A stretch of DNA of 64,000 nt from assembly GCA_024637115.1 (NCBI GenBank), contig JAGXFU010000005.1:126001-190000 (forward strand). The letters are read 5' to 3'. Positions 1-64,000 of the stretch are shown one piece after another; within the stretch, counting starts at the first letter, position 1, and each line of letters starts with the position of its first letter. Position numbers and translations under genes: made by a program. Origin of the DNA: Actinomycetes bacterium. Lineage in GTDB: Bacteria; Actinomycetota; Coriobacteriia; Anaerosomatales; JAGXFU01. Below the pieces are notes generated by a model. The model saw only the letters and a program-made list of their open reading frames with translations, was not told the origin of the DNA and did not search any database.

Positions 1-2
1 CG

Positions 3-197
3 CGCCTCATTGAAGTCGACGGGCTTGGATGGAATGCGCGAGCCGATGATCCAGAGGATATTCGACGCTCCCTGCGACGGGTGCGTGACGCCTGGCTTGA
101 GTCACCCGGCCAGCAACTGGACGACGTGAATACATCGTATGGATACCCCGCCATCGCCGAGCAATGGCGGGAGCTTATTGGAGATGTTGAGAGCTAG
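3..197 (+). CDS. C-terminal fragment of a CDS entering from the left edge (possibly a glycosyltransferase C-terminus)
   Basis: Open frame from base 3 to TAG at 195-197 (RLIEVDGLGWNARADDPEDIRRSLRRVRDAWLESPGQ...AIAEQWRELIGDVES*). The EQW..LI ending resembles glycosyltransferase C-termini, but the fragment is short. Confidence 0.45.
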   Translation, partial: RLIEVDGLGWNARADDPEDIRRSLRRVRDAWLESPGQQLDDVNTSYGYPAIAEQWRELIGDVES

Positions 198-940
198 ATC
201 TCACGTTCACTGCAAGCCATCGGCCCAGGCAGCGCATCCTTCGGGACGCCAAGCTCACGATCGATACGTCCGGCGAGTCGCTCTTCAAGCGCTGTGTGAG
301 CGGCCTTCGTGAGGTGGAATCCGTCAGAGATGAACATCTGCTCTCTTGCGACGAGATCGTCGGAATCCACGAAACCGTCGGCGAAGATCGACTGCAATAT
401 GCCGTTGTATGTGCGAATCTTGTCGTGATAGCCCCAACTACGCTGATCAAGTCGATCAGCAACCAGCACTATGCCAATCGCGCAGAAGCTGACGTCTGGA
501 CAGTGTGATCGAATCCGATCTCGAACCATCTGCATGTTCTGCGCAAACGCCTGCGGTCGGACATAGACAATAGGACGTACCCGTGTCACCTGACGACGAT
601 AGTGCGAGAGAAACCTCATCCCCAGATCCCGGGTAATACGAGAGAACCATGGCTGAAGGAACAGATGCTTGCTTCCCTTGCGATACAGTCTGGGAGCGCA
701 GTCCGTGAGCCCGATGTGGAGTATCACGAGGTCTGGTTCGCGATATGCCACCATCCGTTCACAGATCTTCGCCGCGTCTTCACTGTCAAGGCCGCCGACA
801 TACACCAGCTCTACGTCATGAATGCCTCGATAGCGCTCCTTGAGCAGTGAGCCGTATACATCCCAAATATGCGTCTGGTCCGTCCCAAGGAGATTGGGGC
901 GGGGCATGCCCATGGAGTCGCTGAATATCACAATTCTCAT
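194..940 (-). CDS. SGNH/GDSL-type hydrolase family protein
   Basis: 248 aa; N-terminal IVIFSDSMG block, VILHIGLTD block and SDGFHLT C-terminal block typical of SGNH hydrolases. Confidence 0.65.
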   Translation of the reverse strand: MRIVIFSDSMGMPRPNLLGTDQTHIWDVYGSLLKERYRGIHDVELVYVGGLDSEDAAKICERMVAYREPDLVILHIGLTDCAPRLYRKGSKHLFLQPWFSRITRDLGMRFLSHYRRQVTRVRPIVYVRPQAFAQNMQMVRDRIRSHCPDVSFCAIGIVLVADRLDQRSWGYHDKIRTYNGILQSIFADGFVDSDDLVAREQMFISDGFHLTKAAHTALEERLAGRIDRELGVPKDALPGPMACSEREI

Positions 941-946
941 GCGAAC

Positions 947-2326
947 CTACGCTTCTCTCCCAGAATCACTCGCACCGTACTCAGGCGAGAACTCGGCCAT
1001 CTGCCTGAGCATACCGTCATCAGGTCGCCACTCACGCAGACTTCCGCCGAAATGGCATGTCTCAAACTCCACAGCTGTTTGGGATCTTGCCGTGTCAATT
1101 GCCTCCAAGAAGCCCTGCCTGTCCCGAAAGAACAGCTCACCAAAAGGTGAAACAACTTCGTCGTCTTCGACCTGAACATCCCCTCGGTAGAAGAGGGTTC
1201 TGAATCCAGCGTACAGTCGATCGTACCCAATCGTTGAAAAGGTCGTAAGGCCAACTCCCGCGCGCTGGAAACTTGTATTCGAGGGCTGACTCAAGTCAGT
1301 GACAACCTCTGCGCTGGGGTGAGCCAACAGCGGCCAAGGCCCGAGTTCTCCGGTTGCCTTGAAGTGTCGCCTCTCCATTGGATGCATGAATATGAGCGCT
1401 GTCACATCTTCACGCGTGGTTACATACTCAAGAATGATATCCATGAACTCCGACTCACGGGCAACTGCCTGGGCGGCAGCATCTCCCTGAATGGAGCCGA
1501 CACTCTGCCGCAGCCAGAAGCCCTGGGTGTAGACTCCGATCACTCCCCTGTCGCCGTCTCGATCGACGCCGCGGTAGGCCTGCTCCATCTCGACAGTCTC
1601 AAAAGGCCCCCAGAGTGCCAAATGCTCAATGGCACGCGGGCCGGTCGCCTGCAGCGCGCAGTAAAGCTGATACGGATGAGTAAGCTTCATCGAATTGGCA
1701 GGAATCGCCAACTCCGCCATCACCAGCCGCCCGGTGCTTGTGATCAAGTGAGATGTGACGCCCTGCTCCATGAGGAACGCGGACATCACCGGTGTATGCG
1801 CGTGGTACATCCGGAGCAGGTACGCCGCCTTCTGCCGCGATCGAGCGGCGTGGGTCAGTCCGACCAAACAGTACTCAGCAACCCGGACGTACCTGCCGGC
1901 AAACACGCTCCGAGCCTGACTGTCGGCTCGAAGTAGTAGCGGCAGGAGACCGAAAAGAACTCGGAAGAATGGGATGCCCCGCGTGGGAGACGCCAATCTA
2001 CTCGACAACGTCACCTGCTCGACACTCATGCCCGGTGCGAATCGTTCAAAGAATGCCTCTCGCCGATCGGCGAGACCCGCTGCGTACTCGCAGCAGATCG
2101 CATCACACTCGTCTTGCGCAGAATCGCGTCGGAAATAGGCAGTCGCAACTCTAAAGAGAAGCCGCGCATACGCCGCAAGGCTCCTCGTGATGGAAATGCG
2201 CGAGTCGGCGTCGACGATTGTGCCCCAGTGCGGGGGGCGCACCTCGTAGGCGCGGCATACGTCGTCGAAGCGCTCTGGTGCCATGAGTCTAATGAAATCC
2301 AGATCGCTGCGGGAGAGCGCTGTCAT
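947..2326 (-). CDS. Conserved hypothetical, surface polysaccharide biosynthesis-like protein
   Basis: Long intact ORF in the glycan locus; ATG at 2326 preferred over the upstream GTG. C-terminal GVGLTTFSTIGYDRLYAGFRTLFY resembles capsule-synthesis type proteins. Confidence 0.5.
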   Translation of the reverse strand: MTALSRSDLDFIRLMAPERFDDVCRAYEVRPPHWGTIVDADSRISITRSLAAYARLLFRVATAYFRRDSAQDECDAICCEYAAGLADRREAFFERFAPGMSVEQVTLSSRLASPTRGIPFFRVLFGLLPLLLRADSQARSVFAGRYVRVAEYCLVGLTHAARSRQKAAYLLRMYHAHTPVMSAFLMEQGVTSHLITSTGRLVMAELAIPANSMKLTHPYQLYCALQATGPRAIEHLALWGPFETVEMEQAYRGVDRDGDRGVIGVYTQGFWLRQSVGSIQGDAAAQAVARESEFMDIILEYVTTREDVTALIFMHPMERRHFKATGELGPWPLLAHPSAEVVTDLSQPSNTSFQRAGVGLTTFSTIGYDRLYAGFRTLFYRGDVQVEDDEVVSPFGELFFRDRQGFLEAIDTARSQTAVEFETCHFGGSLREWRPDDGMLRQMAEFSPEYGASDSGREA

Positions 2327-2344
2327 GCTACGAACCACGCTTCC

Positions 2345-3304
2345 CTAGGCCTGTCCGCGAGTTCGGATCCAGTCGACCTCGGCGGCCAAGCCCTCGGCTA
2401 GCCCCACTTTCGGGTTGTACCCCAAGGCTTCCTGCGCAACATCAATCGATGCCCATGTGTCGCGAACATCGCCTGCCTGCAAACCTACGTGCTCGATCTC
2501 AATCGGTTGGCCCATCGCATCTTCAAGAGTGCGAATCGCCTCAACCAGCGACACGCGCGAACCGCCGGCGAGGTTGGCGACTGTGCCAGCAGGGGCAGCG
2601 GTGGCCGCGACCAGCCCGTCGACAATATCGGATACGAATGTGAAGTCGCGGGTCTGAAGTCCATCACCAAAGACTTTGATGGCCTCTCCGCGCATAGCAG
2701 ACTCGATGAACCGCCGAAACGCCATGTCCGGGCGCTGCCGGGGTCCATATACGGTGAAGAAACGCAGCGACGCTGTGTGTACGCCAAAGTTGCGGGTGTA
2801 GAGACGACACAGATGCTCGGCGGCCAGTTTGGTCACACCATAGGGTGAGTGCGGCGCACACGGCGCATCCTCGCGCATTGGAAAGACCGTTGTGTCTCCA
2901 TATACAGACGAACTCGACGCGTAGACGAAGCCTTCAACTCCTACTTCACGTGCTGTTTCAAGGAGCACCTGAGTTGCCAGTACGTTGTTGTCGCTATAGA
3001 CCCGAAACGTCTCGCCCCAACTCGCGCGCACGCCGGGCTGAGCTGCGAGATGATAGACATAGTCGACCGAATCGACCAAACCTCTCAACTGAGAATCATT
3101 CTCACTTAGCTGAAGAATCCCACCTTCAACAAGGGTGAAGCGATCGCTCTCAAGCGCGTCGACGATGTTGGCCTCTTTTTGATCCCGAGGGTAGTAGTCC
3201 TCAAATGAATCGACGCCAATGACCTCGTGTCCATCAGCGAGCAGACGTTCGCTCAGGTGAGATCCGATGAAGCCGGCACAGCCGGTGACAAGTGCTCGAG
3301 ACAA
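2345..3304 (-). CDS. NAD-dependent epimerase/dehydratase (extended SDR, nucleotide-sugar epimerase)
   Basis: GCAGFIGSHLSERLL Rossmann motif, YASSSSVYGD, SPYGVTKLAAEHL (YxxxK), FTVYGPRQRPDMA. TTG start with GAGGAG upstream. Confidence 0.85.
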   Translation of the reverse strand: MSRALVTGCAGFIGSHLSERLLADGHEVIGVDSFEDYYPRDQKEANIVDALESDRFTLVEGGILQLSENDSQLRGLVDSVDYVYHLAAQPGVRASWGETFRVYSDNNVLATQVLLETAREVGVEGFVYASSSSVYGDTTVFPMREDAPCAPHSPYGVTKLAAEHLCRLYTRNFGVHTASLRFFTVYGPRQRPDMAFRRFIESAMRGEAIKVFGDGLQTRDFTFVSDIVDGLVAATAAPAGTVANLAGGSRVSLVEAIRTLEDAMGQPIEIEHVGLQAGDVRDTWASIDVAQEALGYNPKVGLAEGLAAEVDWIRTRGQA

Positions 3305-3334
3305 GACGAACTCCTCAGAACGGATGGTACGGAA

Positions 3335-4465
3335 TCAGGAACGTGCGATTGCACCCTGAAGAACTTCAATCACGGTGTCGACCTCTGCATCACTCAGGTC
3401 AGGATACATGGGAAGCGTGAGCAAACCTTCGTACGCACGTTCGGCAACGGGGCAGAGGCCCTCGCCTGTGCCAAATGCACGGCGGTAGAAGGGGTGGAAA
3501 TGAACCGGCACGTAATGGACATTCACGCCGATCCCGCTCGCCCGCATCGCAGCGAACACCGCGGACCGGTCGATTCCCTGAGCGAGCTCGATGACATACA
3601 GATGGTACGCGTGTACAACATCGGGGCTCACTGCCAGCGAACGCACGTCGCTGCTTTCGGCAAATGCAGCATCATAGCGCGCGGCAATCTCACCACGACG
3701 CTCCAGCCATGCGGGCAACTTGCGAAGCTGACTTGAACCGAGCGCGCACTGAAAATCGGTGATCCGGTAGTTCTCGCCCAGTTCATCGATCTCGTATATC
3801 CACGAACCTGTCTCAGCGCGAGTTCGAAAGTCGGCTGTGATGCCATGGTTGCGCAGGGTGCGCAAACGCTCTGCGCTCGCGGGATCATCTGTAACGATCA
3901 TCCCACCTTCACCGGTGGTGATGTGCTTGACCGGGTGGAAACTGAACGTGGTCATGTCAGCACACGTACCAATGGGTCGCCCTTTGTACAACGCACCCAG
4001 CGCGTGAGCCGCATCGTCGATCAGAGTAAGGTCATGGGCACGCGCAATCGATTGAAGCGCGTCCCAGTCACACGGCTGCCCGGCATAATCCACACCAATG
4101 ATCGCACGGGTGCGATCAGTGATTGCCGCCTCTACAGCTATCGGATCAATCAAGAGATCTTCACGCCGAACATCAGCGAATACGGGAGTGGCGCCGCGAT
4201 ATGCAACCGCGTTCGCAGTCGCAGCAAAGGTCATGGGTGGCACGATGACCTCATCGCCAGGTTCCAGATCGAGCATCATGGTAGTGCAGTGCAGTGCAGC
4301 AGTGCCATTACATACGGCCACGCCATGGTTAGCTCCAACGAACTGAGACAGATCGGCCTCGAATTCACCGACTGCCGGACCAGTGGTCAGCCATCCCGAG
4401 CGCAGCGCAGCGGCAACCGCCTGCACGTCATCTTCATCGATGTGGTGTTTGCCGTACGGAATCAC
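3335..4465 (-). CDS. pseC: DegT/DnrJ/EryC1 aminotransferase, PseC-like (UDP-4-amino-4,6-dideoxy-N-acetyl-beta-L-altrosamine transaminase)
   Basis: MIPYGKHHIDEDDVQAVAAALRSGWLTTGP, GDEVIVPPMTFAATANAV, FSFHPVKHITTGEGGM (PLP Lys), YRITDFQCALGSSQL. Confidence 0.8.
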   Translation of the reverse strand: MIPYGKHHIDEDDVQAVAAALRSGWLTTGPAVGEFEADLSQFVGANHGVAVCNGTAALHCTTMMLDLEPGDEVIVPPMTFAATANAVAYRGATPVFADVRREDLLIDPIAVEAAITDRTRAIIGVDYAGQPCDWDALQSIARAHDLTLIDDAAHALGALYKGRPIGTCADMTTFSFHPVKHITTGEGGMIVTDDPASAERLRTLRNHGITADFRTRAETGSWIYEIDELGENYRITDFQCALGSSQLRKLPAWLERRGEIAARYDAAFAESSDVRSLAVSPDVVHAYHLYVIELAQGIDRSAVFAAMRASGIGVNVHYVPVHFHPFYRRAFGTGEGLCPVAERAYEGLLTLPMYPDLSDAEVDTVIEVLQGAIARS

Positions 4466-4546
4466 TGCTTACCACCTGTCACTGCCGAATCACATGGGGA
4501 GGCTATCATATCGGCTGAGTATGAACAGCGTCGAGGACGAGTGACC

Positions 4547-6490
4547 CTACAAGGGCGTAATCGACAGACGAATCGGACCAGGGAAGATCGATGGCGCGTC
4601 TGTACCCTTGCGGGACTCATCCAGCTCCAGTGCGGAGAGCGCGAGTCTACAGAAGTACGAATCTGCGACCCTTCGAAACGTCATGAGTCCTATGAGCGCT
4701 GCCGAGTCGGTGTCGACCTCCAGCCTCACTCCGCGAGTATCATCACCGATCTCAACGATTCCCCGCGTCATTCCCAGTCCGGTTGCCGCAGTGACCTGCA
4801 GCGAAACAGCACGCCCGTGTTCCGTTTCCGACTCCCCCAGCGCGAAACTCTCCAACTCACGCCCGCCATTATGCGTGGAGTATCGCAACGACTCTGGAGA
4901 AAATGCTCCCGGCAACAGCGTGATATGGCCAAGCCTGAGCGAACCAGCGGGGACTTCCGACCAATCAAAGGAGTACTCCATTGAGAGCGCGGCCGAGTCC
5001 TTTGCAACACGGATGCGCTTCAGTATCGGTCCCAGAGGCGTCTGGACTGTGGCCTCGACAACCACGTCCGTAGATGTCTCAGTGACAATCGGCTCAACCG
5101 CACTGAGGTCAGCGATCTTGTGCTGACCCACTCGCTCGAGAACCACATGGCCCGAGTAGTAGTCGGCCGTCATTGAGATGTCATCGTAGTGTCCGTGCGG
5201 CAGCGTTCCCACAAGCGGGATATCCCCGTCGAAGGCGAGGCGCTCGATAGCAAGCCCGCGTCGCGCGTTGAGGGCAACCGCAACCTGAGCTGTCGTGATT
5301 CTGAGGAATCGCCCGTCATGTTCAACGCTGTCACCTGCGGTGACTGCAGATTGCCCGCCAATCGTGGTTCCCATGGCCGGCCAAAGCTTCTCAAACGCCA
5401 CCAGGCGCTCGAGGTATGCATCCCAGCGCGATTGGGTGATATGCGTGCGAAAATCGCTGCTCCACAGATAGCAGAGTTCTTTCCATGCGAGGTCGTCTGC
5501 CTGGCCTGCTGTCAAACGATCGGCAAGCCTGTGACACCGGGTGTTGATGCCCAGGTCATCTCTCCCCGTCACGGCCCAGCGCGTGATGTTGTACTTGCCC
5601 TGCTTCTTGACCGGCACCGGCAGTGCGGGCGATTCAAGCGAAAGCTCCCGACCACCGTTAGGAGGTCGGGTCATATCGAGCGCTGCACGAGCCGACCGCC
5701 ATGCGAACTCAGAATGAGCTGCGATGCGCTCAAGCAATTCATCGATGCGATCCCACTCGTTGTGCTCGATCACTGCCTCGGCTTCGAATCTGCCCGGACG
5801 GAAATCGAATATCTCAATGTCATTGCCGTATACAGGGAACAGGCGCTCCCCTTCGTCAATATGCGATGAGATATAGGTCATGTACTCGCCGAGATCCATG
5901 TCCCCATGCACGTAGCGCTGAAACTTCTGAAAAGACGTGGAATGATTCCAGAGAACCGCGATGCGTTCGCCATGCTGGCCGCAAGCCACCTGGGGATGAT
6001 ATCGCCACGTGGCGTCCCATTCCGGGTGCGCCATCGCCGGGTTGTCCCACTCCATGAACAGCGCATCGTAGCCAGCCGCGAGATAGCTCTCAATGAGGCC
6101 AGCCGAATACGCCTGCTCGTTTACGAGGGCAATGGTCGGCCGCTTGCCAAGCATGCGCTCATAGACCTCGTGGCCAACGCGAAGATTCGCATCGTTTACC
6201 TCTGCAGGAACAAGCGGGCCAATGAGCTGCGAGTATCCTGCTCCCACAAACTCGACAAGACCGTCATCTACAAGCAAGCGAAGCTCGGCAATCCACTCGG
6301 GGTCGATCTGAGCGACCTCTTCGAGCGTGAACCCTGAGGCCTCGATGCCCACAGGAACACGGTGCTTCCTGACCAGTCTCAGCAACGGCCAGTAGCAGCA
6401 CTCAACCACGGTCGCGCGCTGCTCGACCTCGATCGAGGAGAAGGCGAGGTTCAGATGGAAGATGGCAAAGAGATTGAGCTTCCGCATCAA
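4547..6490 (-). CDS. Glycoside hydrolase family 57-like protein
   Basis: N-terminal LNLFAIFHLNLAFSSI..., NEQAYSAGLIESYLAAGYDALFMEWDN resembles the GH57/38-type catalytic barrel, followed by a beta-rich C-terminal half. Confidence 0.55.
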   Translation of the reverse strand: MMRKLNLFAIFHLNLAFSSIEVEQRATVVECCYWPLLRLVRKHRVPVGIEASGFTLEEVAQIDPEWIAELRLLVDDGLVEFVGAGYSQLIGPLVPAEVNDANLRVGHEVYERMLGKRPTIALVNEQAYSAGLIESYLAAGYDALFMEWDNPAMAHPEWDATWRYHPQVACGQHGERIAVLWNHSTSFQKFQRYVHGDMDLGEYMTYISSHIDEGERLFPVYGNDIEIFDFRPGRFEAEAVIEHNEWDRIDELLERIAAHSEFAWRSARAALDMTRPPNGGRELSLESPALPVPVKKQGKYNITRWAVTGRDDLGINTRCHRLADRLTAGQADDLAWKELCYLWSSDFRTHITQSRWDAYLERLVAFEKLWPAMGTTIGGQSAVTAGDSVEHDGRFLRITTAQVAVALNARRGLAIERLAFDGDIPLVGTLPHGHYDDISMTADYYSGHVVLERVGQHKIADLSAVEPIVTETSTDVVVEATVQTPLGPILKRIRVAKDSAALSMEYSFDWSEVPAGSLRLGHITLLPGAFSPESLRYSTHNGGRELESFALGESETEHGRAVSLQVTAATGLGMTRGIVEIGDDTRGVRLEVDTDSAALIGLMTFRRVADSYFCRLALSALELDESRKGTDAPSIFPGPIRLSITPL

Positions 6491-6608
6491 CGAGTGCCGC
6501 CAATCTTCATCAGGGTGCTGCTGCCCATGGAGCCAATATCATACACGCGGACGACAGTTACCGCGCTCCGCACGTGACTGCCTGCTCAGGTGTGACTATC
6601 ATGAACAC

Positions 6609-7145
6609 ATGCATCGACTACTGAGCAAAATCCATGGTCTCTACTTGCGCCTCGATCGCCGCTTCGTCCGCTGGTACTACACGCTACGCATACGCGCGAT
6701 AACGTCGGAGTGCGGACCTCGACTCGCGGTGAACGGTCGATCAACCGTCCTTGGCGGAGCAAAAGTCCGACTCGGAGCCAACGTTAACTTCAATGGTATC
6801 CGAATCGCGGGCGATGGCGGAGTCGTAATCGGCAACAACTTCCACTCCGGCAGAGACGTCAAGATTCTTACGGTGAATCATGACTATGACAACGGAGGCG
6901 CTATTCCCTACGGCAAAGAGATTGTTTGGCGGCCTGTTGTGATCGAAGACAACGTGTGGCTCGGCGAGGGCGTACTTGTTCTTCCCGGTGCACACATTGA
7001 AGAGGGCGTCGTCATTGGAGCCGGTTCGGTAGTGAGCGGCAAGATTCCTGCGCTGGCGGTGGCAGCAGGGAACCCAGCAATGGTGAAGAAGTTCCGTGAC
7101 CGAACCCACTACGAGCTTCTCAAGGCTCAGGGCAAGTTCATGTAG
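6609..7145 (+). CDS. Acyltransferase, left-handed beta-helix (hexapeptide repeat) family
   Basis: Start reassigned to ATG 6609 (MHRLLSKIHGLYLRLDRRF). Hexapeptide repeats NVWLGEGVLVLPGAHIEEGVVIGAGSVVSGKIPALAVAAGNPA. Confidence 0.8.
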   Translation: MHRLLSKIHGLYLRLDRRFVRWYYTLRIRAITSECGPRLAVNGRSTVLGGAKVRLGANVNFNGIRIAGDGGVVIGNNFHSGRDVKILTVNHDYDNGGAIPYGKEIVWRPVVIEDNVWLGEGVLVLPGAHIEEGVVIGAGSVVSGKIPALAVAAGNPAMVKKFRDRTHYELLKAQGKFM

Positions 7146-7233
7146 TTGCTCAGGCATGAACCAAGTTGTCCCGTAGATGGCTCTAAACCTGTTCTCGCAG
7201 CGCCGACAACGCTTCTACGCAAGCGCGATTTGG

Positions 7234-7986
7234 CTAGACTGTGGCCTCCGCATCCAGGCGGGCGCGTACCGAGGCGAACGCTGGATCATCGAAGGGAGCG
7301 AGGATTCGCTTCTCTCCCCACAGAACCCACAAGTAGTACACGTCGCACCCGGGGGCCGCGCTGACAGGGTGATAGCCCTCGGGAACCTCGACGACCGTCT
7401 CGTCCTTGAGCACGATTGCCCGATCGAAGCCGGCTTCTGGAGAGTAGATGCGTTGAAACCCGAATCCCGATTCTGGATTTACCTTGAAGAAGTAGATCTC
7501 TTCCATGTCTGCTTCTTCAGGTAGACGATCCTCGTCGTGACGGTGAGGAGGGTAGCTAGACCACTTCCCTGGCTGATTGAATGTCTCGCCAAGGACGAGG
7601 TGCTGCGCCGGAAAATCCGCGTCAATGATGTCGCATACGGTGCGCTCATACGAATCCCTGCCAACGATCTTGCTGGTCACTTCATCGGACCTGATCATGC
7701 GAGGCTCACCGGCGAGGTCCGCAAGACCGGCGCACCATGCGATCTTGGAGTCCGCAAGAGCCTCAATGGAGACCTCGGCCGACGGGGGCAGATACACAGC
7801 CGAAGCCAGTTCGTCAAAGACGGTGCTGCGCTTCAGCTCAAATACTTGATCCCCCGAACGGACTCGGCACTCGCCAGACATGATAACCAGAGCAATCTCA
7901 CGATCCGCCTCGCAGCGTGCCTCGGATTGGCCCATGGCAAGTTCAAGCAGTTCAAAGTTGATGTGGGCCGTATTGCCGCTAGCCAC
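7234..7986 (-). CDS. IolB-like (5-deoxy-glucuronate isomerase family) cupin protein
   Basis: GKWSSYPPHRHDEDRLPEEADMEEIYFFKVNPESGFGFQRIY and GYHPVSAAPGCDVYYLWVLWG are IolB signatures. GTG start 7986 with GGAGGGA upstream, overlapping the previous stop. Confidence 0.75.
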   Translation of the reverse strand: MASGNTAHINFELLELAMGQSEARCEADREIALVIMSGECRVRSGDQVFELKRSTVFDELASAVYLPPSAEVSIEALADSKIAWCAGLADLAGEPRMIRSDEVTSKIVGRDSYERTVCDIIDADFPAQHLVLGETFNQPGKWSSYPPHRHDEDRLPEEADMEEIYFFKVNPESGFGFQRIYSPEAGFDRAIVLKDETVVEVPEGYHPVSAAPGCDVYYLWVLWGEKRILAPFDDPAFASVRARLDAEATV

Positions 7987-9286
7987 GATAGTCTCCCTCC
8001 GCCGCAAATGCGGCTACCAAGATCTGAAGCCCTTCTTCAATTTGCCCAGCAGTAATCGTGAGCGGCGGGCATATCTTGACGGTCGCTCCTCCAAACCCGA
8101 CTGGCAGGAAGAGCATGAGACCATTCTCAACGCATCTCGTCACGATGCGAATGGCGCGCTCGGAGTCAGGATCAACGCCGGATTCATCGACGATATGCAT
8201 TCCGTACACGAGGCCCTTGCCGTGCAACGCTGCTACGAACGCATACTCACCTGCAATCGTCGCGAGGCCCGCCTCCAGGATCTTGCCGACACACTCGGCG
8301 TTCTCCACCAGTCCGTCTCTGCGCATTACCTTCAGATTCGCCGTCGCGGCGGCCGCACAAATTGGGTGACCACCGTGAGTACTCGACATGGAGCCCGGCC
8401 CATACTGATCTAGCAGCTCGCGCCTACCGATGAGCGCGGACAAAGGCAGCGAGCTCGAGATACCCTTGCCGCAGCATACGAGATCGGGAGTGATGCCGTA
8501 GTGCTCGTAGGCGAACCACTCGCCGGTGCGGCCAAACCCCGCTTGGACTTCGTCCATCGTGAGGATGACATCATTGTCGCGACACCATGATTCAAGGGCT
8601 CGCATGTAGCTGACTGGAGCGAAGCTAGCTCCGCCTCCTTGGTACGATTCCATGATGACCAGAGCAACTTCGGCTGGTGCCACACCTTGATCTGCCAGGG
8701 AGCGCTCGAAGCCGTCGAAAGACGTATCTTGGGTGCGGAAGCCGTCGGGGAACGGGACGTTCACAAACGGCCCCTCAGTGGCCTGGAGCCACTCCTTGAG
8801 AGCAGGAATCCCGCCCGCAAGCTGTGCGCCCGCCGTTCGACCATGAAACGAACGCTCAAACGAAACTACGTAGCGCCGGGAGCCACCTGAGGCGCGCTGG
8901 GCGTGAGTAAGCGCGAGTTTGAGCGCAACCTCTACCGCTTCGGAACCCGTTGAGAGCAAGAGAATCTTGTCATCGGGACGCGGCAACAATGGCTCAAGTT
9001 CACTCAGGAGTTCTGCGCGTTCGAGAGTCGGGAAACTGTAGCTAAAGAGCAGCGGTTTGCGCGCGGCCTCCACAATCGCTTCTACCACCTCAGGATGCCC
9101 GTGACCTGTATTCGCGACAAGCACGCCGGAAGACCAGTCGAGATACACGCGCCCATCCGCATCATGTACGTGGACGCCTTCCGCTCGATCCCAGACCACG
9201 GGTGCTTGGCCCTGCACAGAGAGAGGCTCGAAACGCGCAAGAGTATCGAGCACTTCGCGGGAGTTCATTTTGGCGCTCGTTTCCAT
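7979..9286 (-). CDS. Class III PLP-dependent aminotransferase
   Basis: GVLVANTGHGHPEVVEAI, STGSEAVEVALKLA, MDEVQAGFGRTGEWFAYEHYGITPDLVCCGKGISSSLPLSALIGR. ATG 9286 preferred start. Confidence 0.8.
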   Translation of the reverse strand: METSAKMNSREVLDTLARFEPLSVQGQAPVVWDRAEGVHVHDADGRVYLDWSSGVLVANTGHGHPEVVEAIVEAARKPLLFSYSFPTLERAELLSELEPLLPRPDDKILLLSTGSEAVEVALKLALTHAQRASGGSRRYVVSFERSFHGRTAGAQLAGGIPALKEWLQATEGPFVNVPFPDGFRTQDTSFDGFERSLADQGVAPAEVALVIMESYQGGGASFAPVSYMRALESWCRDNDVILTMDEVQAGFGRTGEWFAYEHYGITPDLVCCGKGISSSLPLSALIGRRELLDQYGPGSMSSTHGGHPICAAAATANLKVMRRDGLVENAECVGKILEAGLATIAGEYAFVAALHGKGLVYGMHIVDESGVDPDSERAIRIVTRCVENGLMLFLPVGFGGATVKICPPLTITAGQIEEGLQILVAAFAAEGDYRG

Positions 9287-9293
9287 CGCCGTG

Positions 9294-10562
9294 TCACAAT
9301 CCCTTCGGCATCGGTGAGACATCTATCTTCACTCGATCGACCACGTACTCAGCCAGGGTGATAGCCTCATCTCGAGACTCACCAGTCGCCATCACGCAGC
9401 CGACTCTCTCGCCATGGCATGTTGGAGGCTCAACAACGGTCCCAACCCCGAAGCCCGCCTGGAGCCAATAGGGCTCCCACGTAATGAAGTGAACGTCCGG
9501 ATGAGACTGACACTCTTGAACACCCGAAATGGCTGTGACTGTTCCAGGGAGCGGTTCTGGCCAAAAGTATCGTAGCGCCACACCCTTGTCATAATGCCAC
9601 TGTAGAAACGTTGGGGTTATCTCATCCCCAACACTCTGCTGAATGGCGGCACTGACGATATCGCTCCCGTTGTTCAGCGGACCAGTAAACGAACAGAAAT
9701 AGTCTCCGGACATCCGAGCCGCCATCTCAAGCATACATACGCGACCTTCGGACGTCACAATGATGTCGCCCTTTGCCGGTCCAAAGTCGATACCAAGCGC
9801 CTGAATTGCCTTGTCCACCTCAAGCAGAACACGATCAAAGACGTCGCGGGGCAACGATGTCGGACACGTGTCGCCATTCTCCAACAAGTGCGGCGGGTAT
9901 TTGTACTTCGTGTCATAGTTGCGATCGCTGAAACCCATGGTATGCGCCACGCCATCAACAACGAGTGACTCAGAGGAGTGCTCTGTACCTTCAATGTGCT
10001 CCTCAATGAGCACGACCTGTGCGGACTCCCGCATAGTGAACTCGAATGTGTCTCGGACGTCATCGATTGAGTTGCAGCGCACCACACCCCTGGCACCTGC
10101 ACGCATGAGCGGCTTGAGTACGACTGGCAATCCGATATCTACTGCAACCGCGCACGCTTCCTCGACCGAGCGAGCCTCACCAAAGCGCGGGCACGATACC
10201 CCCGCATCACGCCACGCTTTGAGTCGGGCGAGCTTGTCCGTTGCCCTGTCGGCCGCAGCGATACTGACGCTCGGGAGGCCGAGTCCTGAAGCGACTCGAG
10301 CGGCACTACCGGCGGCCTCCACAGCCATTGTCAGTATCCCATCCGCCGATCGTCCCTCCGCCTCAAGCAAGCGGACCGCAGCCAATATGGCATCTGGGTC
10401 GTGCGTTGAGATTCCGGGCAGCGGGTAGTCAGTCATGCTGAGCCCGGGGGCGTTTGGGTTCATGTCTGGCGAAATGACCTCATAGCCGAGCATGTGTGCG
10501 CGAGCGATGGCCGGTATCTGTTGATAGCCCGCACCAAGGATTATTACTGCTTTGTGTGGCAT
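9294..10562 (-). CDS. ATP-grasp domain protein (ligase A)
   Basis: VIILGAGYQQIPAIARAHMLGYEV, GLPVVLKPLMRAGARGVVRC, LEMAARMSGDYF: PurK/CPSase-like ATP-grasp. ATG 10562. Confidence 0.75.
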   Translation of the reverse strand: MPHKAVIILGAGYQQIPAIARAHMLGYEVISPDMNPNAPGLSMTDYPLPGISTHDPDAILAAVRLLEAEGRSADGILTMAVEAAGSAARVASGLGLPSVSIAAADRATDKLARLKAWRDAGVSCPRFGEARSVEEACAVAVDIGLPVVLKPLMRAGARGVVRCNSIDDVRDTFEFTMRESAQVVLIEEHIEGTEHSSESLVVDGVAHTMGFSDRNYDTKYKYPPHLLENGDTCPTSLPRDVFDRVLLEVDKAIQALGIDFGPAKGDIIVTSEGRVCMLEMAARMSGDYFCSFTGPLNNGSDIVSAAIQQSVGDEITPTFLQWHYDKGVALRYFWPEPLPGTVTAISGVQECQSHPDVHFITWEPYWLQAGFGVGTVVEPPTCHGERVGCVMATGESRDEAITLAEYVVDRVKIDVSPMPKGL

Positions 10563-10563
10563 T

Positions 10564-12066
10564 TCACTCCGTTCCAAGTAACTGACTCACGAGAGCGACA
10601 ACTCGTGATGCGCCCTTCCCGTCAACCACCTGCGTGGCGATCTCTGACATCGCCCGCAGACTCTCCGAATCAGCGAGAAGCTCCGCGATCCGTGATGCCA
10701 ATTCCTCAGGCTGCCATTCATCATGGTAGCCGAGAGACACCGCTGCCCCTCGTTCGGCATAGGCATTCCCAACCGAAGCGTTGAACTGGGATGGTGCGAT
10801 AATTATTGTCGGCAATCCTAGCGCCGCCATCTCATAGGTAGTCAGGCCCAACGCCGAAATCCCAAGGTCGGACTCCGCGATTAGGGAGGTTAGGGATGGC
10901 ACGTGACCGTGGACGGTCACCTCAAAGGGCAGGTTCGATGCAAGGGACTCAAGAGACCTGAGACCGGGATTCGCAGCCCCCACAACTACATTTGCGACGC
11001 CAGAGTAGCCCGCAAGAGACAACGCGTCGAGAACACGCTGAGTCAACTGCGCTGGATCACTTCCGCCCATGGCAACGAGTATGCGATTAACCTGACCGCT
11101 GCGCTCGCGGATACAGCGAGAACGTTCCTCCATATCCTTGGACAGCAGGAAGTAGTCGAGACCCTCGTGAACGCGAGCAAGTGCTGCGGCGTCTACTCCC
11201 CAGTCTGGATGCGGCAGCGCATTGATAGCCAAGTCACACTTCTCGACGCCCCGCATCGGATTGTCAAAGTGGAGCTGCGGAACGCCAGCCGCACGAAGAG
11301 CCTCAAAGAGCGGGTCAGCCGTCTCGAGAAGTTCGCGCGGGAAATTAATGGCGACGGCCGCCGCACCTAGCCGTTCAACTGCTGCGAGAACCGCATCGAT
11401 TTCGCTGCTTCCAGCTTCAACGTCGAGCGGAAGTCCCAGAGCTGTGGTTGCCAACCACTCGCGTGAAGGGGAGTCGAACCTTCCAATAAGGCGCACGGTC
11501 GCAACATTAGCTGCGAGTAGCACATCGGCGAGCTTCGCTGCGTGGGCTACATGACCAAGCCCGATTGAGAAACCTCCGTCCGCGCGATAGAGCAGCACTG
11601 GGAGGTCTCGGGTCGACCGGGCCATTACGGTCGTGAGTCCTCGGTCTGTCACCGCTTCATCGATTCTTTCCCATCCTCGCGTCGCGTAGTATTCGGCTGC
11701 CTGCTGAGCCTGCAAGAAGACACGCTCATAGCCAAGTTCGCCCGCCAGCTCCACGATACGATCAACCAATAGAGTGCCGACCCCTGATGTTCGAGCGGTC
11801 GGCGTGACGTAGAGTGCAGCGAGCCATGGAGTCAACTCATCAAAACCATCTAGGTCACTGACAAAGAGGCTGACGGTACCCACAGGTACGTCAGCATCAA
11901 GTGCCACGAGTGTCAATGGAACCGCATCCTCGGCTAGACGTTCACGAACACGCTGCCGCGCGCGGTTTCGCCCTTCTGGTGTTCCGTCGCCCCATGAGTC
12001 GAAGATCCAGTCAGCGACCTGGTCAGTATGCTCAGGATGCCTGCTGAGAAAATCGATGCGCGGCAT
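10564..12066 (-). CDS. Fusion protein: N-terminal GNAT acetyltransferase + C-terminal PseG-like UDP-sugar hydrolase
   Basis: aa ~1-150 GNAT (ALYVTPTARTSGVGTLLVDRI...AAEYYATRGWERI); then VLLYRADGGFSIGLGHVAHAAKLAD...ILVAMGGSDPAQLTQRVL...SDLGISALGLTTYEMAALGLPTIIIAPSQFN, typical PseG/GT-B-like. Confidence 0.75.
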   Translation of the reverse strand: MPRIDFLSRHPEHTDQVADWIFDSWGDGTPEGRNRARQRVRERLAEDAVPLTLVALDADVPVGTVSLFVSDLDGFDELTPWLAALYVTPTARTSGVGTLLVDRIVELAGELGYERVFLQAQQAAEYYATRGWERIDEAVTDRGLTTVMARSTRDLPVLLYRADGGFSIGLGHVAHAAKLADVLLAANVATVRLIGRFDSPSREWLATTALGLPLDVEAGSSEIDAVLAAVERLGAAAVAINFPRELLETADPLFEALRAAGVPQLHFDNPMRGVEKCDLAINALPHPDWGVDAAALARVHEGLDYFLLSKDMEERSRCIRERSGQVNRILVAMGGSDPAQLTQRVLDALSLAGYSGVANVVVGAANPGLRSLESLASNLPFEVTVHGHVPSLTSLIAESDLGISALGLTTYEMAALGLPTIIIAPSQFNASVGNAYAERGAAVSLGYHDEWQPEELASRIAELLADSESLRAMSEIATQVVDGKGASRVVALVSQLLGTE

Positions 12067-12085
12067 TGGCAGCTCCCTTGTGATG

Positions 12086-13021
12086 CTAGTCGGCCGCGCG
12101 GCCCAGCACGCCCACCAGTCGACCCAGACCTAGCTCGGCGAGCGAGGAGTACAGGTCCTTCTTGAGCTGTGTCTTACCCGCCTTGGCAAGATTGAACTCG
12201 AAGTTCTTGCGTAGAGCGTGGCACCGTCGACCCGTCGCGTCATCACCAACGTAGTTCTCCCCCATAAGAAGGAACATGTCGATTGGGAATGTCGCGTCGC
12301 TATGCACCACCTCGAAGTCGGCGGACCGCATCAGTCCTGCGAGCGAATCGCGGTTGAAGTAGTTGACGTGATGCGGCGGGCTGACCCACCAGGGGTCAAA
12401 CCCACACCCGTCACGGAGCGCCTCCTGAAACGGGCTGTACTCGTTCGGGACCATCACGTACAACAGCCCGCCCGGATTGAGCATCGAGCGGAGCAGTCTG
12501 ATCATCTCACCTGGATCAGGGATGTGCTCCAGCACCTCGCTCATATGAATCACGTCGAACATACCAAGAGCGGGAGCCGTATCTGAGCCCAAGAATCCCT
12601 GCACGACATCAAGACCCATCGAGCGGGCATGCTCAGAAGCTGCCAGCGAGGGTTCGATGCCAGTAACACTCCAGCCCCGCCGCGCGCCTTCGGCAAGAAA
12701 GTAGCCTGGACCAGAACCAACATCGAGCAGCGTGCGACCTTCTGTGGGGAGCATCTCTTCGAACAAATCGTAGCGCTCGGCGTAGACCATCTGCCACCAC
12801 TCTTTGTCCTCTGCGTGTTGCTCAAGATAGAGGGGCTTCTCGGTGGTGTAGTAGTCATCTTTGTATACGCTGGAAAGATCATCAGCTGTGGGAATCGGTA
12901 CGATATGCGCAAACCCGCAAGTCGTGCATTCAATGACGTCGAAACCTCCGACGCTATCTAGCGTAGACCCTACGTGCAGGGCTGTATGAGCTGACACGTT
13001 CTCGGACACTAGACCTCCCAC
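12086..13021 (-). CDS. Class I SAM-dependent methyltransferase
   Basis: TLLDVGSGPGYFLAEGARRGWSVTGIEPS, FDVIHMSEVLEHIPDPGEMIRLLRSMLNPGGLLYVMVPN. Confidence 0.8.
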   Translation of the reverse strand: MGGLVSENVSAHTALHVGSTLDSVGGFDVIECTTCGFAHIVPIPTADDLSSVYKDDYYTTEKPLYLEQHAEDKEWWQMVYAERYDLFEEMLPTEGRTLLDVGSGPGYFLAEGARRGWSVTGIEPSLAASEHARSMGLDVVQGFLGSDTAPALGMFDVIHMSEVLEHIPDPGEMIRLLRSMLNPGGLLYVMVPNEYSPFQEALRDGCGFDPWWVSPPHHVNYFNRDSLAGLMRSADFEVVHSDATFPIDMFLLMGENYVGDDATGRRCHALRKNFEFNLAKAGKTQLKKDLYSSLAELGLGRLVGVLGRAAD

Positions 13022-13070
13022 AATCTTCTGCGCAGGACAGGCATTTCAGAATACAGGAACCTCACGCTCA

Positions 13071-14282
13071 CTAGTCCACGACGAACGTGATAGCCCCCGC
13101 GGCCTCTTCCAGCCTAGCGCGAACCTCATCTCGAGATGGGCCAACCACCCAAACGAATCCACAGATGTCGCGATTGTCTCGAGGTATGCGAATCATCGAT
13201 CCCAAATCTACGCGGATTGACAGCTTGTATACGCCCGAGATAGCTAGCGCCTCCGCCTCTCCTTCCACCCGGGCAAGCGTTCCCGCCTCTGAAGCAAAGA
13301 GCGCGCGCCATCCAGCATGCGCCTTCACTGACGTGTCGCAATCAACAGAAGACCACTGTTCGCTCAACAAGCCAGCGAAGTAAGCCCCAATCGGAGAGCC
13401 GACTTGAGCGAATGGAGTCATGTACGAGGTCAACACATCGCCATGGAAGCGTGGAGAGAGCTCCAGTAGGCGAGGACCGTCGGCGGTGACGATCAAGTCC
13501 GCCTTCACCGGTCCTTGCTCGATACCAAGAGCCTGTGCTGCGTGCTCAGCGATGGCATAGCAATCATCCTCTTGCGCGCTCGAGAGCTCTGCCGGCTGAG
13601 CACCCCAGAGAGAAAGTGCGCTCATCGGAGGCGGCTGAAAGAAGCGCTCCATTATCCCGCACCGAATGAACCTGCCCTCGACCATGAGCCCGTTGAGGTC
13701 GATGTGACGCCCAAGGAGCAGTTCCTCGACGATGACCTGCTCCGAGAACCGCTGCGCTTCTGCTAGGCCTGAGACGAGTTCCGACTCAGTGTCTACTCGA
13801 ACGACTCCGCGACTACCACTACTGTCCACCGGCTTTACGACCACCGGCAATCCCAAGTCAGCAGCAGCCGCAGCAAGTTCCTCAGTGTTACAGACGGTGG
13901 CTCCGGCAGCCACTGGAACGCCCGCTTCACGCCAAACGCGCAGCGCCAAAGACTTGTCGAGGGCTCTGCGCGCAATCTCTGGGTCACAACCAGGAATCCC
14001 CAGCGCCGCATGGGCCTCCGCTGCGGCCAAAACCCCAAAGTCACTACCAGCATAGACGCCTGCAACAGGCCGCTGAATAGAAACTTCCTGCGCCAGCGCA
14101 ACGACTGCTTCCACATCGGTTCCACTCACTAGTTCGAAACGATCTGCAATGGCGCACCCGGGAGCATCAGAGTTGATGTCCGTGACAACCACATAGAAAC
14201 CCATCTGGCGTGCTAGTTCGATGCTACTCATTTGTAGGTCGCTCGCTCCGATATGTATTAGGGCGGAACGGGATCGAGTCAT
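13071..14282 (-). CDS. ATP-grasp domain protein (ligase B)
   Basis: GLPVVVKPVDSSGSRGVVRVD, VKADLIVTADGPRLLELSPRFHGD. Confidence 0.75.
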   Translation of the reverse strand: MTRSRSALIHIGASDLQMSSIELARQMGFYVVVTDINSDAPGCAIADRFELVSGTDVEAVVALAQEVSIQRPVAGVYAGSDFGVLAAAEAHAALGIPGCDPEIARRALDKSLALRVWREAGVPVAAGATVCNTEELAAAAADLGLPVVVKPVDSSGSRGVVRVDTESELVSGLAEAQRFSEQVIVEELLLGRHIDLNGLMVEGRFIRCGIMERFFQPPPMSALSLWGAQPAELSSAQEDDCYAIAEHAAQALGIEQGPVKADLIVTADGPRLLELSPRFHGDVLTSYMTPFAQVGSPIGAYFAGLLSEQWSSVDCDTSVKAHAGWRALFASEAGTLARVEGEAEALAISGVYKLSIRVDLGSMIRIPRDNRDICGFVWVVGPSRDEVRARLEEAAGAITFVVD

Positions 14283-15334
14283 CGCATTCCCTCTCTCGAA
14301 TCAGTCTGGCAAGGCTCAACAATCCAGCCACCATCGGTTGTCCTGCGAGTCCTGTGGGGCCGGCAAGTCAGCGAAGAAGCTGGTGGGTCGAAGCCGATCA
14401 TCAGCCTGACCAGAACGTCGAGAACATCAACCCCACACGCCCGCGGAAGCAGACCTTCGAAAACGAAATCGCCTCCAAGCTCAACATGCAGTTCAATGAC
14501 GAACGGAATGCCTTCAGGCGTGATCCTCGTCGAAAGAATGAAGGGCACTCTTCGCATGTCGAAAGCCGCAACCACTCGTGCCGAAAGTGCTTCCAGTCGC
14601 CGTTTCACCTCACCTTGAGCAACTACTGAAGGTACGCGAAAACCGGAACCCACAAGCGCCCCATCGTCCATGAACCGATTCAGTTCATCTAGGTACGCGA
14701 GAATAGTTAGCTCACCGCTACTGTCAACAGCACCAAGAACGGTAACATCCACACCATCAATGAACTCCTCAACATCAACGGCCCCTGATGCAGACGAAGA
14801 GTGCGCCTCCTCCCAAGCGACTGCAAAATCGTTCTCGCATCGCACTCGGGTTATGGCGGCCTTGCCGATGCTGGTTACCGACGGCTTGACCACGACCTGC
14901 GGGCCAAGGACTCTCCAATCCACGCCTTCTGGCGATGTCATTGAAAAATGCCGCGGAGCTTCAATTCCGCTCTCGTGACAGCTAGCGAGAAATGTGTCTT
15001 TGGCTATGATCGTCTGTGCGCTCACGACTGAGAGACTGGGAACCTGATATGTCTCGCACAACTGTGCCGCCGTAACAACTGGTAGCCCCGAGGAGCCATT
15101 CACTACACCGAGAACCGAAACCTGTCCAAGCTCGCGAATAATCGCTGCGGCATCATGGGTACTTGCGACAACGCTCTCATCGGCAAAGGCGAAGCCCGGT
15201 GCGCTCGCATTGCGGTCCACAACAACCGTTCGTACTCCCGCCGCAGCAACACGCATGATTACGGGCACTTGACTCAGTCCGCCTGCGAGGCAAATAGCGA
15301 CACTGGGATTCCGAGTACTACTCGACATGGGCAT
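14279..15334 (-). CDS. ATP-grasp domain protein (ligase C, divergent)
   Basis: VVVDRNASAPGFAFADES matches the D-N-APG-D block of ligases A and B; GPQVVVKPSVTSIGKAAITRV; FVIELHVELGGDFV. Confidence 0.65.
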   Translation of the reverse strand: MPMSSSTRNPSVAICLAGGLSQVPVIMRVAAAGVRTVVVDRNASAPGFAFADESVVASTHDAAAIIRELGQVSVLGVVNGSSGLPVVTAAQLCETYQVPSLSVVSAQTIIAKDTFLASCHESGIEAPRHFSMTSPEGVDWRVLGPQVVVKPSVTSIGKAAITRVRCENDFAVAWEEAHSSSASGAVDVEEFIDGVDVTVLGAVDSSGELTILAYLDELNRFMDDGALVGSGFRVPSVVAQGEVKRRLEALSARVVAAFDMRRVPFILSTRITPEGIPFVIELHVELGGDFVFEGLLPRACGVDVLDVLVRLMIGFDPPASSLTCRPHRTRRTTDGGWIVEPCQTDSREGMR

Positions 15335-16154
15335 CGAGGCCGCTGATTGTTGGCAGAACGTGTACGTCTACCGGTGCCACATCCAATTCACGCCATAGAT
15401 GCCGGTACTTCTCGCGTCCCACATGTGTCGCATTAGGCGAGCTGGCAGCTTCTGAATCCACCGAGAACTGTACTACCTCAATAACACTCGGCCGATGCTC
15501 TTCAGAGTAGAGTGAGTCATAGACAGCCGCAATGAACTCATAATCCTCCGGGTGATCAACGGTCCACCTCAGAGCAGACAGATCAATGGGCGGCACGACG
15601 TAGCCAATACGAAACTCGTCCGCGCGACGCCATATGTAGGAAGTCACATGCTCGCGATCCTCAGAATCGGTCGCCTCAAGCCATGCCCTGTCGATTGCCG
15701 AACGACGGACACAGGCAACACCTAGACCATCAGGAAAGCCCGCGACGCCAAGACTGGCAGCGCCACCTCCTGCCACGATGCCCAAATGATCATATTCAGA
15801 ATCACGATAAATCTCTAGAAGTGCAGCTATGGCATCTGGATCCACCAGTGGACAGTCGCCTGTCACCCGCACCACTGGGTCAGCCTCGAACTGCAGCGCT
15901 GCCCAATAGTAACGGTCGAGGACATCGCTCTCGCTACCCGAGAAGACTTGAACACCGTGCTCGGCACAGAATTCTCGAATGGCATTGTCACCTGGCTCGT
16001 CGCTGGTCGCGACAACGACCTCGGCTATAGAGTCAACCTGACGGAGCCGATCAACCACGTGCCACAGTGCGGGCTTGCCAGCAAGCGGCAAGAGAACCTT
16101 CCCCGGCAGACGCGTCGAACCCATTCTGGCTTGGATGATTGCGACCGGACGCAC
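15318..16154 (-). CDS. Cytidylyltransferase (SpsF/PseF-like)
   Basis: VAIIQARMGSTRLPGKVLLPLAGKPALWHVVDRL and VRVTGDCPLVDPDAI are SpsF-type cytidylyltransferase motifs. Confidence 0.8.
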   Translation of the reverse strand: MRPVAIIQARMGSTRLPGKVLLPLAGKPALWHVVDRLRQVDSIAEVVVATSDEPGDNAIREFCAEHGVQVFSGSESDVLDRYYWAALQFEADPVVRVTGDCPLVDPDAIAALLEIYRDSEYDHLGIVAGGGAASLGVAGFPDGLGVACVRRSAIDRAWLEATDSEDREHVTSYIWRRADEFRIGYVVPPIDLSALRWTVDHPEDYEFIAAVYDSLYSEEHRPSVIEVVQFSVDSEAASSPNATHVGREKYRHLWRELDVAPVDVHVLPTISGLDAHVE

Positions 16155-16156
16155 GG

Positions 16157-17038
16157 CTAGGGTCTCCAGTCAGCGCGAACATGCTTGAACGGTCGCAAGC
16201 CATCAATGGGATCCGCACGCCATACACGTTCGTCCTGCTCCATATCCGTCGGCTCCTTTGCACCGCTGCCATCAGCACTGATGCCGCGCTCTACCTCAGC
16301 GATCAACTTGGCGATGGGCTGCGGAAGCCAGCAGTGACCAGAACCGAACTCCTCGCCCTGTTCGTCGAGATCAAGGTGAAACTCAATCACCTCAGCCCCC
16401 CAACGATGCACGGCGCGCAGAACGACGGCGGAATCGACACTGTGGTCAGACCACCCAACGGTACAGCCAAACTCGTCACGCATCGTTGCGATGGCCGCGA
16501 GATTGCACCGGTCAGCAGTCGCGGGGTATCTCGACACGCAATGCAGCAACGTGAGTTGCGCCACGTTCTCAGCACGCAGTACTCCGACCGCATGCTCTAC
16601 CTCGTCGAGCGTCGCCATGCCAGTAGAGACGATGACTGGCAGGCCAGTTCGCGCACACGCGCTCAGAAGATCATCCCAAAGCAGTTCGTAGGAGGAAATC
16701 TTGTATGCCGCTACGAACGGACGGAGTTCCTCAACCGCAGCCAGGTCGAATGGCGTGCACATAAGCGCAACGCCGCGCGTCTCGCAGCGCTCGGCTATCT
16801 CGGGAAGAAACTCCACGGGGAGCTCCCATTGACGGCGGGCTCGCACCGACTCACTACGCTCGATGATCTCGGGGGCGAAGAGCTCGTCCACGCGGAAGAG
16901 CTGAAACTTGACCGCTCCGCACCCCGCGTCCGCGGCAGCGTCAATGAACGCGAGTGACCGCTCAAGGCTACGGTTGTGGTTGCTCGAGACCTCGGCAATA
17001 AAGAGCGGCATGGGAGGGGTGTCGCCAGGAGCATTCAT
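16157..17038 (-). CDS. N-acetylneuraminate/pseudaminate synthase family protein (NeuB/PseI-like), no visible SAF domain
   Basis: FIAEVSSNHNRSLERSLAFIDAAADAGCGAVKFQLF, MCTPFDLAAVEEL, YKISSYELLWDDLL, VIVSTGMATLDEVEHAV, VGWSDHSVDSAV. Confidence 0.8.
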   Translation of the reverse strand: MNAPGDTPPMPLFIAEVSSNHNRSLERSLAFIDAAADAGCGAVKFQLFRVDELFAPEIIERSESVRARRQWELPVEFLPEIAERCETRGVALMCTPFDLAAVEELRPFVAAYKISSYELLWDDLLSACARTGLPVIVSTGMATLDEVEHAVGVLRAENVAQLTLLHCVSRYPATADRCNLAAIATMRDEFGCTVGWSDHSVDSAVVLRAVHRWGAEVIEFHLDLDEQGEEFGSGHCWLPQPIAKLIAEVERGISADGSGAKEPTDMEQDERVWRADPIDGLRPFKHVRADWRP

Positions 17039-17047
17039 GGTTAACGC

Positions 17048-18058
17048 CTATACGCCAAAGTCCGGGTCGACGTGCGCCCGGATCAAGTCGCGCAACTCGT
17101 CGACACTCAACCACTCGCTATTCTCACCGCTGCTGTAATGGAATCCTGACGAGCAGAGTGCACCATCGAATTGAGCCATGAAAGCGTCCACATCCCATAA
17201 CTTCATTGCCGGAAGAATCACGAAGTACTTCTCGAACTCGACGGTGCTAAGCGCGTCCGTTTCGGTGATCATTTCTTCATGCAGCTTTTCGCCGGGTCGA
17301 ATCCCCACGACCTGCTTCTCGCACGTAGGACAGACGGCCTCGGCCACGTCCGTGATCCGATAGCTCGGGATCTTGGGGACAAAGATCTCGCCGCCCCACA
17401 TGTTCTGGAGAGCAAAGAGTACGAGCTCAACGCCCTCTTCGAGCGAAATGTTGAACCTCGTCATGCGCTCATCGGTAATCGGGAGTACGCCGCTCTCGCG
17501 CTTATCTAGAAAGAAGGGAATCACGCTTCCACGCGAGCCCATGACATTGCCGTAGCGTACGACCGAAAACTTGATATCGTGACCACCGGCGAACCGGTTG
17601 GCGGCAACGAAGAGCTTGTCGCTGGCGAGCTTCGTAGCGCCGTATAGATTGATGGGAGCTGCTGCTTTGTCTGTCGAAAGCGCAACGACTTGGCTCACTC
17701 CACGATCAATTGCTGCCTCGATAACGTTCTCAGCACCAAGGATGTTCGTCTTGATTGCTTCGAATGGGTTGTACTCACATACGGGGACATGCTTGAGTGC
17801 GGCAGCATGCACAACGATGTCGATGCCCTCCATCGCGCGCGAGAGACGATCTCGGTCACGCACATCACCAATGAAATACCTGAGCTGGGGATACTCGGTC
17901 GGAGAGAACACTTGAGACATCTCGAACTGCTTGAGTTCATCGCGCGAGTAGATCGCGAGACGCGTGACCTGTGGATAGCGGGCGAGGATCGTCTCCACGA
18001 ACTTCTTGCCAAACGAACCGGTACCACCGGTGATAAGGATTGACTTGCCGTTGAGCAC
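17048..18058 (-). CDS. pseB: UDP-N-acetylglucosamine 4,6-dehydratase (inverting), PseB-like
   Basis: LNGKSILITGGTGSFGKKFVETIL, ALKHVPVCEYNPFEAIKTNILGAENVIEAA, VALSTDKAAAPINLYGATKLASDKL. GTG start 18058 with AGGAGG upstream. Confidence 0.85.
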   Translation of the reverse strand: MLNGKSILITGGTGSFGKKFVETILARYPQVTRLAIYSRDELKQFEMSQVFSPTEYPQLRYFIGDVRDRDRLSRAMEGIDIVVHAAALKHVPVCEYNPFEAIKTNILGAENVIEAAIDRGVSQVVALSTDKAAAPINLYGATKLASDKLFVAANRFAGGHDIKFSVVRYGNVMGSRGSVIPFFLDKRESGVLPITDERMTRFNISLEEGVELVLFALQNMWGGEIFVPKIPSYRITDVAEAVCPTCEKQVVGIRPGEKLHEEMITETDALSTVEFEKYFVILPAMKLWDVDAFMAQFDGALCSSGFHYSSGENSEWLSVDELRDLIRAHVDPDFGV

Positions 18059-18161
18059 AAAGGCCTCCTGTAAGTGGACGTATGCGTCCCATATGCTACC
18101 AGGCTCGGTAAGGGTACGCACCGAAACTCCGCGACTGCCGAAACCCGCGCACTGATTCCCT

Positions 18162-19136
18162 CTAGCCCTGCGGCGGCCCCTGGGCCACCGCCTGCTGAAT
18201 ACGTCTCACAACGGTCGGGTTCTGAACGGCGAGACGATGTACATTCTGCAGGTCCATCATCAGACCGCTTGGCGACTGAAAGCGAGCCCTACCCAGGCAG
18301 TAGTCGCTCGCCTCCCGCTGTTCGGGTGTGGGCTCCGAGACCCGCTCTCTGAACATGCGGCGATACTCCTCAACTCTGGACATCTGGGAGTCACTGGGGG
18401 TGGGAGTCTCGAAACCGTGCCGTATCTCCAGTTCGTAATCCTCCGCCATGAGGAGAAACGGCAGTCCTGCCGCCACCGCATAGAACGTGCTCGAGCCAAG
18501 TGCATTGCCCGCCGTGAAACGGGCGGCAGACATCAGGTGCGCCAACCGGATCAGAAAATCCCTGTCGTTGAGGTGTCCAGCTGACACGATCCGCATCCCG
18601 TGATCAACGAACGGCTTCATCCACCCCTGCTGATAGTCGAAGAAGTGCGCGCACACGGTGATCGGATGATACTCGTCGGGAAGCGCCTCGAGCTCCTCGG
18701 CGACACGCTCGTACTCCACCTGGAAGCGCACACAGTCGGTTGAGTGCCTTGGGAAGAACAGCGTGCCCTCGCGCGGCTGAGCAGGAGCGTCCTCCAAGAG
18801 CGCACGTGCATAGAGAAACGGACTCGCGGAGGGAACCACTGTGAATCGGCTCGAGCGAAGCCATATGTTGTCCAGGTACGCCGGATAGCTGAGTATGGAG
18901 GCCACCGGAGCGGCAATCTCGTCCTTTCCGGGGCTACTGCCCGGGGCCATGTACACGCCGTGAGGGATGACTGCCATGATCGGCATGTCCATCGGGTAGC
19001 CCGCATACTCCTTGAGAAGACGAGAATGGCCGTAGTTGCAGTTGGGCCAGAAGACCTCGGGCACGTCCATCGGTCTCCGGGCGCACAGCTCATCCAGGTT
19101 CTCCTGCTGCTGCATTGCGGTATCGAAGTCGAGCAT
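18162..19136 (-). CDS. Conserved hypothetical protein, glycan-locus associated
   Basis: Start reassigned to ATG 19136 (MLDFDTAMQQQENLDELC), which removes the overlap with galU. Pattern resembles surface-carbohydrate/capsule type proteins (HLMSAARFTAGNALGSSTFYAVAAGLPFLLM). Confidence 0.45.
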   Translation of the reverse strand: MLDFDTAMQQQENLDELCARRPMDVPEVFWPNCNYGHSRLLKEYAGYPMDMPIMAVIPHGVYMAPGSSPGKDEIAAPVASILSYPAYLDNIWLRSSRFTVVPSASPFLYARALLEDAPAQPREGTLFFPRHSTDCVRFQVEYERVAEELEALPDEYHPITVCAHFFDYQQGWMKPFVDHGMRIVSAGHLNDRDFLIRLAHLMSAARFTAGNALGSSTFYAVAAGLPFLLMAEDYELEIRHGFETPTPSDSQMSRVEEYRRMFRERVSEPTPEQREASDYCLGRARFQSPSGLMMDLQNVHRLAVQNPTVVRRIQQAVAQGPPQG

Positions 19137-19198
19137 CGTCAGCCTTTCTGAGGGGCTGGGCTGCGCCTCGGTAGCCGCACAGAGGCCTCTTCGCCCGA

Positions 19199-20050
19199 CT
19201 ACCCGAGCATCTCTTCGAGCGCGTCCCTCAGTCCGGAACCGTACTCCTCGGTCTCCAGAGCGAGCGCTACATTTGCCTGCAGCCACGACAATACATTGCC
19301 TGTGTCGTAGCCTTGGCAGTCCATGGTGACCGCATAGATCTCCTCGGTCTTGAGGAGTTCCTTGAGTGCATCAGTGAGCTGTATCTCATTGCCGCGTCCG
19401 GGCTCGATCTTGGGCAGAAGTTCCATGATCGTGGGCGACAACAGGTACCTGCCAAAGATGGCCAAGTTGCTCGGAGCTTCATTCACCGGGGGCTTCTCGA
19501 CAAGGTCTGAGATCTCCCAGACTCCGGCCTCGACTTCGCGACCGGCGATCACGCCATAGCGCGACACCATTTCCTGCGGAACGGCCTGGACCGCGATCAC
19601 TGAACCGCCGTACTTCTTCTGAACCTCACTCAGCCGAGGCAGGCAGTCGTTGCGAGGAACGAGCACGTCGCCGAGCATCACAAAGAACGGCTCGTCGTTC
19701 ACGAATGGCGCACCGCACGATACCGCGTGGCCGAGACCCTTGGGGCGCTTCTGGCGGACATAGAACACGTCGGCGATATCGGAGATGTTGCGCACCTCGC
19801 GCAGCTTAACCGTGTTGCCGCTGCGCTCAAGCAGATCCTCAAGTTCAATCGAACGATCGAAATGGTCCTCTATCGCACGCTTGCCACGACCGGTGATGAT
19901 GAGAATCTCATCCGCACCTGCGGCAACCGCCTCTTCGACCACGTATTGAATAACGGGTTTGTCCACCACAGGCAGCATCTCTTTGGGCTGTGACTTGGTC
20001 ACAGGAAGAAATCGCGTGCCGAGGCCTGCCGCCGGAATGATTGCTTTCAC
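19199..20050 (-). CDS. galU: UTP--glucose-1-phosphate uridylyltransferase
   Basis: VKAIIPAAGLGTRFLPVTKSQPKEMLPVVDKPVIQYVVEEAVAAG; GTG start 20050 chosen from the family N-terminus. Confidence 0.9.
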   Translation of the reverse strand: MKAIIPAAGLGTRFLPVTKSQPKEMLPVVDKPVIQYVVEEAVAAGADEILIITGRGKRAIEDHFDRSIELEDLLERSGNTVKLREVRNISDIADVFYVRQKRPKGLGHAVSCGAPFVNDEPFFVMLGDVLVPRNDCLPRLSEVQKKYGGSVIAVQAVPQEMVSRYGVIAGREVEAGVWEISDLVEKPPVNEAPSNLAIFGRYLLSPTIMELLPKIEPGRGNEIQLTDALKELLKTEEIYAVTMDCQGYDTGNVLSWLQANVALALETEEYGSGLRDALEEMLG

Positions 20051-20093
20051 AGTGCATGCTCCCTCTCGTACGTAGAATCTTTCACCGAGGTTA

Positions 20094-21185
20094 TCACTCG
20101 ACGCCCGAAAGCGGCTTGATTCCGCCCGCGAGCGCTTCTGTAACGCGCCGTGCCACTTGATCGTCCCAACGATCCGGACGCTCCCAATCGCGAGGTCCTG
20201 CGAGCGCCTCATCGATACCAGCGAGAATCGACTCCTGTTCAGCACGAACCAGACGATTCGCGCCGACCTCCACAGTGATTGCCCGCTCTGTGTTCCTGCG
20301 AATCGTTACGCAGGGGACACCGAGCATGCACGCCTCTTCTTGGATGCCCCCGGAATCGGTGACGATCGCGGCAGCATCGCGCTGAAGCGCGAGCATGTCG
20401 AGATAGCCAACGGGATCAATGAGCGTGATACGCGAATGAGACTCATCTACCCCGAACTCGGCGAGCAACGGCCTCGTGCGGGGGTGAACCGGCATGAGGA
20501 CCGGTAGCGGAGCGCTCGCAAACGCCGAGAGGATGGCCGCCATATTCTCAGGTCGGTCTGTGTTCTCAGGCCTGTGAATGGTCGAGAGAAGGTACTCTCC
20601 CGGCGTGTGACCGTGCGCGGCGCATGTCTGTCTGCCCTCGATCTCCCGGGCATGCCTGAGTACTGACTCGGCCATGATGTTTCCGACCAGGTGAATGCGA
20701 TCGCGGTCGATGTTCTCGGCAACGAGGTTCTCATCGGCCTCCGCCACCGGGGTGAGGTGCATCGACGAGAGCTGGTCGGTCACGAGACGGTTCACCTCTT
20801 CCGGCATTGACATGTCCCAGGAGCGCAGCCCCGCTTCGAGGTGGACACAGGGGATGCCGATCTTGGCGGCGGCGAGCGCTCCGGCAAGCGTGGAGTTGAC
20901 GTCGCCAACGACGATGAGGGCGTCGGGGCGCTGCTCGATCAGCAACTCCTCGAGACGCATCATCGCCACGCCGGTCTGTACTGCGTGCGTGCCCGAACCG
21001 ACATCCAGGAACCATGCCGGCTCGGGAATGTTGAGATCGGTGAAGAACACATCCGACATCAGCTCGTCGTAGTGCTGGCCGGTGTGTACGATATCGGTCT
21101 GATGTCCCGCCGCGCGAAGCGCAGGAACGAGCGGTCCGACTTTGATGAAATTCGGACGCGCGCCGACCACTACGATAAGACGCAT
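20094..21185 (-). CDS. wecB: UDP-N-acetylglucosamine 2-epimerase (non-hydrolysing)
   Basis: VVGARPNFIKVGPLVPALR, HTGQHYDELMSDVFF, VHLEAGLRSWDMSMPEEVNR, VTDSGGIQEEACMLGVPCVTIRRNTERA. Confidence 0.9.
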   Translation of the reverse strand: MRLIVVVGARPNFIKVGPLVPALRAAGHQTDIVHTGQHYDELMSDVFFTDLNIPEPAWFLDVGSGTHAVQTGVAMMRLEELLIEQRPDALIVVGDVNSTLAGALAAAKIGIPCVHLEAGLRSWDMSMPEEVNRLVTDQLSSMHLTPVAEADENLVAENIDRDRIHLVGNIMAESVLRHAREIEGRQTCAAHGHTPGEYLLSTIHRPENTDRPENMAAILSAFASAPLPVLMPVHPRTRPLLAEFGVDESHSRITLIDPVGYLDMLALQRDAAAIVTDSGGIQEEACMLGVPCVTIRRNTERAITVEVGANRLVRAEQESILAGIDEALAGPRDWERPDRWDDQVARRVTEALAGGIKPLSGVE

Positions 21186-21218
21186 TCTGTACCCTCCTCG
21201 GGTTCGGTCGCCGGACGC

Positions 21219-22499
21219 CTACAGGCTCTTGAGAGCTATGGCGGCGGCGGCTACGAATGCATCGATCTCTTCATCGGTGTGCGCGAGGGACACGAACGTC
21301 GCCTCGAACTGGCTCGGCGCGATCGTGAAGCCGGCCTCGAGCATGGCCCGGAAGTACTTCGCGTACATCTCCGTATCGCACGTTGATGCGGTGTTCCAGT
21401 TCGAGACCTCAAGATGCGTGAAGAACATAGACGACATCGAGCCAACGCGCGTGCAATACGTATGGAGGGCTGCATCGCCCGCTGCGCGGCAGAGGCCATC
21501 GGCGAGACGCTTGCCCTTGCGGTCGAGCTCCGGATACACGTCCGGCTGCTTGAGCGCCTCAAGGGTCGCGAGACCCGCAACCATGGCCACGGGGTTACCC
21601 GAGAGTGTGCCGGCCTGATACACCGGACCGATCGGGGCGAGATACTCCATGATCTCGCGCTTGCCACCAAATGCGCCGACCGGGAAGCCGCCGCCAATGA
21701 TCTTGCCAAGAGTGGTGAGGTCAGGAGTCACACCGTAGAGTTCCTGAGCGCCACCGGGGGCGACCCGAAAACCGGAGATGACCTCGTCAAAGATCAATAC
21801 AACGCCGAACTCATCGCACAGATCGCGCAGCCCCTGGAGGTAGCCCGATTTGGGCGGTACAACGCCCATGTTTCCGGCGATCGGCTCGAGTATGATCGCG
21901 GCGATGTGCTCGCCCTCCATCTCGAGCGCGTCACGTACCGCATCGAGGTCGTTGTAGGGCAGGACGATCGTATCCGCCGCCGCACCCTTTGTAACGCCGG
22001 GCGTGGACGGAATACCCAACGTGACCAGACCGCTGCCGGCCGCAACGAGCAGCGCGTCCGAGTGGCCGTGGTAGTTGCCGTCGAACTTGATGAACTTATC
22101 GCGGCCCGTATAGCCACGTGCAAGACGAATCGCACTCATGGTCGCCTCGGTACCACTCGAGACAAACCGCACCATTTCAATGCTTGGGACGATATCGATG
22201 ACCGACTGGGCCATCACAAGCTCAACGTGGGTCGGAGCACCGTAGCTCGTACCCTTGTCGAGCTGCTCGCGCACCTTGTCGAGCACGGCATCGGGAGCGT
22301 GACCAAGAATCATCGGGCCCCACGAAGCTACGAAATCGATGTAATCCTTGCCATCGGCATCCCACACGTGGCTGCCTTTGGCACGCTCATAAAAGATCGG
22401 GTCGCATCCAACTGACTTGAACGCTCGCACGGGCGAGTTAACTCCACCCGGAATCAGTTCACATGCTTGAGAGAAATACTCGTTCGAACGGTTTCCCAT
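21219..22499 (-). CDS. hemL: Glutamate-1-semialdehyde 2,1-aminomutase
   Basis: ELIPGGVNSPVRAFKSVGCDPIF, KFDGNYHGHSDALLVAAGSG, IFDEVISGFRVAPGGAQELYGVTPDLTTLGKIIGGGFPVGAFGG. Confidence 0.95.
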   Translation of the reverse strand: MGNRSNEYFSQACELIPGGVNSPVRAFKSVGCDPIFYERAKGSHVWDADGKDYIDFVASWGPMILGHAPDAVLDKVREQLDKGTSYGAPTHVELVMAQSVIDIVPSIEMVRFVSSGTEATMSAIRLARGYTGRDKFIKFDGNYHGHSDALLVAAGSGLVTLGIPSTPGVTKGAAADTIVLPYNDLDAVRDALEMEGEHIAAIILEPIAGNMGVVPPKSGYLQGLRDLCDEFGVVLIFDEVISGFRVAPGGAQELYGVTPDLTTLGKIIGGGFPVGAFGGKREIMEYLAPIGPVYQAGTLSGNPVAMVAGLATLEALKQPDVYPELDRKGKRLADGLCRAAGDAALHTYCTRVGSMSSMFFTHLEVSNWNTASTCDTEMYAKYFRAMLEAGFTIAPSQFEATFVSLAHTDEEIDAFVAAAAIALKSL

Positions 22500-22584
22500 A
22501 GTCGCACAGCTCCTGTTCGTATGGGTTGCGAAGACAACGCACCCATTCTACACGTTGCAGGGAGCCATCCTATGGGGGACACGA

Positions 22585-22944
22585 CTACTGTTCGATCGTA
22601 ATCCGCTTCAGTTCCCATGCGAGCTGTGCGCGGCTCACGAAATCGGCATGCGGAGCAACGGCGCGAGCCATGTCGATCTGCTCGCTCCCGCCACCCACGA
22701 AGATGACGGGCACGTTGCGGGTGGACGATGCAACGGTGAGCGCACACGCGAGGTCGCAACCGGATTCGGGCTCAAAATCAAGGGAGATGACAACCGCTGC
22801 CGGCGCACACTGTCCGATACGCCAACACGCAGCAGCGAAGTCCTGAGTCTCGGTCTCAACGCGCCAGCCTCGGTCGCGCAATGGACGCGCAAGATGCTCA
22901 GCATCAATCGATGACCCCGACACCACCATGAGCCTGTCCGGCAT
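22585..22944 (-). CDS. Degenerate response-regulator receiver-like protein
   Basis: ATG 22944 (MPDRLMVVSGSSIDAEHLARPLRDRGW...VVISLDFEPESG...VPVIFVGGG); receiver-like alternation but non-canonical phosphoacceptor region. Confidence 0.45.
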   Translation of the reverse strand: MPDRLMVVSGSSIDAEHLARPLRDRGWRVETETQDFAAACWRIGQCAPAAVVISLDFEPESGCDLACALTVASSTRNVPVIFVGGGSEQIDMARAVAPHADFVSRAQLAWELKRITIEQ

Positions 22945-23114
22945 ATGCTCCCCCTCACGAGAACAAGGAGCGCGCCGCCAGCAGGGTGCAAGAACAAGAC
23001 ACCCCGCTGGGCGCCCCCACACCGTGAGCGTGGCCCAGGATACGGGACCCGGTCAATCTGCGAGGGACGAGTGGGGTATGCACCGAGACCAGATGCAGAA
23101 CTCTCGCGTTCAGC

Positions 23115-24383
23115 TCACAGAGCTCCCACTCGGCCCGCTACTCGTTGATCCAGTTCATGGAATTGCGCCAGGCAGTCGGTCCTCACGGCATTGAGCGCTT
23201 CCCCGATCTCTGCCGAGACACCGGCGCGATGATCGATCAACTCATCGAGTCGCGCAATGATTGCGGCCCGATCCCCGCTCGAGTAGTCAAAGACGTAGCG
23301 CTCCTGACCGAACCGACTCATGACCTCAAGGTACTTGTGACTCCAGCCAAGCACGAGCACCGGCACCGAGGCGGCAAGGGCGCCGACCATCGCATGGAAT
23401 CGCGAGACCATAACGCATGAACACGCTGACACGACCATGCGCAGAGAGGCGGCATCCATGTCTCCTGCAACGGCAATGACCCTCGCGGCCTCGCCGTTCC
23501 CGGCTCGTTCCGCGATCTGAGCAATCACGGGCAGGTCGTTATTTCGCAGCTTGGCCGAACCGGCCCTCGTTGCATTGGGAAACAGCACCACGGTATGCCC
23601 CTGACCGGTCAGGTCGCTCACAACGTGTGCGAGGAAACCCACGTAGTCTTCCCCTCGCGCCGCCGCTTTCGCAGCGAGCACCGCACTCGGGCACAACCCA
23701 ACGACCGTAGATCCCTGTGATCGGACGCTCTCGATTCGCGTGAGGATGTGGCGCGCCTCCCGGGCTCCTTCGTGGCTCAACGAGTCACGGGCCTCAAAGA
23801 GAAACGCGATATCGGGTGCGGGAAACGTGAGTGAATCCGGAAACCCGATATCTGCGAGGTTCTGCTCCGTGACTTCGCCGCGGGGTACAACGAGTGCACA
23901 TCGCCACAGAATGCGTGCCGCCATGCGTGTCCAGCGACCGGAGAATGGGCCGAGTGCCTGCGACAGTTTCGCCACGGGAACGCCCATAAGTATGGCTGGC
24001 AGAATGGTGAGCACGTTGAAGGGCAGGAACTTTTCGCGGCCATCGATGAACGAGACTCCCGCGAGATCCACCAACACGTCACTACCCGCGAGCGCGCGGA
24101 CCGAGCGCGGACCGAGCCGGGTGATCGGGATGCCTACGCGTCGCAGCATCCCAAGCAGAAGTGACCAGGGGAACAGCACGAGTACGAGATAGGCGGGCGT
24201 TGAGGAGTACACGCTCACGCGCGGATCGCTCACCAGCTCCGCATCGCGCTCCGGGTAGTACGAGAACACCGCGAACTCCGCATCCGCATGCGTGTCACGG
24301 ATGCGACCGATCGTGGTCTCAAGCATCGCCTCGGCACCACGATTGCCCGAGACCGTTGCGGCGATTATTGAGACGCGCTTCAT
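23115..24383 (-). CDS. Polysaccharide pyruvyl transferase family protein (CsaB-like)
   Basis: GNRGAEAMLETTIGRI, SQALGPFSGRWTRMAARILWRCALVVPRGEVTEQNL, CSCVMVSRFHAMVGALAASVPVLVLGWSHKYLEVM. Confidence 0.8.
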   Translation of the reverse strand: MKRVSIIAATVSGNRGAEAMLETTIGRIRDTHADAEFAVFSYYPERDAELVSDPRVSVYSSTPAYLVLVLFPWSLLLGMLRRVGIPITRLGPRSVRALAGSDVLVDLAGVSFIDGREKFLPFNVLTILPAILMGVPVAKLSQALGPFSGRWTRMAARILWRCALVVPRGEVTEQNLADIGFPDSLTFPAPDIAFLFEARDSLSHEGAREARHILTRIESVRSQGSTVVGLCPSAVLAAKAAARGEDYVGFLAHVVSDLTGQGHTVVLFPNATRAGSAKLRNNDLPVIAQIAERAGNGEAARVIAVAGDMDAASLRMVVSACSCVMVSRFHAMVGALAASVPVLVLGWSHKYLEVMSRFGQERYVFDYSSGDRAAIIARLDELIDHRAGVSAEIGEALNAVRTDCLAQFHELDQRVAGRVGAL

Positions 24384-25480
24384 GACAACGACTCCAGACC
24401 CTTGAGGACCAGCAACTCCAGCTTGAGCGACAGGGGCGAGCGACGCATCAGCCGCTCCAGGCCCTCCTCGGTAAGCGACGCATGATGGTTCCGCAGCGCC
24501 ATCCCGGCAGCCATTCGCTCATGCCACGCGGCCTGCACGCCCTCGCGCGCGGGAATCTTCATATCCCAGCGCACCGCCGCCCGCGCCCGGGCAGTCGTGT
24601 TGTAGTGGAATGGAGCCACGCGACGCTGGCCATCGAGGATCGTGGCGACCGAGACATCGGTTGCTTCGAGCGTGGTGGACTCCTGGGCAGCCTTGAGTGC
24701 CGCCGTGCCGACCGGCGTCTTGGCGATCACAGCAGTGTGCTTGATCGGGTCGGACTTGTAGGCGGCAGACCAGATATCGCCCGCACACAGATCGGCGTCG
24801 TAGCCAAAGTGGTCACCGCAGAACAGGCACTTCTTGGCAGAGCAGACATACAGATTCTGATACGTTCCGAACTCACCGAACGGGCGCTCGATCACCGAGC
24901 CGTCGGCAAACTGCGCGCGCATCATCCCGCGCCAGTGACCCTCGCGAAAGCGAAAGCCCACCAGCTCTGCGTTGGAACCCTCGGTGAAGCGCTCAACGAC
25001 CCGATCGATGAGCGCCGTTGTGGTCGCATGACCGCAGAACAGCGCGATGCGCAGCGTGGTCTTGGCGGCGAGCTCCGGGCGCTTCGAGAGTGCCGTGATC
25101 TCGCACGGCAGGGCAACGACGGCCACTCGCCCCTCGAACGCCTGGATCAGCGGGAGCGCCTCGCCCACGAAGTCTCCCAGGACATAGGTGCTACCGCGGG
25201 CGTCGAGGATTTCCTGAGGTGTGGTTGCGATCCGATACTCGGCGCGTACGCGCCCGTCGCGCACCGTAGTCGCGCACACAAGGGCGCCGTCGCACTGACC
25301 TGATGCGAGCTGTGAGATCAGAAGTGCGCTCACGGCACCACCGGACGCCGCACGCTCACGAACATCCGGTTCCGCGGCATGCGCGAGGCATGTGCGTTCA
25401 AAGGGCCCGATATAGGCCTCTGCGATCTCGGGTGTCCAGCGCTTTGCCGTCAGGCGCTCGGCGATACCGGCCAGGCTCAT
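24380..25480 (-). CDS. Coenzyme F420 hydrogenase/dehydrogenase beta-subunit (FrhB) family protein
   Basis: ERAASGGAVSALLISQLASG, CSAKKCLFCGDHFGYDADLCAGDIW Cys motif, VALPCEITAL. ATGA overlap with the CsaB-like gene. Confidence 0.7.
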   Translation of the reverse strand: MSLAGIAERLTAKRWTPEIAEAYIGPFERTCLAHAAEPDVRERAASGGAVSALLISQLASGQCDGALVCATTVRDGRVRAEYRIATTPQEILDARGSTYVLGDFVGEALPLIQAFEGRVAVVALPCEITALSKRPELAAKTTLRIALFCGHATTTALIDRVVERFTEGSNAELVGFRFREGHWRGMMRAQFADGSVIERPFGEFGTYQNLYVCSAKKCLFCGDHFGYDADLCAGDIWSAAYKSDPIKHTAVIAKTPVGTAALKAAQESTTLEATDVSVATILDGQRRVAPFHYNTTARARAAVRWDMKIPAREGVQAAWHERMAAGMALRNHHASLTEEGLERLMRRSPLSLKLELLVLKGLESLS

Positions 25481-26517
25481 TGGGCATCACCCCCATCGGT
25501 AGCGCGACCTGCCAGCTTCTGCGCCTCGGCCACCTTGATACCGGTGATTCGCTGCAGGTAGAGCGTGCCGGGCACGCCGAGCAGCAAAAGCCATACGAGG
25601 GTGACCGCGCGATCGATGACCGCAGCAGCGAGTCCAAGACCCGAATCGAGACCGGCCATGGCCGCTCCCACCGCCGCGCCGCCTTCCTTAAAGCCGATGC
25701 CGCCCGGAATGACACTGAGGCGTGCGGCCACGATGCCGATCGCGGTGATGACCGTGGCTGTAGCGAGTCCGGCGTCTGTGGAAAGGGCCTCGAGCGACCA
25801 CAGGGTCCTGACCGACGCGAGCATCACGAGCACGACGTTGATCACCACTTCGATGGCGAGCAGGCGCCAGCTGCCAAAGATCAGCCCGAGACCATCAACC
25901 GCACGCCATGCCACGCGAACGAGGCGAGAGTCATGCGCCTCGTACCTGCCCGCCGTGCGGCTCCGACCCCACAGCACGAGCGCGGCGATGAGGATCGTTG
26001 GCCCGAGAAGCAGCCCCCATGCAAGCATTGGCTGTGTTCCGTCGACCGCCAACACGGCTCCGGCGCACACGAGCGCCACCCAGAGGTGGATCACGCTGCT
26101 GCCGGCCACAAGCGCTCCAAAGTGAGCAAGACTGATCTCGTAGCGGGCCTTCATGAGCACGCCGTTGAGCAGTGTGCCCGTCTTCATGGGGAGATAGTTG
26201 AGCGTGGAGACCATGAGCCCGAGCAGCATGCTCTCACCAAACGGAATCGAGCGATCGAATCGATTCGCAAGGACCTTGAGCTCGAATCCATTGACCACGA
26301 ACGTCGCGAGCGCGCTTGCCGAGATCAGTGCGAATAGCCGAGGAGTGAGTGCAAATGCTGCACTCAGATCATCACGGCGCGTGGCAAGGATCCAGGCGAC
26401 AAAGGCCACCGCGGCCACGATCGAGAACCACTGAAGCAGGCGCGCCCGACCTTTGAGCATCGAGCGAAGCGAGGATTCGCCGCTCATGAGTCTGCTATCC
26501 GACCTCTCTGTCGACAC
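25477..26517 (-). CDS. Lysylphosphatidylglycerol synthase TM-region (UPF0104)-type membrane protein
   Basis: Polytopic; LSVIPGGIGFKEGGAAVGAAM motif. Start may be downstream (ATG 26484). Confidence 0.7.
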   Translation of the reverse strand: MSTERSDSRLMSGESSLRSMLKGRARLLQWFSIVAAVAFVAWILATRRDDLSAAFALTPRLFALISASALATFVVNGFELKVLANRFDRSIPFGESMLLGLMVSTLNYLPMKTGTLLNGVLMKARYEISLAHFGALVAGSSVIHLWVALVCAGAVLAVDGTQPMLAWGLLLGPTILIAALVLWGRSRTAGRYEAHDSRLVRVAWRAVDGLGLIFGSWRLLAIEVVINVVLVMLASVRTLWSLEALSTDAGLATATVITAIGIVAARLSVIPGGIGFKEGGAAVGAAMAGLDSGLGLAAAVIDRAVTLVWLLLLGVPGTLYLQRITGIKVAEAQKLAGRATDGGDAQ

Positions 26518-27466
26518 CGAACTGCGACTCGAGCTCGAGACGCCTCGTGCGCCACTGGATGTCCTCTAGCAGCTTACGGTTGGCACCCTGCAGTTCCGCA
26601 ATCAGACCAAAGAGTGCGAGCTGTGCGCCAATGAGAAGGAGCACGGCTGTGAGGATCAGCGACTGGATGTGGCCATCGCCCTGTCCGTTCGCGTAGTAGT
26701 ACACGAAGCGCAGACCAACAACAACGCCCGCAGAAATGAGCACAACACCCGGGGCCATGAAGAAGCGAACCGGCTTGTAGATCATGAAGATGCGCACGAT
26801 GGTCACCAATGAGCGACGCACATATGACCCGATGCTCTTTACCAGTCGCGATGGGCGCAAGTCATCGTTGACCCGAACCGGCACGGAGATCACCTGCATG
26901 CCCGCCCGTCCAGCCTGGATGATCGTCTCGATCGTATAGGTGTACTCCGAGAGTACGTTCAGTCGCAGCGCCGTTTGACGCGTCATTGCGCGAAAGCCGC
27001 TCGGCGCATCGGGGATCTCGGTATCGCTTGCCACGCGAACGGCCCAGCTGCCAAGACGCTGCAGCATCTTCTTGATCGGCGAGAAATGCTCGATCTCCAT
27101 GATCGGCCGCGCGCCGATCACGTAGTCGGCCGAGCCATCGAGAATCGGGGCAACAAGCTTTGGAATATCCGCGGCGCAATACTGATTGTCCGCGTCGGTA
27201 TTCACAATCACATCAGCGCCGAGGCGCAGACACGCATCCACGCCGGCCATGAACACCTTTGCCAGCCCGCTATTGCGCTTCATTCGAACAACGTGATCGA
27301 CACCCAGCGCACGCGCCACAGCAATCGTTCCGTCGGTGCTGCCGTCATCGATGACCAGCCACTCGACCGTGTCGATGCCTTCAATCTCCCGGGGAAGCTC
27401 CGCGAGCGAGATCGGAAGCGCATCCTCCTCGTTGAAGCACGGTATCTGAATAATCAGTTTCGTCAT
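26495..27466 (-). CDS. Family 2 glycosyltransferase with C-terminal membrane segments (DPM1/ArnC-like)
   Basis: LIIQIPCFNEEDALPISLAELP, WLVIDDGSTDGTIAVA, VNTDADNQYCAADIPKLV. Confidence 0.85.
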   Translation of the reverse strand: MTKLIIQIPCFNEEDALPISLAELPREIEGIDTVEWLVIDDGSTDGTIAVARALGVDHVVRMKRNSGLAKVFMAGVDACLRLGADVIVNTDADNQYCAADIPKLVAPILDGSADYVIGARPIMEIEHFSPIKKMLQRLGSWAVRVASDTEIPDAPSGFRAMTRQTALRLNVLSEYTYTIETIIQAGRAGMQVISVPVRVNDDLRPSRLVKSIGSYVRRSLVTIVRIFMIYKPVRFFMAPGVVLISAGVVVGLRFVYYYANGQGDGHIQSLILTAVLLLIGAQLALFGLIAELQGANRKLLEDIQWRTRRLELESQFGVDREVG

Positions 27467-29010
27467 GCGCTCTCCACGTCTCGATCTTCTCGGTAAGTCT
27501 CCAAAAGTCCCCCTACAACGTAACCAGCGTATACGAAGATGAGCGGGACGGCATGGAACGCGACCCGCGAGAAGCTATCGGCCGGACTCAGGCGACCGGG
27601 ATGACTCGTTCCGTGCACGGCAATCGCAATCACGAAGAACTGCACAATCGCGTAGAGCATGAGCGCCGGCCACCGCCTGCGCGTCCAAGAACGCCAGGTC
27701 GCGAGCGACAGGGCCACAAGGGCAGCGAGCACATACCAAAGATTGCCGTAGCCACCGGAATGCGTGAGATTGCCGATCATGTTCGCGGACGAAGCCGCAA
27801 AGCCTTCAGGATTTCGTATCGCCATGACGCCGACCAACGCCGCGTTCGCCGCGAGCACCCCGCCAAGAAGCACTCCTCGTCTGCCAAAGAGCCCCCGTGC
27901 GCCCGGCACACGGTCCGCGAACGCCGCAATGAGCCCAACCAGGAGTAGCGCCGCTATGAGTGCGGCGGTCATCTTGCCCGATAGCTTGGGGCCTGTCCAA
28001 AAACCCAAGCGCAGGAGAGCCGTACCGTACACGGCCGCAACAGGCACAAGCAGCCCCGCAAGAAACGTGAGCACCGTACCCGCGCCACGTGCGCGCTCGA
28101 AGCGCGCGATAGCCACCAGTGCGAGGATCCCAAACGCATATGCGAGCCCATCGGGGCGCGCGAGCACCAGACCGGCGGTTGCGACACCTGCCACAAGAAG
28201 CCATGCTCGCTCGGTCGCAGTGGCATCCGGCCCACCATCGCGCGGCATGACCCAGAAGGCCCTGCGCACGGCAAGAACCGCCAATAGTAGATAGCACGCG
28301 GAGATCATGTGGCTGTGAACGTACAGGGTGTGTGCGAGGAATGGTGTGGTGGTCGCGAGCAAAGCCGTCAGCGTGACAGCGAGCGCGGCGCGGATGCCGC
28401 GCGAGAGACGAGCCGAAGAGGCACCGTAGATCTCGATGCCGACCCAGGCGATCACATGCAGCGCAAGCACCGGCCAGACCGTCGCGGTCCAATCGAGCCC
28501 AACGAGGAGATTGCCCGCTATCGTGGACGGTATGAGCGCGCCGTACGCTCCCGTAATGGCAGGTGTGAACCTGCCGGTGTCAAAGAGCCAGATCGCCGAG
28601 GACTGATAGTGAAAGATGCTGTCGTACGCTGCCGCGGTGCGAGCGCTCGCCTGGACCGCCAAGGCGACCGCGGCCAGGGTGGTCGCGGCCGCCGCATACG
28701 TCCACGCCGCGGGCGCCTTGGGCGCGCCGGGAGTCGCAAAGAGATGCCGATCGCCCGCGCGGGGCGCGGCAGTCGCATGCGCGAGCGCGAAGCCGGCGAT
28801 CGCGAACACCGTGAGGGAAGCGAGAACGAGCGGCCACGTCCACGCGTGCCGCAGAAGCGCGCTCGCGCAGGCGACTGCGGTCCACGACAGGAGGCCGATC
28901 GGATAGGCGACGCTGTGGAATGCGACCGCGCCAAGCGGCCGGCGAATCGGAGCGAGGACGAGCCAGCCGAGCGCGAGGGTGAGCAGCGCAAATGCGGCCG
29001 CGGCGATCAC
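27463..29010 (-). CDS. Polytopic membrane protein, possible GT-C/GT39-like glycosyltransferase
   Basis: 515 aa with many hydrophobic segments, directly coupled to the GT2 gene by a 4-nt overlap. Confidence 0.5.
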   Translation of the reverse strand: MIAAAAFALLTLALGWLVLAPIRRPLGAVAFHSVAYPIGLLSWTAVACASALLRHAWTWPLVLASLTVFAIAGFALAHATAAPRAGDRHLFATPGAPKAPAAWTYAAAATTLAAVALAVQASARTAAAYDSIFHYQSSAIWLFDTGRFTPAITGAYGALIPSTIAGNLLVGLDWTATVWPVLALHVIAWVGIEIYGASSARLSRGIRAALAVTLTALLATTTPFLAHTLYVHSHMISACYLLLAVLAVRRAFWVMPRDGGPDATATERAWLLVAGVATAGLVLARPDGLAYAFGILALVAIARFERARGAGTVLTFLAGLLVPVAAVYGTALLRLGFWTGPKLSGKMTAALIAALLLVGLIAAFADRVPGARGLFGRRGVLLGGVLAANAALVGVMAIRNPEGFAASSANMIGNLTHSGGYGNLWYVLAALVALSLATWRSWTRRRWPALMLYAIVQFFVIAIAVHGTSHPGRLSPADSFSRVAFHAVPLIFVYAGYVVGGLLETYREDRDVESA

Positions 29011-29600
29011 TCGGTGCCCGCCTTGGAGTCAGCGTCCGCAGGCGCAAGATCCTCAGGCACCACATACAGAGCGGTGCCTGTCTCATTGGCATAGAGCATG
29101 TAGCGAGTCGAATTCGTATCCGCCTTCACGGCAAATACCCCGCGCGGGAACTCGAGGATTGTTCCCTGATTCTCCCATGCGGCAATGGTGGATGCCGCTA
29201 CGCGAGGCTCATACGCCGACACGCTGACGTTCCCACCCACGAATGGGGCGATCAATCTGGGATCGATCGTCTGTTGCTCGATATCTGCGAAGGAATCCGG
29301 CTCTACGGCAACGATATCTTTTCGGTCCTCGGGCACGAGCAGCGACTCAACCGGACCGTCTGCAAGCTCACGGGCAGCAATGGCAACGAGTGCGTTGAGA
29401 GTACGGGAGCGTCCCTGTGCTCCCGCTACCTCCGCAAAGCCTGCGGCCGCGATCGGACGTGGAAACGCCCAGCGGGAGGCCAGAGTGGCAACGTCATAGA
29501 GAAGGACCGCCGCGAGCGCGCCTAGCAGCAGGAGCGCAGCGAGTGCGCCTATACGCCCTGATCGAGTCAAGGCATGCTTCGGCCGGACAGTCAGTACCAT
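29007..29600 (-). CDS. Hypothetical protein with one N-terminal membrane anchor
   Basis: ATG 29600 (MVLTVRPKHALTRSGRIGALAALLLLGALAAVLLYDVAT...), coupled to the previous ORF. Confidence 0.5.
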   Translation of the reverse strand: MVLTVRPKHALTRSGRIGALAALLLLGALAAVLLYDVATLASRWAFPRPIAAAGFAEVAGAQGRSRTLNALVAIAARELADGPVESLLVPEDRKDIVAVEPDSFADIEQQTIDPRLIAPFVGGNVSVSAYEPRVAASTIAAWENQGTILEFPRGVFAVKADTNSTRYMLYANETGTALYVVPEDLAPADADSKAGTE

Positions 29601-29655
29601 TCTCTCCCCTTGCACGTATCCTGATGGCAACTCCGACCGAGATTTGGCCGCTTTC

Positions 29656-31095
29656 TTACTCCTCGGCGGTCGCCTTCTCCGCGCACTCACCTGTCCAGTT
29701 CGGCGGCTCATAGGAACAGTACGGCTCGGCTTCGAGGTAGTCACCGGTGATCTCAAGTGCGCGCGCACGACAGCCGCCGCACACCGCCTTGTATTCGCAG
29801 GCCCCACACTTGCCCTTGAGAAGCGAGTAGTCGCGCAGATCGTTGAACACCTTGGATTCGGTCCATATCTGGGAGAACGGTTGCTCTTTGATATTGCCGA
29901 GTTGCATATCGAAGTAGCCGCATGGCTGGATATCGCCCACGTGGCTGATAAAGCAGAAGGTGATGCCGCCCAGACATCCGCGGGTCATAGCATCGAGGCC
30001 GTACTCTTCGCGCGTGACCTTCTTGCCTTCGGCCTTGGCGAGTTGACGAATGATGCGGTAGTAGTGCGGTGAGTCGGTCGGCTTGAAATGCAGCGGGCTC
30101 GTCTTCTGACGGTGGTATGCCCAGGTAAGCACGCGCTCGTACTCTTCGGGCGGAAGCTCCTGCTCGAGAAGGTCAGAGCCGCGGCCGGTCGGAACGAGCA
30201 TGAAGATGTGGAATGCATCAACGCCCAAATCTTCTGCGAGGTCGTGGATCTCCTCGATCTTGTCGGCATTGAGTGTGGTGACTGTCGTATTGATCTGAAC
30301 ACCCACGCCATGACGCTTGGCGATCTTGATGCCCTCGATAGACTGATCGAAGCAGCCCTCCTGACCGCGGAACTTATCGTGCTCCTCGGCAGTCGGGAAA
30401 TCGATCGAGACCGAAATGCGCGGAATCTTGTGCTCGGCCATCTTGGCAGCGATCTCATCCGTGATCATCGTGGCGTTCGTGCCGATTACCGGCATTGCGC
30501 CCTTCTCATGGCAGTAGTCAACGATGTCCCAGATGTCGGGACGCATGAGCGGCTCGCCGCCGGTCAGGATGATGATCGGGTTGGATATGGTGACGATATC
30601 GTCAACGGTCGTCTTGATCTCATCGAGAGAGAGTTCACCGGAGTAGTGACCAAATTCAGCCGCCGCACGACAGTGAGCGCAACTCAGATTGCAGCTGCGG
30701 GTAATCTCCCAGGCGATGATGCGCGGGGCTTTGATGCCGGTGCGCTCCTGGTAGGCAAGCGCAGCCGGGCCTCCGCCGGGACGAAAGCCCATCGATCGTG
30801 CTCCGCCATGCCGTTGCCGCTCCACACCAGCGGGATGACCACCGGGGTGGCCGCCCGGGTGCCCACCGGGGTGGCCGAGAGGCGCGCCAGGATGGCCGGA
30901 GCCCTCCGCTTCCGCAGGCCGAGGGCGCAGGTCATCCTGGCGCGCCTCTCCCAGCGGCATACCGATGGCAGTCTGACCACACCCGGCCTGGGCGTCGGCC
31001 ATTTCCTGCTCATCGATGGTCGGCTTGTTCTCGCCGAACTCCTCGCCCAGCTCAAGATCGGGGCGGGCGTCTGCGTTGCCTACGTTGTCAGCCAT
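29656..31095 (-). CDS. Radical SAM/SPASM protein, AhbC/AhbD/NirJ-like (alternative heme biosynthesis) with a His-Gly-Pro-rich N-terminal extension
   Basis: CNLSCAHC (CxxxCxxC), ILTGGEPLMRPDIWDIVDYCHEKG, C-terminal CGACEYKAVCGGCRARALEITGDYLEAEPYC; neighbours hemB/D/C/A. Confidence 0.75.
   Translation of the reverse strand: MADNVGNADARPDLELGEEFGENKPTIDEQEMADAQAGCGQTAIGMPLGEARQDDLRPRPAEAEGSGHPGAPLGHPGGHPGGHPGGHPAGVERQRHGGARSMGFRPGGGPAALAYQERTGIKAPRIIAWEITRSCNLSCAHCRAAAEFGHYSGELSLDEIKTTVDDIVTISNPIIILTGGEPLMRPDIWDIVDYCHEKGAMPVIGTNATMITDEIAAKMAEHKIPRISVSIDFPTAEEHDKFRGQEGCFDQSIEGIKIAKRHGVGVQINTTVTTLNADKIEEIHDLAEDLGVDAFHIFMLVPTGRGSDLLEQELPPEEYERVLTWAYHRQKTSPLHFKPTDSPHYYRIIRQLAKAEGKKVTREEYGLDAMTRGCLGGITFCFISHVGDIQPCGYFDMQLGNIKEQPFSQIWTESKVFNDLRDYSLLKGKCGACEYKAVCGGCRARALEITGDYLEAEPYCSYEPPNWTGECAEKATAEE
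30826..30897 (-). repeat. (G)GHPG tandem coding repeat
   Basis: Encodes GHPGAPLGHPGGHPGGHPGGHPAG; DNA repeat accggggtggcc at 30841-30852 and 30865-30876. Confidence 0.85.
30877..30950. repeat. 74-nt near-perfect inverted repeat inside the radical SAM CDS
   Basis: gagaggcgcgccaggatg (30877-30894) vs catcctggcgcgcctctc (30933-30950), 18 bp perfect; pairing continues inward to a ~4-nt loop with three mismatches and two G-T pairs. Confidence 0.9.
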
Positions 31096-31136
31096 GCTTG
31101 GTGCAGCTCCTTAGTCCTGTACGTACCCGGGTCGCC

Positions 31137-32120
31137 CTAGTCCTCGGCCAACCAGCGAGCAGCGTCTTTGGCGTGATACGTGATGATGAGATCGGCACCG
31201 GCGCGCTTGAAGCCGAGCATCGTCTCAAGAACGACACGCTTCTCGTCGATCCAGTCATTGGCAGCGGCCGCCTTGACCATCGCGTATTCGCCACTCACAT
31301 TGTACGCCGCCGTGGGATATCCAAACTCGTCTTTGACGCGACGGATGATGTCCATGTACGCAAGCGCAGGCTTGACCATCACGATGTCGGCACCCTCTGC
31401 GATATCGAGCGCCACCTCGCGTATCGCCTCTTCGCTGTTGGCCGCGTCCATCTGGTAGCCGCGACGATCGCCAAAGGTCGGCGCGCTGTCGGCTGCATCT
31501 CGGAACGGCCCGTAGTAGGCGCTCGCATACTTGGCCGCATAGCTCATGATCGGTATGTCCGTGAAGCCCTCGGCATCGAGTGCGCCGCGTATCGCCATGA
31601 CGCGACCATCCATCATGTCGCTCGGAGCGACCATGTCGGCACCCGCTTCGGCATGGCTCACCGCGGTCTGCGCAAGCATCTCGAGGGTCACATCGTTGAT
31701 AACGCAGCCGTGCTCATCGAGTGCACCACAGTGTCCGTGGCTCGTGTACTCGCACATGCAGACGTCGGTCACGACATAGAAGTCAGGGTCGTAGGCCTTG
31801 ATCGCGCGAATCGCCTCTTGCACGATTCCATCCTCGGCAAACGCACCGCTTCCCGCCTCATCCTTGGTCTCGGGAATGCCAAAGAGGATCACTGCGCGGA
31901 TTCCCAGCGCCTTGAGCTCATCGATCTCGGCAGGGAGCTGATCGAGCGAGATATTGAACACTCCGGGCATAGAGGAAACCTCGCGACGCACCCCTTCGCC
32001 GAACTCGACGAACAACGGATAGATGAAATCAGCGGCCGTCACGTGTGTCTCACGCACCATGGCGCGAATCGACTCGTTGCTGCGCAACCGACGGGGCCGA
32101 TATGCAGGGAATTCCATCAT
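31137..32120 (-). CDS. hemB: Delta-aminolevulinic acid dehydratase (porphobilinogen synthase)
   Basis: [73 protein letters not shown] 32120 with AGGAG upstream. Confidence 0.95.
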
Positions 32121-32166
32121 GCACTCCTCTGTATAGCCATACATTCCACCAGCGAAGGAAACACTG

Positions 32167-32415
32167 CTACTCGACAAACTCCTCGATATCGATGGCAGCG
32201 CCGCCTTCTTTGGTCGTGGACGCGATCTCTGTCGCACCCTCTGACGGCTTGGCTGCGCCGGTCTGGAAATCCACAAGACGCTTGAAGAGCATGACTGCCC
32301 ATATCACAGCAACCATCATGACGACCCAGAACAGCAGGTTCAGAATCGGTCCCGCATACGCCACAAAGCTCTGAAACCACAGATCAAACGCCGAAGGTGC
32401 ACCAACAGTACCCAT
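32167..32415 (-). CDS. Small single-pass membrane protein
   Basis: 82 aa with one hydrophobic segment ([21 protein letters not shown]); strong GAGGGAG upstream. Confidence 0.55.
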
Positions 32416-32500
32416 ACAACACTCCCTCTCAGAGACTCCCTCTCAGGAGACGCGTTGCCTCTACATGCGCAACACTTTGTCATGTCATTTCTCAAACGCA

Positions 32501-32533
32501 GTCGAGGCGCCCCGTATTGCAGGTCGCCTCGAC
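32501..32533 (-). terminator. Hairpin downstream of tRNA-Ala; possible terminator/processing structure
   Basis: gtcgaggcg (32501-32509) pairs perfectly with cgcctcgac (32525-32533), 11 nt 3' of the tRNA on the minus strand; weak U tract. Confidence 0.4.
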
Positions 32534-32543
32534 AGAATCTACA

Positions 32544-32619
32544 TGGTGGAGATGAGCGGGCTCGAACCGCCGACCTCTGCGTTGCGAACGCAGCGCTCTC
32601 CCAGCTGAGCTACATCCCC
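32544..32619 (-). tRNA. tRNA-Ala, anticodon CGC, CCA encoded
   Basis: Minus strand ggggatgtagctcagctgggagagcgctgcgttcgcaacgcagaggtcggcggttcgagcccgctcatctccacca: full cloverleaf, 7-nt loop ttCGCaa, TTCGAGC T-loop, terminal CCA. Confidence 0.95.
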
Positions 32620-32735
32620 ATGGATTGGGCTCTCACCAGCACGTCACACCCGCCTGAGAGCATCCCATAGTCTGCCGAGCGTATCGCTCTTTGTCAATTC
32701 AGAATCTCGAGAGATGGCGACGGCGTCAGATGCCA

Positions 32736-33548
32736 CTACATCTGTCGGCCAAAGCTCGTTGCAATCGCCTCAACAAGCCCGTCCACCGTCGACTTCTCTG
32801 CCTCGATGGGCACATCGTATCCGGCCCTGCGAATCACCGTGGTGGTCACCGGTCCGATACTCGCGGGCATGACACAGGACATCACACGATCCACGTCGAG
32901 TCCGGCATCTGCAACGATGCCAATGAAGTTGGTGAATGTCGAGGGGCTCGTGAAGGTGACTACATCGATATCGCATGCGTGCAGATGACCGAGCACCTCG
33001 GGAAGCACCTTGGCCCGAACCGTGCGATATACCGGCACCACGTTCACATGGCAACCGGCAGCGCGCATCGCGTCGGGAAGGATATCGCGTCCCTTAAGGG
33101 CTCTCGGCACGAGCACACGCACGCCGGTCGTCTCCATGCGCTCGAATGCCTCAACGAGGCCCTCGGCGCGATACTCAGTGGGTATGAGATCCGCCCGTAG
33201 CTTCAGTGCTTCGAGAGCACGCGCCGTCGCCATTCCGACCACGGCGATCTTGCACCCTCGCACATCACTCACGTTTCGTCCCTGCAAGCGCAGGCGGGCA
33301 ACGAAGCGATTCACCGCGTTGGTCGAGGAGAACACGATCCAGTCGTATGAATCCAGGGACGCTATCGCCTTGTCGGTCGGGCCCCAGTCCTCGGGATCCA
33401 CCATCTCGATCACCGGAAAGGAGACGACTGTTGCGCCGAGATCCTTCAGAGGCGCTGCAAGCGCGTCTGACTGATTGGCTGCACGCGTGACAAGCACCGT
33501 GTGGCCGGAGAGCGGCCCGGTGCGAGGTATGGCATTAGCATCAGTCAC
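32736..33548 (-). CDS. hemD: Uroporphyrinogen-III synthase
   Basis: HTVLVTRAANQSDALAAPLKDLGATVVSFPVIEM, YDWIVFSSTNAVNRFVARL, VTFTSPSTFTNF; beside hemC. Confidence 0.9.
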   Translation of the reverse strand: MTDANAIPRTGPLSGHTVLVTRAANQSDALAAPLKDLGATVVSFPVIEMVDPEDWGPTDKAIASLDSYDWIVFSSTNAVNRFVARLRLQGRNVSDVRGCKIAVVGMATARALEALKLRADLIPTEYRAEGLVEAFERMETTGVRVLVPRALKGRDILPDAMRAAGCHVNVVPVYRTVRAKVLPEVLGHLHACDIDVVTFTSPSTFTNFIGIVADAGLDVDRVMSCVMPASIGPVTTTVIRRAGYDVPIEAEKSTVDGLVEAIATSFGRQM

Positions 33549-33568
33549 GTTATTCCTCGGCCGGGCGG

Positions 33569-34525
33569 TCAGGTCTTGAGCAGGTCGTCAACGTCGTTGG
33601 CTGCGCGCACAGCGGCAAGTACCTTGTCCGCGCCCACCTCAAGAAGGGCAGCCACCATACGGTCGCCGAGTCCGATTGGATCCTCGACGGACCCTTCGAG
33701 CTGGGTACGCAGTACCGTGACGCCATCAACGCTTCCCACGAATCCGTCCATGACCATGCGGTCGCCCTCGACGCGCGCATACGCGCCGATCGGCACCTGG
33801 CACCCACCTTCAAGCTTATTCATGACAACGCGCTCGGCAGTCACACACTCCATGGTCTCGGGATGACCGATCTGCTCCATGACATGACGCATGAATTCGT
33901 CGCTCTCGCGAATCTCGATACCGATCGCGCCCTGTCCGACAGCGGAAACCATCTGCTCGGACGATATGTAGTGCGTGATGCGATCGGCCCAACCCATGCG
34001 GGTGATGCCGGCACTTGCGAGAATGACAGCGTCGAGCTCGCCGTTCTCGGCTTTCTTCATTCGAGTGTCGAGGTTGCCGCGCACATCAACGATCGTGAGG
34101 TCGGGCCGAAGCGCCTTGACCTGGCTGCGACGGCGCAGGCTTGAGGTGCCCAGCTTGGCCCCGTGCGGCAGCGAATCGAGATCGTAGCCTGCGCCACTCA
34201 CGATCGCGTCACGCGGATCAACACGCTCAGGCATTGCGGCAATGAACAGCCCTTCGGGCAGATCGGTGGGGACATCCTTCATGGAGTGCACGCACAGATC
34301 GACGGTGCCCGCCATGAGTTCGACCTCGAGCTCTTTGGTGAACAGACCCTTACCGCCCACCTTGGCAAGTGGCACATCGAGGATCTTGTCTCCGGTCGTC
34401 TTGATGATCTTGAGCTCAACGGGAAGCCCGGTGATCTCCTCGACCTTGCCCTTGATGTACTCGGACTGCCAGAGAGCCAGTTTGCTCCCCCGAGTTCCGA
34501 TTACCAGAGTTGTACGCTCAGACAA
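33569..34525 (-). CDS. hemC: Hydroxymethylbilane synthase (porphobilinogen deaminase)
   Basis: LVIGTRGSKLALWQSEYIKGKVEE, GLFTKELEVELMAGTVDLCVHSMKDVPTDLPEGL, LGTSSLRRRSQ. Probable TTG start at 34525 overlapping the hemA end. Confidence 0.92.
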   Translation of the reverse strand: MSERTTLVIGTRGSKLALWQSEYIKGKVEEITGLPVELKIIKTTGDKILDVPLAKVGGKGLFTKELEVELMAGTVDLCVHSMKDVPTDLPEGLFIAAMPERVDPRDAIVSGAGYDLDSLPHGAKLGTSSLRRRSQVKALRPDLTIVDVRGNLDTRMKKAENGELDAVILASAGITRMGWADRITHYISSEQMVSAVGQGAIGIEIRESDEFMRHVMEQIGHPETMECVTAERVVMNKLEGGCQVPIGAYARVEGDRMVMDGFVGSVDGVTVLRTQLEGSVEDPIGLGDRMVAALLEVGADKVLAAVRAANDVDDLLKT

Positions 34526-35885
34526 CGGTGTCTCCCATCTCAGTCTTAGTATCCGCAGCCTTCTCCTTCTTGCGAAGCAGATGGCGCAGTATTCCGCCAT
34601 GCGGGTTCTTTCCATCAGGATTTGAATCAAGGCCGTACAGATAACGTGCCGCCTCGATGTAGCCGATACCGTATCGCTCGCCGGCCACACCTTTGAGTCG
34701 GTTGGTAGGACCGTGGAGCATCTTGTTCACGATCGACTGCGTGAGCTTCTCGATCGTTTGCAGTTCCTTCTCAGAGAGCCCGCCTAGACGCTTGAGTGCT
34801 CTCTCGAGCTCCTCTTGCCGAATCTGCTCGGACTTGGAACGTATCGCAGCGATCGTTGGAACGACCTCCATGGATTCGAGCCACGCCTCGAACGCTGCCA
34901 TCTCCTCGGAGATGATGGCCTCGGCGCGCTCCGCCTCTCGCATGCGCTCGTCGAGGTTCGCCTCGACCACGCCGCTCAAGTCATCGATGTCATACAGGTA
35001 CGCGTCATCGATCTCGTTGACGCCCGGCTCGATGTCTCGCGGCACCGCGATATCGATGAGAAAGAGCGGGTCGCCTCTGCGACCGCGCATCGCCTTGGCG
35101 ACCGCTTCTTTGGTCACCACATATTCTGTGGCTGCCGTCGAAGAGATCAGGATGTCGGCCTTGCCCAGATATTCGTAGAGTTTCTCGTAAGGAATGGCCG
35201 TGCCCTCGAACTTGGCAGCGAGCTCCTCTGCGCGTGCGAACGTTCTGTTGGCAACGAGCACCTTACACACGCCGTTGCTACAGAGGTGCTTCGCGGTCAG
35301 TTCGCTCATCTTGCCGGCCCCGAGCACAAGCACCGTACGACCTTCGAGCGTCTCAAAAACACGCTTAGCGAGTTCGACCGCGGCGTAGCTGATCGACACG
35401 GCAGACTCGCCGATAGCCGTCTCAGTGCGCACGCGCTTACCCACCTCAAAGCTCTGACGGAACAGTTTGTTGAATACGCGTCCTGTGGACTGGTACTCAA
35501 AGCCCTGCTCGTAGGCCTCTTTCACCTGACCGAGAATCTGCGCCTCGCCAACAACCATCGAGTCGAGGGAAGCAACCACCCGGAACAGGTGTTTGACGAC
35601 CGCATCGCCCTCAACGATGTAGAGGTAGCGAACGAGCTCATGACGATCGAGGTCATGATAGTCAGCGATGAAGTCGATGATTGCGCCGGGGCCGTCAGTG
35701 TCCGCTGCTGTGACCGCATAGATCTCGGTGCGGTTGCAGGTGGACAGAATGATCGCTTCAACCACGTCATCGGTCGACGTAAGGAGCGCGAGAGCGTCCT
35801 CCTGGCGGTTCGCCGGGAAGGTGAGCTTTTCGCGTATCTCAATCGGGGCCGTCTTATGGCTCAACCCGACCAGGGTCAAATGCAT
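34518..35885 (-). CDS. hemA: Glutamyl-tRNA reductase
   Basis: MHLTLVGLSHKTAPIEIREKL, ILSTCNRTEIYAV, GEAQILGQVKEAYE, VLGAGKMSELTAKHL. Confidence 0.95.
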   Translation of the reverse strand: MHLTLVGLSHKTAPIEIREKLTFPANRQEDALALLTSTDDVVEAIILSTCNRTEIYAVTAADTDGPGAIIDFIADYHDLDRHELVRYLYIVEGDAVVKHLFRVVASLDSMVVGEAQILGQVKEAYEQGFEYQSTGRVFNKLFRQSFEVGKRVRTETAIGESAVSISYAAVELAKRVFETLEGRTVLVLGAGKMSELTAKHLCSNGVCKVLVANRTFARAEELAAKFEGTAIPYEKLYEYLGKADILISSTAATEYVVTKEAVAKAMRGRRGDPLFLIDIAVPRDIEPGVNEIDDAYLYDIDDLSGVVEANLDERMREAERAEAIISEEMAAFEAWLESMEVVPTIAAIRSKSEQIRQEELERALKRLGGLSEKELQTIEKLTQSIVNKMLHGPTNRLKGVAGERYGIGYIEAARYLYGLDSNPDGKNPHGGILRHLLRKKEKAADTKTEMGDTVV

Positions 35886-35961
35886 ATCGTCAGACTCGCC
35901 TCGCAGCTGATCGACTATTGTTCACGCCACCTGCGGCCCCTGCCCAAGTGACCAAGCATGC

Positions 35962-36067
35962 AAAAAGGGTCGCCCTCGCCGAGGCGGTGCGTGTTGTTCA
36001 GGCAAGCAGGCCCGGCGAGGGCGAAATAGACGCATCTATGAAACGCACTCCTGCGCCTTGCCTGAAC
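35962..36067 (-). promoter_or_regulatory. Candidate structured leader / attenuator upstream of hemA (interleaved helices + U tract)
   Basis: Helix 1: 36057-36067 with 35996-36006 (11 bp perfect). Helix 2: 36013-36024 with 35970-35981 (12 bp perfect). Hairpin 36026-36039. TTTTT at 35962-35966 on the minus strand. Confidence 0.6.
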
Positions 36068-36103
36068 GGGCTCAGTGTACCATCCGCGCAGGTCGTCAAG
36101 CAA

Positions 36104-36940
36104 TTACGATGCCTGTTTCGCGCGAGCCTTTCGAGCCTTGACGATGTCCGAGTCAACAATGAGAAAGAATACCTCCGGCAGCAGGCCTTTGAGCCGGAAA
36201 TAGAACCTGCTCAGGGCGTCCGGAATGATGTAGTACGTGTTCTTCTCGATGCCCCGAACGATCGCGTCGGCCACCCGCTCGGGTGGGATCGCCTTGATGT
36301 TACCGGCGATGGCATCGGTCTCCGGAGGCCTCAGCGTCTTCTCATACGCCAGTGCCGGCGTATCGGTATCCGGAGGGCAGACCACATGCACGCTCACGCC
36401 GTTCGGCTTCATCTCAAAGCGGAGCGCCTCGGTAAAGCCCATCGTGGCGTATTTCGCCGCCGCATACCCGGTATATCCATAGATGCCGAGGAACCCGGCC
36501 ACGCTTGAGACATTGACGATGTGTCCGCGTCCGGCTGCAAGCATGTGCGGTACTGCGGCTTTGCACGGCCACACCACGCTCAGGAACCCGTGTTCCATGT
36601 TGCGCATGAACTCCTCGGCAGACATGTGCTCGAACTCCCCGGGCACAATCACACCAGCGCTGTTGATAAGGATATCGGGGACGAATTCCTGGTCCACGAT
36701 CCAGTCGATCGCCTGACGCGCCGACTCAAGACGCGACAGGTCCGCGCTCTTTATGAGCACCCGCTGCGAGGAATCCTTGCGCTCGCTCTCAACCTGCACC
36801 CGTGCTCGATCGAGCTTCTCCGGGTCGCGGGCAACCAGGGCGAGGTGGGCGCCGCGACGCGCCAACGCAATAGCGGTCGCCAGCCCGATACCACTGGATC
36901 CACCCGTGACAACGACACGAGCTCCGTCAAACATCATCAA
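36104..36940 (-). CDS. Short-chain dehydrogenase/reductase (3-ketodihydrosphingosine reductase-like)
   Basis: ARVVVTGGSSGIGLATAIALARRGAHLALVARD, LINSAGVIVPGEF, VSSVAGFLGIYGYTGYAAAKYA, PNGVSVHVVCPPDTDTPAL (PPDTDTP, KDSR-like). Confidence 0.8.
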   Translation of the reverse strand: MMMFDGARVVVTGGSSGIGLATAIALARRGAHLALVARDPEKLDRARVQVESERKDSSQRVLIKSADLSRLESARQAIDWIVDQEFVPDILINSAGVIVPGEFEHMSAEEFMRNMEHGFLSVVWPCKAAVPHMLAAGRGHIVNVSSVAGFLGIYGYTGYAAAKYATMGFTEALRFEMKPNGVSVHVVCPPDTDTPALAYEKTLRPPETDAIAGNIKAIPPERVADAIVRGIEKNTYYIIPDALSRFYFRLKGLLPEVFFLIVDSDIVKARKARAKQAS

Positions 36941-37650
36941 GCCTCGCTCAATGCATCGGGAGCCAACGAGTCAACAGAAGGAGCCGGGATGCGCACTTCG
37001 GAATCATCCCACATGAACTGCCTGAAGACCGCCTCCGGATCGGGACGCTCTCCGGCAACGAAACGCTCGAGGAGATCCGAGTCGGCCAGTTTCTCAAACA
37101 GGGCATCACGCTCTGCTGAGTTGGTGATTCGTTCCATTGCGATGCGGCGAACCTGACCAACCAACAGCATGAACGGCTCCCACTCGTGGGGAAGTTCATG
37201 CTCAAGGCGCTTCTGCACCCGCCTGGCAATCTCCGGCGACGCGCCAGCGGTGGACACGGCCACCTGCATGAGCCCACGCTGAACAACGTGTGGCATGGTG
37301 CAGTTGCACAGATCCGGGCCCTGCAGCGTGGTGATAAGACAGCCCTGTCCTTCCGCCTCGAGATAGACGGCACGAGCAGTCTCGATCGAATCAGTCGCAC
37401 TCACCACCAGGAACGCACCCGCAAGGTCTCCGCGCACGTAGTCGCGCGCTTCATGCTCCACAAGCCCTTCAGCGACCAGCGCATCGATCCCCGAGGCAAC
37501 CTCCGGTGCGATCACGAGCACGTCGGCACCGTAGCGCATGAGTGAAACGACTTGATGCTCGGCAGCCGCTCCTCCCCCAACGACCACTACGAGTCGGCCT
37601 TCAAGGTCAAGGAATACCGGAAAGTACGCGTGTTGATAGTCCCCGTTCAT
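36937..37650 (-). CDS. Precorrin-2 dehydrogenase / sirohydrochlorin ferrochelatase-type protein (CysG N-terminal/Met8-like)
   Basis: YFPVFLDLEGRLVVVVGGGAAAEHQVVSLMRYGADVLVIAPE, VVSATDSIETARAVYLEAE, STAGASPEIARRVQKRLEHELP. ATG 37650. Confidence 0.88.
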   Translation of the reverse strand: MNGDYQHAYFPVFLDLEGRLVVVVGGGAAAEHQVVSLMRYGADVLVIAPEVASGIDALVAEGLVEHEARDYVRGDLAGAFLVVSATDSIETARAVYLEAEGQGCLITTLQGPDLCNCTMPHVVQRGLMQVAVSTAGASPEIARRVQKRLEHELPHEWEPFMLLVGQVRRIAMERITNSAERDALFEKLADSDLLERFVAGERPDPEAVFRQFMWDDSEVRIPAPSVDSLAPDALSEA

Positions 37651-37660
37651 ATGTGAGCCC

Positions 37661-38506
37661 CTAGAGTGCGAAGATATGGAATCCAACAGGAAGCGTGCGC
37701 GCAAGAATCGAAAGTGCCACGACCGCGCCCGCGCCCGCGATAGCGATCCACGATGCCGTGCGTCCCGACACGCCGCGACCATACAGCAGGAACAAATACG
37801 TACCGAACAGCGCCCACACGAGACCCGAGAGCATCACGCGGGGATCTGCCCAGAAGCCGCCTACGTCAGTCTCGATCGCCCTGATCGTGCCAAGGATCAT
37901 GCCCGCCGTGTACGCAGGAAACGCCAGAACGACGGCGCGACGCGCAATCATCTGCGCCTGGGCGAGAGACGGAAGGCGATCGAGCAGCGGGCCGGTCTTG
38001 TGACGCTTGAGCTGCCCGCCAAGTATCAGATAGAACAGACTAGCCGCACCCGCAACAAAGAACCCGGCGTTGGCGAACACGATCAGCACGACATGAATGC
38101 CAACGCGCCAGTTATCGAGTTGCACGAGCGCGGCTGCGGTGAGCCCGGATGGCTGTGCGCCGGACAGGAATTGCGCGACGATCAGCAGGAGTACTGCCAC
38201 CGGCACGAGAACCGCGCCATATGTCCTGTTCTTCATGAAGTGCTCGGCAATGAAATAGACCACGAGTACCGCCCAGGCCGAGAGCACCAGGGTGTTGTGC
38301 GGACCAACGAGCTCTGTGCCGTTCGACACCGTTGACCGGAACCCGATACCGGCGGTGAGCATGAGGGTTCCCGCCCCGGCCAAGAAACGCGCCCACCATG
38401 CAAGCGTTTCGCGTTTCATCAGGAGCTGGTACGCATACAGAACCGTGGCCGCAATGAGCAGGGCGAGGGAGAACCAGCGCGTCACGACCGCAAGCTGTTC
38501 AATCAC
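37661..38506 (-). CDS. CcsA/HemX-family cytochrome c assembly/tetrapyrrole-associated membrane protein
   Basis: Polytopic CcsA-type protein; GIHVVLIVFANAGFFVAGAASLFYLI, GFWADPRVMLSGLVWALFGTYLFL. Confidence 0.75.
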   Translation of the reverse strand: MIEQLAVVTRWFSLALLIAATVLYAYQLLMKRETLAWWARFLAGAGTLMLTAGIGFRSTVSNGTELVGPHNTLVLSAWAVLVVYFIAEHFMKNRTYGAVLVPVAVLLLIVAQFLSGAQPSGLTAAALVQLDNWRVGIHVVLIVFANAGFFVAGAASLFYLILGGQLKRHKTGPLLDRLPSLAQAQMIARRAVVLAFPAYTAGMILGTIRAIETDVGGFWADPRVMLSGLVWALFGTYLFLLYGRGVSGRTASWIAIAGAGAVVALSILARTLPVGFHIFAL

Positions 38507-38611
38507 GCGCGCAACTCCTCTCGGTTCCGGGGGGTGCAGGGCTCCCTGTGCGGGCTACCTGCGAACTCTGCGTGAAATCATCTTATACGAATCCCGTAGC
38601 GAGTGTAGTGG

Positions 38612-38794
38612 TCAGGCTTCGCGACGCTCGAGCGATTCCTCGAGGACTACCACGGCCTTCTCAAGACGCATTACGCGGCGAAGCGTCATTGTCACGTATG
38701 CAACGAACGAGATCCAGAGGATGCCATAGGCCGCAATCACATACGGGGCATCGGTCAAAGCCAAGCGATACAGTTCTGCGTTGGTGGCCTCCAT
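38612..38794 (-). CDS. CcmD-like small membrane protein
   Basis: ATG 38794: MEATNAELYRLALTDAPYVIAAYGILWISFVAYVTMTLRRVMRLEKAVVVLEESLERREA; one TM plus coiled coil, adjacent to ccmC. Confidence 0.6.
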   Translation of the reverse strand: MEATNAELYRLALTDAPYVIAAYGILWISFVAYVTMTLRRVMRLEKAVVVLEESLERREA

Positions 38795-38839
38795 TGGAGT
38801 CCGCCTCCCTTCACGCGCCCCACAGGGCACGAACGTCAA

Positions 38840-39589
38840 TTAGCCTTCGAGTGCTTCCTTTGCGGCGTCGATCCGCTCGCCGAGGCGTTCCTCGCTCATA
38901 CGTAGGGCGTAGACTGCGTAGCCCACCATGAGCATGCCTACCTGGGCAACAATGAACGGGAGCAGGTTCGAACTCGCCATCCCCGACTGGAACACGACGG
39001 GGTGGTTCGACTCAAGCACGCGCGTGATCATGAATGAGATCGGTGCGTTTATGGCCGCAAGCACCGCAAACGCTGCGCCGTAGACGGCCCGCCGCTCTTC
39101 ATCTTCGATCGAATTGCGGAGCACGAAATACGCGATCATCATGAGCATCATGATGAAGTACGTGGTCAGACGCGGTTCCCACTCCCACCAGACTCCCCAT
39201 GAAGCCCGCGTCCACAAGACCCCGGTGATCATGGTGAGGATGACGAACACCAGCGACGTCTCCATCGCGATACGGCTCTTGGTATCAAAGCTGCGCTTGC
39301 GCGTCATGAGGAATCGAACCGCAAACACCGCTGACAAGAGCAGCACCAGGAACGAAGCCTCGGCTACCGGTACATGGAAGTAGAATATCTTCTGGCTGAA
39401 CCAGGGCCTCCCGTAGGAAAACCCGTTGTCGCCCACACTCACCAACTGAAATGCAGTGTCGAGTTCGCTTGCAACCGTCACGGTTCCAAACTGCTGCACT
39501 TCTGCGGTGAAGAACGCCATGAAGAATGCCGTCGTTGTGAGGAGTCCTCCAATCAACAGCAATATGATGGCGATTCTAAGTTGCTTCAC
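38840..39589 (-). CDS. ccmC: Heme exporter protein CcmC
   Basis: FSQKIFYFHVPVAEASFLVLL, GVLWTRASWGVWWEWEPRLTTYFIMML (WWxWDxRLT-type motif). Confidence 0.9.
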   Translation of the reverse strand: MKQLRIAIILLLIGGLLTTTAFFMAFFTAEVQQFGTVTVASELDTAFQLVSVGDNGFSYGRPWFSQKIFYFHVPVAEASFLVLLLSAVFAVRFLMTRKRSFDTKSRIAMETSLVFVILTMITGVLWTRASWGVWWEWEPRLTTYFIMMLMMIAYFVLRNSIEDEERRAVYGAAFAVLAAINAPISFMITRVLESNHPVVFQSGMASSNLLPFIVAQVGMLMVGYAVYALRMSEERLGERIDAAKEALEG

Positions 39590-39619
39590 CGTGTACCTCC
39601 TCGGCCTCGTGGTATGGCT

Positions 39620-40369
39620 CTACGCACCGATAACGAATTCATAGAGCGCGTATGCGGCAAGCACCATGATCGCGTCGTAGCCGGCAACGCCGGCGATACC
39701 CGACCAGAACTGCGATATCGAACCGTCTCCGCCAAGAACCGCTGCGGAGGTTGCCGATACAGCCGCCAGAAGCAGCGGATACATCAGCGGGACCATGAGT
39801 ACGGTAAGGACGAAGTCCTTGCCGCTCGTATTCACTGACATTGTAGCGAGTAGCGTGCCCACCCCGGCGATTCCGACAGATCCCGCAAAGAGCACGAGTG
39901 GAATCATCCACCACGACCCACCGTAGCCCCCCTGTTGCAGGAACATCAGAGCGAATACGGGAATGGTGAGCGTCTCAACGATCAGAAGGAAGATGAGGTT
40001 GCCTGACGCCTTGGCGAAATAGATCACCGGACGGTCGACCGGTGAGAGCAACAGCGCCTCGAGACAGCCCTGGTCCTTCTCGTGAACGAGCGAGCGGTTG
40101 AGTCCCAGCATCGAGGTAAAGATGAACGCAAGCCACAAAAGCCCGCCTGCGATAGTGCGCGGATCGAAAGCTGAGCCCGACTGCGAGAGTGCAATCTGGT
40201 AGACGACCATCGTGAGGAGCGAGTAGAGGCCCATCGACGTGACCATCTCTTTGGTACGCAACTCCATGACGATGTCTTTGCGCAGAATCGCTTTGTACTG
40301 CCTCAGTGACAGACCCGGTACCTTGGTGCGCTCCGCGGGTGGCGTGCGACGCAGGATCTCGTCGGCCAT
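39620..40369 (-). CDS. ccmB: Heme exporter protein CcmB
   Basis: AILRKDIVMELRTKEMVTSMGLYSLLTMVV, GGLLWLAFIFTSMLGLNRSLVHEKDQGCLEALLLSPVDR. Confidence 0.9.
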   Translation of the reverse strand: MADEILRRTPPAERTKVPGLSLRQYKAILRKDIVMELRTKEMVTSMGLYSLLTMVVYQIALSQSGSAFDPRTIAGGLLWLAFIFTSMLGLNRSLVHEKDQGCLEALLLSPVDRPVIYFAKASGNLIFLLIVETLTIPVFALMFLQQGGYGGSWWMIPLVLFAGSVGIAGVGTLLATMSVNTSGKDFVLTVLMVPLMYPLLLAAVSATSAAVLGGDGSISQFWSGIAGVAGYDAIMVLAAYALYEFVIGA

Positions 40370-41098
40370 CTATGCCACCCCCATGCCAACAGTAGAGCGA
40401 TACGTCTGCTTGAAATCGTCGACGTCGATCTCCTCTTTGGGGGCAGAGAGCACGACTTTGCCCCGGGCAAGAATCAACGCATGACTGCAGAGCTCGAGGC
40501 CCTTGTCGAGGTCGTGGCTGATCATCACGAAGGTGTGATCATGCCGGACCTGCGCAATGAGGTTATCGAGGATATCCATCGCGTGGGGGTCGAGCCCGGA
40601 ATAGGGCTCATCGAGAAAGAGCATCTCGGGCCGGTGCAGAAGCGCTCTGGCGATCGAGAGGCGTTGCAGCATGCCCCGCGAAAACGTGCGCACCGTATCG
40701 AGACGCCGGTGGTCGAGCTCCACGGCGATAAGAAGTTCCCGCGCACGCTGTGCGGGATTCTCAACGCCGTACATGTCAGCAAAGAACTGAAGGTTCTCCT
40801 CGGCAGTCAGGTCGGGGTAGAGCAGCGGATTGTGGCTGATCAGTCCGATCTTGCTGCGGAGCTTGTCCGACTGCTCCACGACATCGAGTCCGCAGACCTT
40901 GACCGTCCCTTTCGAAGGAGCCGACAGGGTGGTGAGGATGCGCACGAGCGTGGTCTTTCCTGCACCGTTCGGCCCAAAGACCGAGAGGAAGGCGCCCCGC
41001 GGCAGGTCGAAGTCGACCTTGTCGAGGGCTTTGCGCACGCCAAAGGTCCGGGTGAGTCCCCGGACCTCGACGGCTGAATCGGTGCAGACGTCAGTCAC
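40370..41098 (-). CDS. ccmA: Heme exporter ATP-binding protein CcmA
   Basis: GPNGAGKTTLVRILTTLSAPSKGTVKV (Walker A), FSRGMLQRLSIARALLHRPEMLFLDEPYSGLD. GTG start 41098 between ccmF stop and first conserved residues. Confidence 0.88.
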   Translation of the reverse strand: MTDVCTDSAVEVRGLTRTFGVRKALDKVDFDLPRGAFLSVFGPNGAGKTTLVRILTTLSAPSKGTVKVCGLDVVEQSDKLRSKIGLISHNPLLYPDLTAEENLQFFADMYGVENPAQRARELLIAVELDHRRLDTVRTFSRGMLQRLSIARALLHRPEMLFLDEPYSGLDPHAMDILDNLIAQVRHDHTFVMISHDLDKGLELCSHALILARGKVVLSAPKEEIDVDDFKQTYRSTVGMGVA

Positions 41099-41102
41099 GC
41101 TG

Positions 41103-43169
41103 CTACTTCTTTGACTTCGAGCGGGCCACGGGTGGCAGGGCGCGAGCTTCGGGCTTGGGCCACATCGCGATCGAGGCACCAACCACGGTGAGAGCAAAGC
41201 CGAACCACGCCCAGCTGATGAGCGGGTTGATCTTGACCTGCATCGAGAGCTGATCGCCCTGGATTCCCTGGAACACCACAAAGACGTCCTGGAGGAATTC
41301 GACACGCACCGCCGCGTTGAGCTTCGTCTGCTGCTGGCGGAAGAACGAGACCTGGCCCGGATTGACCTGCCCGACCACGGTGCCGTTCTTGGCGACATCG
41401 AAGTTCACCGAGCTCACGGCATCGCCGTTGTCCAGCGTGGTATCGGTGATGCCGTTGTAGGTGAACGTGTAGTCCGAAACCTCGAACTGCGAACCCGGCA
41501 CATTGGGAACCATCACGAGGCGCTCATCAACGAACATGGCAGATCCCACGAGGCCGATCAGAATGATCGCGATTCCAAGGTGAGTCAGATATCCACCGGA
41601 CTGAGTCCGAGCCTTGAACATGATCGAGCCGAGGGCCGAGAAGAAGCTCTCACCCTTGGCTGCCGCACGCTTGCTTGCCCCGGCAATGAATAGATAGACC
41701 GAGATCGAAGCGGCGAACGAACCAACAACCAGACCGGACACCGCGTATGCGTTATGCACCAATGCCGGCATCCCCGTCGTACCGGTCTTCTGGAAGATCG
41801 GAAGTAGCTGCGAATACCAGAAGTAGAGCAGCGGAACAGAGAGAGCAACGGTACCCATGAGCGGCCACTTTGCTTTGGACCAGAACATGGGACCCTCGGT
41901 CTTGCGCCACGAGAGCAGCGGGCAGACCGCCATGATGAACACGTAGAGGATTCCAACAGGACGAGCGATGGAATCATAGGTTGCCGGACCGTATGTCTTG
42001 CCGCCAAAGGCGGGAGCAACGGTCAGAACGGCGACCATGATCGCAGAGAGAAGCATCAAGACGTTGTTGAAGTAGTACGAGGATTCCTTGGAGACCAACG
42101 ACTCGAAGTCGTCGTTGCCGGAAAACTCCTTGCTGCGCTTCTGGAGACCAAAGAACGTTACCACGAGCGGGATCACCATCATGGCGCCAAAGAGCCACGC
42201 AGAGAGCGGGTCTTTCTCAAAGGCATGCACAGACTGCACGATGCCCGAACGGGTGATGAATGTGCCAAGGATGACGAGCACGAAGCTCACCGTGGCCATC
42301 CACACGGCCCACTTCTTGAAGCCTTCGCGTCTGCGGTACACCGTGAAGCTGTGGAGCAGGCCAACGCCGGTGAGCCACGGGAGAAGTGAAGCATTCTCAA
42401 CCGGGTCCCACGCCCAGAAGCCACCCCATCCAAGCACGACATAGGCCCAAATCGCGCCAAGGCCAATGCCGATACCAAGGAACAACCACGAGAAGACCGT
42501 GATTCGGTCGCTGAACTGAACCCAACGCTTGGAGCCATCACCCACGATGAGTGCGCCCATAGCGAACGCAAAGGGAACAGTGAGACCCGCGTAGCCAATG
42601 AACAACGTTGGCGGGTGCAGGATCATGGCCCAGTGCTGAAGCAGCGGGTTCATCGCAGCGCTAATGAGTAGCTCGCCATTCGCACCAAGCCAGGCCGGAT
42701 CGGAAAGTTTGAATGGATTGTTGAGGTCGATCAGGAGTGCGAACACAAACAAGAGTTGCACGATGTTGAAGACCATGAGCGACGCATTGGAGAGCTCATC
42801 GGTCTCGCCGATCCGCTTCCATGCCACATAGGCTCCGAACAGAGCCAGCAACCATGCCCAGAACAGAAGCGATCCTTCGCGACCAGCCCACACACCCGAG
42901 ACTTTGTAGAGCCACGCGAGACTCGACACGTCGGTTGAGTGATTGAGCGCCACGTACTCAAACGAGAAGTCCTGACGAAAGAACGCTGCAAGCAGGGTTC
43001 CGACGGCCACCGTGAGCGTGCCCGCCAGGCCGAAGGTGAAGAAGTATCCCCAGTTCGTGACAGACTCGCCATCCTTGGCCCCGAGCATGCGGCCCCAGGC
43101 CAGCGCACCGATCGAGGCCATTGCCGCCAGCGCCGAGAGCGCCATCATCAAGTTACCGACTGTCGTCAT
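41103..43169 (-). CDS. ccmF: Cytochrome c-type biogenesis protein CcmF (heme lyase)
   Basis: GREGSLLFWAWLLALFGAYVAW, LLQHWAMILHPPTLFIGYAGLTVPFAFAM, GWGGFWAWDPVENASLLPWLTGVGLLHS. Confidence 0.95.
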   Translation of the reverse strand: MTTVGNLMMALSALAAMASIGALAWGRMLGAKDGESVTNWGYFFTFGLAGTLTVAVGTLLAAFFRQDFSFEYVALNHSTDVSSLAWLYKVSGVWAGREGSLLFWAWLLALFGAYVAWKRIGETDELSNASLMVFNIVQLLFVFALLIDLNNPFKLSDPAWLGANGELLISAAMNPLLQHWAMILHPPTLFIGYAGLTVPFAFAMGALIVGDGSKRWVQFSDRITVFSWLFLGIGIGLGAIWAYVVLGWGGFWAWDPVENASLLPWLTGVGLLHSFTVYRRREGFKKWAVWMATVSFVLVILGTFITRSGIVQSVHAFEKDPLSAWLFGAMMVIPLVVTFFGLQKRSKEFSGNDDFESLVSKESSYYFNNVLMLLSAIMVAVLTVAPAFGGKTYGPATYDSIARPVGILYVFIMAVCPLLSWRKTEGPMFWSKAKWPLMGTVALSVPLLYFWYSQLLPIFQKTGTTGMPALVHNAYAVSGLVVGSFAASISVYLFIAGASKRAAAKGESFFSALGSIMFKARTQSGGYLTHLGIAIILIGLVGSAMFVDERLVMVPNVPGSQFEVSDYTFTYNGITDTTLDNGDAVSSVNFDVAKNGTVVGQVNPGQVSFFRQQQTKLNAAVRVEFLQDVFVVFQGIQGDQLSMQVKINPLISWAWFGFALTVVGASIAMWPKPEARALPPVARSKSKK

Positions 43170-43203
43170 CCGCGTCCCACTCCCTTGTAGTTGTCACATA
43201 CGA

Positions 43204-43229
43204 CGGGCCGCCCCCATCGGAGCGGCCCG
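43204..43229 (-). repeat. Intergenic GC-rich hairpin between ccmE and ccmF
   Basis: cgggccgc (43204-43211) and gcggcccg (43222-43229), 8 bp perfect, 10-nt loop. Confidence 0.5.
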
Positions 43230-43247
43230 GGTGATTCTTTACAAGCG

Positions 43248-43931
43248 TTACTGAGTTTCCTCGGCAATCGCCACATCGGTGGCTACAAAGAAACCATCTG
43301 CCTCAAGAGCTCCGGTCACAACTACCTGTGAGCCGGTATCCATGCCTGCGGGGAGTGCTCCGTTCCATGCAATCCCCAGTTCAGCAGTGCCGTCCTCGGT
43401 CTCGATCGCGAAACGCTGGTCGCCACCTGCGGCCACGATGGAATCCGCGACCACAAGACCCTGAACCTTGACCGTGGTGCCCACCATATTCGCGCCTCCG
43501 CCGGAGACACTGTCAACCGAAAGCGCGCCTTTGGCGGTCTCGTATTTGGAGGGACACTTGGTGATCATGTCATCGGACTCGAGGACCCCATCGGAACCAA
43601 CGACACCCTTGACGATGGCAACGACGCCGTCACCAAAGGTCGAGGGCACGCCACCACTATAGCGAACACCGAGAACGGCACCGCCCTCTGTGCCCTCATC
43701 CTGGAGTTCAAATTCCATCGGGCTGGACTCACGATTCCACGATCCGGTCACGACTGCACCACTCACACTGATACGTTCGCCAACAATCTCGTTGTTGTCT
43801 GCGACCTGGGCAACCGTCCGGTTGAGTGCTCCGTCGTCACTACCCGTGGAAACGACAACCGCGAGTACGATGATCACGATGATGGCGGTTACGCCAATGA
43901 GCCTGTTGCGGGCCCGCTTGTTCACCTGCAT
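43248..43931 (-). CDS. ccmE: CcmE-like periplasmic heme chaperone, CxxxY type, with two OB-like domains
   Basis: N-terminal TM anchor; GERISVSGAVV...GVRYSGGVPSTFGDGVVAIVKGVVGSDGVLESDDMITKCPSKYE; then VGTTVKVQGLVV...LGIAWNGALPAGMDTGSQVVVTGALEADGFFVATDV. ATG 43931 with AAGGGAG. Confidence 0.8.
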   Translation of the reverse strand: MQVNKRARNRLIGVTAIIVIIVLAVVVSTGSDDGALNRTVAQVADNNEIVGERISVSGAVVTGSWNRESSPMEFELQDEGTEGGAVLGVRYSGGVPSTFGDGVVAIVKGVVGSDGVLESDDMITKCPSKYETAKGALSVDSVSGGGANMVGTTVKVQGLVVADSIVAAGGDQRFAIETEDGTAELGIAWNGALPAGMDTGSQVVVTGALEADGFFVATDVAIAEETQ

Positions 43932-44192
43932 CCACTCCCTTGCAAACACACGTGTAGTAGGTATTTTTGCGAGTGAGAAAGCAGCGTTGACCGCGAATCG
44001 GCCAGAAACACACGTACCGCTCTTTCACCTGCCTGCCTGAACACTAGGGATATTACCATCCCCGCACGTAGCGCGACAATCATATCGACGCGCTCGCGAG
44101 TGCATTTGAGCAAGAACGATGCCGAAAACGGGCGCTTGTAAATTCAGGCTGTCTGCGTGCATGGAACGTGACCGGATTGCGGGTGATGATTG

Positions 44193-45131
44193 CTACACCG
44201 CGACAGAATCCCGCTGCAGCCACTGGACGTCCGGCGCGAAGTTGATCCGCTTGAGCAGATCGATATATTCGGCCTCTGGCAACGAACCACTCGCTCCCTT
44301 GAGAGCAACGAGCGTGGCTTCGATGATATTTGTGCCAAACGAGCGACCGTCCAAGCGAGGCGTGGAGGTCACCAGCAGCTCAACTCCACGCGCACGAAGA
44401 TCCTCAACATCACCGGCCGTGGTCGTATTTGTGATGATCCACTTGCCTGTCATGTCGCGCGGCATGTACTTCTTCACGTAGTGGAAGTCACCGGCAACGA
44501 TATCGTTCTCACGATAGAGACGAGCGTGCTTACTCTCAATCTCAGCCTCGGGAGCGTTCTGTTTGTCACCGGTCGGATAGAGCCACTCAAACGGCATCTG
44601 CACCGCGATCGGCGCAAGGATGCGAATCACCCGGTTCAGCGTCTTCCAATTGTGAATCATGATCGGCACGTCGAGCGAGTAGAGCAGGTCACCGTAGGTC
44701 ATCTCGCAGCCCGCTTTGTAGAGCGCCTCGGCAAGACCGTAGCGGTCGACAGCCGAAGGCACCAGACAGCGCTTGCCGGTCAGGTCCACCCCGAGCTCCT
44801 CTTGCATGAAGCGCACGGTCGACCCCTCCACGGCGCCCTTGAGGCTGGTGCCACATACCACGGGCGTCTTGTGCACGCCCTTCACGAGCTTCTTGATGTC
44901 GCGAAGGTAGTAATCCTTGCCGGCTGCGCGCATGAACAGATCGGTGCCGCCCACACCAAACGCATCGACGGTACCGTCGAGCTCGGCAAAGCGCGCGGCG
45001 GCCTTCACCATGTCGCCGTCAGTGCCCTCACGCCTGATGCGGAACGTCTCCCCAAGGAGCTCGATCTCAACGCTGTGATCTCGCTTTGAGGAACCGATCG
45101 AGATACCTACGACATCTTTGATTCCGTCCAC
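44193..45131 (-). CDS. Conserved hypothetical protein (some homologues may carry the label 'quinate 5-dehydrogenase')
   Basis: Intact 312-aa ORF, VVGISIGSSKRDHSVEIELLGETFRIRREGTDGD...; function not inferable. Overlaps the upstream HTH ORF. Confidence 0.55.
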   Translation of the reverse strand: MDGIKDVVGISIGSSKRDHSVEIELLGETFRIRREGTDGDMVKAAARFAELDGTVDAFGVGGTDLFMRAAGKDYYLRDIKKLVKGVHKTPVVCGTSLKGAVEGSTVRFMQEELGVDLTGKRCLVPSAVDRYGLAEALYKAGCEMTYGDLLYSLDVPIMIHNWKTLNRVIRILAPIAVQMPFEWLYPTGDKQNAPEAEIESKHARLYRENDIVAGDFHYVKKYMPRDMTGKWIITNTTTAGDVEDLRARGVELLVTSTPRLDGRSFGTNIIEATLVALKGASGSLPEAEYIDLLKRINFAPDVQWLQRDSVAV

Positions 45132-45721
45132 CTCCTGGCGCGCTCGGCTGCCTCGCGCAACGCCGAGCTCACTCGTCCGGTCCGGGGTTTTGCGGTACGT
45201 GCCGACATGACGCCGTCGAGGAGATCGCCGAGATCCTCAAGATCCACCTCGACATCCTCGCGAAGCGGTGACGGGCCGAGGGGCTTTCCGATAACCTCGG
45301 CACCGAGAATGCGCTCGACCAGCTCGAGACGCCAATCGCTCGCCATGAAGATGACAACATCGTGATCGCGCAACGTAGCGAGTGTCTCGAGCAGGCGATT
45401 GAAGACGTCAGCGCCTGATTGGCCCTCAATGGACTCGCGCTGCGCCTGAGAGAATACGAGAACAAAGTCGACGCCCTTTTCCTCGGCAAGCGCCTTGACC
45501 TCGGCTGCGTTGGCAACGGGAAAGCCAACGAGCGCGATTCGGGGGCCCCGGCGAATCTCGCCGAGCGTTTCGAGAAAGCTCACAAAGGAGCGCTGCACAC
45601 CGTAGGTGCGCGCGACTTCTTCCTGGGTTGCGCCCGCTTCGCGATCCGCAAGGATCTCATCGAGCACGTCAACGAGCTTGTCGCGGCTCACGACCTTGTC
45701 GCCAATCCGATACAGCTTCAC
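45107..45721 (-). CDS. Helix-turn-helix regulator-like protein
   Basis: GATQEEVARTYGVQRSFVSFLETLGEI is HTH-like; GTG 45721 with GGGGGAG upstream (more upstream TTG also possible). Confidence 0.6.
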   Translation of the reverse strand: MKLYRIGDKVVSRDKLVDVLDEILADREAGATQEEVARTYGVQRSFVSFLETLGEIRRGPRIALVGFPVANAAEVKALAEEKGVDFVLVFSQAQRESIEGQSGADVFNRLLETLATLRDHDVVIFMASDWRLELVERILGAEVIGKPLGPSPLREDVEVDLEDLGDLLDGVMSARTAKPRTGRVSSALREAAERARRWTESKMS

Positions 45722-45761
45722 GCGCGGCTCCCCCGGCAATCAGATGCCGCAGGTGCGGCGA

Positions 45762-45786
45762 TGTGCACAGATGTGTACACAGTATA
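45762..45786 (-). promoter_or_regulatory. Candidate operator: two palindromes abutting a -10-like TATACT
   Basis: tgtgcaca (45762-45769), tgtgtacaca (45772-45781), and minus-strand TATACT (45781-45786), about 40 nt upstream of the HTH gene start. Confidence 0.45.
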
Positions 45787-45808
45787 CGCCAGGGAACGGG
45801 GTGGTCGC

Positions 45809-46009
45809 CTATTCAGGCGTCACAGTGCGCGTATCGGTGTCGGGCACGTCCGACTGACCGGGCTCCCAATCGGGATGGTCGGCGAACCACTGCTCTCGCT
45901 GCCTGCGATAGTCGCGCCTGAGGCGCGGCGCAGCAATGGCAAACGGGATGACCAGCGTGAAGATCACGCCCACAACCAGACCAAGCACCATGTTCGCAGT
46001 CTGTGTCAT
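45809..46009 (-). CDS. Small single-TM membrane protein
   Basis: ATG 46009 MTQTANMVLGLVVGVIFTLVIPFAIAAPRLRRDYRRQREQWFADHPDWEPG. Confidence 0.5.
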   Translation of the reverse strand: MTQTANMVLGLVVGVIFTLVIPFAIAAPRLRRDYRRQREQWFADHPDWEPGQSDVPDTDTRTVTPE

Positions 46010-46029
46010 CTCGCCGACTCCTGTTGCCT

Positions 46030-46794
46030 CTAGAGATTCCGATTCCAGATAAGCAGCAAACCCCGCAACGTCAGATCGACATCCACATGCTCGATCGTCT
46101 CGCACAGCCCGGCCATGCGCGGCGCAAGGCCACCGGTGGCCACCACTGTCGTGTGTTCGCCAAGCTCATCCCAGACCCTGCGGACGAGACCGTCAACCAT
46201 TGCCGCCTCGCCAAGCAGCAAGCCGGACTGAACACTTGCGCGTGTGTTGGTTCCAATGACCTTTGCGGGTGCTTCAAGATCCACCTTGGACAGACGGGCC
46301 GCCCGTGAGAAGAGCGCCTCGGCGCTCGTTTCGAGTCCCGGGGCGATAGCACCGCCCAGATAGGCGCCGGAGCGATCGATGACGTCGATGGTGGTGGCAG
46401 TGCCAAAGTCCACGACGACGACCGGTCCGCCGAATGCATCAAGCGCAGCAACGCCGTTGACGATGCGGTCCGCGCCCACCTCATGCGGGTTGTCATACCG
46501 AATCGGCATCCCGGTCTTGAGCCCGGGTCCGATCACCATTGGCTGCGCACCGGTCACCTGCAGTGCAATCTCTTCATATGCTGACGTGACCTTGGGAACT
46601 ACCGAGGAGATCACGACCGCTTCAATGTCTCTCCAGCTGCGCTCGTCGCCCGCCAGAAGTGCTGAGATCTTGACGCGCAACTCATCGGCGGTGAGAGCAG
46701 GATTGGTCGAAACCCTCCAGTGACCACAGATCTCATTGGCATCAAAGAGACCGAGCACGGTGTGTGTGTTGCCCACGTCAACTGCGAGAATCAT
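46030..46794 (-). CDS. coaX: Type III pantothenate kinase
   Basis: MILAVDVGNTHTVLGLFD, NPHEVGADRIVNGVAALDAFGGPVVVVDFGTATTIDVID, GGAIAPGLETSAEALFSRAARLSKVDL. Confidence 0.95.
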   Translation of the reverse strand: MILAVDVGNTHTVLGLFDANEICGHWRVSTNPALTADELRVKISALLAGDERSWRDIEAVVISSVVPKVTSAYEEIALQVTGAQPMVIGPGLKTGMPIRYDNPHEVGADRIVNGVAALDAFGGPVVVVDFGTATTIDVIDRSGAYLGGAIAPGLETSAEALFSRAARLSKVDLEAPAKVIGTNTRASVQSGLLLGEAAMVDGLVRRVWDELGEHTTVVATGGLAPRMAGLCETIEHVDVDLTLRGLLLIWNRNL

Positions 46795-46972
46795 GGTTCT
46801 GCCTCCAATGTCGTTGCACGCCGGGCCACGTCACCGGTCGCACACGCCGTGTCCCTGCCAAGCGCCTCCATGTGACAGCACGGTAACGCCACACACAGGG
46901 ACTCCTGGGTCCAATGGTATCATCGGCGCAGGTCAGATGCGGCTTTTTCGCAACCCCAGGACGGAGGCCCAC

Positions 46973-47674
46973 GTGACCGGGACCAGCCCACGAATCCTCA
47001 TTGTCGATGACGAAGCGTCAATCACAGAGTTCGTCTCGTACAACCTGCTCAAAGAAGGTTTCGAGATCGAGACTGCCGCCGATGGCGACGAGGCCATCGC
47101 GCTTGCCGAGAAACACCCCTTCGATCTCATCATCCTCGACATCATGCTGCCGGGAACCGATGGCTACGAGGTATGTCGCACGATCCGCAAGCAGAGCGAC
47201 GTGCCGGTGCTGTTCTTGTCAGCACGCGATACCGAGCTCGACAAGGTGGTCGGCCTTGAGCTCGGCGCAGACGACTACCTGGCAAAACCGTTTGGAATAC
47301 GCGAACTCCAGGCCCGTGTTCGTGCGCTGCTACGACGCTCAGGCGGATCACGTAGTGATAGTGGAGTGCCCGGCGAACGCCTCATGGCCAGCGGTATCGC
47401 ACTCGATGAGGCCGCTCACGAAGCATTCTATGGCGACAACGAGATCGATCTCACCCCCCGTGAATTCGAGCTCCTTGCCACGCTCATGCACTACCCCGGT
47501 AAGGTACTGACCCGCGAACAGCTGCTCAAGCAAGCCTGGGGCTGGGAGTATCTCGTGGAAACCAAGACCGTCGATACGCACGTGAAGCGTCTCCGGGACA
47601 AACTCGAAGCCGCCCAGGCCGACCCGGCACTCATTGAGACTGTCCGCGGGTACGGCTACCGCATCCAACCCTAG
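46973..47674 (+). CDS. OmpR/PhoB-family response regulator
   Basis: RILIVDDEASITEFVSYNLLKEGFEIETAADGDEAI, DLIILDIMLPGTDGYEVCRTIR, C-terminal winged helix. GTG 46973 preceded by GGAGG. Confidence 0.92.
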   Translation: MTGTSPRILIVDDEASITEFVSYNLLKEGFEIETAADGDEAIALAEKHPFDLIILDIMLPGTDGYEVCRTIRKQSDVPVLFLSARDTELDKVVGLELGADDYLAKPFGIRELQARVRALLRRSGGSRSDSGVPGERLMASGIALDEAAHEAFYGDNEIDLTPREFELLATLMHYPGKVLTREQLLKQAWGWEYLVETKTVDTHVKRLRDKLEAAQADPALIETVRGYGYRIQP

Positions 47675-47688
47675 GACTGCGGTCAGCC

Positions 47689-49110
47689 GTGCATACATCG
47701 ATTCGTACCCGTCTCCTCGCATCACTGCTTGTGATTGCGATCGCATCTGCAGGATTGCTGTCGTGGTACTTCGTTGATTCGGTTGAAGCCTACGGGTTGC
47801 GCAAGCTCGAGGAGCGACTCGCGAGTGAAGCCCAGCTCGTGGCGCAACTCGTGGGCGCAATGGGCACTAACGACCCGGAGTCGATCGGAGAAGCGCTCGA
47901 AGCAGCCGCCCTCGAGGTCAACTCACGCCTGATCGTGCTTGACGCGGACGGCGAGTCCATCGCGGATTCCGAGGGCGTCGAGTCGCTCGGTACCTCGTAT
48001 GCGGATCGCCCGGAGATCAGCGACGCGCTCGATGGACGCTATGGCGCCTACACACGATTCACCGATGGCGGTCGACTCGCGCTCTACGTCGCCTACCCGA
48101 TCACCTCGCCCGGGGGGATTGCGGTGACCGGCGTTTCATACTCCTCGGCGCAGACCTTCTCGATTGCAACGCTCGTGCGCGACTATCGAACACGACTCGC
48201 GGGGCTTGTGGGTCTGTTCACGATCGCCACACTGATCATTGCCGAACTGCTGGCGCGCTGGCTCTCACGCCCGCTGCGTCAGCTCGAAGTCGGCGCGACT
48301 GCGCTTGCCGACGGCAAACTAGGCACCCGTGTGACGCCCACCGGTTCACGCGAGACGCGGGCGGTCGCATCCTCATTCAATATCATGGCCGATGAGGTCG
48401 AGCGCTTCGTGGGCGAACTCCACCAGGAGGAGCGTCGCAAATCACAGTTCGTGTCGGATGTGAGCCACGAACTCCGCACGCCACTCACCGCCATTCGTGG
48501 CACGGCGGAGACCCTGCTTGAAGGCGATGTCGCTATCGAAGACGAGCGCCGCTTCCTGTCGACCATCGTGCGGGAGTCGGAGCGCCTTGCCAGGCTTGCC
48601 GATGACCTGCTCGCGCTACAGCGGATCGAAGGCGCAACCGGAGAACTGCCGCTGCGGCGAATCGACCTCGCAATAGTCTCCCGCAACGCACTCTCCGGTC
48701 TCGAGCACCTTCTTGAACAGCGAGGCGTACAGGGCACGATCGAGGGCACGGCACCGGACGTCTTAGGTGATCCCGACAGACTCCAGCAGGTCATCGCCAA
48801 CCTGATCGACAACGGCTCGCGCGTCATGAGCGAGGGCGGAACGATTCGCATCGCGCTCGGTAGAGATGCGGACTTCGCGACATTCGCCGTCCTCGACGAG
48901 GGGCCCGGCATTCCGGCCGAGGACCTGCCGCATGTATTCGACCGTTTCTACCGCGCCCAGCGCAGCCGTGATCGCCACTCAGGCGGTGCCGGACTCGGGC
49001 TCGCAATCGTCAAGGCGATCGTTGAGCGGCACATGGGACGCATCGAAGCGAGCGACCGCCCTGAAGGCGGGACCGCGATCACAGTCTGGTTGCCCGCGCT
49101 TAGGGATTAG
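47689..49110 (+). CDS. PhoR-like sensor histidine kinase
   Basis: HAMP region, FVSDVSHELRTPLTAIRGTAETLLEG (H-box), GDPDRLQQVIANLIDNGSRVM, GGAGLGLAIVKAIVERHMGRI. Confidence 0.92.
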   Translation: MHTSIRTRLLASLLVIAIASAGLLSWYFVDSVEAYGLRKLEERLASEAQLVAQLVGAMGTNDPESIGEALEAAALEVNSRLIVLDADGESIADSEGVESLGTSYADRPEISDALDGRYGAYTRFTDGGRLALYVAYPITSPGGIAVTGVSYSSAQTFSIATLVRDYRTRLAGLVGLFTIATLIIAELLARWLSRPLRQLEVGATALADGKLGTRVTPTGSRETRAVASSFNIMADEVERFVGELHQEERRKSQFVSDVSHELRTPLTAIRGTAETLLEGDVAIEDERRFLSTIVRESERLARLADDLLALQRIEGATGELPLRRIDLAIVSRNALSGLEHLLEQRGVQGTIEGTAPDVLGDPDRLQQVIANLIDNGSRVMSEGGTIRIALGRDADFATFAVLDEGPGIPAEDLPHVFDRFYRAQRSRDRHSGGAGLGLAIVKAIVERHMGRIEASDRPEGGTAITVWLPALRD

Positions 49111-49238
49111 TCACCCGGCGTGTCGAGTGTTGCTGATTGGACACCGCTCGTTACCAAGGCGTGAGGCGCGCGCCACTCGCATGCCACCACACTGCTTCAC
49201 CATTGAGATGACACACCAGTCTGACGATGGAGGATGGC

Positions 49239-50489
49239 ATGACAGGACTCAGACTCTTTGCAATCGGAATCATCTTGATTGCAGCAACGCTCGGATGGAT
49301 GATCCTGGGAGGATCTATCGAGTTCCGCACGTCGAACTCGGATACCCAGGGATGGGAAGAGGTCGGGAGTCTCTGGGGCGCACCCCAGATTCAGAAAGCG
49401 CCGGTCTTCACGGCCGGCGCTCAGCATCTCGATATCGCATCATCAGACATCACGGCGGACTTCGCCCTCGACCAACGCAAGAAAGGGCTCCTGTGGTACG
49501 CAACATATACAGTGGATTTCGCTGCTGCGTATGGAGTGCGCAACAAGAGCCAGAAGCCACTCGCTGTGAAGATGGCGCTCGACTTCCCCTCCCCGGACGG
49601 CGTCTACGACGGCTTCGGTGTCAAGGTGGACGGACGCAACGTTCCGGTGTCGTACGGCGATGGCAGGGCGACTGCACACTTCTCAGTACCGGCGGGCACG
49701 GTTGCCCGGATTCAGACCCGCTATAGCACGCAAGGCCAGGATGAGTGGCGCTACGCCCCCAACGAAGGAGTGGGGGTCATCGAGGACTTCTCCCTCGCCA
49801 TGACCACTGATTTTGACGAGATTGATTTTCCAAGTGACGCCGTGTCGCCTTCGGCAAAGACCGCGAGCGGTGATGGCTGGAATCTGACGTGGGACTACGA
49901 AAGCCTTGTAAGCGGCAGACCGATCGGTCTTGTCATGCCGGTGCCGCTCAATCCCGGGCCCGTTGCATCGCGCATCGCGTACTTCGCGCCCGTCTCGCTC
50001 CTGTTCTACTTTGCGGCCCTCGTGCTGCTCATGGCGGTGCGCAAGCCAAACATCCACCCCATGAACTTCGCGTTCCTCGCAGCCGGGTTCTTCGCGTTCC
50101 ATCTGCTCTTTGCATACCTTGTGGACCGCATCGACATCTACGCAGCGTTCGCGATCGCATCGGTCGTCTCGGTGGGCCTCTGTGTCACGTATCTGCGCCT
50201 CGCAGTGCATGATCGCCGAGCGGTCATCGAAGCCGCAATCGGTCAGTTCGTGTTCCTGGTGCTGTTCAGCTTCAGCTTCTTCTTTGAGGGCTTCACCGGA
50301 CTCGCGATCACCATCGGAGCGGTGCTCACACTCGCGTACTTCATGCTTCGTACCGCGCGGATCGACTGGGGAGAGACGTTCACGCGTGGAGCCGAGGAGC
50401 GACAGCAGCGTCGCTATGCGACTCTCGCCTCCCGCGCAGGTGCGATGGCCTCTCCGTCAGTTCCGCCTCCCGTGCCCCCGCAGCCCTAG
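49239..50489 (+). CDS. CreD-like membrane protein
   Basis: One N-terminal TM, large extracytoplasmic beta domain and C-terminal multi-TM block, consistent with CreD-type architecture. Confidence 0.5.
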   Translation: MTGLRLFAIGIILIAATLGWMILGGSIEFRTSNSDTQGWEEVGSLWGAPQIQKAPVFTAGAQHLDIASSDITADFALDQRKKGLLWYATYTVDFAAAYGVRNKSQKPLAVKMALDFPSPDGVYDGFGVKVDGRNVPVSYGDGRATAHFSVPAGTVARIQTRYSTQGQDEWRYAPNEGVGVIEDFSLAMTTDFDEIDFPSDAVSPSAKTASGDGWNLTWDYESLVSGRPIGLVMPVPLNPGPVASRIAYFAPVSLLFYFAALVLLMAVRKPNIHPMNFAFLAAGFFAFHLLFAYLVDRIDIYAAFAIASVVSVGLCVTYLRLAVHDRRAVIEAAIGQFVFLVLFSFSFFFEGFTGLAITIGAVLTLAYFMLRTARIDWGETFTRGAEERQQRRYATLASRAGAMASPSVPPPVPPQP

Positions 50490-52996
50490 CAGCGGTCGAG
50501 CTCAAGCCGAGTCGCTCCAGGATCAGCGGAGATGAACGAGTCCACGACCTGAGGGTGGCAGGTGAAAAAGACCACCTGGCGGTGGCGGGCAAGTTCCGTC
50601 ACCGCCTTCACCGCCCCCGCGTGCGCCGAAGGGTCGAAGTTCGCGAATATGTCGTCCATGAGGACGGGAAGCCCCTCGCCGACTCCGTCGAGCTGCTCAA
50701 CGAGAGCGATCCTCAGCGCGAGATAGAGCTGTTCTTGCGCACCTCGGTTGAGCTTGGATGTGGGGACAGCGTCGGTGCCGCGAAACGCTACAATCTCGTT
50801 GCCGCCGAGCGGGATGGCAATGCGCTCATAGAGCCCACCGGTGATAGATCGGAATACCTCTCCTGCACGCTTGACCACGTCGGGCTGGCGAGCCTCTTCG
50901 TAGAACGCCTCCGTCTTGGCGAGTAGGTGCGCGGCAACTGCGAGACCGCAGTAGCGCTCCACTGCCGCAGACAGACGCTCGTGCAGACCCGCTATCTTGA
51001 GACGCGACTCAGCGAGCTCGGTGTCCCGCCCCTCGTTGTTGAGCTCACCCTCAAGTCGACTGACCTGAGTGGTGAGATCAAGGAATCTTGCATCTGTGTC
51101 AGCTGCAGAAGACGCCGCTGCCTCTGCCAGAGCGCGAACGCGAGCGAGTCCCGTAGCCGGATCACCTGTGCGTTCTCCGACGGCGGTCTGCTCATCGAGA
51201 ACATGCTGCCGCTCACCGGCCAAACGCTCTGACTCGGCAGTCACATCGGCGATGCGGTCGTCCAGCTGCATGCGTTCGCTTCGTGCAGCGCGAGCCGCTT
51301 CAAGTGCTTCTCGAACGCGAGCCGAATGACCCGCCACGTCATCGAGTTTCGTCGACTCAATGGCTGAGCCGTGAGCTCCGGCAGCAGATGCAAGCCTGCC
51401 GCGAAACTCCTCACACCACAGGCGGATCTCGCTGAGCTCATGCTGAGCCGCGTCGCGGGCCGCCATCGTTGTACGCCACTCTTCGACCGACGAGATGAGA
51501 AGCAACACGGCTTGCGGGGTTGAGCCACCCACGTTCAAACCGTTCGCCGCTGACCACTCACTCCACTCGGTTCGCAGGTCGCTCAGCGCGGCCTCGGCTC
51601 GGTCGGCTTCAAGCTGCGCGAGCTCAAATGTGCTCTCGGCTCCGGCATTGACCGCAATCCCCGGGGCCCGCTCAGTGAGCCGACGGCTACCCGCGATCAG
51701 CAGCACTGCACCCGCTGCCGCGAGTGCGCCGCCGATCCCAACCGAAACCCACTCGCGAAGGAAGAGGCCGATTAGCGCGCCAAGCGCGCCGATAGCCAGC
51801 ATGATGACTGCTGCTGCAGGGAATCTCGAGGCATGAGGTGCCGAGGCGGACTGCTGGGTGCGCTCACTGGCACGGAGCCGATCTTCTGCTGAATCCGCCG
51901 TGCGGCGCGCCGCAGCGGCGTGCTCCTCACTGCGCGCCAATTGATCGCGATACCGCTCCACCATCGTGCGTGTTTCGGGACCGGAGTCCAACCGGGCGGC
52001 AGCGTTGCCATCCACGCGTGCACCGTCCAAGACCCGCTGCGCCGATGCCTCAAGATCGGCGACGCGGGATTCGAGCTTGCGCACGAGCGCGAGACGCTCA
52101 CGAAATCCTGAAACCTCGTCGAGGAGCGTGCTGAGCTGCGGAGCAGACGCCAGCAGCTCCTCATCGACGTGAAGCGCGTCTCGCTTTGCAGAGTAGCGAT
52201 CACGTTCCGCCCGCTGACCCCGAATGGACTCCTCGATCGCAGCGAGACGTTCCTCGGCTGACTCGAGGGTGCGCACATCCGACTCGAGTTCCGAACGCGT
52301 GATGGCGCTCCGCTCACGATCGATGCGCGCCGCCTCGGCCTCCGTCTTGAGTTCGGTGAGTCGCGCACGCTCTTCTGCAAAGTGAGTCGCTGTATCCTCA
52401 AGCTCACGGATGCGCTTCTTTGTGGACTTGATCTCAGCGAGCAGCGCATTGGCGGTGGGAGTGGATCCGCGCGGCTTGTAGAGTGCAGCGGCGGCCGCTT
52501 CAAGCTCCGCGCGTACATCTTGCGGGCTCACAGAGAGTCCGACTTGTGCCGCATAGAATCGTGAAAGGACATCCCCGCTGCCGCTCTTGGGCTCAATGTC
52601 GGGCATGTCATCGAGACCAAAGCCAAAGACGACGCGAAACTCGTTGCGACTTACACCGCGCGTGATGCGCTCCAGGAGATCCGGGCGAGCCTCCCCTGTA
52701 CGGGTCGATATCTCTACGTGGCCGCCGCGCACCCCTTCGGTGCGTTCGATGATCCAGTCGCCGCTTGCATCGTCAAACTCCAGGCGACCGAGCCTCTTGC
52801 CGGCAGCAGACTCATAGCTCTTCTCAGTGCCGCGTTTTGTCGGGAACCCGTAGAGGACGTGGCGCACAAGTGTGGTGATGCTGGTCTTGCCTGCTCCATT
52901 CGGCCCGAGGACAACGGTGAGTCCATCGCCGAGATCGCCGAGTGAGACATCCTCAAGTCGCCCGAAACGTACCGCGTCGATTCGACGAAGTCTCAT
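50486..52996 (-). CDS. SbcC/Rad50-like AAA ATPase (YhaN family) with central hydrophobic hairpin
   Basis: VVLGPNGAGKTSITTLVRHVLYGF Walker A, LNRGAQEQLYLALRIALVEQ signature, VLMDDIFANFDP; coiled-coil middle. Confidence 0.82.
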   Translation of the reverse strand: MRLRRIDAVRFGRLEDVSLGDLGDGLTVVLGPNGAGKTSITTLVRHVLYGFPTKRGTEKSYESAAGKRLGRLEFDDASGDWIIERTEGVRGGHVEISTRTGEARPDLLERITRGVSRNEFRVVFGFGLDDMPDIEPKSGSGDVLSRFYAAQVGLSVSPQDVRAELEAAAAALYKPRGSTPTANALLAEIKSTKKRIRELEDTATHFAEERARLTELKTEAEAARIDRERSAITRSELESDVRTLESAEERLAAIEESIRGQRAERDRYSAKRDALHVDEELLASAPQLSTLLDEVSGFRERLALVRKLESRVADLEASAQRVLDGARVDGNAAARLDSGPETRTMVERYRDQLARSEEHAAAARRTADSAEDRLRASERTQQSASAPHASRFPAAAVIMLAIGALGALIGLFLREWVSVGIGGALAAAGAVLLIAGSRRLTERAPGIAVNAGAESTFELAQLEADRAEAALSDLRTEWSEWSAANGLNVGGSTPQAVLLLISSVEEWRTTMAARDAAQHELSEIRLWCEEFRGRLASAAGAHGSAIESTKLDDVAGHSARVREALEAARAARSERMQLDDRIADVTAESERLAGERQHVLDEQTAVGERTGDPATGLARVRALAEAAASSAADTDARFLDLTTQVSRLEGELNNEGRDTELAESRLKIAGLHERLSAAVERYCGLAVAAHLLAKTEAFYEEARQPDVVKRAGEVFRSITGGLYERIAIPLGGNEIVAFRGTDAVPTSKLNRGAQEQLYLALRIALVEQLDGVGEGLPVLMDDIFANFDPSAHAGAVKAVTELARHRQVVFFTCHPQVVDSFISADPGATRLELDRC

Positions 52997-54285
52997 CAGC
53001 CCTCCTCAACGAGAAGGCGGTCAAGACAGATATCACGGGCTTGGTCGATCAGAGTCGCGCCATCGAGCGCCTCGAGGCCAACGGCCCGGTCGATCTCTTC
53101 GAGAGCCTCGCCGAGGAATGCGTCTCGTGCTGACTGGTCGGCTGCGAGCACGTCAGCGATCCTGACCAGGTCACCGGCGAAATCGGAGGATTCACGAATC
53201 GCGTCGAGATCGATGGTATTGGTCGTGCGGTCGCGGAGTCGGTCGATCCAGACCCACGGGGAACCCGATAACTCCTCTTGACGTACATCGTCGAGCAGGT
53301 CGGCGTGGGAGGTCCCTCGCGCGAGATCAATGTGTGCAGCCGAACGGCCGATGAGATCTATCCGCACGATCACCGGCGCACCCGATGCGTTCTCGCGCTC
53401 GGCCGTGCACACGGCGCGCACGCCCGCTGCAATCGAATCGATATCGGCGAGATCGGTTGCGTCAAGCTCGATGCGTGCCCAGCGGACTGCGGCGGTGTCC
53501 AGGAACTCCTCGGCTACGACTTCACCGTGGTCCATGGTGACGACCCAGCAGCCGTGAGCGCCCTCTTCTTTCGGATTGAGACCCTGTGGGCTCCCGGAGT
53601 AGCGAACACGAGGCGTGTCGAGCACGTCGAGAGGTTTATGGATATGGCCAAGCGCCCAATAGTCCATCCCGCCTGCCCGGAGATCGTCGAGCGTGCATGG
53701 CGCATAGGGCGCGTACCCTTCCTGGCCCCCGACGTTGGCGTGCAGGATGCCGATGGCGGTCTCATCGCCGATCTCGCGTTTGAAACCGCGCGAGAGGTTC
53801 GACGTGGTCGCCGCCGTGGCATAGCCGCGGCCATAGAGTGCGCAGAGGGTCTCCCCATCCGCCGCACGCACCTCCATGCGTTCCACTCTGTCTGTTGCGA
53901 AGTAGTGCACGTTGGGCGGCAGCTCAAGGCCGGCGGACCATCCGCTCGCCGGATCATGGTTTCCCTGCACAATGTAGACAGGGATTCCCGCAGCGTGAAG
54001 CCGCTGTGCTTCGGCGCGAAAACGAAGCTGCGCCCGAAGAGACTTGTCGGAGCTGTTGAAAGCATCCCCGGCGATGATGAGAAAGTCGACCGCCCGGGCG
54101 ACACAGGCATCCACGATACGAGTGAAGGCCACATATGTTGAATCCACAAGTGCACCGCGTACGCGGTCATCATCTGCATCTATGCCCTGGAACGGGGCGT
54201 CAAGGTGCAGGTCAGCGGCGTGTATGAAGGTGACAGGCTCCGCCACGAATACCCCCTCGAACAAATCGAGTGCTATCGGTCGCAT
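52996..54285 (-). CDS. Metallophosphoesterase, SbcD/YhaO-like DNA repair exonuclease
   Basis: FIHAADLHLDAPFQGI, DFLIIAGDAFNSSDKSL, YIVQGNHDP, YWALGHIHKPLDVLDTPRVRYSGSPQG. Confidence 0.88.
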   Translation of the reverse strand: MRPIALDLFEGVFVAEPVTFIHAADLHLDAPFQGIDADDDRVRGALVDSTYVAFTRIVDACVARAVDFLIIAGDAFNSSDKSLRAQLRFRAEAQRLHAAGIPVYIVQGNHDPASGWSAGLELPPNVHYFATDRVERMEVRAADGETLCALYGRGYATAATTSNLSRGFKREIGDETAIGILHANVGGQEGYAPYAPCTLDDLRAGGMDYWALGHIHKPLDVLDTPRVRYSGSPQGLNPKEEGAHGCWVVTMDHGEVVAEEFLDTAAVRWARIELDATDLADIDSIAAGVRAVCTAERENASGAPVIVRIDLIGRSAAHIDLARGTSHADLLDDVRQEELSGSPWVWIDRLRDRTTNTIDLDAIRESSDFAGDLVRIADVLAADQSARDAFLGEALEEIDRAVGLEALDGATLIDQARDICLDRLLVEEG

Positions 54286-54335
54286 CCCACTATAGACGTG
54301 GGGTCTGACACGAACCAGGGTACGTGGGGCTGTGT

Positions 54336-54887
54336 CTAGTCGATCACACCCGCGCGTCGGACTGCGGCAGCAATCGCGACCGCGACGCCACCCTTCACGA
54401 CATCGATCAGCACGAACGGCGCAACACCAGCGACGAATGCTGCACGAAAATCAAGACCGGCGACTATGGCGAGCTGCACCCATCCGAGCAGGTAGATCAC
54501 CAAGATGCCCACCGCCACCGCGATGCCGTCCCGAGTCGCCGAGGATGCCATATCCTCAAGCAGTGACCGCACGATCGCTACGAGAAATGCAGCCGCAAGA
54601 AACCCGATCAGGTAGCCGCCGGTGGGACCCGCAAGCACGCCCACACCCCCTTGCGCGCCGGAGAAGACGGGGGCTCCTGCAGCTCCGAGTAGGACATAGA
54701 CGCCTACGGCGACCACCGCGCGTACCGGAGAGAGCAGGAGACCTGCCAGCAACACAACGAACACCTGCAACGTGATCGGCACCGCACCAATCGGGATCAC
54801 CACCCATGCAGAAGCAGCAAGCAATGCAGCCAGTAGTGCTCCAATGGTGAGCTGGCGGGTACTGGCTCGTGCGGTCGATGCGCTCAA
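54336..54887 (-). CDS. bioY: Biotin transporter BioY (S component)
   Basis: ASAWVVIPIGAVPITLQVFVVLLAGLLLSPVRAVVAVGVYVLLGAAGAPVFSGAQGGVGVLAGPTGGYLIGF is diagnostic for BioY. Confidence 0.93.
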   Translation of the reverse strand: MSASTARASTRQLTIGALLAALLAASAWVVIPIGAVPITLQVFVVLLAGLLLSPVRAVVAVGVYVLLGAAGAPVFSGAQGGVGVLAGPTGGYLIGFLAAAFLVAIVRSLLEDMASSATRDGIAVAVGILVIYLLGWVQLAIVAGLDFRAAFVAGVAPFVLIDVVKGGVAVAIAAAVRRAGVID

Positions 54888-54897
54888 TGTGCCTCCT

Positions 54898-54925
54898 GTA
54901 AACCCATGGATACGTGGGGGTTTAC
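54898..54925 (-). promoter_or_regulatory. BirA-type biotin operator
   Basis: GTAAACCC (54918-54925 on minus) N12 GGGTTTAC (54898-54905 on minus): matches the GTAAACC-N14-16-GGTTTAC BirA operator form, adjacent to the bioY Shine-Dalgarno. Confidence 0.8.
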
Positions 54926-54952
54926 GGTAGGCCGTCGCAACTCGTGTGTCAA
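54924..54952 (-). promoter_or_regulatory. Predicted sigma70-type promoter of bioY
   Basis: Minus strand TTGACA (54947-54952), 17-bp spacer, TACCGT (54924-54929); the -10 overlaps the operator. Confidence 0.55.
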
Positions 54953-54979
54953 TCCAAATGTGCTACATCCGACAGTCCC

Positions 54980-55690
54980 CTACGCGACCTCGTCGCGCAC
55001 TCCCGCAAGATCCGCAAGACGACCTGCGACGACAGGCTCATCCCAACCCGCTTGAGGCTGCTCACCATACGAGGCCAGAAGCGAGACCCCGACTTGCCAG
55101 CGCGCTTCCGCGGTGAGTCCTCCTCGGCGAATCAGATAATCGCGGACGAGAGACACGCGCTCTCCGGCAGAATCGAGTTCGAGATCGGTCAGGCGCACTG
55201 ACTCCTCGATCACCACGGTGCCGGCAGCCATATCACCGAGACGCTGCGCGCGCCGAGTCAACAGAACCGACGCGACACCGAACCCGTATGTGCCCGGCAG
55301 CAAGTCGACGATGCGCACGATGTTGCGAATCACCGATTCGAGCACCCCCACGCGCGATCCGTCCTCGCGCACCACGCGAATGCGCAGCACGCGCTTGCCC
55401 CACGTGCGCCCATTGCGAAAGACCTCGCCAAAGATGTAGTAGCCCCAATAGGTGACGAACAGCACCACAACCATGAAGGCGATTCCCCAGGGACCGAACA
55501 AGGTCAGCGCGCGACCTGAGACCCGAGCGACAAGAGCCACTCCCAGGAATCCGACGATGAGCTCGGTGATCATGATCACGGCAAGGAACACGATGTCGAG
55601 CATCGCGGCAAGGCCGCGGGAACCGAGACCTGCGAGCGGATAGACGAAGGCGACCGCTTCCGGCGTCTCGACTTCGAGGTTTCGCTGCAT
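54980..55690 (-). CDS. RDD family membrane protein
   Basis: PLAGLGSRGLAAMLDIVFLAVIM, GYYIFGEVFRNGRTWGKRVLRIRVVREDGSRVGVLESVIRNIVRIVDLLPG. ATG 55690. Confidence 0.88.
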   Translation of the reverse strand: MQRNLEVETPEAVAFVYPLAGLGSRGLAAMLDIVFLAVIMITELIVGFLGVALVARVSGRALTLFGPWGIAFMVVVLFVTYWGYYIFGEVFRNGRTWGKRVLRIRVVREDGSRVGVLESVIRNIVRIVDLLPGTYGFGVASVLLTRRAQRLGDMAAGTVVIEESVRLTDLELDSAGERVSLVRDYLIRRGGLTAEARWQVGVSLLASYGEQPQAGWDEPVVAGRLADLAGVRDEVA

Positions 55691-55753
55691 CTTTGCCCCT
55701 TCGCTTCCCAGCCGCCCTGCACGAATCTGCATGTCACCTGTATCATACTCGCC

Positions 55754-56722
55754 GTGGAGGAACGCGCATTCATCGACAGTTCACGTGAGACCTGGGACCG
55801 CCTCGCGGTCTCGGTCGAATACGCGCGGGGACATGGCGTGGCCAACCTGGAGGCGGCGAAGCTCCGTGAACTCCACGAGGACTACCGGCGCGCCGCGGCT
55901 GACCTGGCCTATGCGCAGACTCACTTCCCCGGCACCCGCATCGATCGCCACCTCAACGACCTCGTGGGACAGGCCCACGCCGAACTCTACGGTGCGAGCC
56001 CGCGAACCATCTCCGGCATCTGGGACTACATCGCCAGGGGCTACCCCCGTCTCGTGCGTAAGCATGGTCGCGCGGTGCTCCTGGCTGCGTTGCTGCTGTT
56101 TGGTTCGGCGGCAATCGGCTACCTGCTCGCTCACATCAACTACCCCCTCGCCCGCATCTTCATTCCCGAAGGATTGCGAGAAGGCGTGGGTGACACAATC
56201 GAACAAGGCGGCCAGATGGGCGATATCGCTGCCGCGATCGCTCCGCTACTCTCTGCGGGCATCACCGCGAACAACATCCAGGTCTCGCTCCTCGCCTTCG
56301 CGGGAGGCATGACCTTTGGTGTGGTAACCACCTATGCACTGATAGTGAACGGACTCATGCTCGGGACACTCGCCGGCGTCTTTGCCCGTGCAGGGGAGTC
56401 TCTGTACTTCTGGGCTCTCATAGTCCCTCACGGCTCCCTCGAGCTACCCGCGATCGTCCTCGCAGGCGCCTCAGGACTGATCCTCGCTAAGGCTCTCGTC
56501 TCTCCGGGTGACCTGCCGAGGAGTGCTGCCGTCCGCGCCGTCTCTTCCCAGGCCGTCCAGATCGTTCTGGGAGCGATACCTATACTCGTGCTCGCGGGCG
56601 TCATCGAAGGATTCTTCACGCCCAGCTCGGTCGATCCCCTGCTGAAACTCGTGTTCGGCGGAGTGGTGACCGCGCTTCTATTGCTCTACCTGCTCGGGGC
56701 AGGACGCGCGAGCACCGACTAG
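55754..56722 (+). CDS. Stage II sporulation protein M (SpoIIM/DUF95) family protein
   Basis: FAGGMTFGVVTTYALIVNGLMLGTLAGVFARAG...LIVPHGSLELPAIVLAGASGLILAKALVSPG. GTG start. Confidence 0.88.
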   Translation: MEERAFIDSSRETWDRLAVSVEYARGHGVANLEAAKLRELHEDYRRAAADLAYAQTHFPGTRIDRHLNDLVGQAHAELYGASPRTISGIWDYIARGYPRLVRKHGRAVLLAALLLFGSAAIGYLLAHINYPLARIFIPEGLREGVGDTIEQGGQMGDIAAAIAPLLSAGITANNIQVSLLAFAGGMTFGVVTTYALIVNGLMLGTLAGVFARAGESLYFWALIVPHGSLELPAIVLAGASGLILAKALVSPGDLPRSAAVRAVSSQAVQIVLGAIPILVLAGVIEGFFTPSSVDPLLKLVFGGVVTALLLLYLLGAGRASTD

Positions 56723-56795
56723 ACTACGCTCTGAGACCCTCGCTATGGCACAGAGATTGCATTGCCAAGAGCCAGGAGTCCCCAATGCAGTGAGG

Positions 56796-57143
56796 ATGAA
56801 CGCATTGACCGCGAGCATCACCAGACAGAGTATCTGGCTCGCCATCGTGGCGCTGCTCATGCTATCGCTGGCGATCTTCCCTGCGTGCGCGGGCGCTGCG
56901 TCACTGACCGACGACATGAGTACGTCATCTCACTCATGCGACGCACCGGTTGAACACCCTGCTGCGTGTCCGCGTCCCGGCGATATGCATCCTTCTGCAG
57001 ACTCGGTGGCAGCGACTCCCCCGATCATTCAATCAGCAGCCATTTTCGATCCGATTCCGGCTGCCCGTATCAATTCCTTCGAGTCCTCACCCGAGTTCAT
57101 CTTGAACCCAGAGTCACTGCGACTGATACCGCTTCGAATCTGA
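56796..57143 (+). CDS. Small exported His/Cys/Met-containing hypothetical protein
   Basis: MNALTASITRQSIWLAIVALLMLSLAIFPACAGAA signal-like segment followed by SHSCDAPVEHPAACPRPGDMHPSAD. Confidence 0.45.
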   Translation: MNALTASITRQSIWLAIVALLMLSLAIFPACAGAASLTDDMSTSSHSCDAPVEHPAACPRPGDMHPSADSVAATPPIIQSAAIFDPIPAARINSFESSPEFILNPESLRLIPLRI

Positions 57144-57229
57144 CGCTCTGAACTGAGCACATTCTCGAGAAGCGGTACGAGCCGGTATTCGATACGGCAC
57201 AACACAGTGAACCTGGAGGGATATCCACC

Positions 57230-57886
57230 ATGTCAAAGAACAAGAAGAAGCATGCCTCAAAGAGCAAGCCTGCTCCTGAACCACAGAAGCGCAGCGCGAG
57301 CACCCGGCCGTGGGTCATCGCGGGTATCGTCGTTGTCGCAATCGTCGGCATCGTTGTGGCACTGAACGGCGGATCGGGCGAATCAGCCGCCCCGGCCGTA
57401 TCGGACAACGAGTATATCGGGCGCCTCTTGCCCGCGAACTACGAGAGCCCCAAAGTGGCCGACGCTGCTCTCTACACAGCCGCGATATCCATGACCGATG
57501 TGGCCGCCACACAAGACGAGACCGGCTTCACGGTCGCGCTCGACTCCGTCGTATCGAACAAGATCGTGCGCTTCGACTACACGCGGTCAACCGGAGAGTC
57601 GCTGCCAATGATCGCGTACGTCCGTCCTTCGGGGAAGCTCTTTGTTGGCGTGAGCTACTGTCCCCCGTGTGAAGGCGAGGGTCAGCGGATCGAGGCTGAC
57701 GGCACGCTCACCTGTGAATCATGCGGAACACGACGGAATCTCGAGGACAACACCGGGCTGAGTGGAGCATGCAAGCTCTATCCGCTCGATGAAGTACCAA
57801 GTGTCGTTGATGGCAGCAGCATCGTTGTCGACAGCGCCATCCTCGATGCATGGACGGCCCAGCCCCTCGATCGTCCGGTCGGCTAA
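57230..57886 (+). CDS. DUF2318 (Fe-S-containing membrane protein)-like
   Basis: GVSYCPPCEGEGQRIEADGTLTCESCGTRRNLEDNTGLSGACKLYPL Cys pattern; N-terminal TM; GGAGGG upstream. Confidence 0.75.
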   Translation: MSKNKKKHASKSKPAPEPQKRSASTRPWVIAGIVVVAIVGIVVALNGGSGESAAPAVSDNEYIGRLLPANYESPKVADAALYTAAISMTDVAATQDETGFTVALDSVVSNKIVRFDYTRSTGESLPMIAYVRPSGKLFVGVSYCPPCEGEGQRIEADGTLTCESCGTRRNLEDNTGLSGACKLYPLDEVPSVVDGSSIVVDSAILDAWTAQPLDRPVG

Positions 57887-57920
57887 GCCAGTTCAGCAGG
57901 TAACCGACAACAAGAACAAC

Positions 57921-57972
57921 CACAATGCGGTAGCCCCGGTCGTGAACATGCGGTCGGGGCTGCCGCATTGTG
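57921..57972 (-). terminator. Large hairpin in a convergent intergenic region; probable minus-strand terminator
   Basis: cacaatgcggtagccccgg (57921-57939) pairs with tcggggctgccgcattgtg (57954-57972); minus-strand tail gttgttcttgttg is U-rich. Confidence 0.7.
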
Positions 57973-58095
57973 TACCGCGATCCTACTCAGCCGGATCGAC
58001 GATCCCCAGCCCCAGATCTCCTGCAAGGCCAACCAGCTGGTCCCGCTACATCGACCACCTGCGACTGGTCTAGTTGCCGCATGAATTCTCCTCCA

Positions 58096-59442
58096 CTACA
58101 GCCTTCCCCTGGCTTTGATCTCCAGATACCGATTCACCGCAGCTACAGACAGCTTTTCGGGAACCACGTCGAGCACCAGCGATCCCCGGGACTCAAGCAC
58201 CCGCAATGCAGCCGCCTTGTCATGCACGAGGTCCTGGGCAACAGCCGCCTGATACGCCTCGCCCGCATTGGCAGGAACCGTGCCGGCCAATGCCTCGACA
58301 TCGAGATTGCGCTGCGTCACAACAAGCGGTAGATGCCGAGGAGAGAGCGATCCAAGCACGCCCAGCAGACGTCGTGACGGCTCCGTGCCAACCAACTCGG
58401 TGAACAGCACCACGAGCGAGCGTTTGGAGAGTCGCGATGCCAGATAGCGGAGCGCCGCCCCGTAGTCGGGTTCCTCGACACGCCCTTCAACCGAGTACAG
58501 CGCCTCGAGTATCGCCAGGAACTGCCGGTGTCCTTTGCGAGGTGGCAGATACCGACGTACCTCTCGCCCGAACACGAACAGACCCACGTTGTCCCCTGCC
58601 TGTACGGCGAGATAGGCGAGCAAGAGCGCGGCATTGATCGAGCGATCGAGTTTGGGCAGCCCTGAGACCCGCACATTCATGAGGCGGCCGGCGTCGATCG
58701 CGAGCACCACGGTCTGACTGCGCTCGGCTTCGAACTGCCGCACAACGGGCGCTCCGCGACGCGCGGTCGCCTTCCAGTCGATGTCGCGATAGTCATCACC
58801 GGCGAGGTAGTCCCTCAGCGACTCGAACTCACTTCCCACGCCTGCGTAACGTGTGGCGCGCACGCCGATCTCATGCAATGCGCCCTTCCTGGCAAGCAGT
58901 GAATAGCCATACACTGCGGTGATATCCGGATAGACATGACACTCCTGGGTGAGCGCGAAAGCGAGCTGACGACCGGCCAGACCCAGGGGGCCGAGCGATC
59001 TGACACCGACAGCGCCGAACCGGTACGCACCGCGGGCAGGAGGTGTGAAACTCAGATCCTGGCGCCCCGACGAGTGCGCAGCGATCTCAATGGGCCCGAA
59101 CGCTCGCTCGCCGGCAAAGCCGCTCGGCGGGGTCTCGCGACCAATGAGACGGGCCGGCTGCCCGGAGCGGTTCCGAATCGCGAGTGCCGTAGCATTGACG
59201 ACACCGATGGAGAACTTCGCAGGCATGATGCGCTCGACCTCGAGTTCAGCGTCTCCGGGAGCGAGGGCGATGTCGCGTCGCACGACAATCGCTATGAGCA
59301 CAAGCCATGCGATTGCTATGAGCCACGCAAGCCACCCGGGCACGAGCGCCACGACAGGGACGGGCGCGGCGAGCGCCGCAGCACTCCTCCGTGTGAGGTA
59401 GATACCGCTCAGTCGCGCGCGTATGTCAGCGAACCACGTCAC
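58096..59442 (-). CDS. DUF58 domain-containing protein
   Basis: YAGVGSEFESLRDYLAGDDYRDIDWKATARRGAPVVRQFEAERSQTVVLAIDAGRLM. GTG 59442 overlapping the MoxR stop. Confidence 0.9.
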   Translation of the reverse strand: MTWFADIRARLSGIYLTRRSAAALAAPVPVVALVPGWLAWLIAIAWLVLIAIVVRRDIALAPGDAELEVERIMPAKFSIGVVNATALAIRNRSGQPARLIGRETPPSGFAGERAFGPIEIAAHSSGRQDLSFTPPARGAYRFGAVGVRSLGPLGLAGRQLAFALTQECHVYPDITAVYGYSLLARKGALHEIGVRATRYAGVGSEFESLRDYLAGDDYRDIDWKATARRGAPVVRQFEAERSQTVVLAIDAGRLMNVRVSGLPKLDRSINAALLLAYLAVQAGDNVGLFVFGREVRRYLPPRKGHRQFLAILEALYSVEGRVEEPDYGAALRYLASRLSKRSLVVLFTELVGTEPSRRLLGVLGSLSPRHLPLVVTQRNLDVEALAGTVPANAGEAYQAAVAQDLVHDKAAALRVLESRGSLVLDVVPEKLSVAAVNRYLEIKARGRL

Positions 59443-60398
59443 CGCGGTACGGGCACCTGCGAGGTGACATCGGTGAGTACGGAGTCCGTGCCGACACCCT
59501 CGATCTCGATCTCGGGACGAAGCACCATGCGGTGTCGGAGACACGGTACAACCATCTCTTTGACGTCATCCGGAGTCACGAAATCTCGTCCTGCGAGCAG
59601 CGCCGCAGCCTTTGAGGCCGTGAGCAGAGCGACCGCAGCCCGCGGGCTGGCGCCGAGCATCACGCTACCGTGCTCACGGGTGCCCCTCACAATCGCGGTC
59701 ACATAGCCGAGGACCCCTTCATCAACCACCACGCTGTCGAGTTCCGTGCGTGCGGCGAGCACCTCAGCCACGGTCGCCACCGGCTTGAGTCCCAGCACAT
59801 CGAGGTCGGTCCAGCCCGCACCGCCCAGATGTCGGCGAACGATCTCGAGCTCCTCGGCAGCGCTGGGGTAGTCCACGACCACCTTGAGCTGGAAGCGGTC
59901 CAGCTGAGCCTCCGGCAGCGGGTAGGTTCCCTCGTATTCGACCGGGTTCTGAGTGGCGATGACAAGGAAGGGATCGGGCAGCGCATGCGACACGCCGTCG
60001 ATCGTGACCTGGCGCTCCTGCATGGCCTCGAGAAGCGCTGCCTGCGTCTTTGGAGGCGTGCGGTTGATCTCATCGGCAAGCACCAGGTTTGCAAACACCG
60101 GGCCTTTGCGCAGCGCGAATGTACCGTCGGCAGCGCTGTAGACGTTCGTGCCAACGACATCGGCGGGCATCAGATCGGGTGAGAACTGGATGCGCTTGAA
60201 CGATGCGTCGAGCGAGCGGGCAAGGGCGCGAGCGAGCAGCGTCTTTGCGGTACCCGGCACACCCTCGATGAGCACGTGGCCGCCGCTGATCAACCCGATC
60301 AGCAGTCGGTCAACGAGCTGCGCCTGCCCCACCACCGCCTTGCCGACCTCCGCGCGCACGCGCGCCGCAAGGGCCATCACCTTCTGTGTATCAGCCAT
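59439..60398 (-). CDS. MoxR-family AAA+ ATPase
   Basis: VVGQAQLVDRLLIGLISGGHVLIEGVPGTAKTLLARALARSL, FAN(LVL)ADEINRTPPKTQAALLEAMQERQVTIDG, FLVIATQNPVEYEGTYPLPEAQLDRF. ATG 60398. Confidence 0.93.
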   Translation of the reverse strand: MADTQKVMALAARVRAEVGKAVVGQAQLVDRLLIGLISGGHVLIEGVPGTAKTLLARALARSLDASFKRIQFSPDLMPADVVGTNVYSAADGTFALRKGPVFANLVLADEINRTPPKTQAALLEAMQERQVTIDGVSHALPDPFLVIATQNPVEYEGTYPLPEAQLDRFQLKVVVDYPSAAEELEIVRRHLGGAGWTDLDVLGLKPVATVAEVLAARTELDSVVVDEGVLGYVTAIVRGTREHGSVMLGASPRAAVALLTASKAAALLAGRDFVTPDDVKEMVVPCLRHRMVLRPEIEIEGVGTDSVLTDVTSQVPVPR

Positions 60399-61509
60399 CT
60401 CTTCCCTCGACCTCCTGCCGTGCCCGCGCAAGATCGCGGACAACCGTCATGAACGTGTCTTCTGAGATATCCTGGGCCGTCCGGGCGGCCTTCGAGCGCG
60501 CGAGCGCTTCCGTTGCCCCGGGCGACCGCGATGCTTCAACGCTTCCATACCTGCGCACGAGCGCGACCCTCAGCGCATCCTCGTGCGTCTCGATAGCCTC
60601 GGCACGTGCACCTGCCTTCTGGTACAGCGCGGCAAGCGAGCCGATATATGCCCCCGTTCGAGCGGTATCTGCGACCGGCTCGGGAATCGGCGATGCCAGG
60701 CGGCGAGACGATGCCATCAAAAGCACCGCAAGCGCGATGATGCCGAGCAACGCGGCGGCGCGTCCGTTGGAGCCGAGACGCTCCCAGATTCCGCCGCCCC
60801 GCACAAAGCCGTGATGGTACTCATCAAAGTAGACCGTGCCACCGTCGATGGCCGCAAGAAGTGTCACGAACCGCGCGTTGTCCTCTTCACCGATGCCGAT
60901 GTTGCTCAACGGGTACACGCTCGAGAGCCAGACGACCTCGCCGTTGCCAAAGGTGCGCGACACGAGCACCTGACCATCGGTATCCCGAAAGTGTGCGACC
61001 CACGCCGTATCCGCCACCAATACCCGGTCGGGTCCAACCTTGATACGTTCCACACCCTGCACGTAGACCGACGGAATGAGCGGTTCAAGACGAGCTGAAT
61101 CAGCGCCGTTCGCGTTCGACCCTCCCAGGCTGCCGCGGGTGATCTCCTCGGCAAGCGGGCCAACGAGCACGAGACGCCCGCCCGCCTCGATCCAGTCGCG
61201 CAGACGGTGGATCTCCGCATTGGTCGGCGGCTTCTCGTAGGGCTCACTGGCTGCAGCGATGATCGTCCCGCCATCCGGCAGGTCATCGAAGTGCTGCAAG
61301 GTTTCGACATCCACATCGAGTTCCCGCAGATAGGTGCGAAAGACCTGCGCGCCCTCATCCTCGGAGCTGAACGTGGAGCCGGGCGGAGCCTGGACGGCGT
61401 AGAAGTCCTGCGAGAGCGCGATGGCTGCCCAGTACGCCGCGACCAGGAGCACCGCCACGGCGATGACCACGATCGTGGTCTTATCGGCTGACACGCGTTT
61501 GCTGCTCAC
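60391..61509 (-). CDS. DUF4350 domain-containing membrane protein
   Basis: PPGSTFSSEDEGAQVFRTYLRELDVDVETL...LRDWIEAGGRLVLVGPL...YFDEYHHGF; position in the MoxR/DUF58 cassette. Confidence 0.8.
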   Translation of the reverse strand: MSSKRVSADKTTIVVIAVAVLLVAAYWAAIALSQDFYAVQAPPGSTFSSEDEGAQVFRTYLRELDVDVETLQHFDDLPDGGTIIAAASEPYEKPPTNAEIHRLRDWIEAGGRLVLVGPLAEEITRGSLGGSNANGADSARLEPLIPSVYVQGVERIKVGPDRVLVADTAWVAHFRDTDGQVLVSRTFGNGEVVWLSSVYPLSNIGIGEEDNARFVTLLAAIDGGTVYFDEYHHGFVRGGGIWERLGSNGRAAALLGIIALAVLLMASSRRLASPIPEPVADTARTGAYIGSLAALYQKAGARAEAIETHEDALRVALVRRYGSVEASRSPGATEALARSKAARTAQDISEDTFMTVVRDLARARQEVEGRDG

Positions 61510-62540
61510 GCGCCATCACCCTCTCGCGCGGCAAGTGCATCGCGAACGCCGAGGAACCACGTGCGTGCCACTGCGTACTCCTCGGGGGCTACCGCGTGAT
61601 GGCCATACCATGCCCGCTCGAACGTACGGCTGAGTGCCTCCAGCGGCTCGTAGGTCGCTTGTGAACGCGGACGCACCTCGAGCAACAGCTCGCGATTGGT
61701 GCGCATATGCACTTCAACAATGAAGCCCGCCTCCTGCAGCTCGCGTGCGGCTCCTCCAAAGAGCGCCCGCACCGCCTCACGCATCTCACCGCGACCGGCG
61801 CACTCATCGGCGTAGGCGAGTGCATCCGGCGGAAGATCACGCGCAGCCTCAATGACCGCATCGGCCGAACTGATCGCCTCAAGAGGCGCGGGTCTACGCT
61901 GCGACCCGGCTCGCGCTCTGAGGATCACGCGCACAAGAAGCCACATGAGAATGAGAATGAGAACCACCACGACAGCGATGGTGATCGTGGTGAGCGTGGC
62001 GCTCGCACCCGGCGATGCGCCGATCGTTGACCACCACTTCTCGAGCAGTATGCCGAGGCGTTCGACAAGCCTGCCAATGAACTCGCTCAAGGGAGACCGC
62101 GTCTGGGGAACGCGTTCGCTCAGGAGCCGCGACAGCGCCTCGGGGTCCTGCTCGACACTCACCCCGGGTTCACCCAGGACACGGACCATCGACGCAAGAT
62201 GTGCCTCGATCTCCGCCGCTATCTCAGCGCGGTCCGTGGGCGCATCGGCGGCATCAAGCGAGGCAACGAGAGCCCTGGTGACCGAGTTGTCTACATCAAG
62301 GGCTCCCTCGGGCGTCTCGACCTCAACGGTGCCCGGCACCAGCGTGTTGATGGCGATGGCCAGGTCGGTACCCTGACGCTGCGTCATGGCCGTCGGGGCG
62401 TTCGCCGCCAGGTCATGCGCTTCTGAGACATTCGCGGAGTACTCCTCGAGTGTGAGCGCACCCGCAGACGCGGCCAGAGCCAGACCACACAGCACCGCTG
62501 CACACGTGCTCAGGCACCAGCGTGTCACCCGGCTACTCAT
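61506..62540 (-). CDS. DUF4129 domain-containing protein
   Basis: C-terminal AVRALFGGAARELQEAGFIVEVHMRTNRELLLEVR...LSRTFERAWYGHHAVAPEEYAVAR; central TM. Confidence 0.78.
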   Translation of the reverse strand: MSSRVTRWCLSTCAAVLCGLALAASAGALTLEEYSANVSEAHDLAANAPTAMTQRQGTDLAIAINTLVPGTVEVETPEGALDVDNSVTRALVASLDAADAPTDRAEIAAEIEAHLASMVRVLGEPGVSVEQDPEALSRLLSERVPQTRSPLSEFIGRLVERLGILLEKWWSTIGASPGASATLTTITIAVVVVLILILMWLLVRVILRARAGSQRRPAPLEAISSADAVIEAARDLPPDALAYADECAGRGEMREAVRALFGGAARELQEAGFIVEVHMRTNRELLLEVRPRSQATYEPLEALSRTFERAWYGHHAVAPEEYAVARTWFLGVRDALAAREGDGA

Positions 62541-63415
62541 GCGTTCCTCGCAGCAATCTCTCCAGCCTTGACCACAAGATCCATGCCCTCATTGCGGGCC
62601 CGCAGATCCAGGTAGTAGAAGAACCACGAGAATTCAAGGAATGGCGCGATGAGCGAGGTTGCCGTAGCTGCCAGCACGCCCTCGAACGTCTTCCATCCGG
62701 GCGATATCTCCTGGAACACGGCGTCGGGGCTGTTCACGCTCGCGATGATCTGACGAATCACCGCCGGCGAGTCCACGGCCGCTTCGAGGACAACCGCAAG
62801 CAGACTCAGGACTATCGCAAAGCCGACCGTGCGCCAGAATGCGCCCCGGGTGAGACTCCATGAGCGTGTGAACGCTTTGTCGATCGGCGCGCGCTCCACC
62901 ACCGTGGCAACGTGCGCCACCCGCAGCCGGGCCCACACGATGAGTCCGGGTATCAGCAGGAACATCGTGGCTGTGCCGACCGCGAGCGAGACGGTGAGCG
63001 ACAGGAGCAGCAGCCACAAGAAACGCGACTTACCAGCCCTGAGCATCTCTCGCACGCCGGGTCGCGAACCCGCGAGCATGGACGGAGCAAGCTGGAACAG
63101 GCACGCGACCAGATACACGCGCGCTGCAACAAACAGCGGGCTGATCAGATTCGAGAGCAGCGAGAGACTCTGTATCTGCGAATACTGATCCAGGAATGCA
63201 TCCTGCGATGGCTCTGCCAGGGTTCCAAAGAGCTGCAACAGACCCCGGGTGGAGAAGACCTGCGTAACGCCGAGCAGCATCGCGAGCGGGAACAACACGA
63301 TAAGTGCTGAGATTGCGATTGTCCGGAAGTTGGCCCGGTAGAGTTCGAATGCCCGGTCGAGGATGCGACCGTAGCCACGCGGGGCATGATCAGGCTGCAC
63401 GCTCAACTCCTTCAC
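62537..63415 (-). CDS. Multi-pass membrane protein of the MoxR/DUF58 cassette (GPDPase-membrane-domain/DUF975-like)
   Basis: GYGRILDRAFELYRANFRTIAISALIVLFPLAMLLGV...LRVAHVATVVERAPIDKAFTRSWSLTRGAFWRTVGFAIVLSLL. Confidence 0.65.
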   Translation of the reverse strand: MKELSVQPDHAPRGYGRILDRAFELYRANFRTIAISALIVLFPLAMLLGVTQVFSTRGLLQLFGTLAEPSQDAFLDQYSQIQSLSLLSNLISPLFVAARVYLVACLFQLAPSMLAGSRPGVREMLRAGKSRFLWLLLLSLTVSLAVGTATMFLLIPGLIVWARLRVAHVATVVERAPIDKAFTRSWSLTRGAFWRTVGFAIVLSLLAVVLEAAVDSPAVIRQIIASVNSPDAVFQEISPGWKTFEGVLAATATSLIAPFLEFSWFFYYLDLRARNEGMDLVVKAGEIAARNA

Positions 63416-63452
63416 GTTGACTCATCCCACGGACATCTCTACTGCTGCCCCA

Positions 63453-64000
63453 CTACCCCCGCAGCGTCACATCTCCCGCGCTGATCGCGATGAGCCCCGC
63501 TGCGCCCTCGAGAAGCAGGCGTCCAAACTCATCGATTCCGGTAACACGGCCCTCACCACGCACGCTCCCATCGATGTCGCTCACGCGCACATCGCGGCCG
63601 GTGAGCATCGAACGCGACGCATACTCGACGGCCAGCTCCCCAAAACCATGCGCGGAGAACTCCTCGTATGTCCCGGCGATACCATCGAGCACAGCAGCCG
63701 CGACCGCAGCGAGGCGTGGAGCGTCCCCTACTTCTTCGGCAAGATACGTCGCACCCTCAAAGGACTCACTCGGCGCGTGCACATTGACTCCCACACCGGC
63801 TACGACCCACTCGGCCCGATCTGACTCCGCCGATGTTTCGAGCAGGACGCCCGCAAGCTTTCCACTCCGACCCGACATACCACCACCATCAAACCACACA
63901 TCATTAGGCCATTTGAGTCGTGGACGGGCACCCAGAGACTCGATACCTCGCGCTACCCCGAGCGCAACGACGAGCGCGAGCGGAGCAAGTTCGGCGAGTG
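63453..64000 (-). CDS. birA: Biotin--[acetyl-CoA-carboxylase] ligase (BirA), N-terminus off the right edge
   Basis: Frame reads ...LAELAPLALVVALGVARGIESLGARPRLKWPNDVWFDGGGMSGRSGKLAGVLLETSAES...WVVAGVGVNVHAP: the KWPND and KLxGxLxE motifs are BirA hallmarks. The ORF track began at an internal ATG. Confidence 0.92.
   Translation of the reverse strand, partial: LAELAPLALVVALGVARGIESLGARPRLKWPNDVWFDGGGMSGRSGKLAGVLLETSAESDRAEWVVAGVGVNVHAPSESFEGATYLAEEVGDAPRLAAVAAAVLDGIAGTYEEFSAHGFGELAVEYASRSMLTGRDVRVSDIDGSVRGEGRVTGIDEFGRLLLEGAAGLIAISAGDVTLRG

Follow-up and report, generated by a model that had tools for sequence, protein, structure and literature searches.

Cells must match their heme synthesis to demand, and a large demand comes from cytochrome c maturation; we know of no RNA that couples the two processes in Actinomycetota. 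The locus described here raises the question of whether the leader of a hemA mRNA could do so. It lies in a 64,000-nucleotide stretch of DNA, referred to here as the window, from a genome of 2.3 Mb; names in public records put its order, a poorly known group, in the Coriobacteriia, with entries labeled Anaerosomatales, the former OPB41 lineage (PMC9686372). The initial annotation reported two interleaved helices between the stop codon of a short-chain dehydrogenase gene at 36104 and the hemA start at 35885, a location that we confirm together with the identity of hemA as Pfam GlutR, and interpreted them as an attenuation or ligand-sensing leader controlling hemA-hemC-hemD. That interpretation is partly supported: a conserved, covarying and interleaved leader does exist, but a purely local attenuator or riboswitch leaves unexplained the recurrence of its first strand on other mRNAs and the occurrence of hairpins that lack this strand; RNA-RNA pairing across heme and cytochrome c mRNAs accounts for both. 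We propose, with a probability of roughly 0.6, that the element is a base-pairing RNA module that acts on 5'-terminal mRNA tags and so may couple heme synthesis to cytochrome c maturation.

Structure and conservation of the hemA leader element

Both of the helices reported initially, P1 and P2, are exact in the minus-strand sequence, as is the CAGG/CCTG extension of P1 (Table 1). Their interleaving stands, but a third helix, P3 (GUGCGU 36048-36043 with ACGCAC 35992-35987), had been overlooked; the strand order 1a-3a-2a-1b-3b-2b makes the element a triple-interleaved pseudoknot. With P1 and P3 both rising from the top of P2 and an AACAA linker joining their far ends, all three helices could coexist. 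Folding of the single sequence is modest (z of -2.2 versus shuffled sequence), and the small ATAGA/TCTAT hairpin noted initially is present in the sequence but occupies a variable stretch that is not conserved.

Table 1. Features of the hemA and ccmE leaders, by position in the window
Feature	Position	Strand	Basis
P1a, predicted 5'-terminal tag GTTCAGGCAAG of hemA mRNA; 36067-36057 pairs with 36006-35996 (P1, helix 1, 11 bp)	36057..36067	-	exact helix; P1 covariation in divergent clades
CAGG, P1 extension; pairs with CCTG 36010-36007	36050..36053	-	sequence
P3a, GTGCGT; pairs with 35992-35987 (ACGCAC)	36043..36048	-	92.6% of cells paired, 3 two-sided pairs, 58 leaders
Small ATAGA/TCTAT hairpin; variable linker, unconserved	36026..36039	-	alignment
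P2a, 5' strand of core hairpin; 36024-36013 pairs with 35981-35970 (P2, helix 2, 12 bp)	36013..36024	-	exact helix; covariation
Conserved loop GGCCTGCTTGCCTGAACAACACGCACCGCCT; contains P1b (36006-35996) and P3b (35992-35987)	35982..36012	-	sequence, alignment, duplex energies
P2b, 3' strand of core hairpin	35970..35981	-	exact helix; covariation
hemA, glutamyl-tRNA reductase; first gene downstream of the element	34518..35885	-	Pfam PF05201/PF01488/PF00745 (GlutR)
Predicted hemA promoter; -35 TTGCTT 36103-36098, extended -10 TGG-TACACT 36082-36074	36074..36103	-	sequence
ccmE; heads the tagged ccm operon	43248..43922	-	Pfam PF03100
Extended -10 TGG-TAATAT of the ccmE promoter	44050..44058	-	sequence; extended -10 in 51/51 relatives
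Second tag GTTCAGGCAGGCAGG, implied 5' end of ccmE mRNA; 7 nt after the -10	44028..44042	-	promoter-anchored search
GCGGTAC, block of the ccmE leader resembling P3a; can pair with the 3' part of the loop	44014..44020	-	sequence

HemA was recovered from 59 of 61 genomes of the same order and the DNA upstream was then read: the same element of approximately 105 nt precedes hemA in all but one of these, the exception (G014) retaining the hemA promoter and lacking the element. The leader consensus reads GTTCAGGCAA..GCAG..GGTGCGT, a variable stretch, and then CGCCCTCGCCGG GCCTGCTTGCCTGAAC AACAAC GCACC GC.. CCGGCGAGGGCG, in which P3 takes the form GGTGCGT/ACGCACC. Comparison between genomes is what settles the matter: among 58 homologous leaders, 97.7% of cells pair, compared with 35 to 45% in slid registers, with values of 98.7% for P1, 92.6% for P3 and 100% for P2. 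The covariation expected by the initial annotation was found: two-sided changes occur in P2 and P3 among these leaders and, when divergent relatives are included, at 11/12 P2 pairs and 3/10 P1 pairs, these being raw counts, uncorrected for relatedness, from genomes of which many are incomplete assemblies. In the divergent relatives the sequence of P2 is almost freely variable while its pairing is retained, and P1 co-varies in cis, as GTTTAGGC/GCCTAAAC in clades f46 and f98 and as GTCCAGGC/GCCTGGAC at locus L091.

A covariance model built from the element and run against the order, its sister orders and other classes of the phylum recovered it from 65 of the 69 genomes of the window's order, from nine sister-order genomes and from other classes. 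A second model, restricted to the core and run with lax filters on 31 genomes, found a single strong copy in each, with any further match no better than an E value of 6.6e-4. The portable core is therefore the 12-bp P2 hairpin with its conserved loop of approximately 27 nt, present as a single copy per genome. None of the 4,227 families of Rfam 15, tRNAs excepted, matched at the gathering threshold in the window or at the divergent loci, and up to an E value of 10 the best weak match had an E value of 1.6 and 14.5 bits against a threshold of 81; a limited search of open-access papers for a known heme or hemA riboswitch returned nothing relevant. As far as Rfam 15 and this limited search extend, no such RNA has been described earlier.

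The suggestion that P2 and the T tract behind it form an intrinsic terminator did not hold as a general reading. A run of at least four U residues directly after the hairpin occurs in the window, in clades f74 and f93 and at L092, but among own-order leaders it is found in 6/58 and missing from the other 52, and termination was rejected as a general function because the tract is not conserved.

Three features of the surrounding heme cluster were also recorded. A short-chain dehydrogenase gene (36104-36940) sits between sirC and hemA in the window; several genomes of the same order and of f20 likewise have such a gene ending directly before hemA. A tRNA gene (32547-32619, minus strand) lies between the hemD-like and hemB genes. 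A radical SAM protein gene (29656-31095), with a homologue in L152, follows hemB; its product may be an AhbD-like heme synthase, an identity that, if true, would together with sirC suggest a siroheme-dependent heme route.

The ccmE tag and its complementarity to the hairpin loop

The element begins at the predicted hemA transcription start, the implied +1 being G36067, and the promoter that places it there is well preserved: among 57 relatives, 53 have an extended -10 and 56 have a gap of 6 to 7 nt between the -10 and the tag. The P1a sequence recurs where the ccmE operon mRNA is predicted to begin and is consequently more than a local partner of the loop; P1 as a purely local helix was rejected on the ground that the complement of the loop recurs at other mRNAs. 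A promoter-anchored search for the tag pattern in the window's genome returned two matches, hemA and ccmE, and its reversed control returned none. Within the order, 51 of the 55 ccmE leaders examined carry the tag, with a gap of 6 to 8 nt in all 51. Of the remaining four, two are contig ends, one (G008) proved tagged in the promoter-anchored search, and one (G014) has neither the ccmE tag nor the hairpin. Overall, the tag stands 6 to 8 nt after the -10 in 107 of 108 hemA and ccmE leaders, nearly always behind an extended -10, and this fixed spacing makes the tag the predicted first nucleotides of both mRNAs. Two other tagged promoters in the order resemble coding coincidences, and the matches beyond Actinomycetota (Roseivirga, Pseudomonas, Klebsiella, etc.) that a pattern scan of genome contigs returned are regarded as chance.

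The loop GGCCTGCTTGCCTGAACAACACGCACCGCCT is complementary to the tags of both hemA and ccmE, that is, to approximately the first 15 bases of its own mRNA and of the cytochrome c assembly operon mRNA. In the window, the ccmE tag and the hemA hairpin loop form 15 uninterrupted pairs (one G.U) with a calculated energy of -28.6 kcal/mol, against a cost of approximately 10.5 kcal/mol for opening the loop. An uninterrupted run of at least 9 bp is present in all 51 genomes that have both parts, and one of at least 14 bp in 37 of them; hemA's own tag never reaches 14 bp because of its bulge, and the ccmE duplex is the stronger of the two in 48/51 genomes (means of -26.1 and -21.3 kcal/mol). In G036 and G054, the local hemA tag has been lost and the ccmE tag kept. 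A GCGGTGC-like block in the ccmE leader extends the match, forming at least six consecutive Watson-Crick pairs with the 3' part of the loop in 36 of 51 leaders, compared with 7% of shuffles. Counting the clades described below, the loop thus has the character of a conserved unpaired sRNA seed complementary to several mRNAs, namely, hemA, ccmE and tlpA-like and ftrD-like transcripts.

Loop and tag also disappear and change together. Four genomes, G014 and three of genus g46, lack both the hairpin and the ccmE tag. Genus g44 has CTTACCTGAAC in the loop and GTTCAGGTA as the ccmE tag, a change from C-G to U-A at sites 7 kb apart for which the U.G intermediate is found in the related genomes G080, G086 and G088; co-variation of seed and target is otherwise seen in cis, in f46, f98 and L091. 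The independent events of co-loss and co-variation are few and are thus supportive but short of conclusive. The tag-less ccmE leaders of genus g46 (L263, L265 and L268) share another start-proximal sequence, TTGTTGACCGAAG.CGTG; when a replacement pair of tag and loop was sought in this genus, no hairpin to match this sequence was found at hemA.

The genome sequences show directly that hairpin and tags exist, are complementary, are conserved, lost and changed together and stand at predicted transcription starts, and we consider it highly probable that loop and tag pair. Two features could have produced part of the pattern by other means: tag and hairpin lie mostly on one strand, 6 to 10 kb apart, in the window's order, where shared operon history could be the cause of their co-retention, and binding of a regulator to the DNA at +1 could keep the tag conserved without any RNA pairing. 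In the fuller form of the latter explanation, a heme- or redox-responsive protein would repress hemA and ccmE by binding the tag as its operator, the loop being a second, reversed operator; the constant spacing between the -10 box and the tag at these two promoters and a few others might suggest as much. We give this little credence, given that the second copy is always found within a covarying RNA hairpin, in its loop, and always oriented for RNA complementarity, that several changes maintain pairing only as G.U, and that the two complementary blocks are swapped in order on the DNA between the ccmE leader and the loop and so do not make one composite operator. It is also very improbable that the hairpin is a protein-binding site, for autogenous control by HemA or a heme-loaded factor, for instance, which the tag would expose or hide: although conservation of the loop in hairpins without a local P1a or P3a would suit such a site, changes in the loop are matched by changes in the tag, as base pairing requires, and nothing protein specific is invariant apart from the tag complement and the GCAC block.

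Layouts of hairpin and tag in other clades

The two parts of the module are arranged differently outside the order. In f46 and f98, tag and hairpin are adjacent and head a single operon running from ccm to hemX-sirC-hemA-hemC; no convincing trans targets tagged with GTTTAGGC were found in f46. In f21, the hairpin follows the last gene of a ccmEFABCD-type operon, i.e., it occupies the ccm 3' end, and the complement of its loop, GTTCAGGCAAC, lies 5.3 kb upstream, immediately behind a -10 box and shortly ahead of ccmE. In f74, the hairpin is found between moaC and mogA, with a tag at the hemA leader 2.3 kb downstream. Whereas the hairpin of the window belongs to the hemA leader, that of f74 and f93 is untagged, with a promoter-like site of its own and a U tract, and in G652 faces away from mogA, an arrangement that resembles a free RNA gene; the tagged mRNAs in these clades are those of hemA, a TlpA/ResA-like thioredoxin gene and an FtrD-like gene.

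These layouts bear on the possibility that the triple-interleaved pseudoknot is a cis-acting hemA riboswitch for heme, a tetrapyrrole precursor or another metabolite. SAM-II and preQ1-II are H-type pseudoknot riboswitches, and the element resembles this class as a leader pseudoknot upstream of a biosynthesis gene, with highly conserved unpaired residues and, in several clades, U tracts after P2; it differs in having three interleaved helices (ABCABC), no Rfam match and a first strand that recurs on other mRNAs. A riboswitch would be expected to keep a complete conserved aptamer inside the regulated leader. In f20, f21, f74 and f93, however, the hairpin has no tag or P3a nearby and its loop is conserved all the same, and hairpins are also found within a 3' UTR or separate from hemA while the complement serves as a tag at other mRNA starts. 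None of this is explained by a cis aptamer, and we regard a riboswitch of this kind as unlikely.

Transcription attenuation, in which P2 would be, or derive from, an intrinsic terminator and tag-loop pairing would decide termination, can draw on the U tracts described above and on the tagged hemA, ftrD-like and tlpA-like leaders of f74 and f93 (L239, L240, L156, L155, L157 and L241), most of which show, by eye, a terminator-like hairpin directly after the tag. It seems improbable as the general mechanism in view of the 52 own-order leaders with no U run and of the own-order ccmE leaders, for which a search for a conserved fold found no consensus. In L240 and L156, the loops of the terminator-like hairpins resemble a decayed form of the conserved loop that still pairs weakly with its own tag.

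Two further tags are recorded as leads only. In four f2/f15 genomes, the tag stands at +1 before a conserved operon (L244-L247) encoding a protein beginning MSDQDFFF, a TPR protein, an anti-anti-sigma factor, TatA and TatC; the TPR protein is CcmH/CycH-like, below Pfam's cut-off, and the operon is a plausible further target. In five f13 genomes (L248-L251 and L254), a sequence resembling the tag, GTTCAGGCA, lies where ahcY (S-adenosylhomocysteinase) is predicted to start and forms approximately 10 bp with the loop, which is an uncertain case and possibly a coincidence.

Possible modes of action and biological meaning

We suggest that the single P2 hairpin of each genome would present its loop of approximately 27 nt to the 5'-terminal tags of heme and cytochrome c maturation mRNAs. 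In the window, the loop would hold either the 5' end of its own hemA mRNA, through P1 and P3, or that of the ccmE operon mRNA, through up to 15 pairs and the GCGGTAC block; the two pairings are mutually exclusive, and in this way the leader could tie hemA transcript levels to those of ccm. Our inference is that hairpin and tagged mRNA encounter each other in the cell, and that the lifetime of this mRNA changes because pairing covers its 5' end. That the effect is exerted at this end is possible, at somewhat less than even odds. The tag is at +1 and the ccmE start codon lies approximately 100 nt further on, so that direct cover of the ribosome-binding site is unlikely in the window's order and protection or exposure of the 5' end is likelier. 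The partners need not be separate molecules: ccmE and hemA are on one strand, a read-through transcript could carry both, and distant cis and trans pairing are thus indistinguishable in the window's order, whereas in f74 and f93 the targets are on other contigs and trans action is favored.

A split, two-molecule switch was also considered, in which P1 and P3 would clamp loop and tag together as a three-helix junction, whether inside a single leader or from one mRNA to another, and possibly only with a ligand such as heme. It is an unlikely variant, but, if true, it would represent a riboswitch-like device assembled across mRNAs that matches heme supply to cytochrome c maturation.

RyhB, an iron-stress sRNA of Gammaproteobacteria, is similar to the proposed pairing module in that an RNA acts on cytochrome functions. 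It controls cytochrome expression in Shewanella (PMC5826389). The precedent for a changed mRNA lifetime is FasX of Streptococcus, which pairs with the extreme 5' end of ska mRNA, blocks exoribonucleases and stabilizes the message (PMC12675982; PMC4691137). Pairing with the extreme 5' end of a target is the shared feature, predicted here from the sequence; FasX is a dedicated 205-nt sRNA from another phylum, whereas here one leader hairpin matches several tagged mRNAs, its own included. In Staphylococcus aureus, pairing between the 5' and 3' UTRs of icaR mRNA covers the Shine-Dalgarno site and feeds RNase III (PMC3868564). Long-range pairing of both ends of one mRNA is what the f21 ccm operon layout implies, but, in contrast to the Shine-Dalgarno site covered in icaR, the tag lies at +1, and in the window's order some 100 nt separate it from the start codon.

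The genomes thus suggest that an mRNA leader doubles as a base-pairing regulator of another operon. Its common 5'-terminal tag makes targets easy to predict, and the two halves are found fused, split over a 5-kb operon or as a putative free RNA gene with tagged targets, so that a change between cis and trans RNA regulation may be open to study by comparative genomics.
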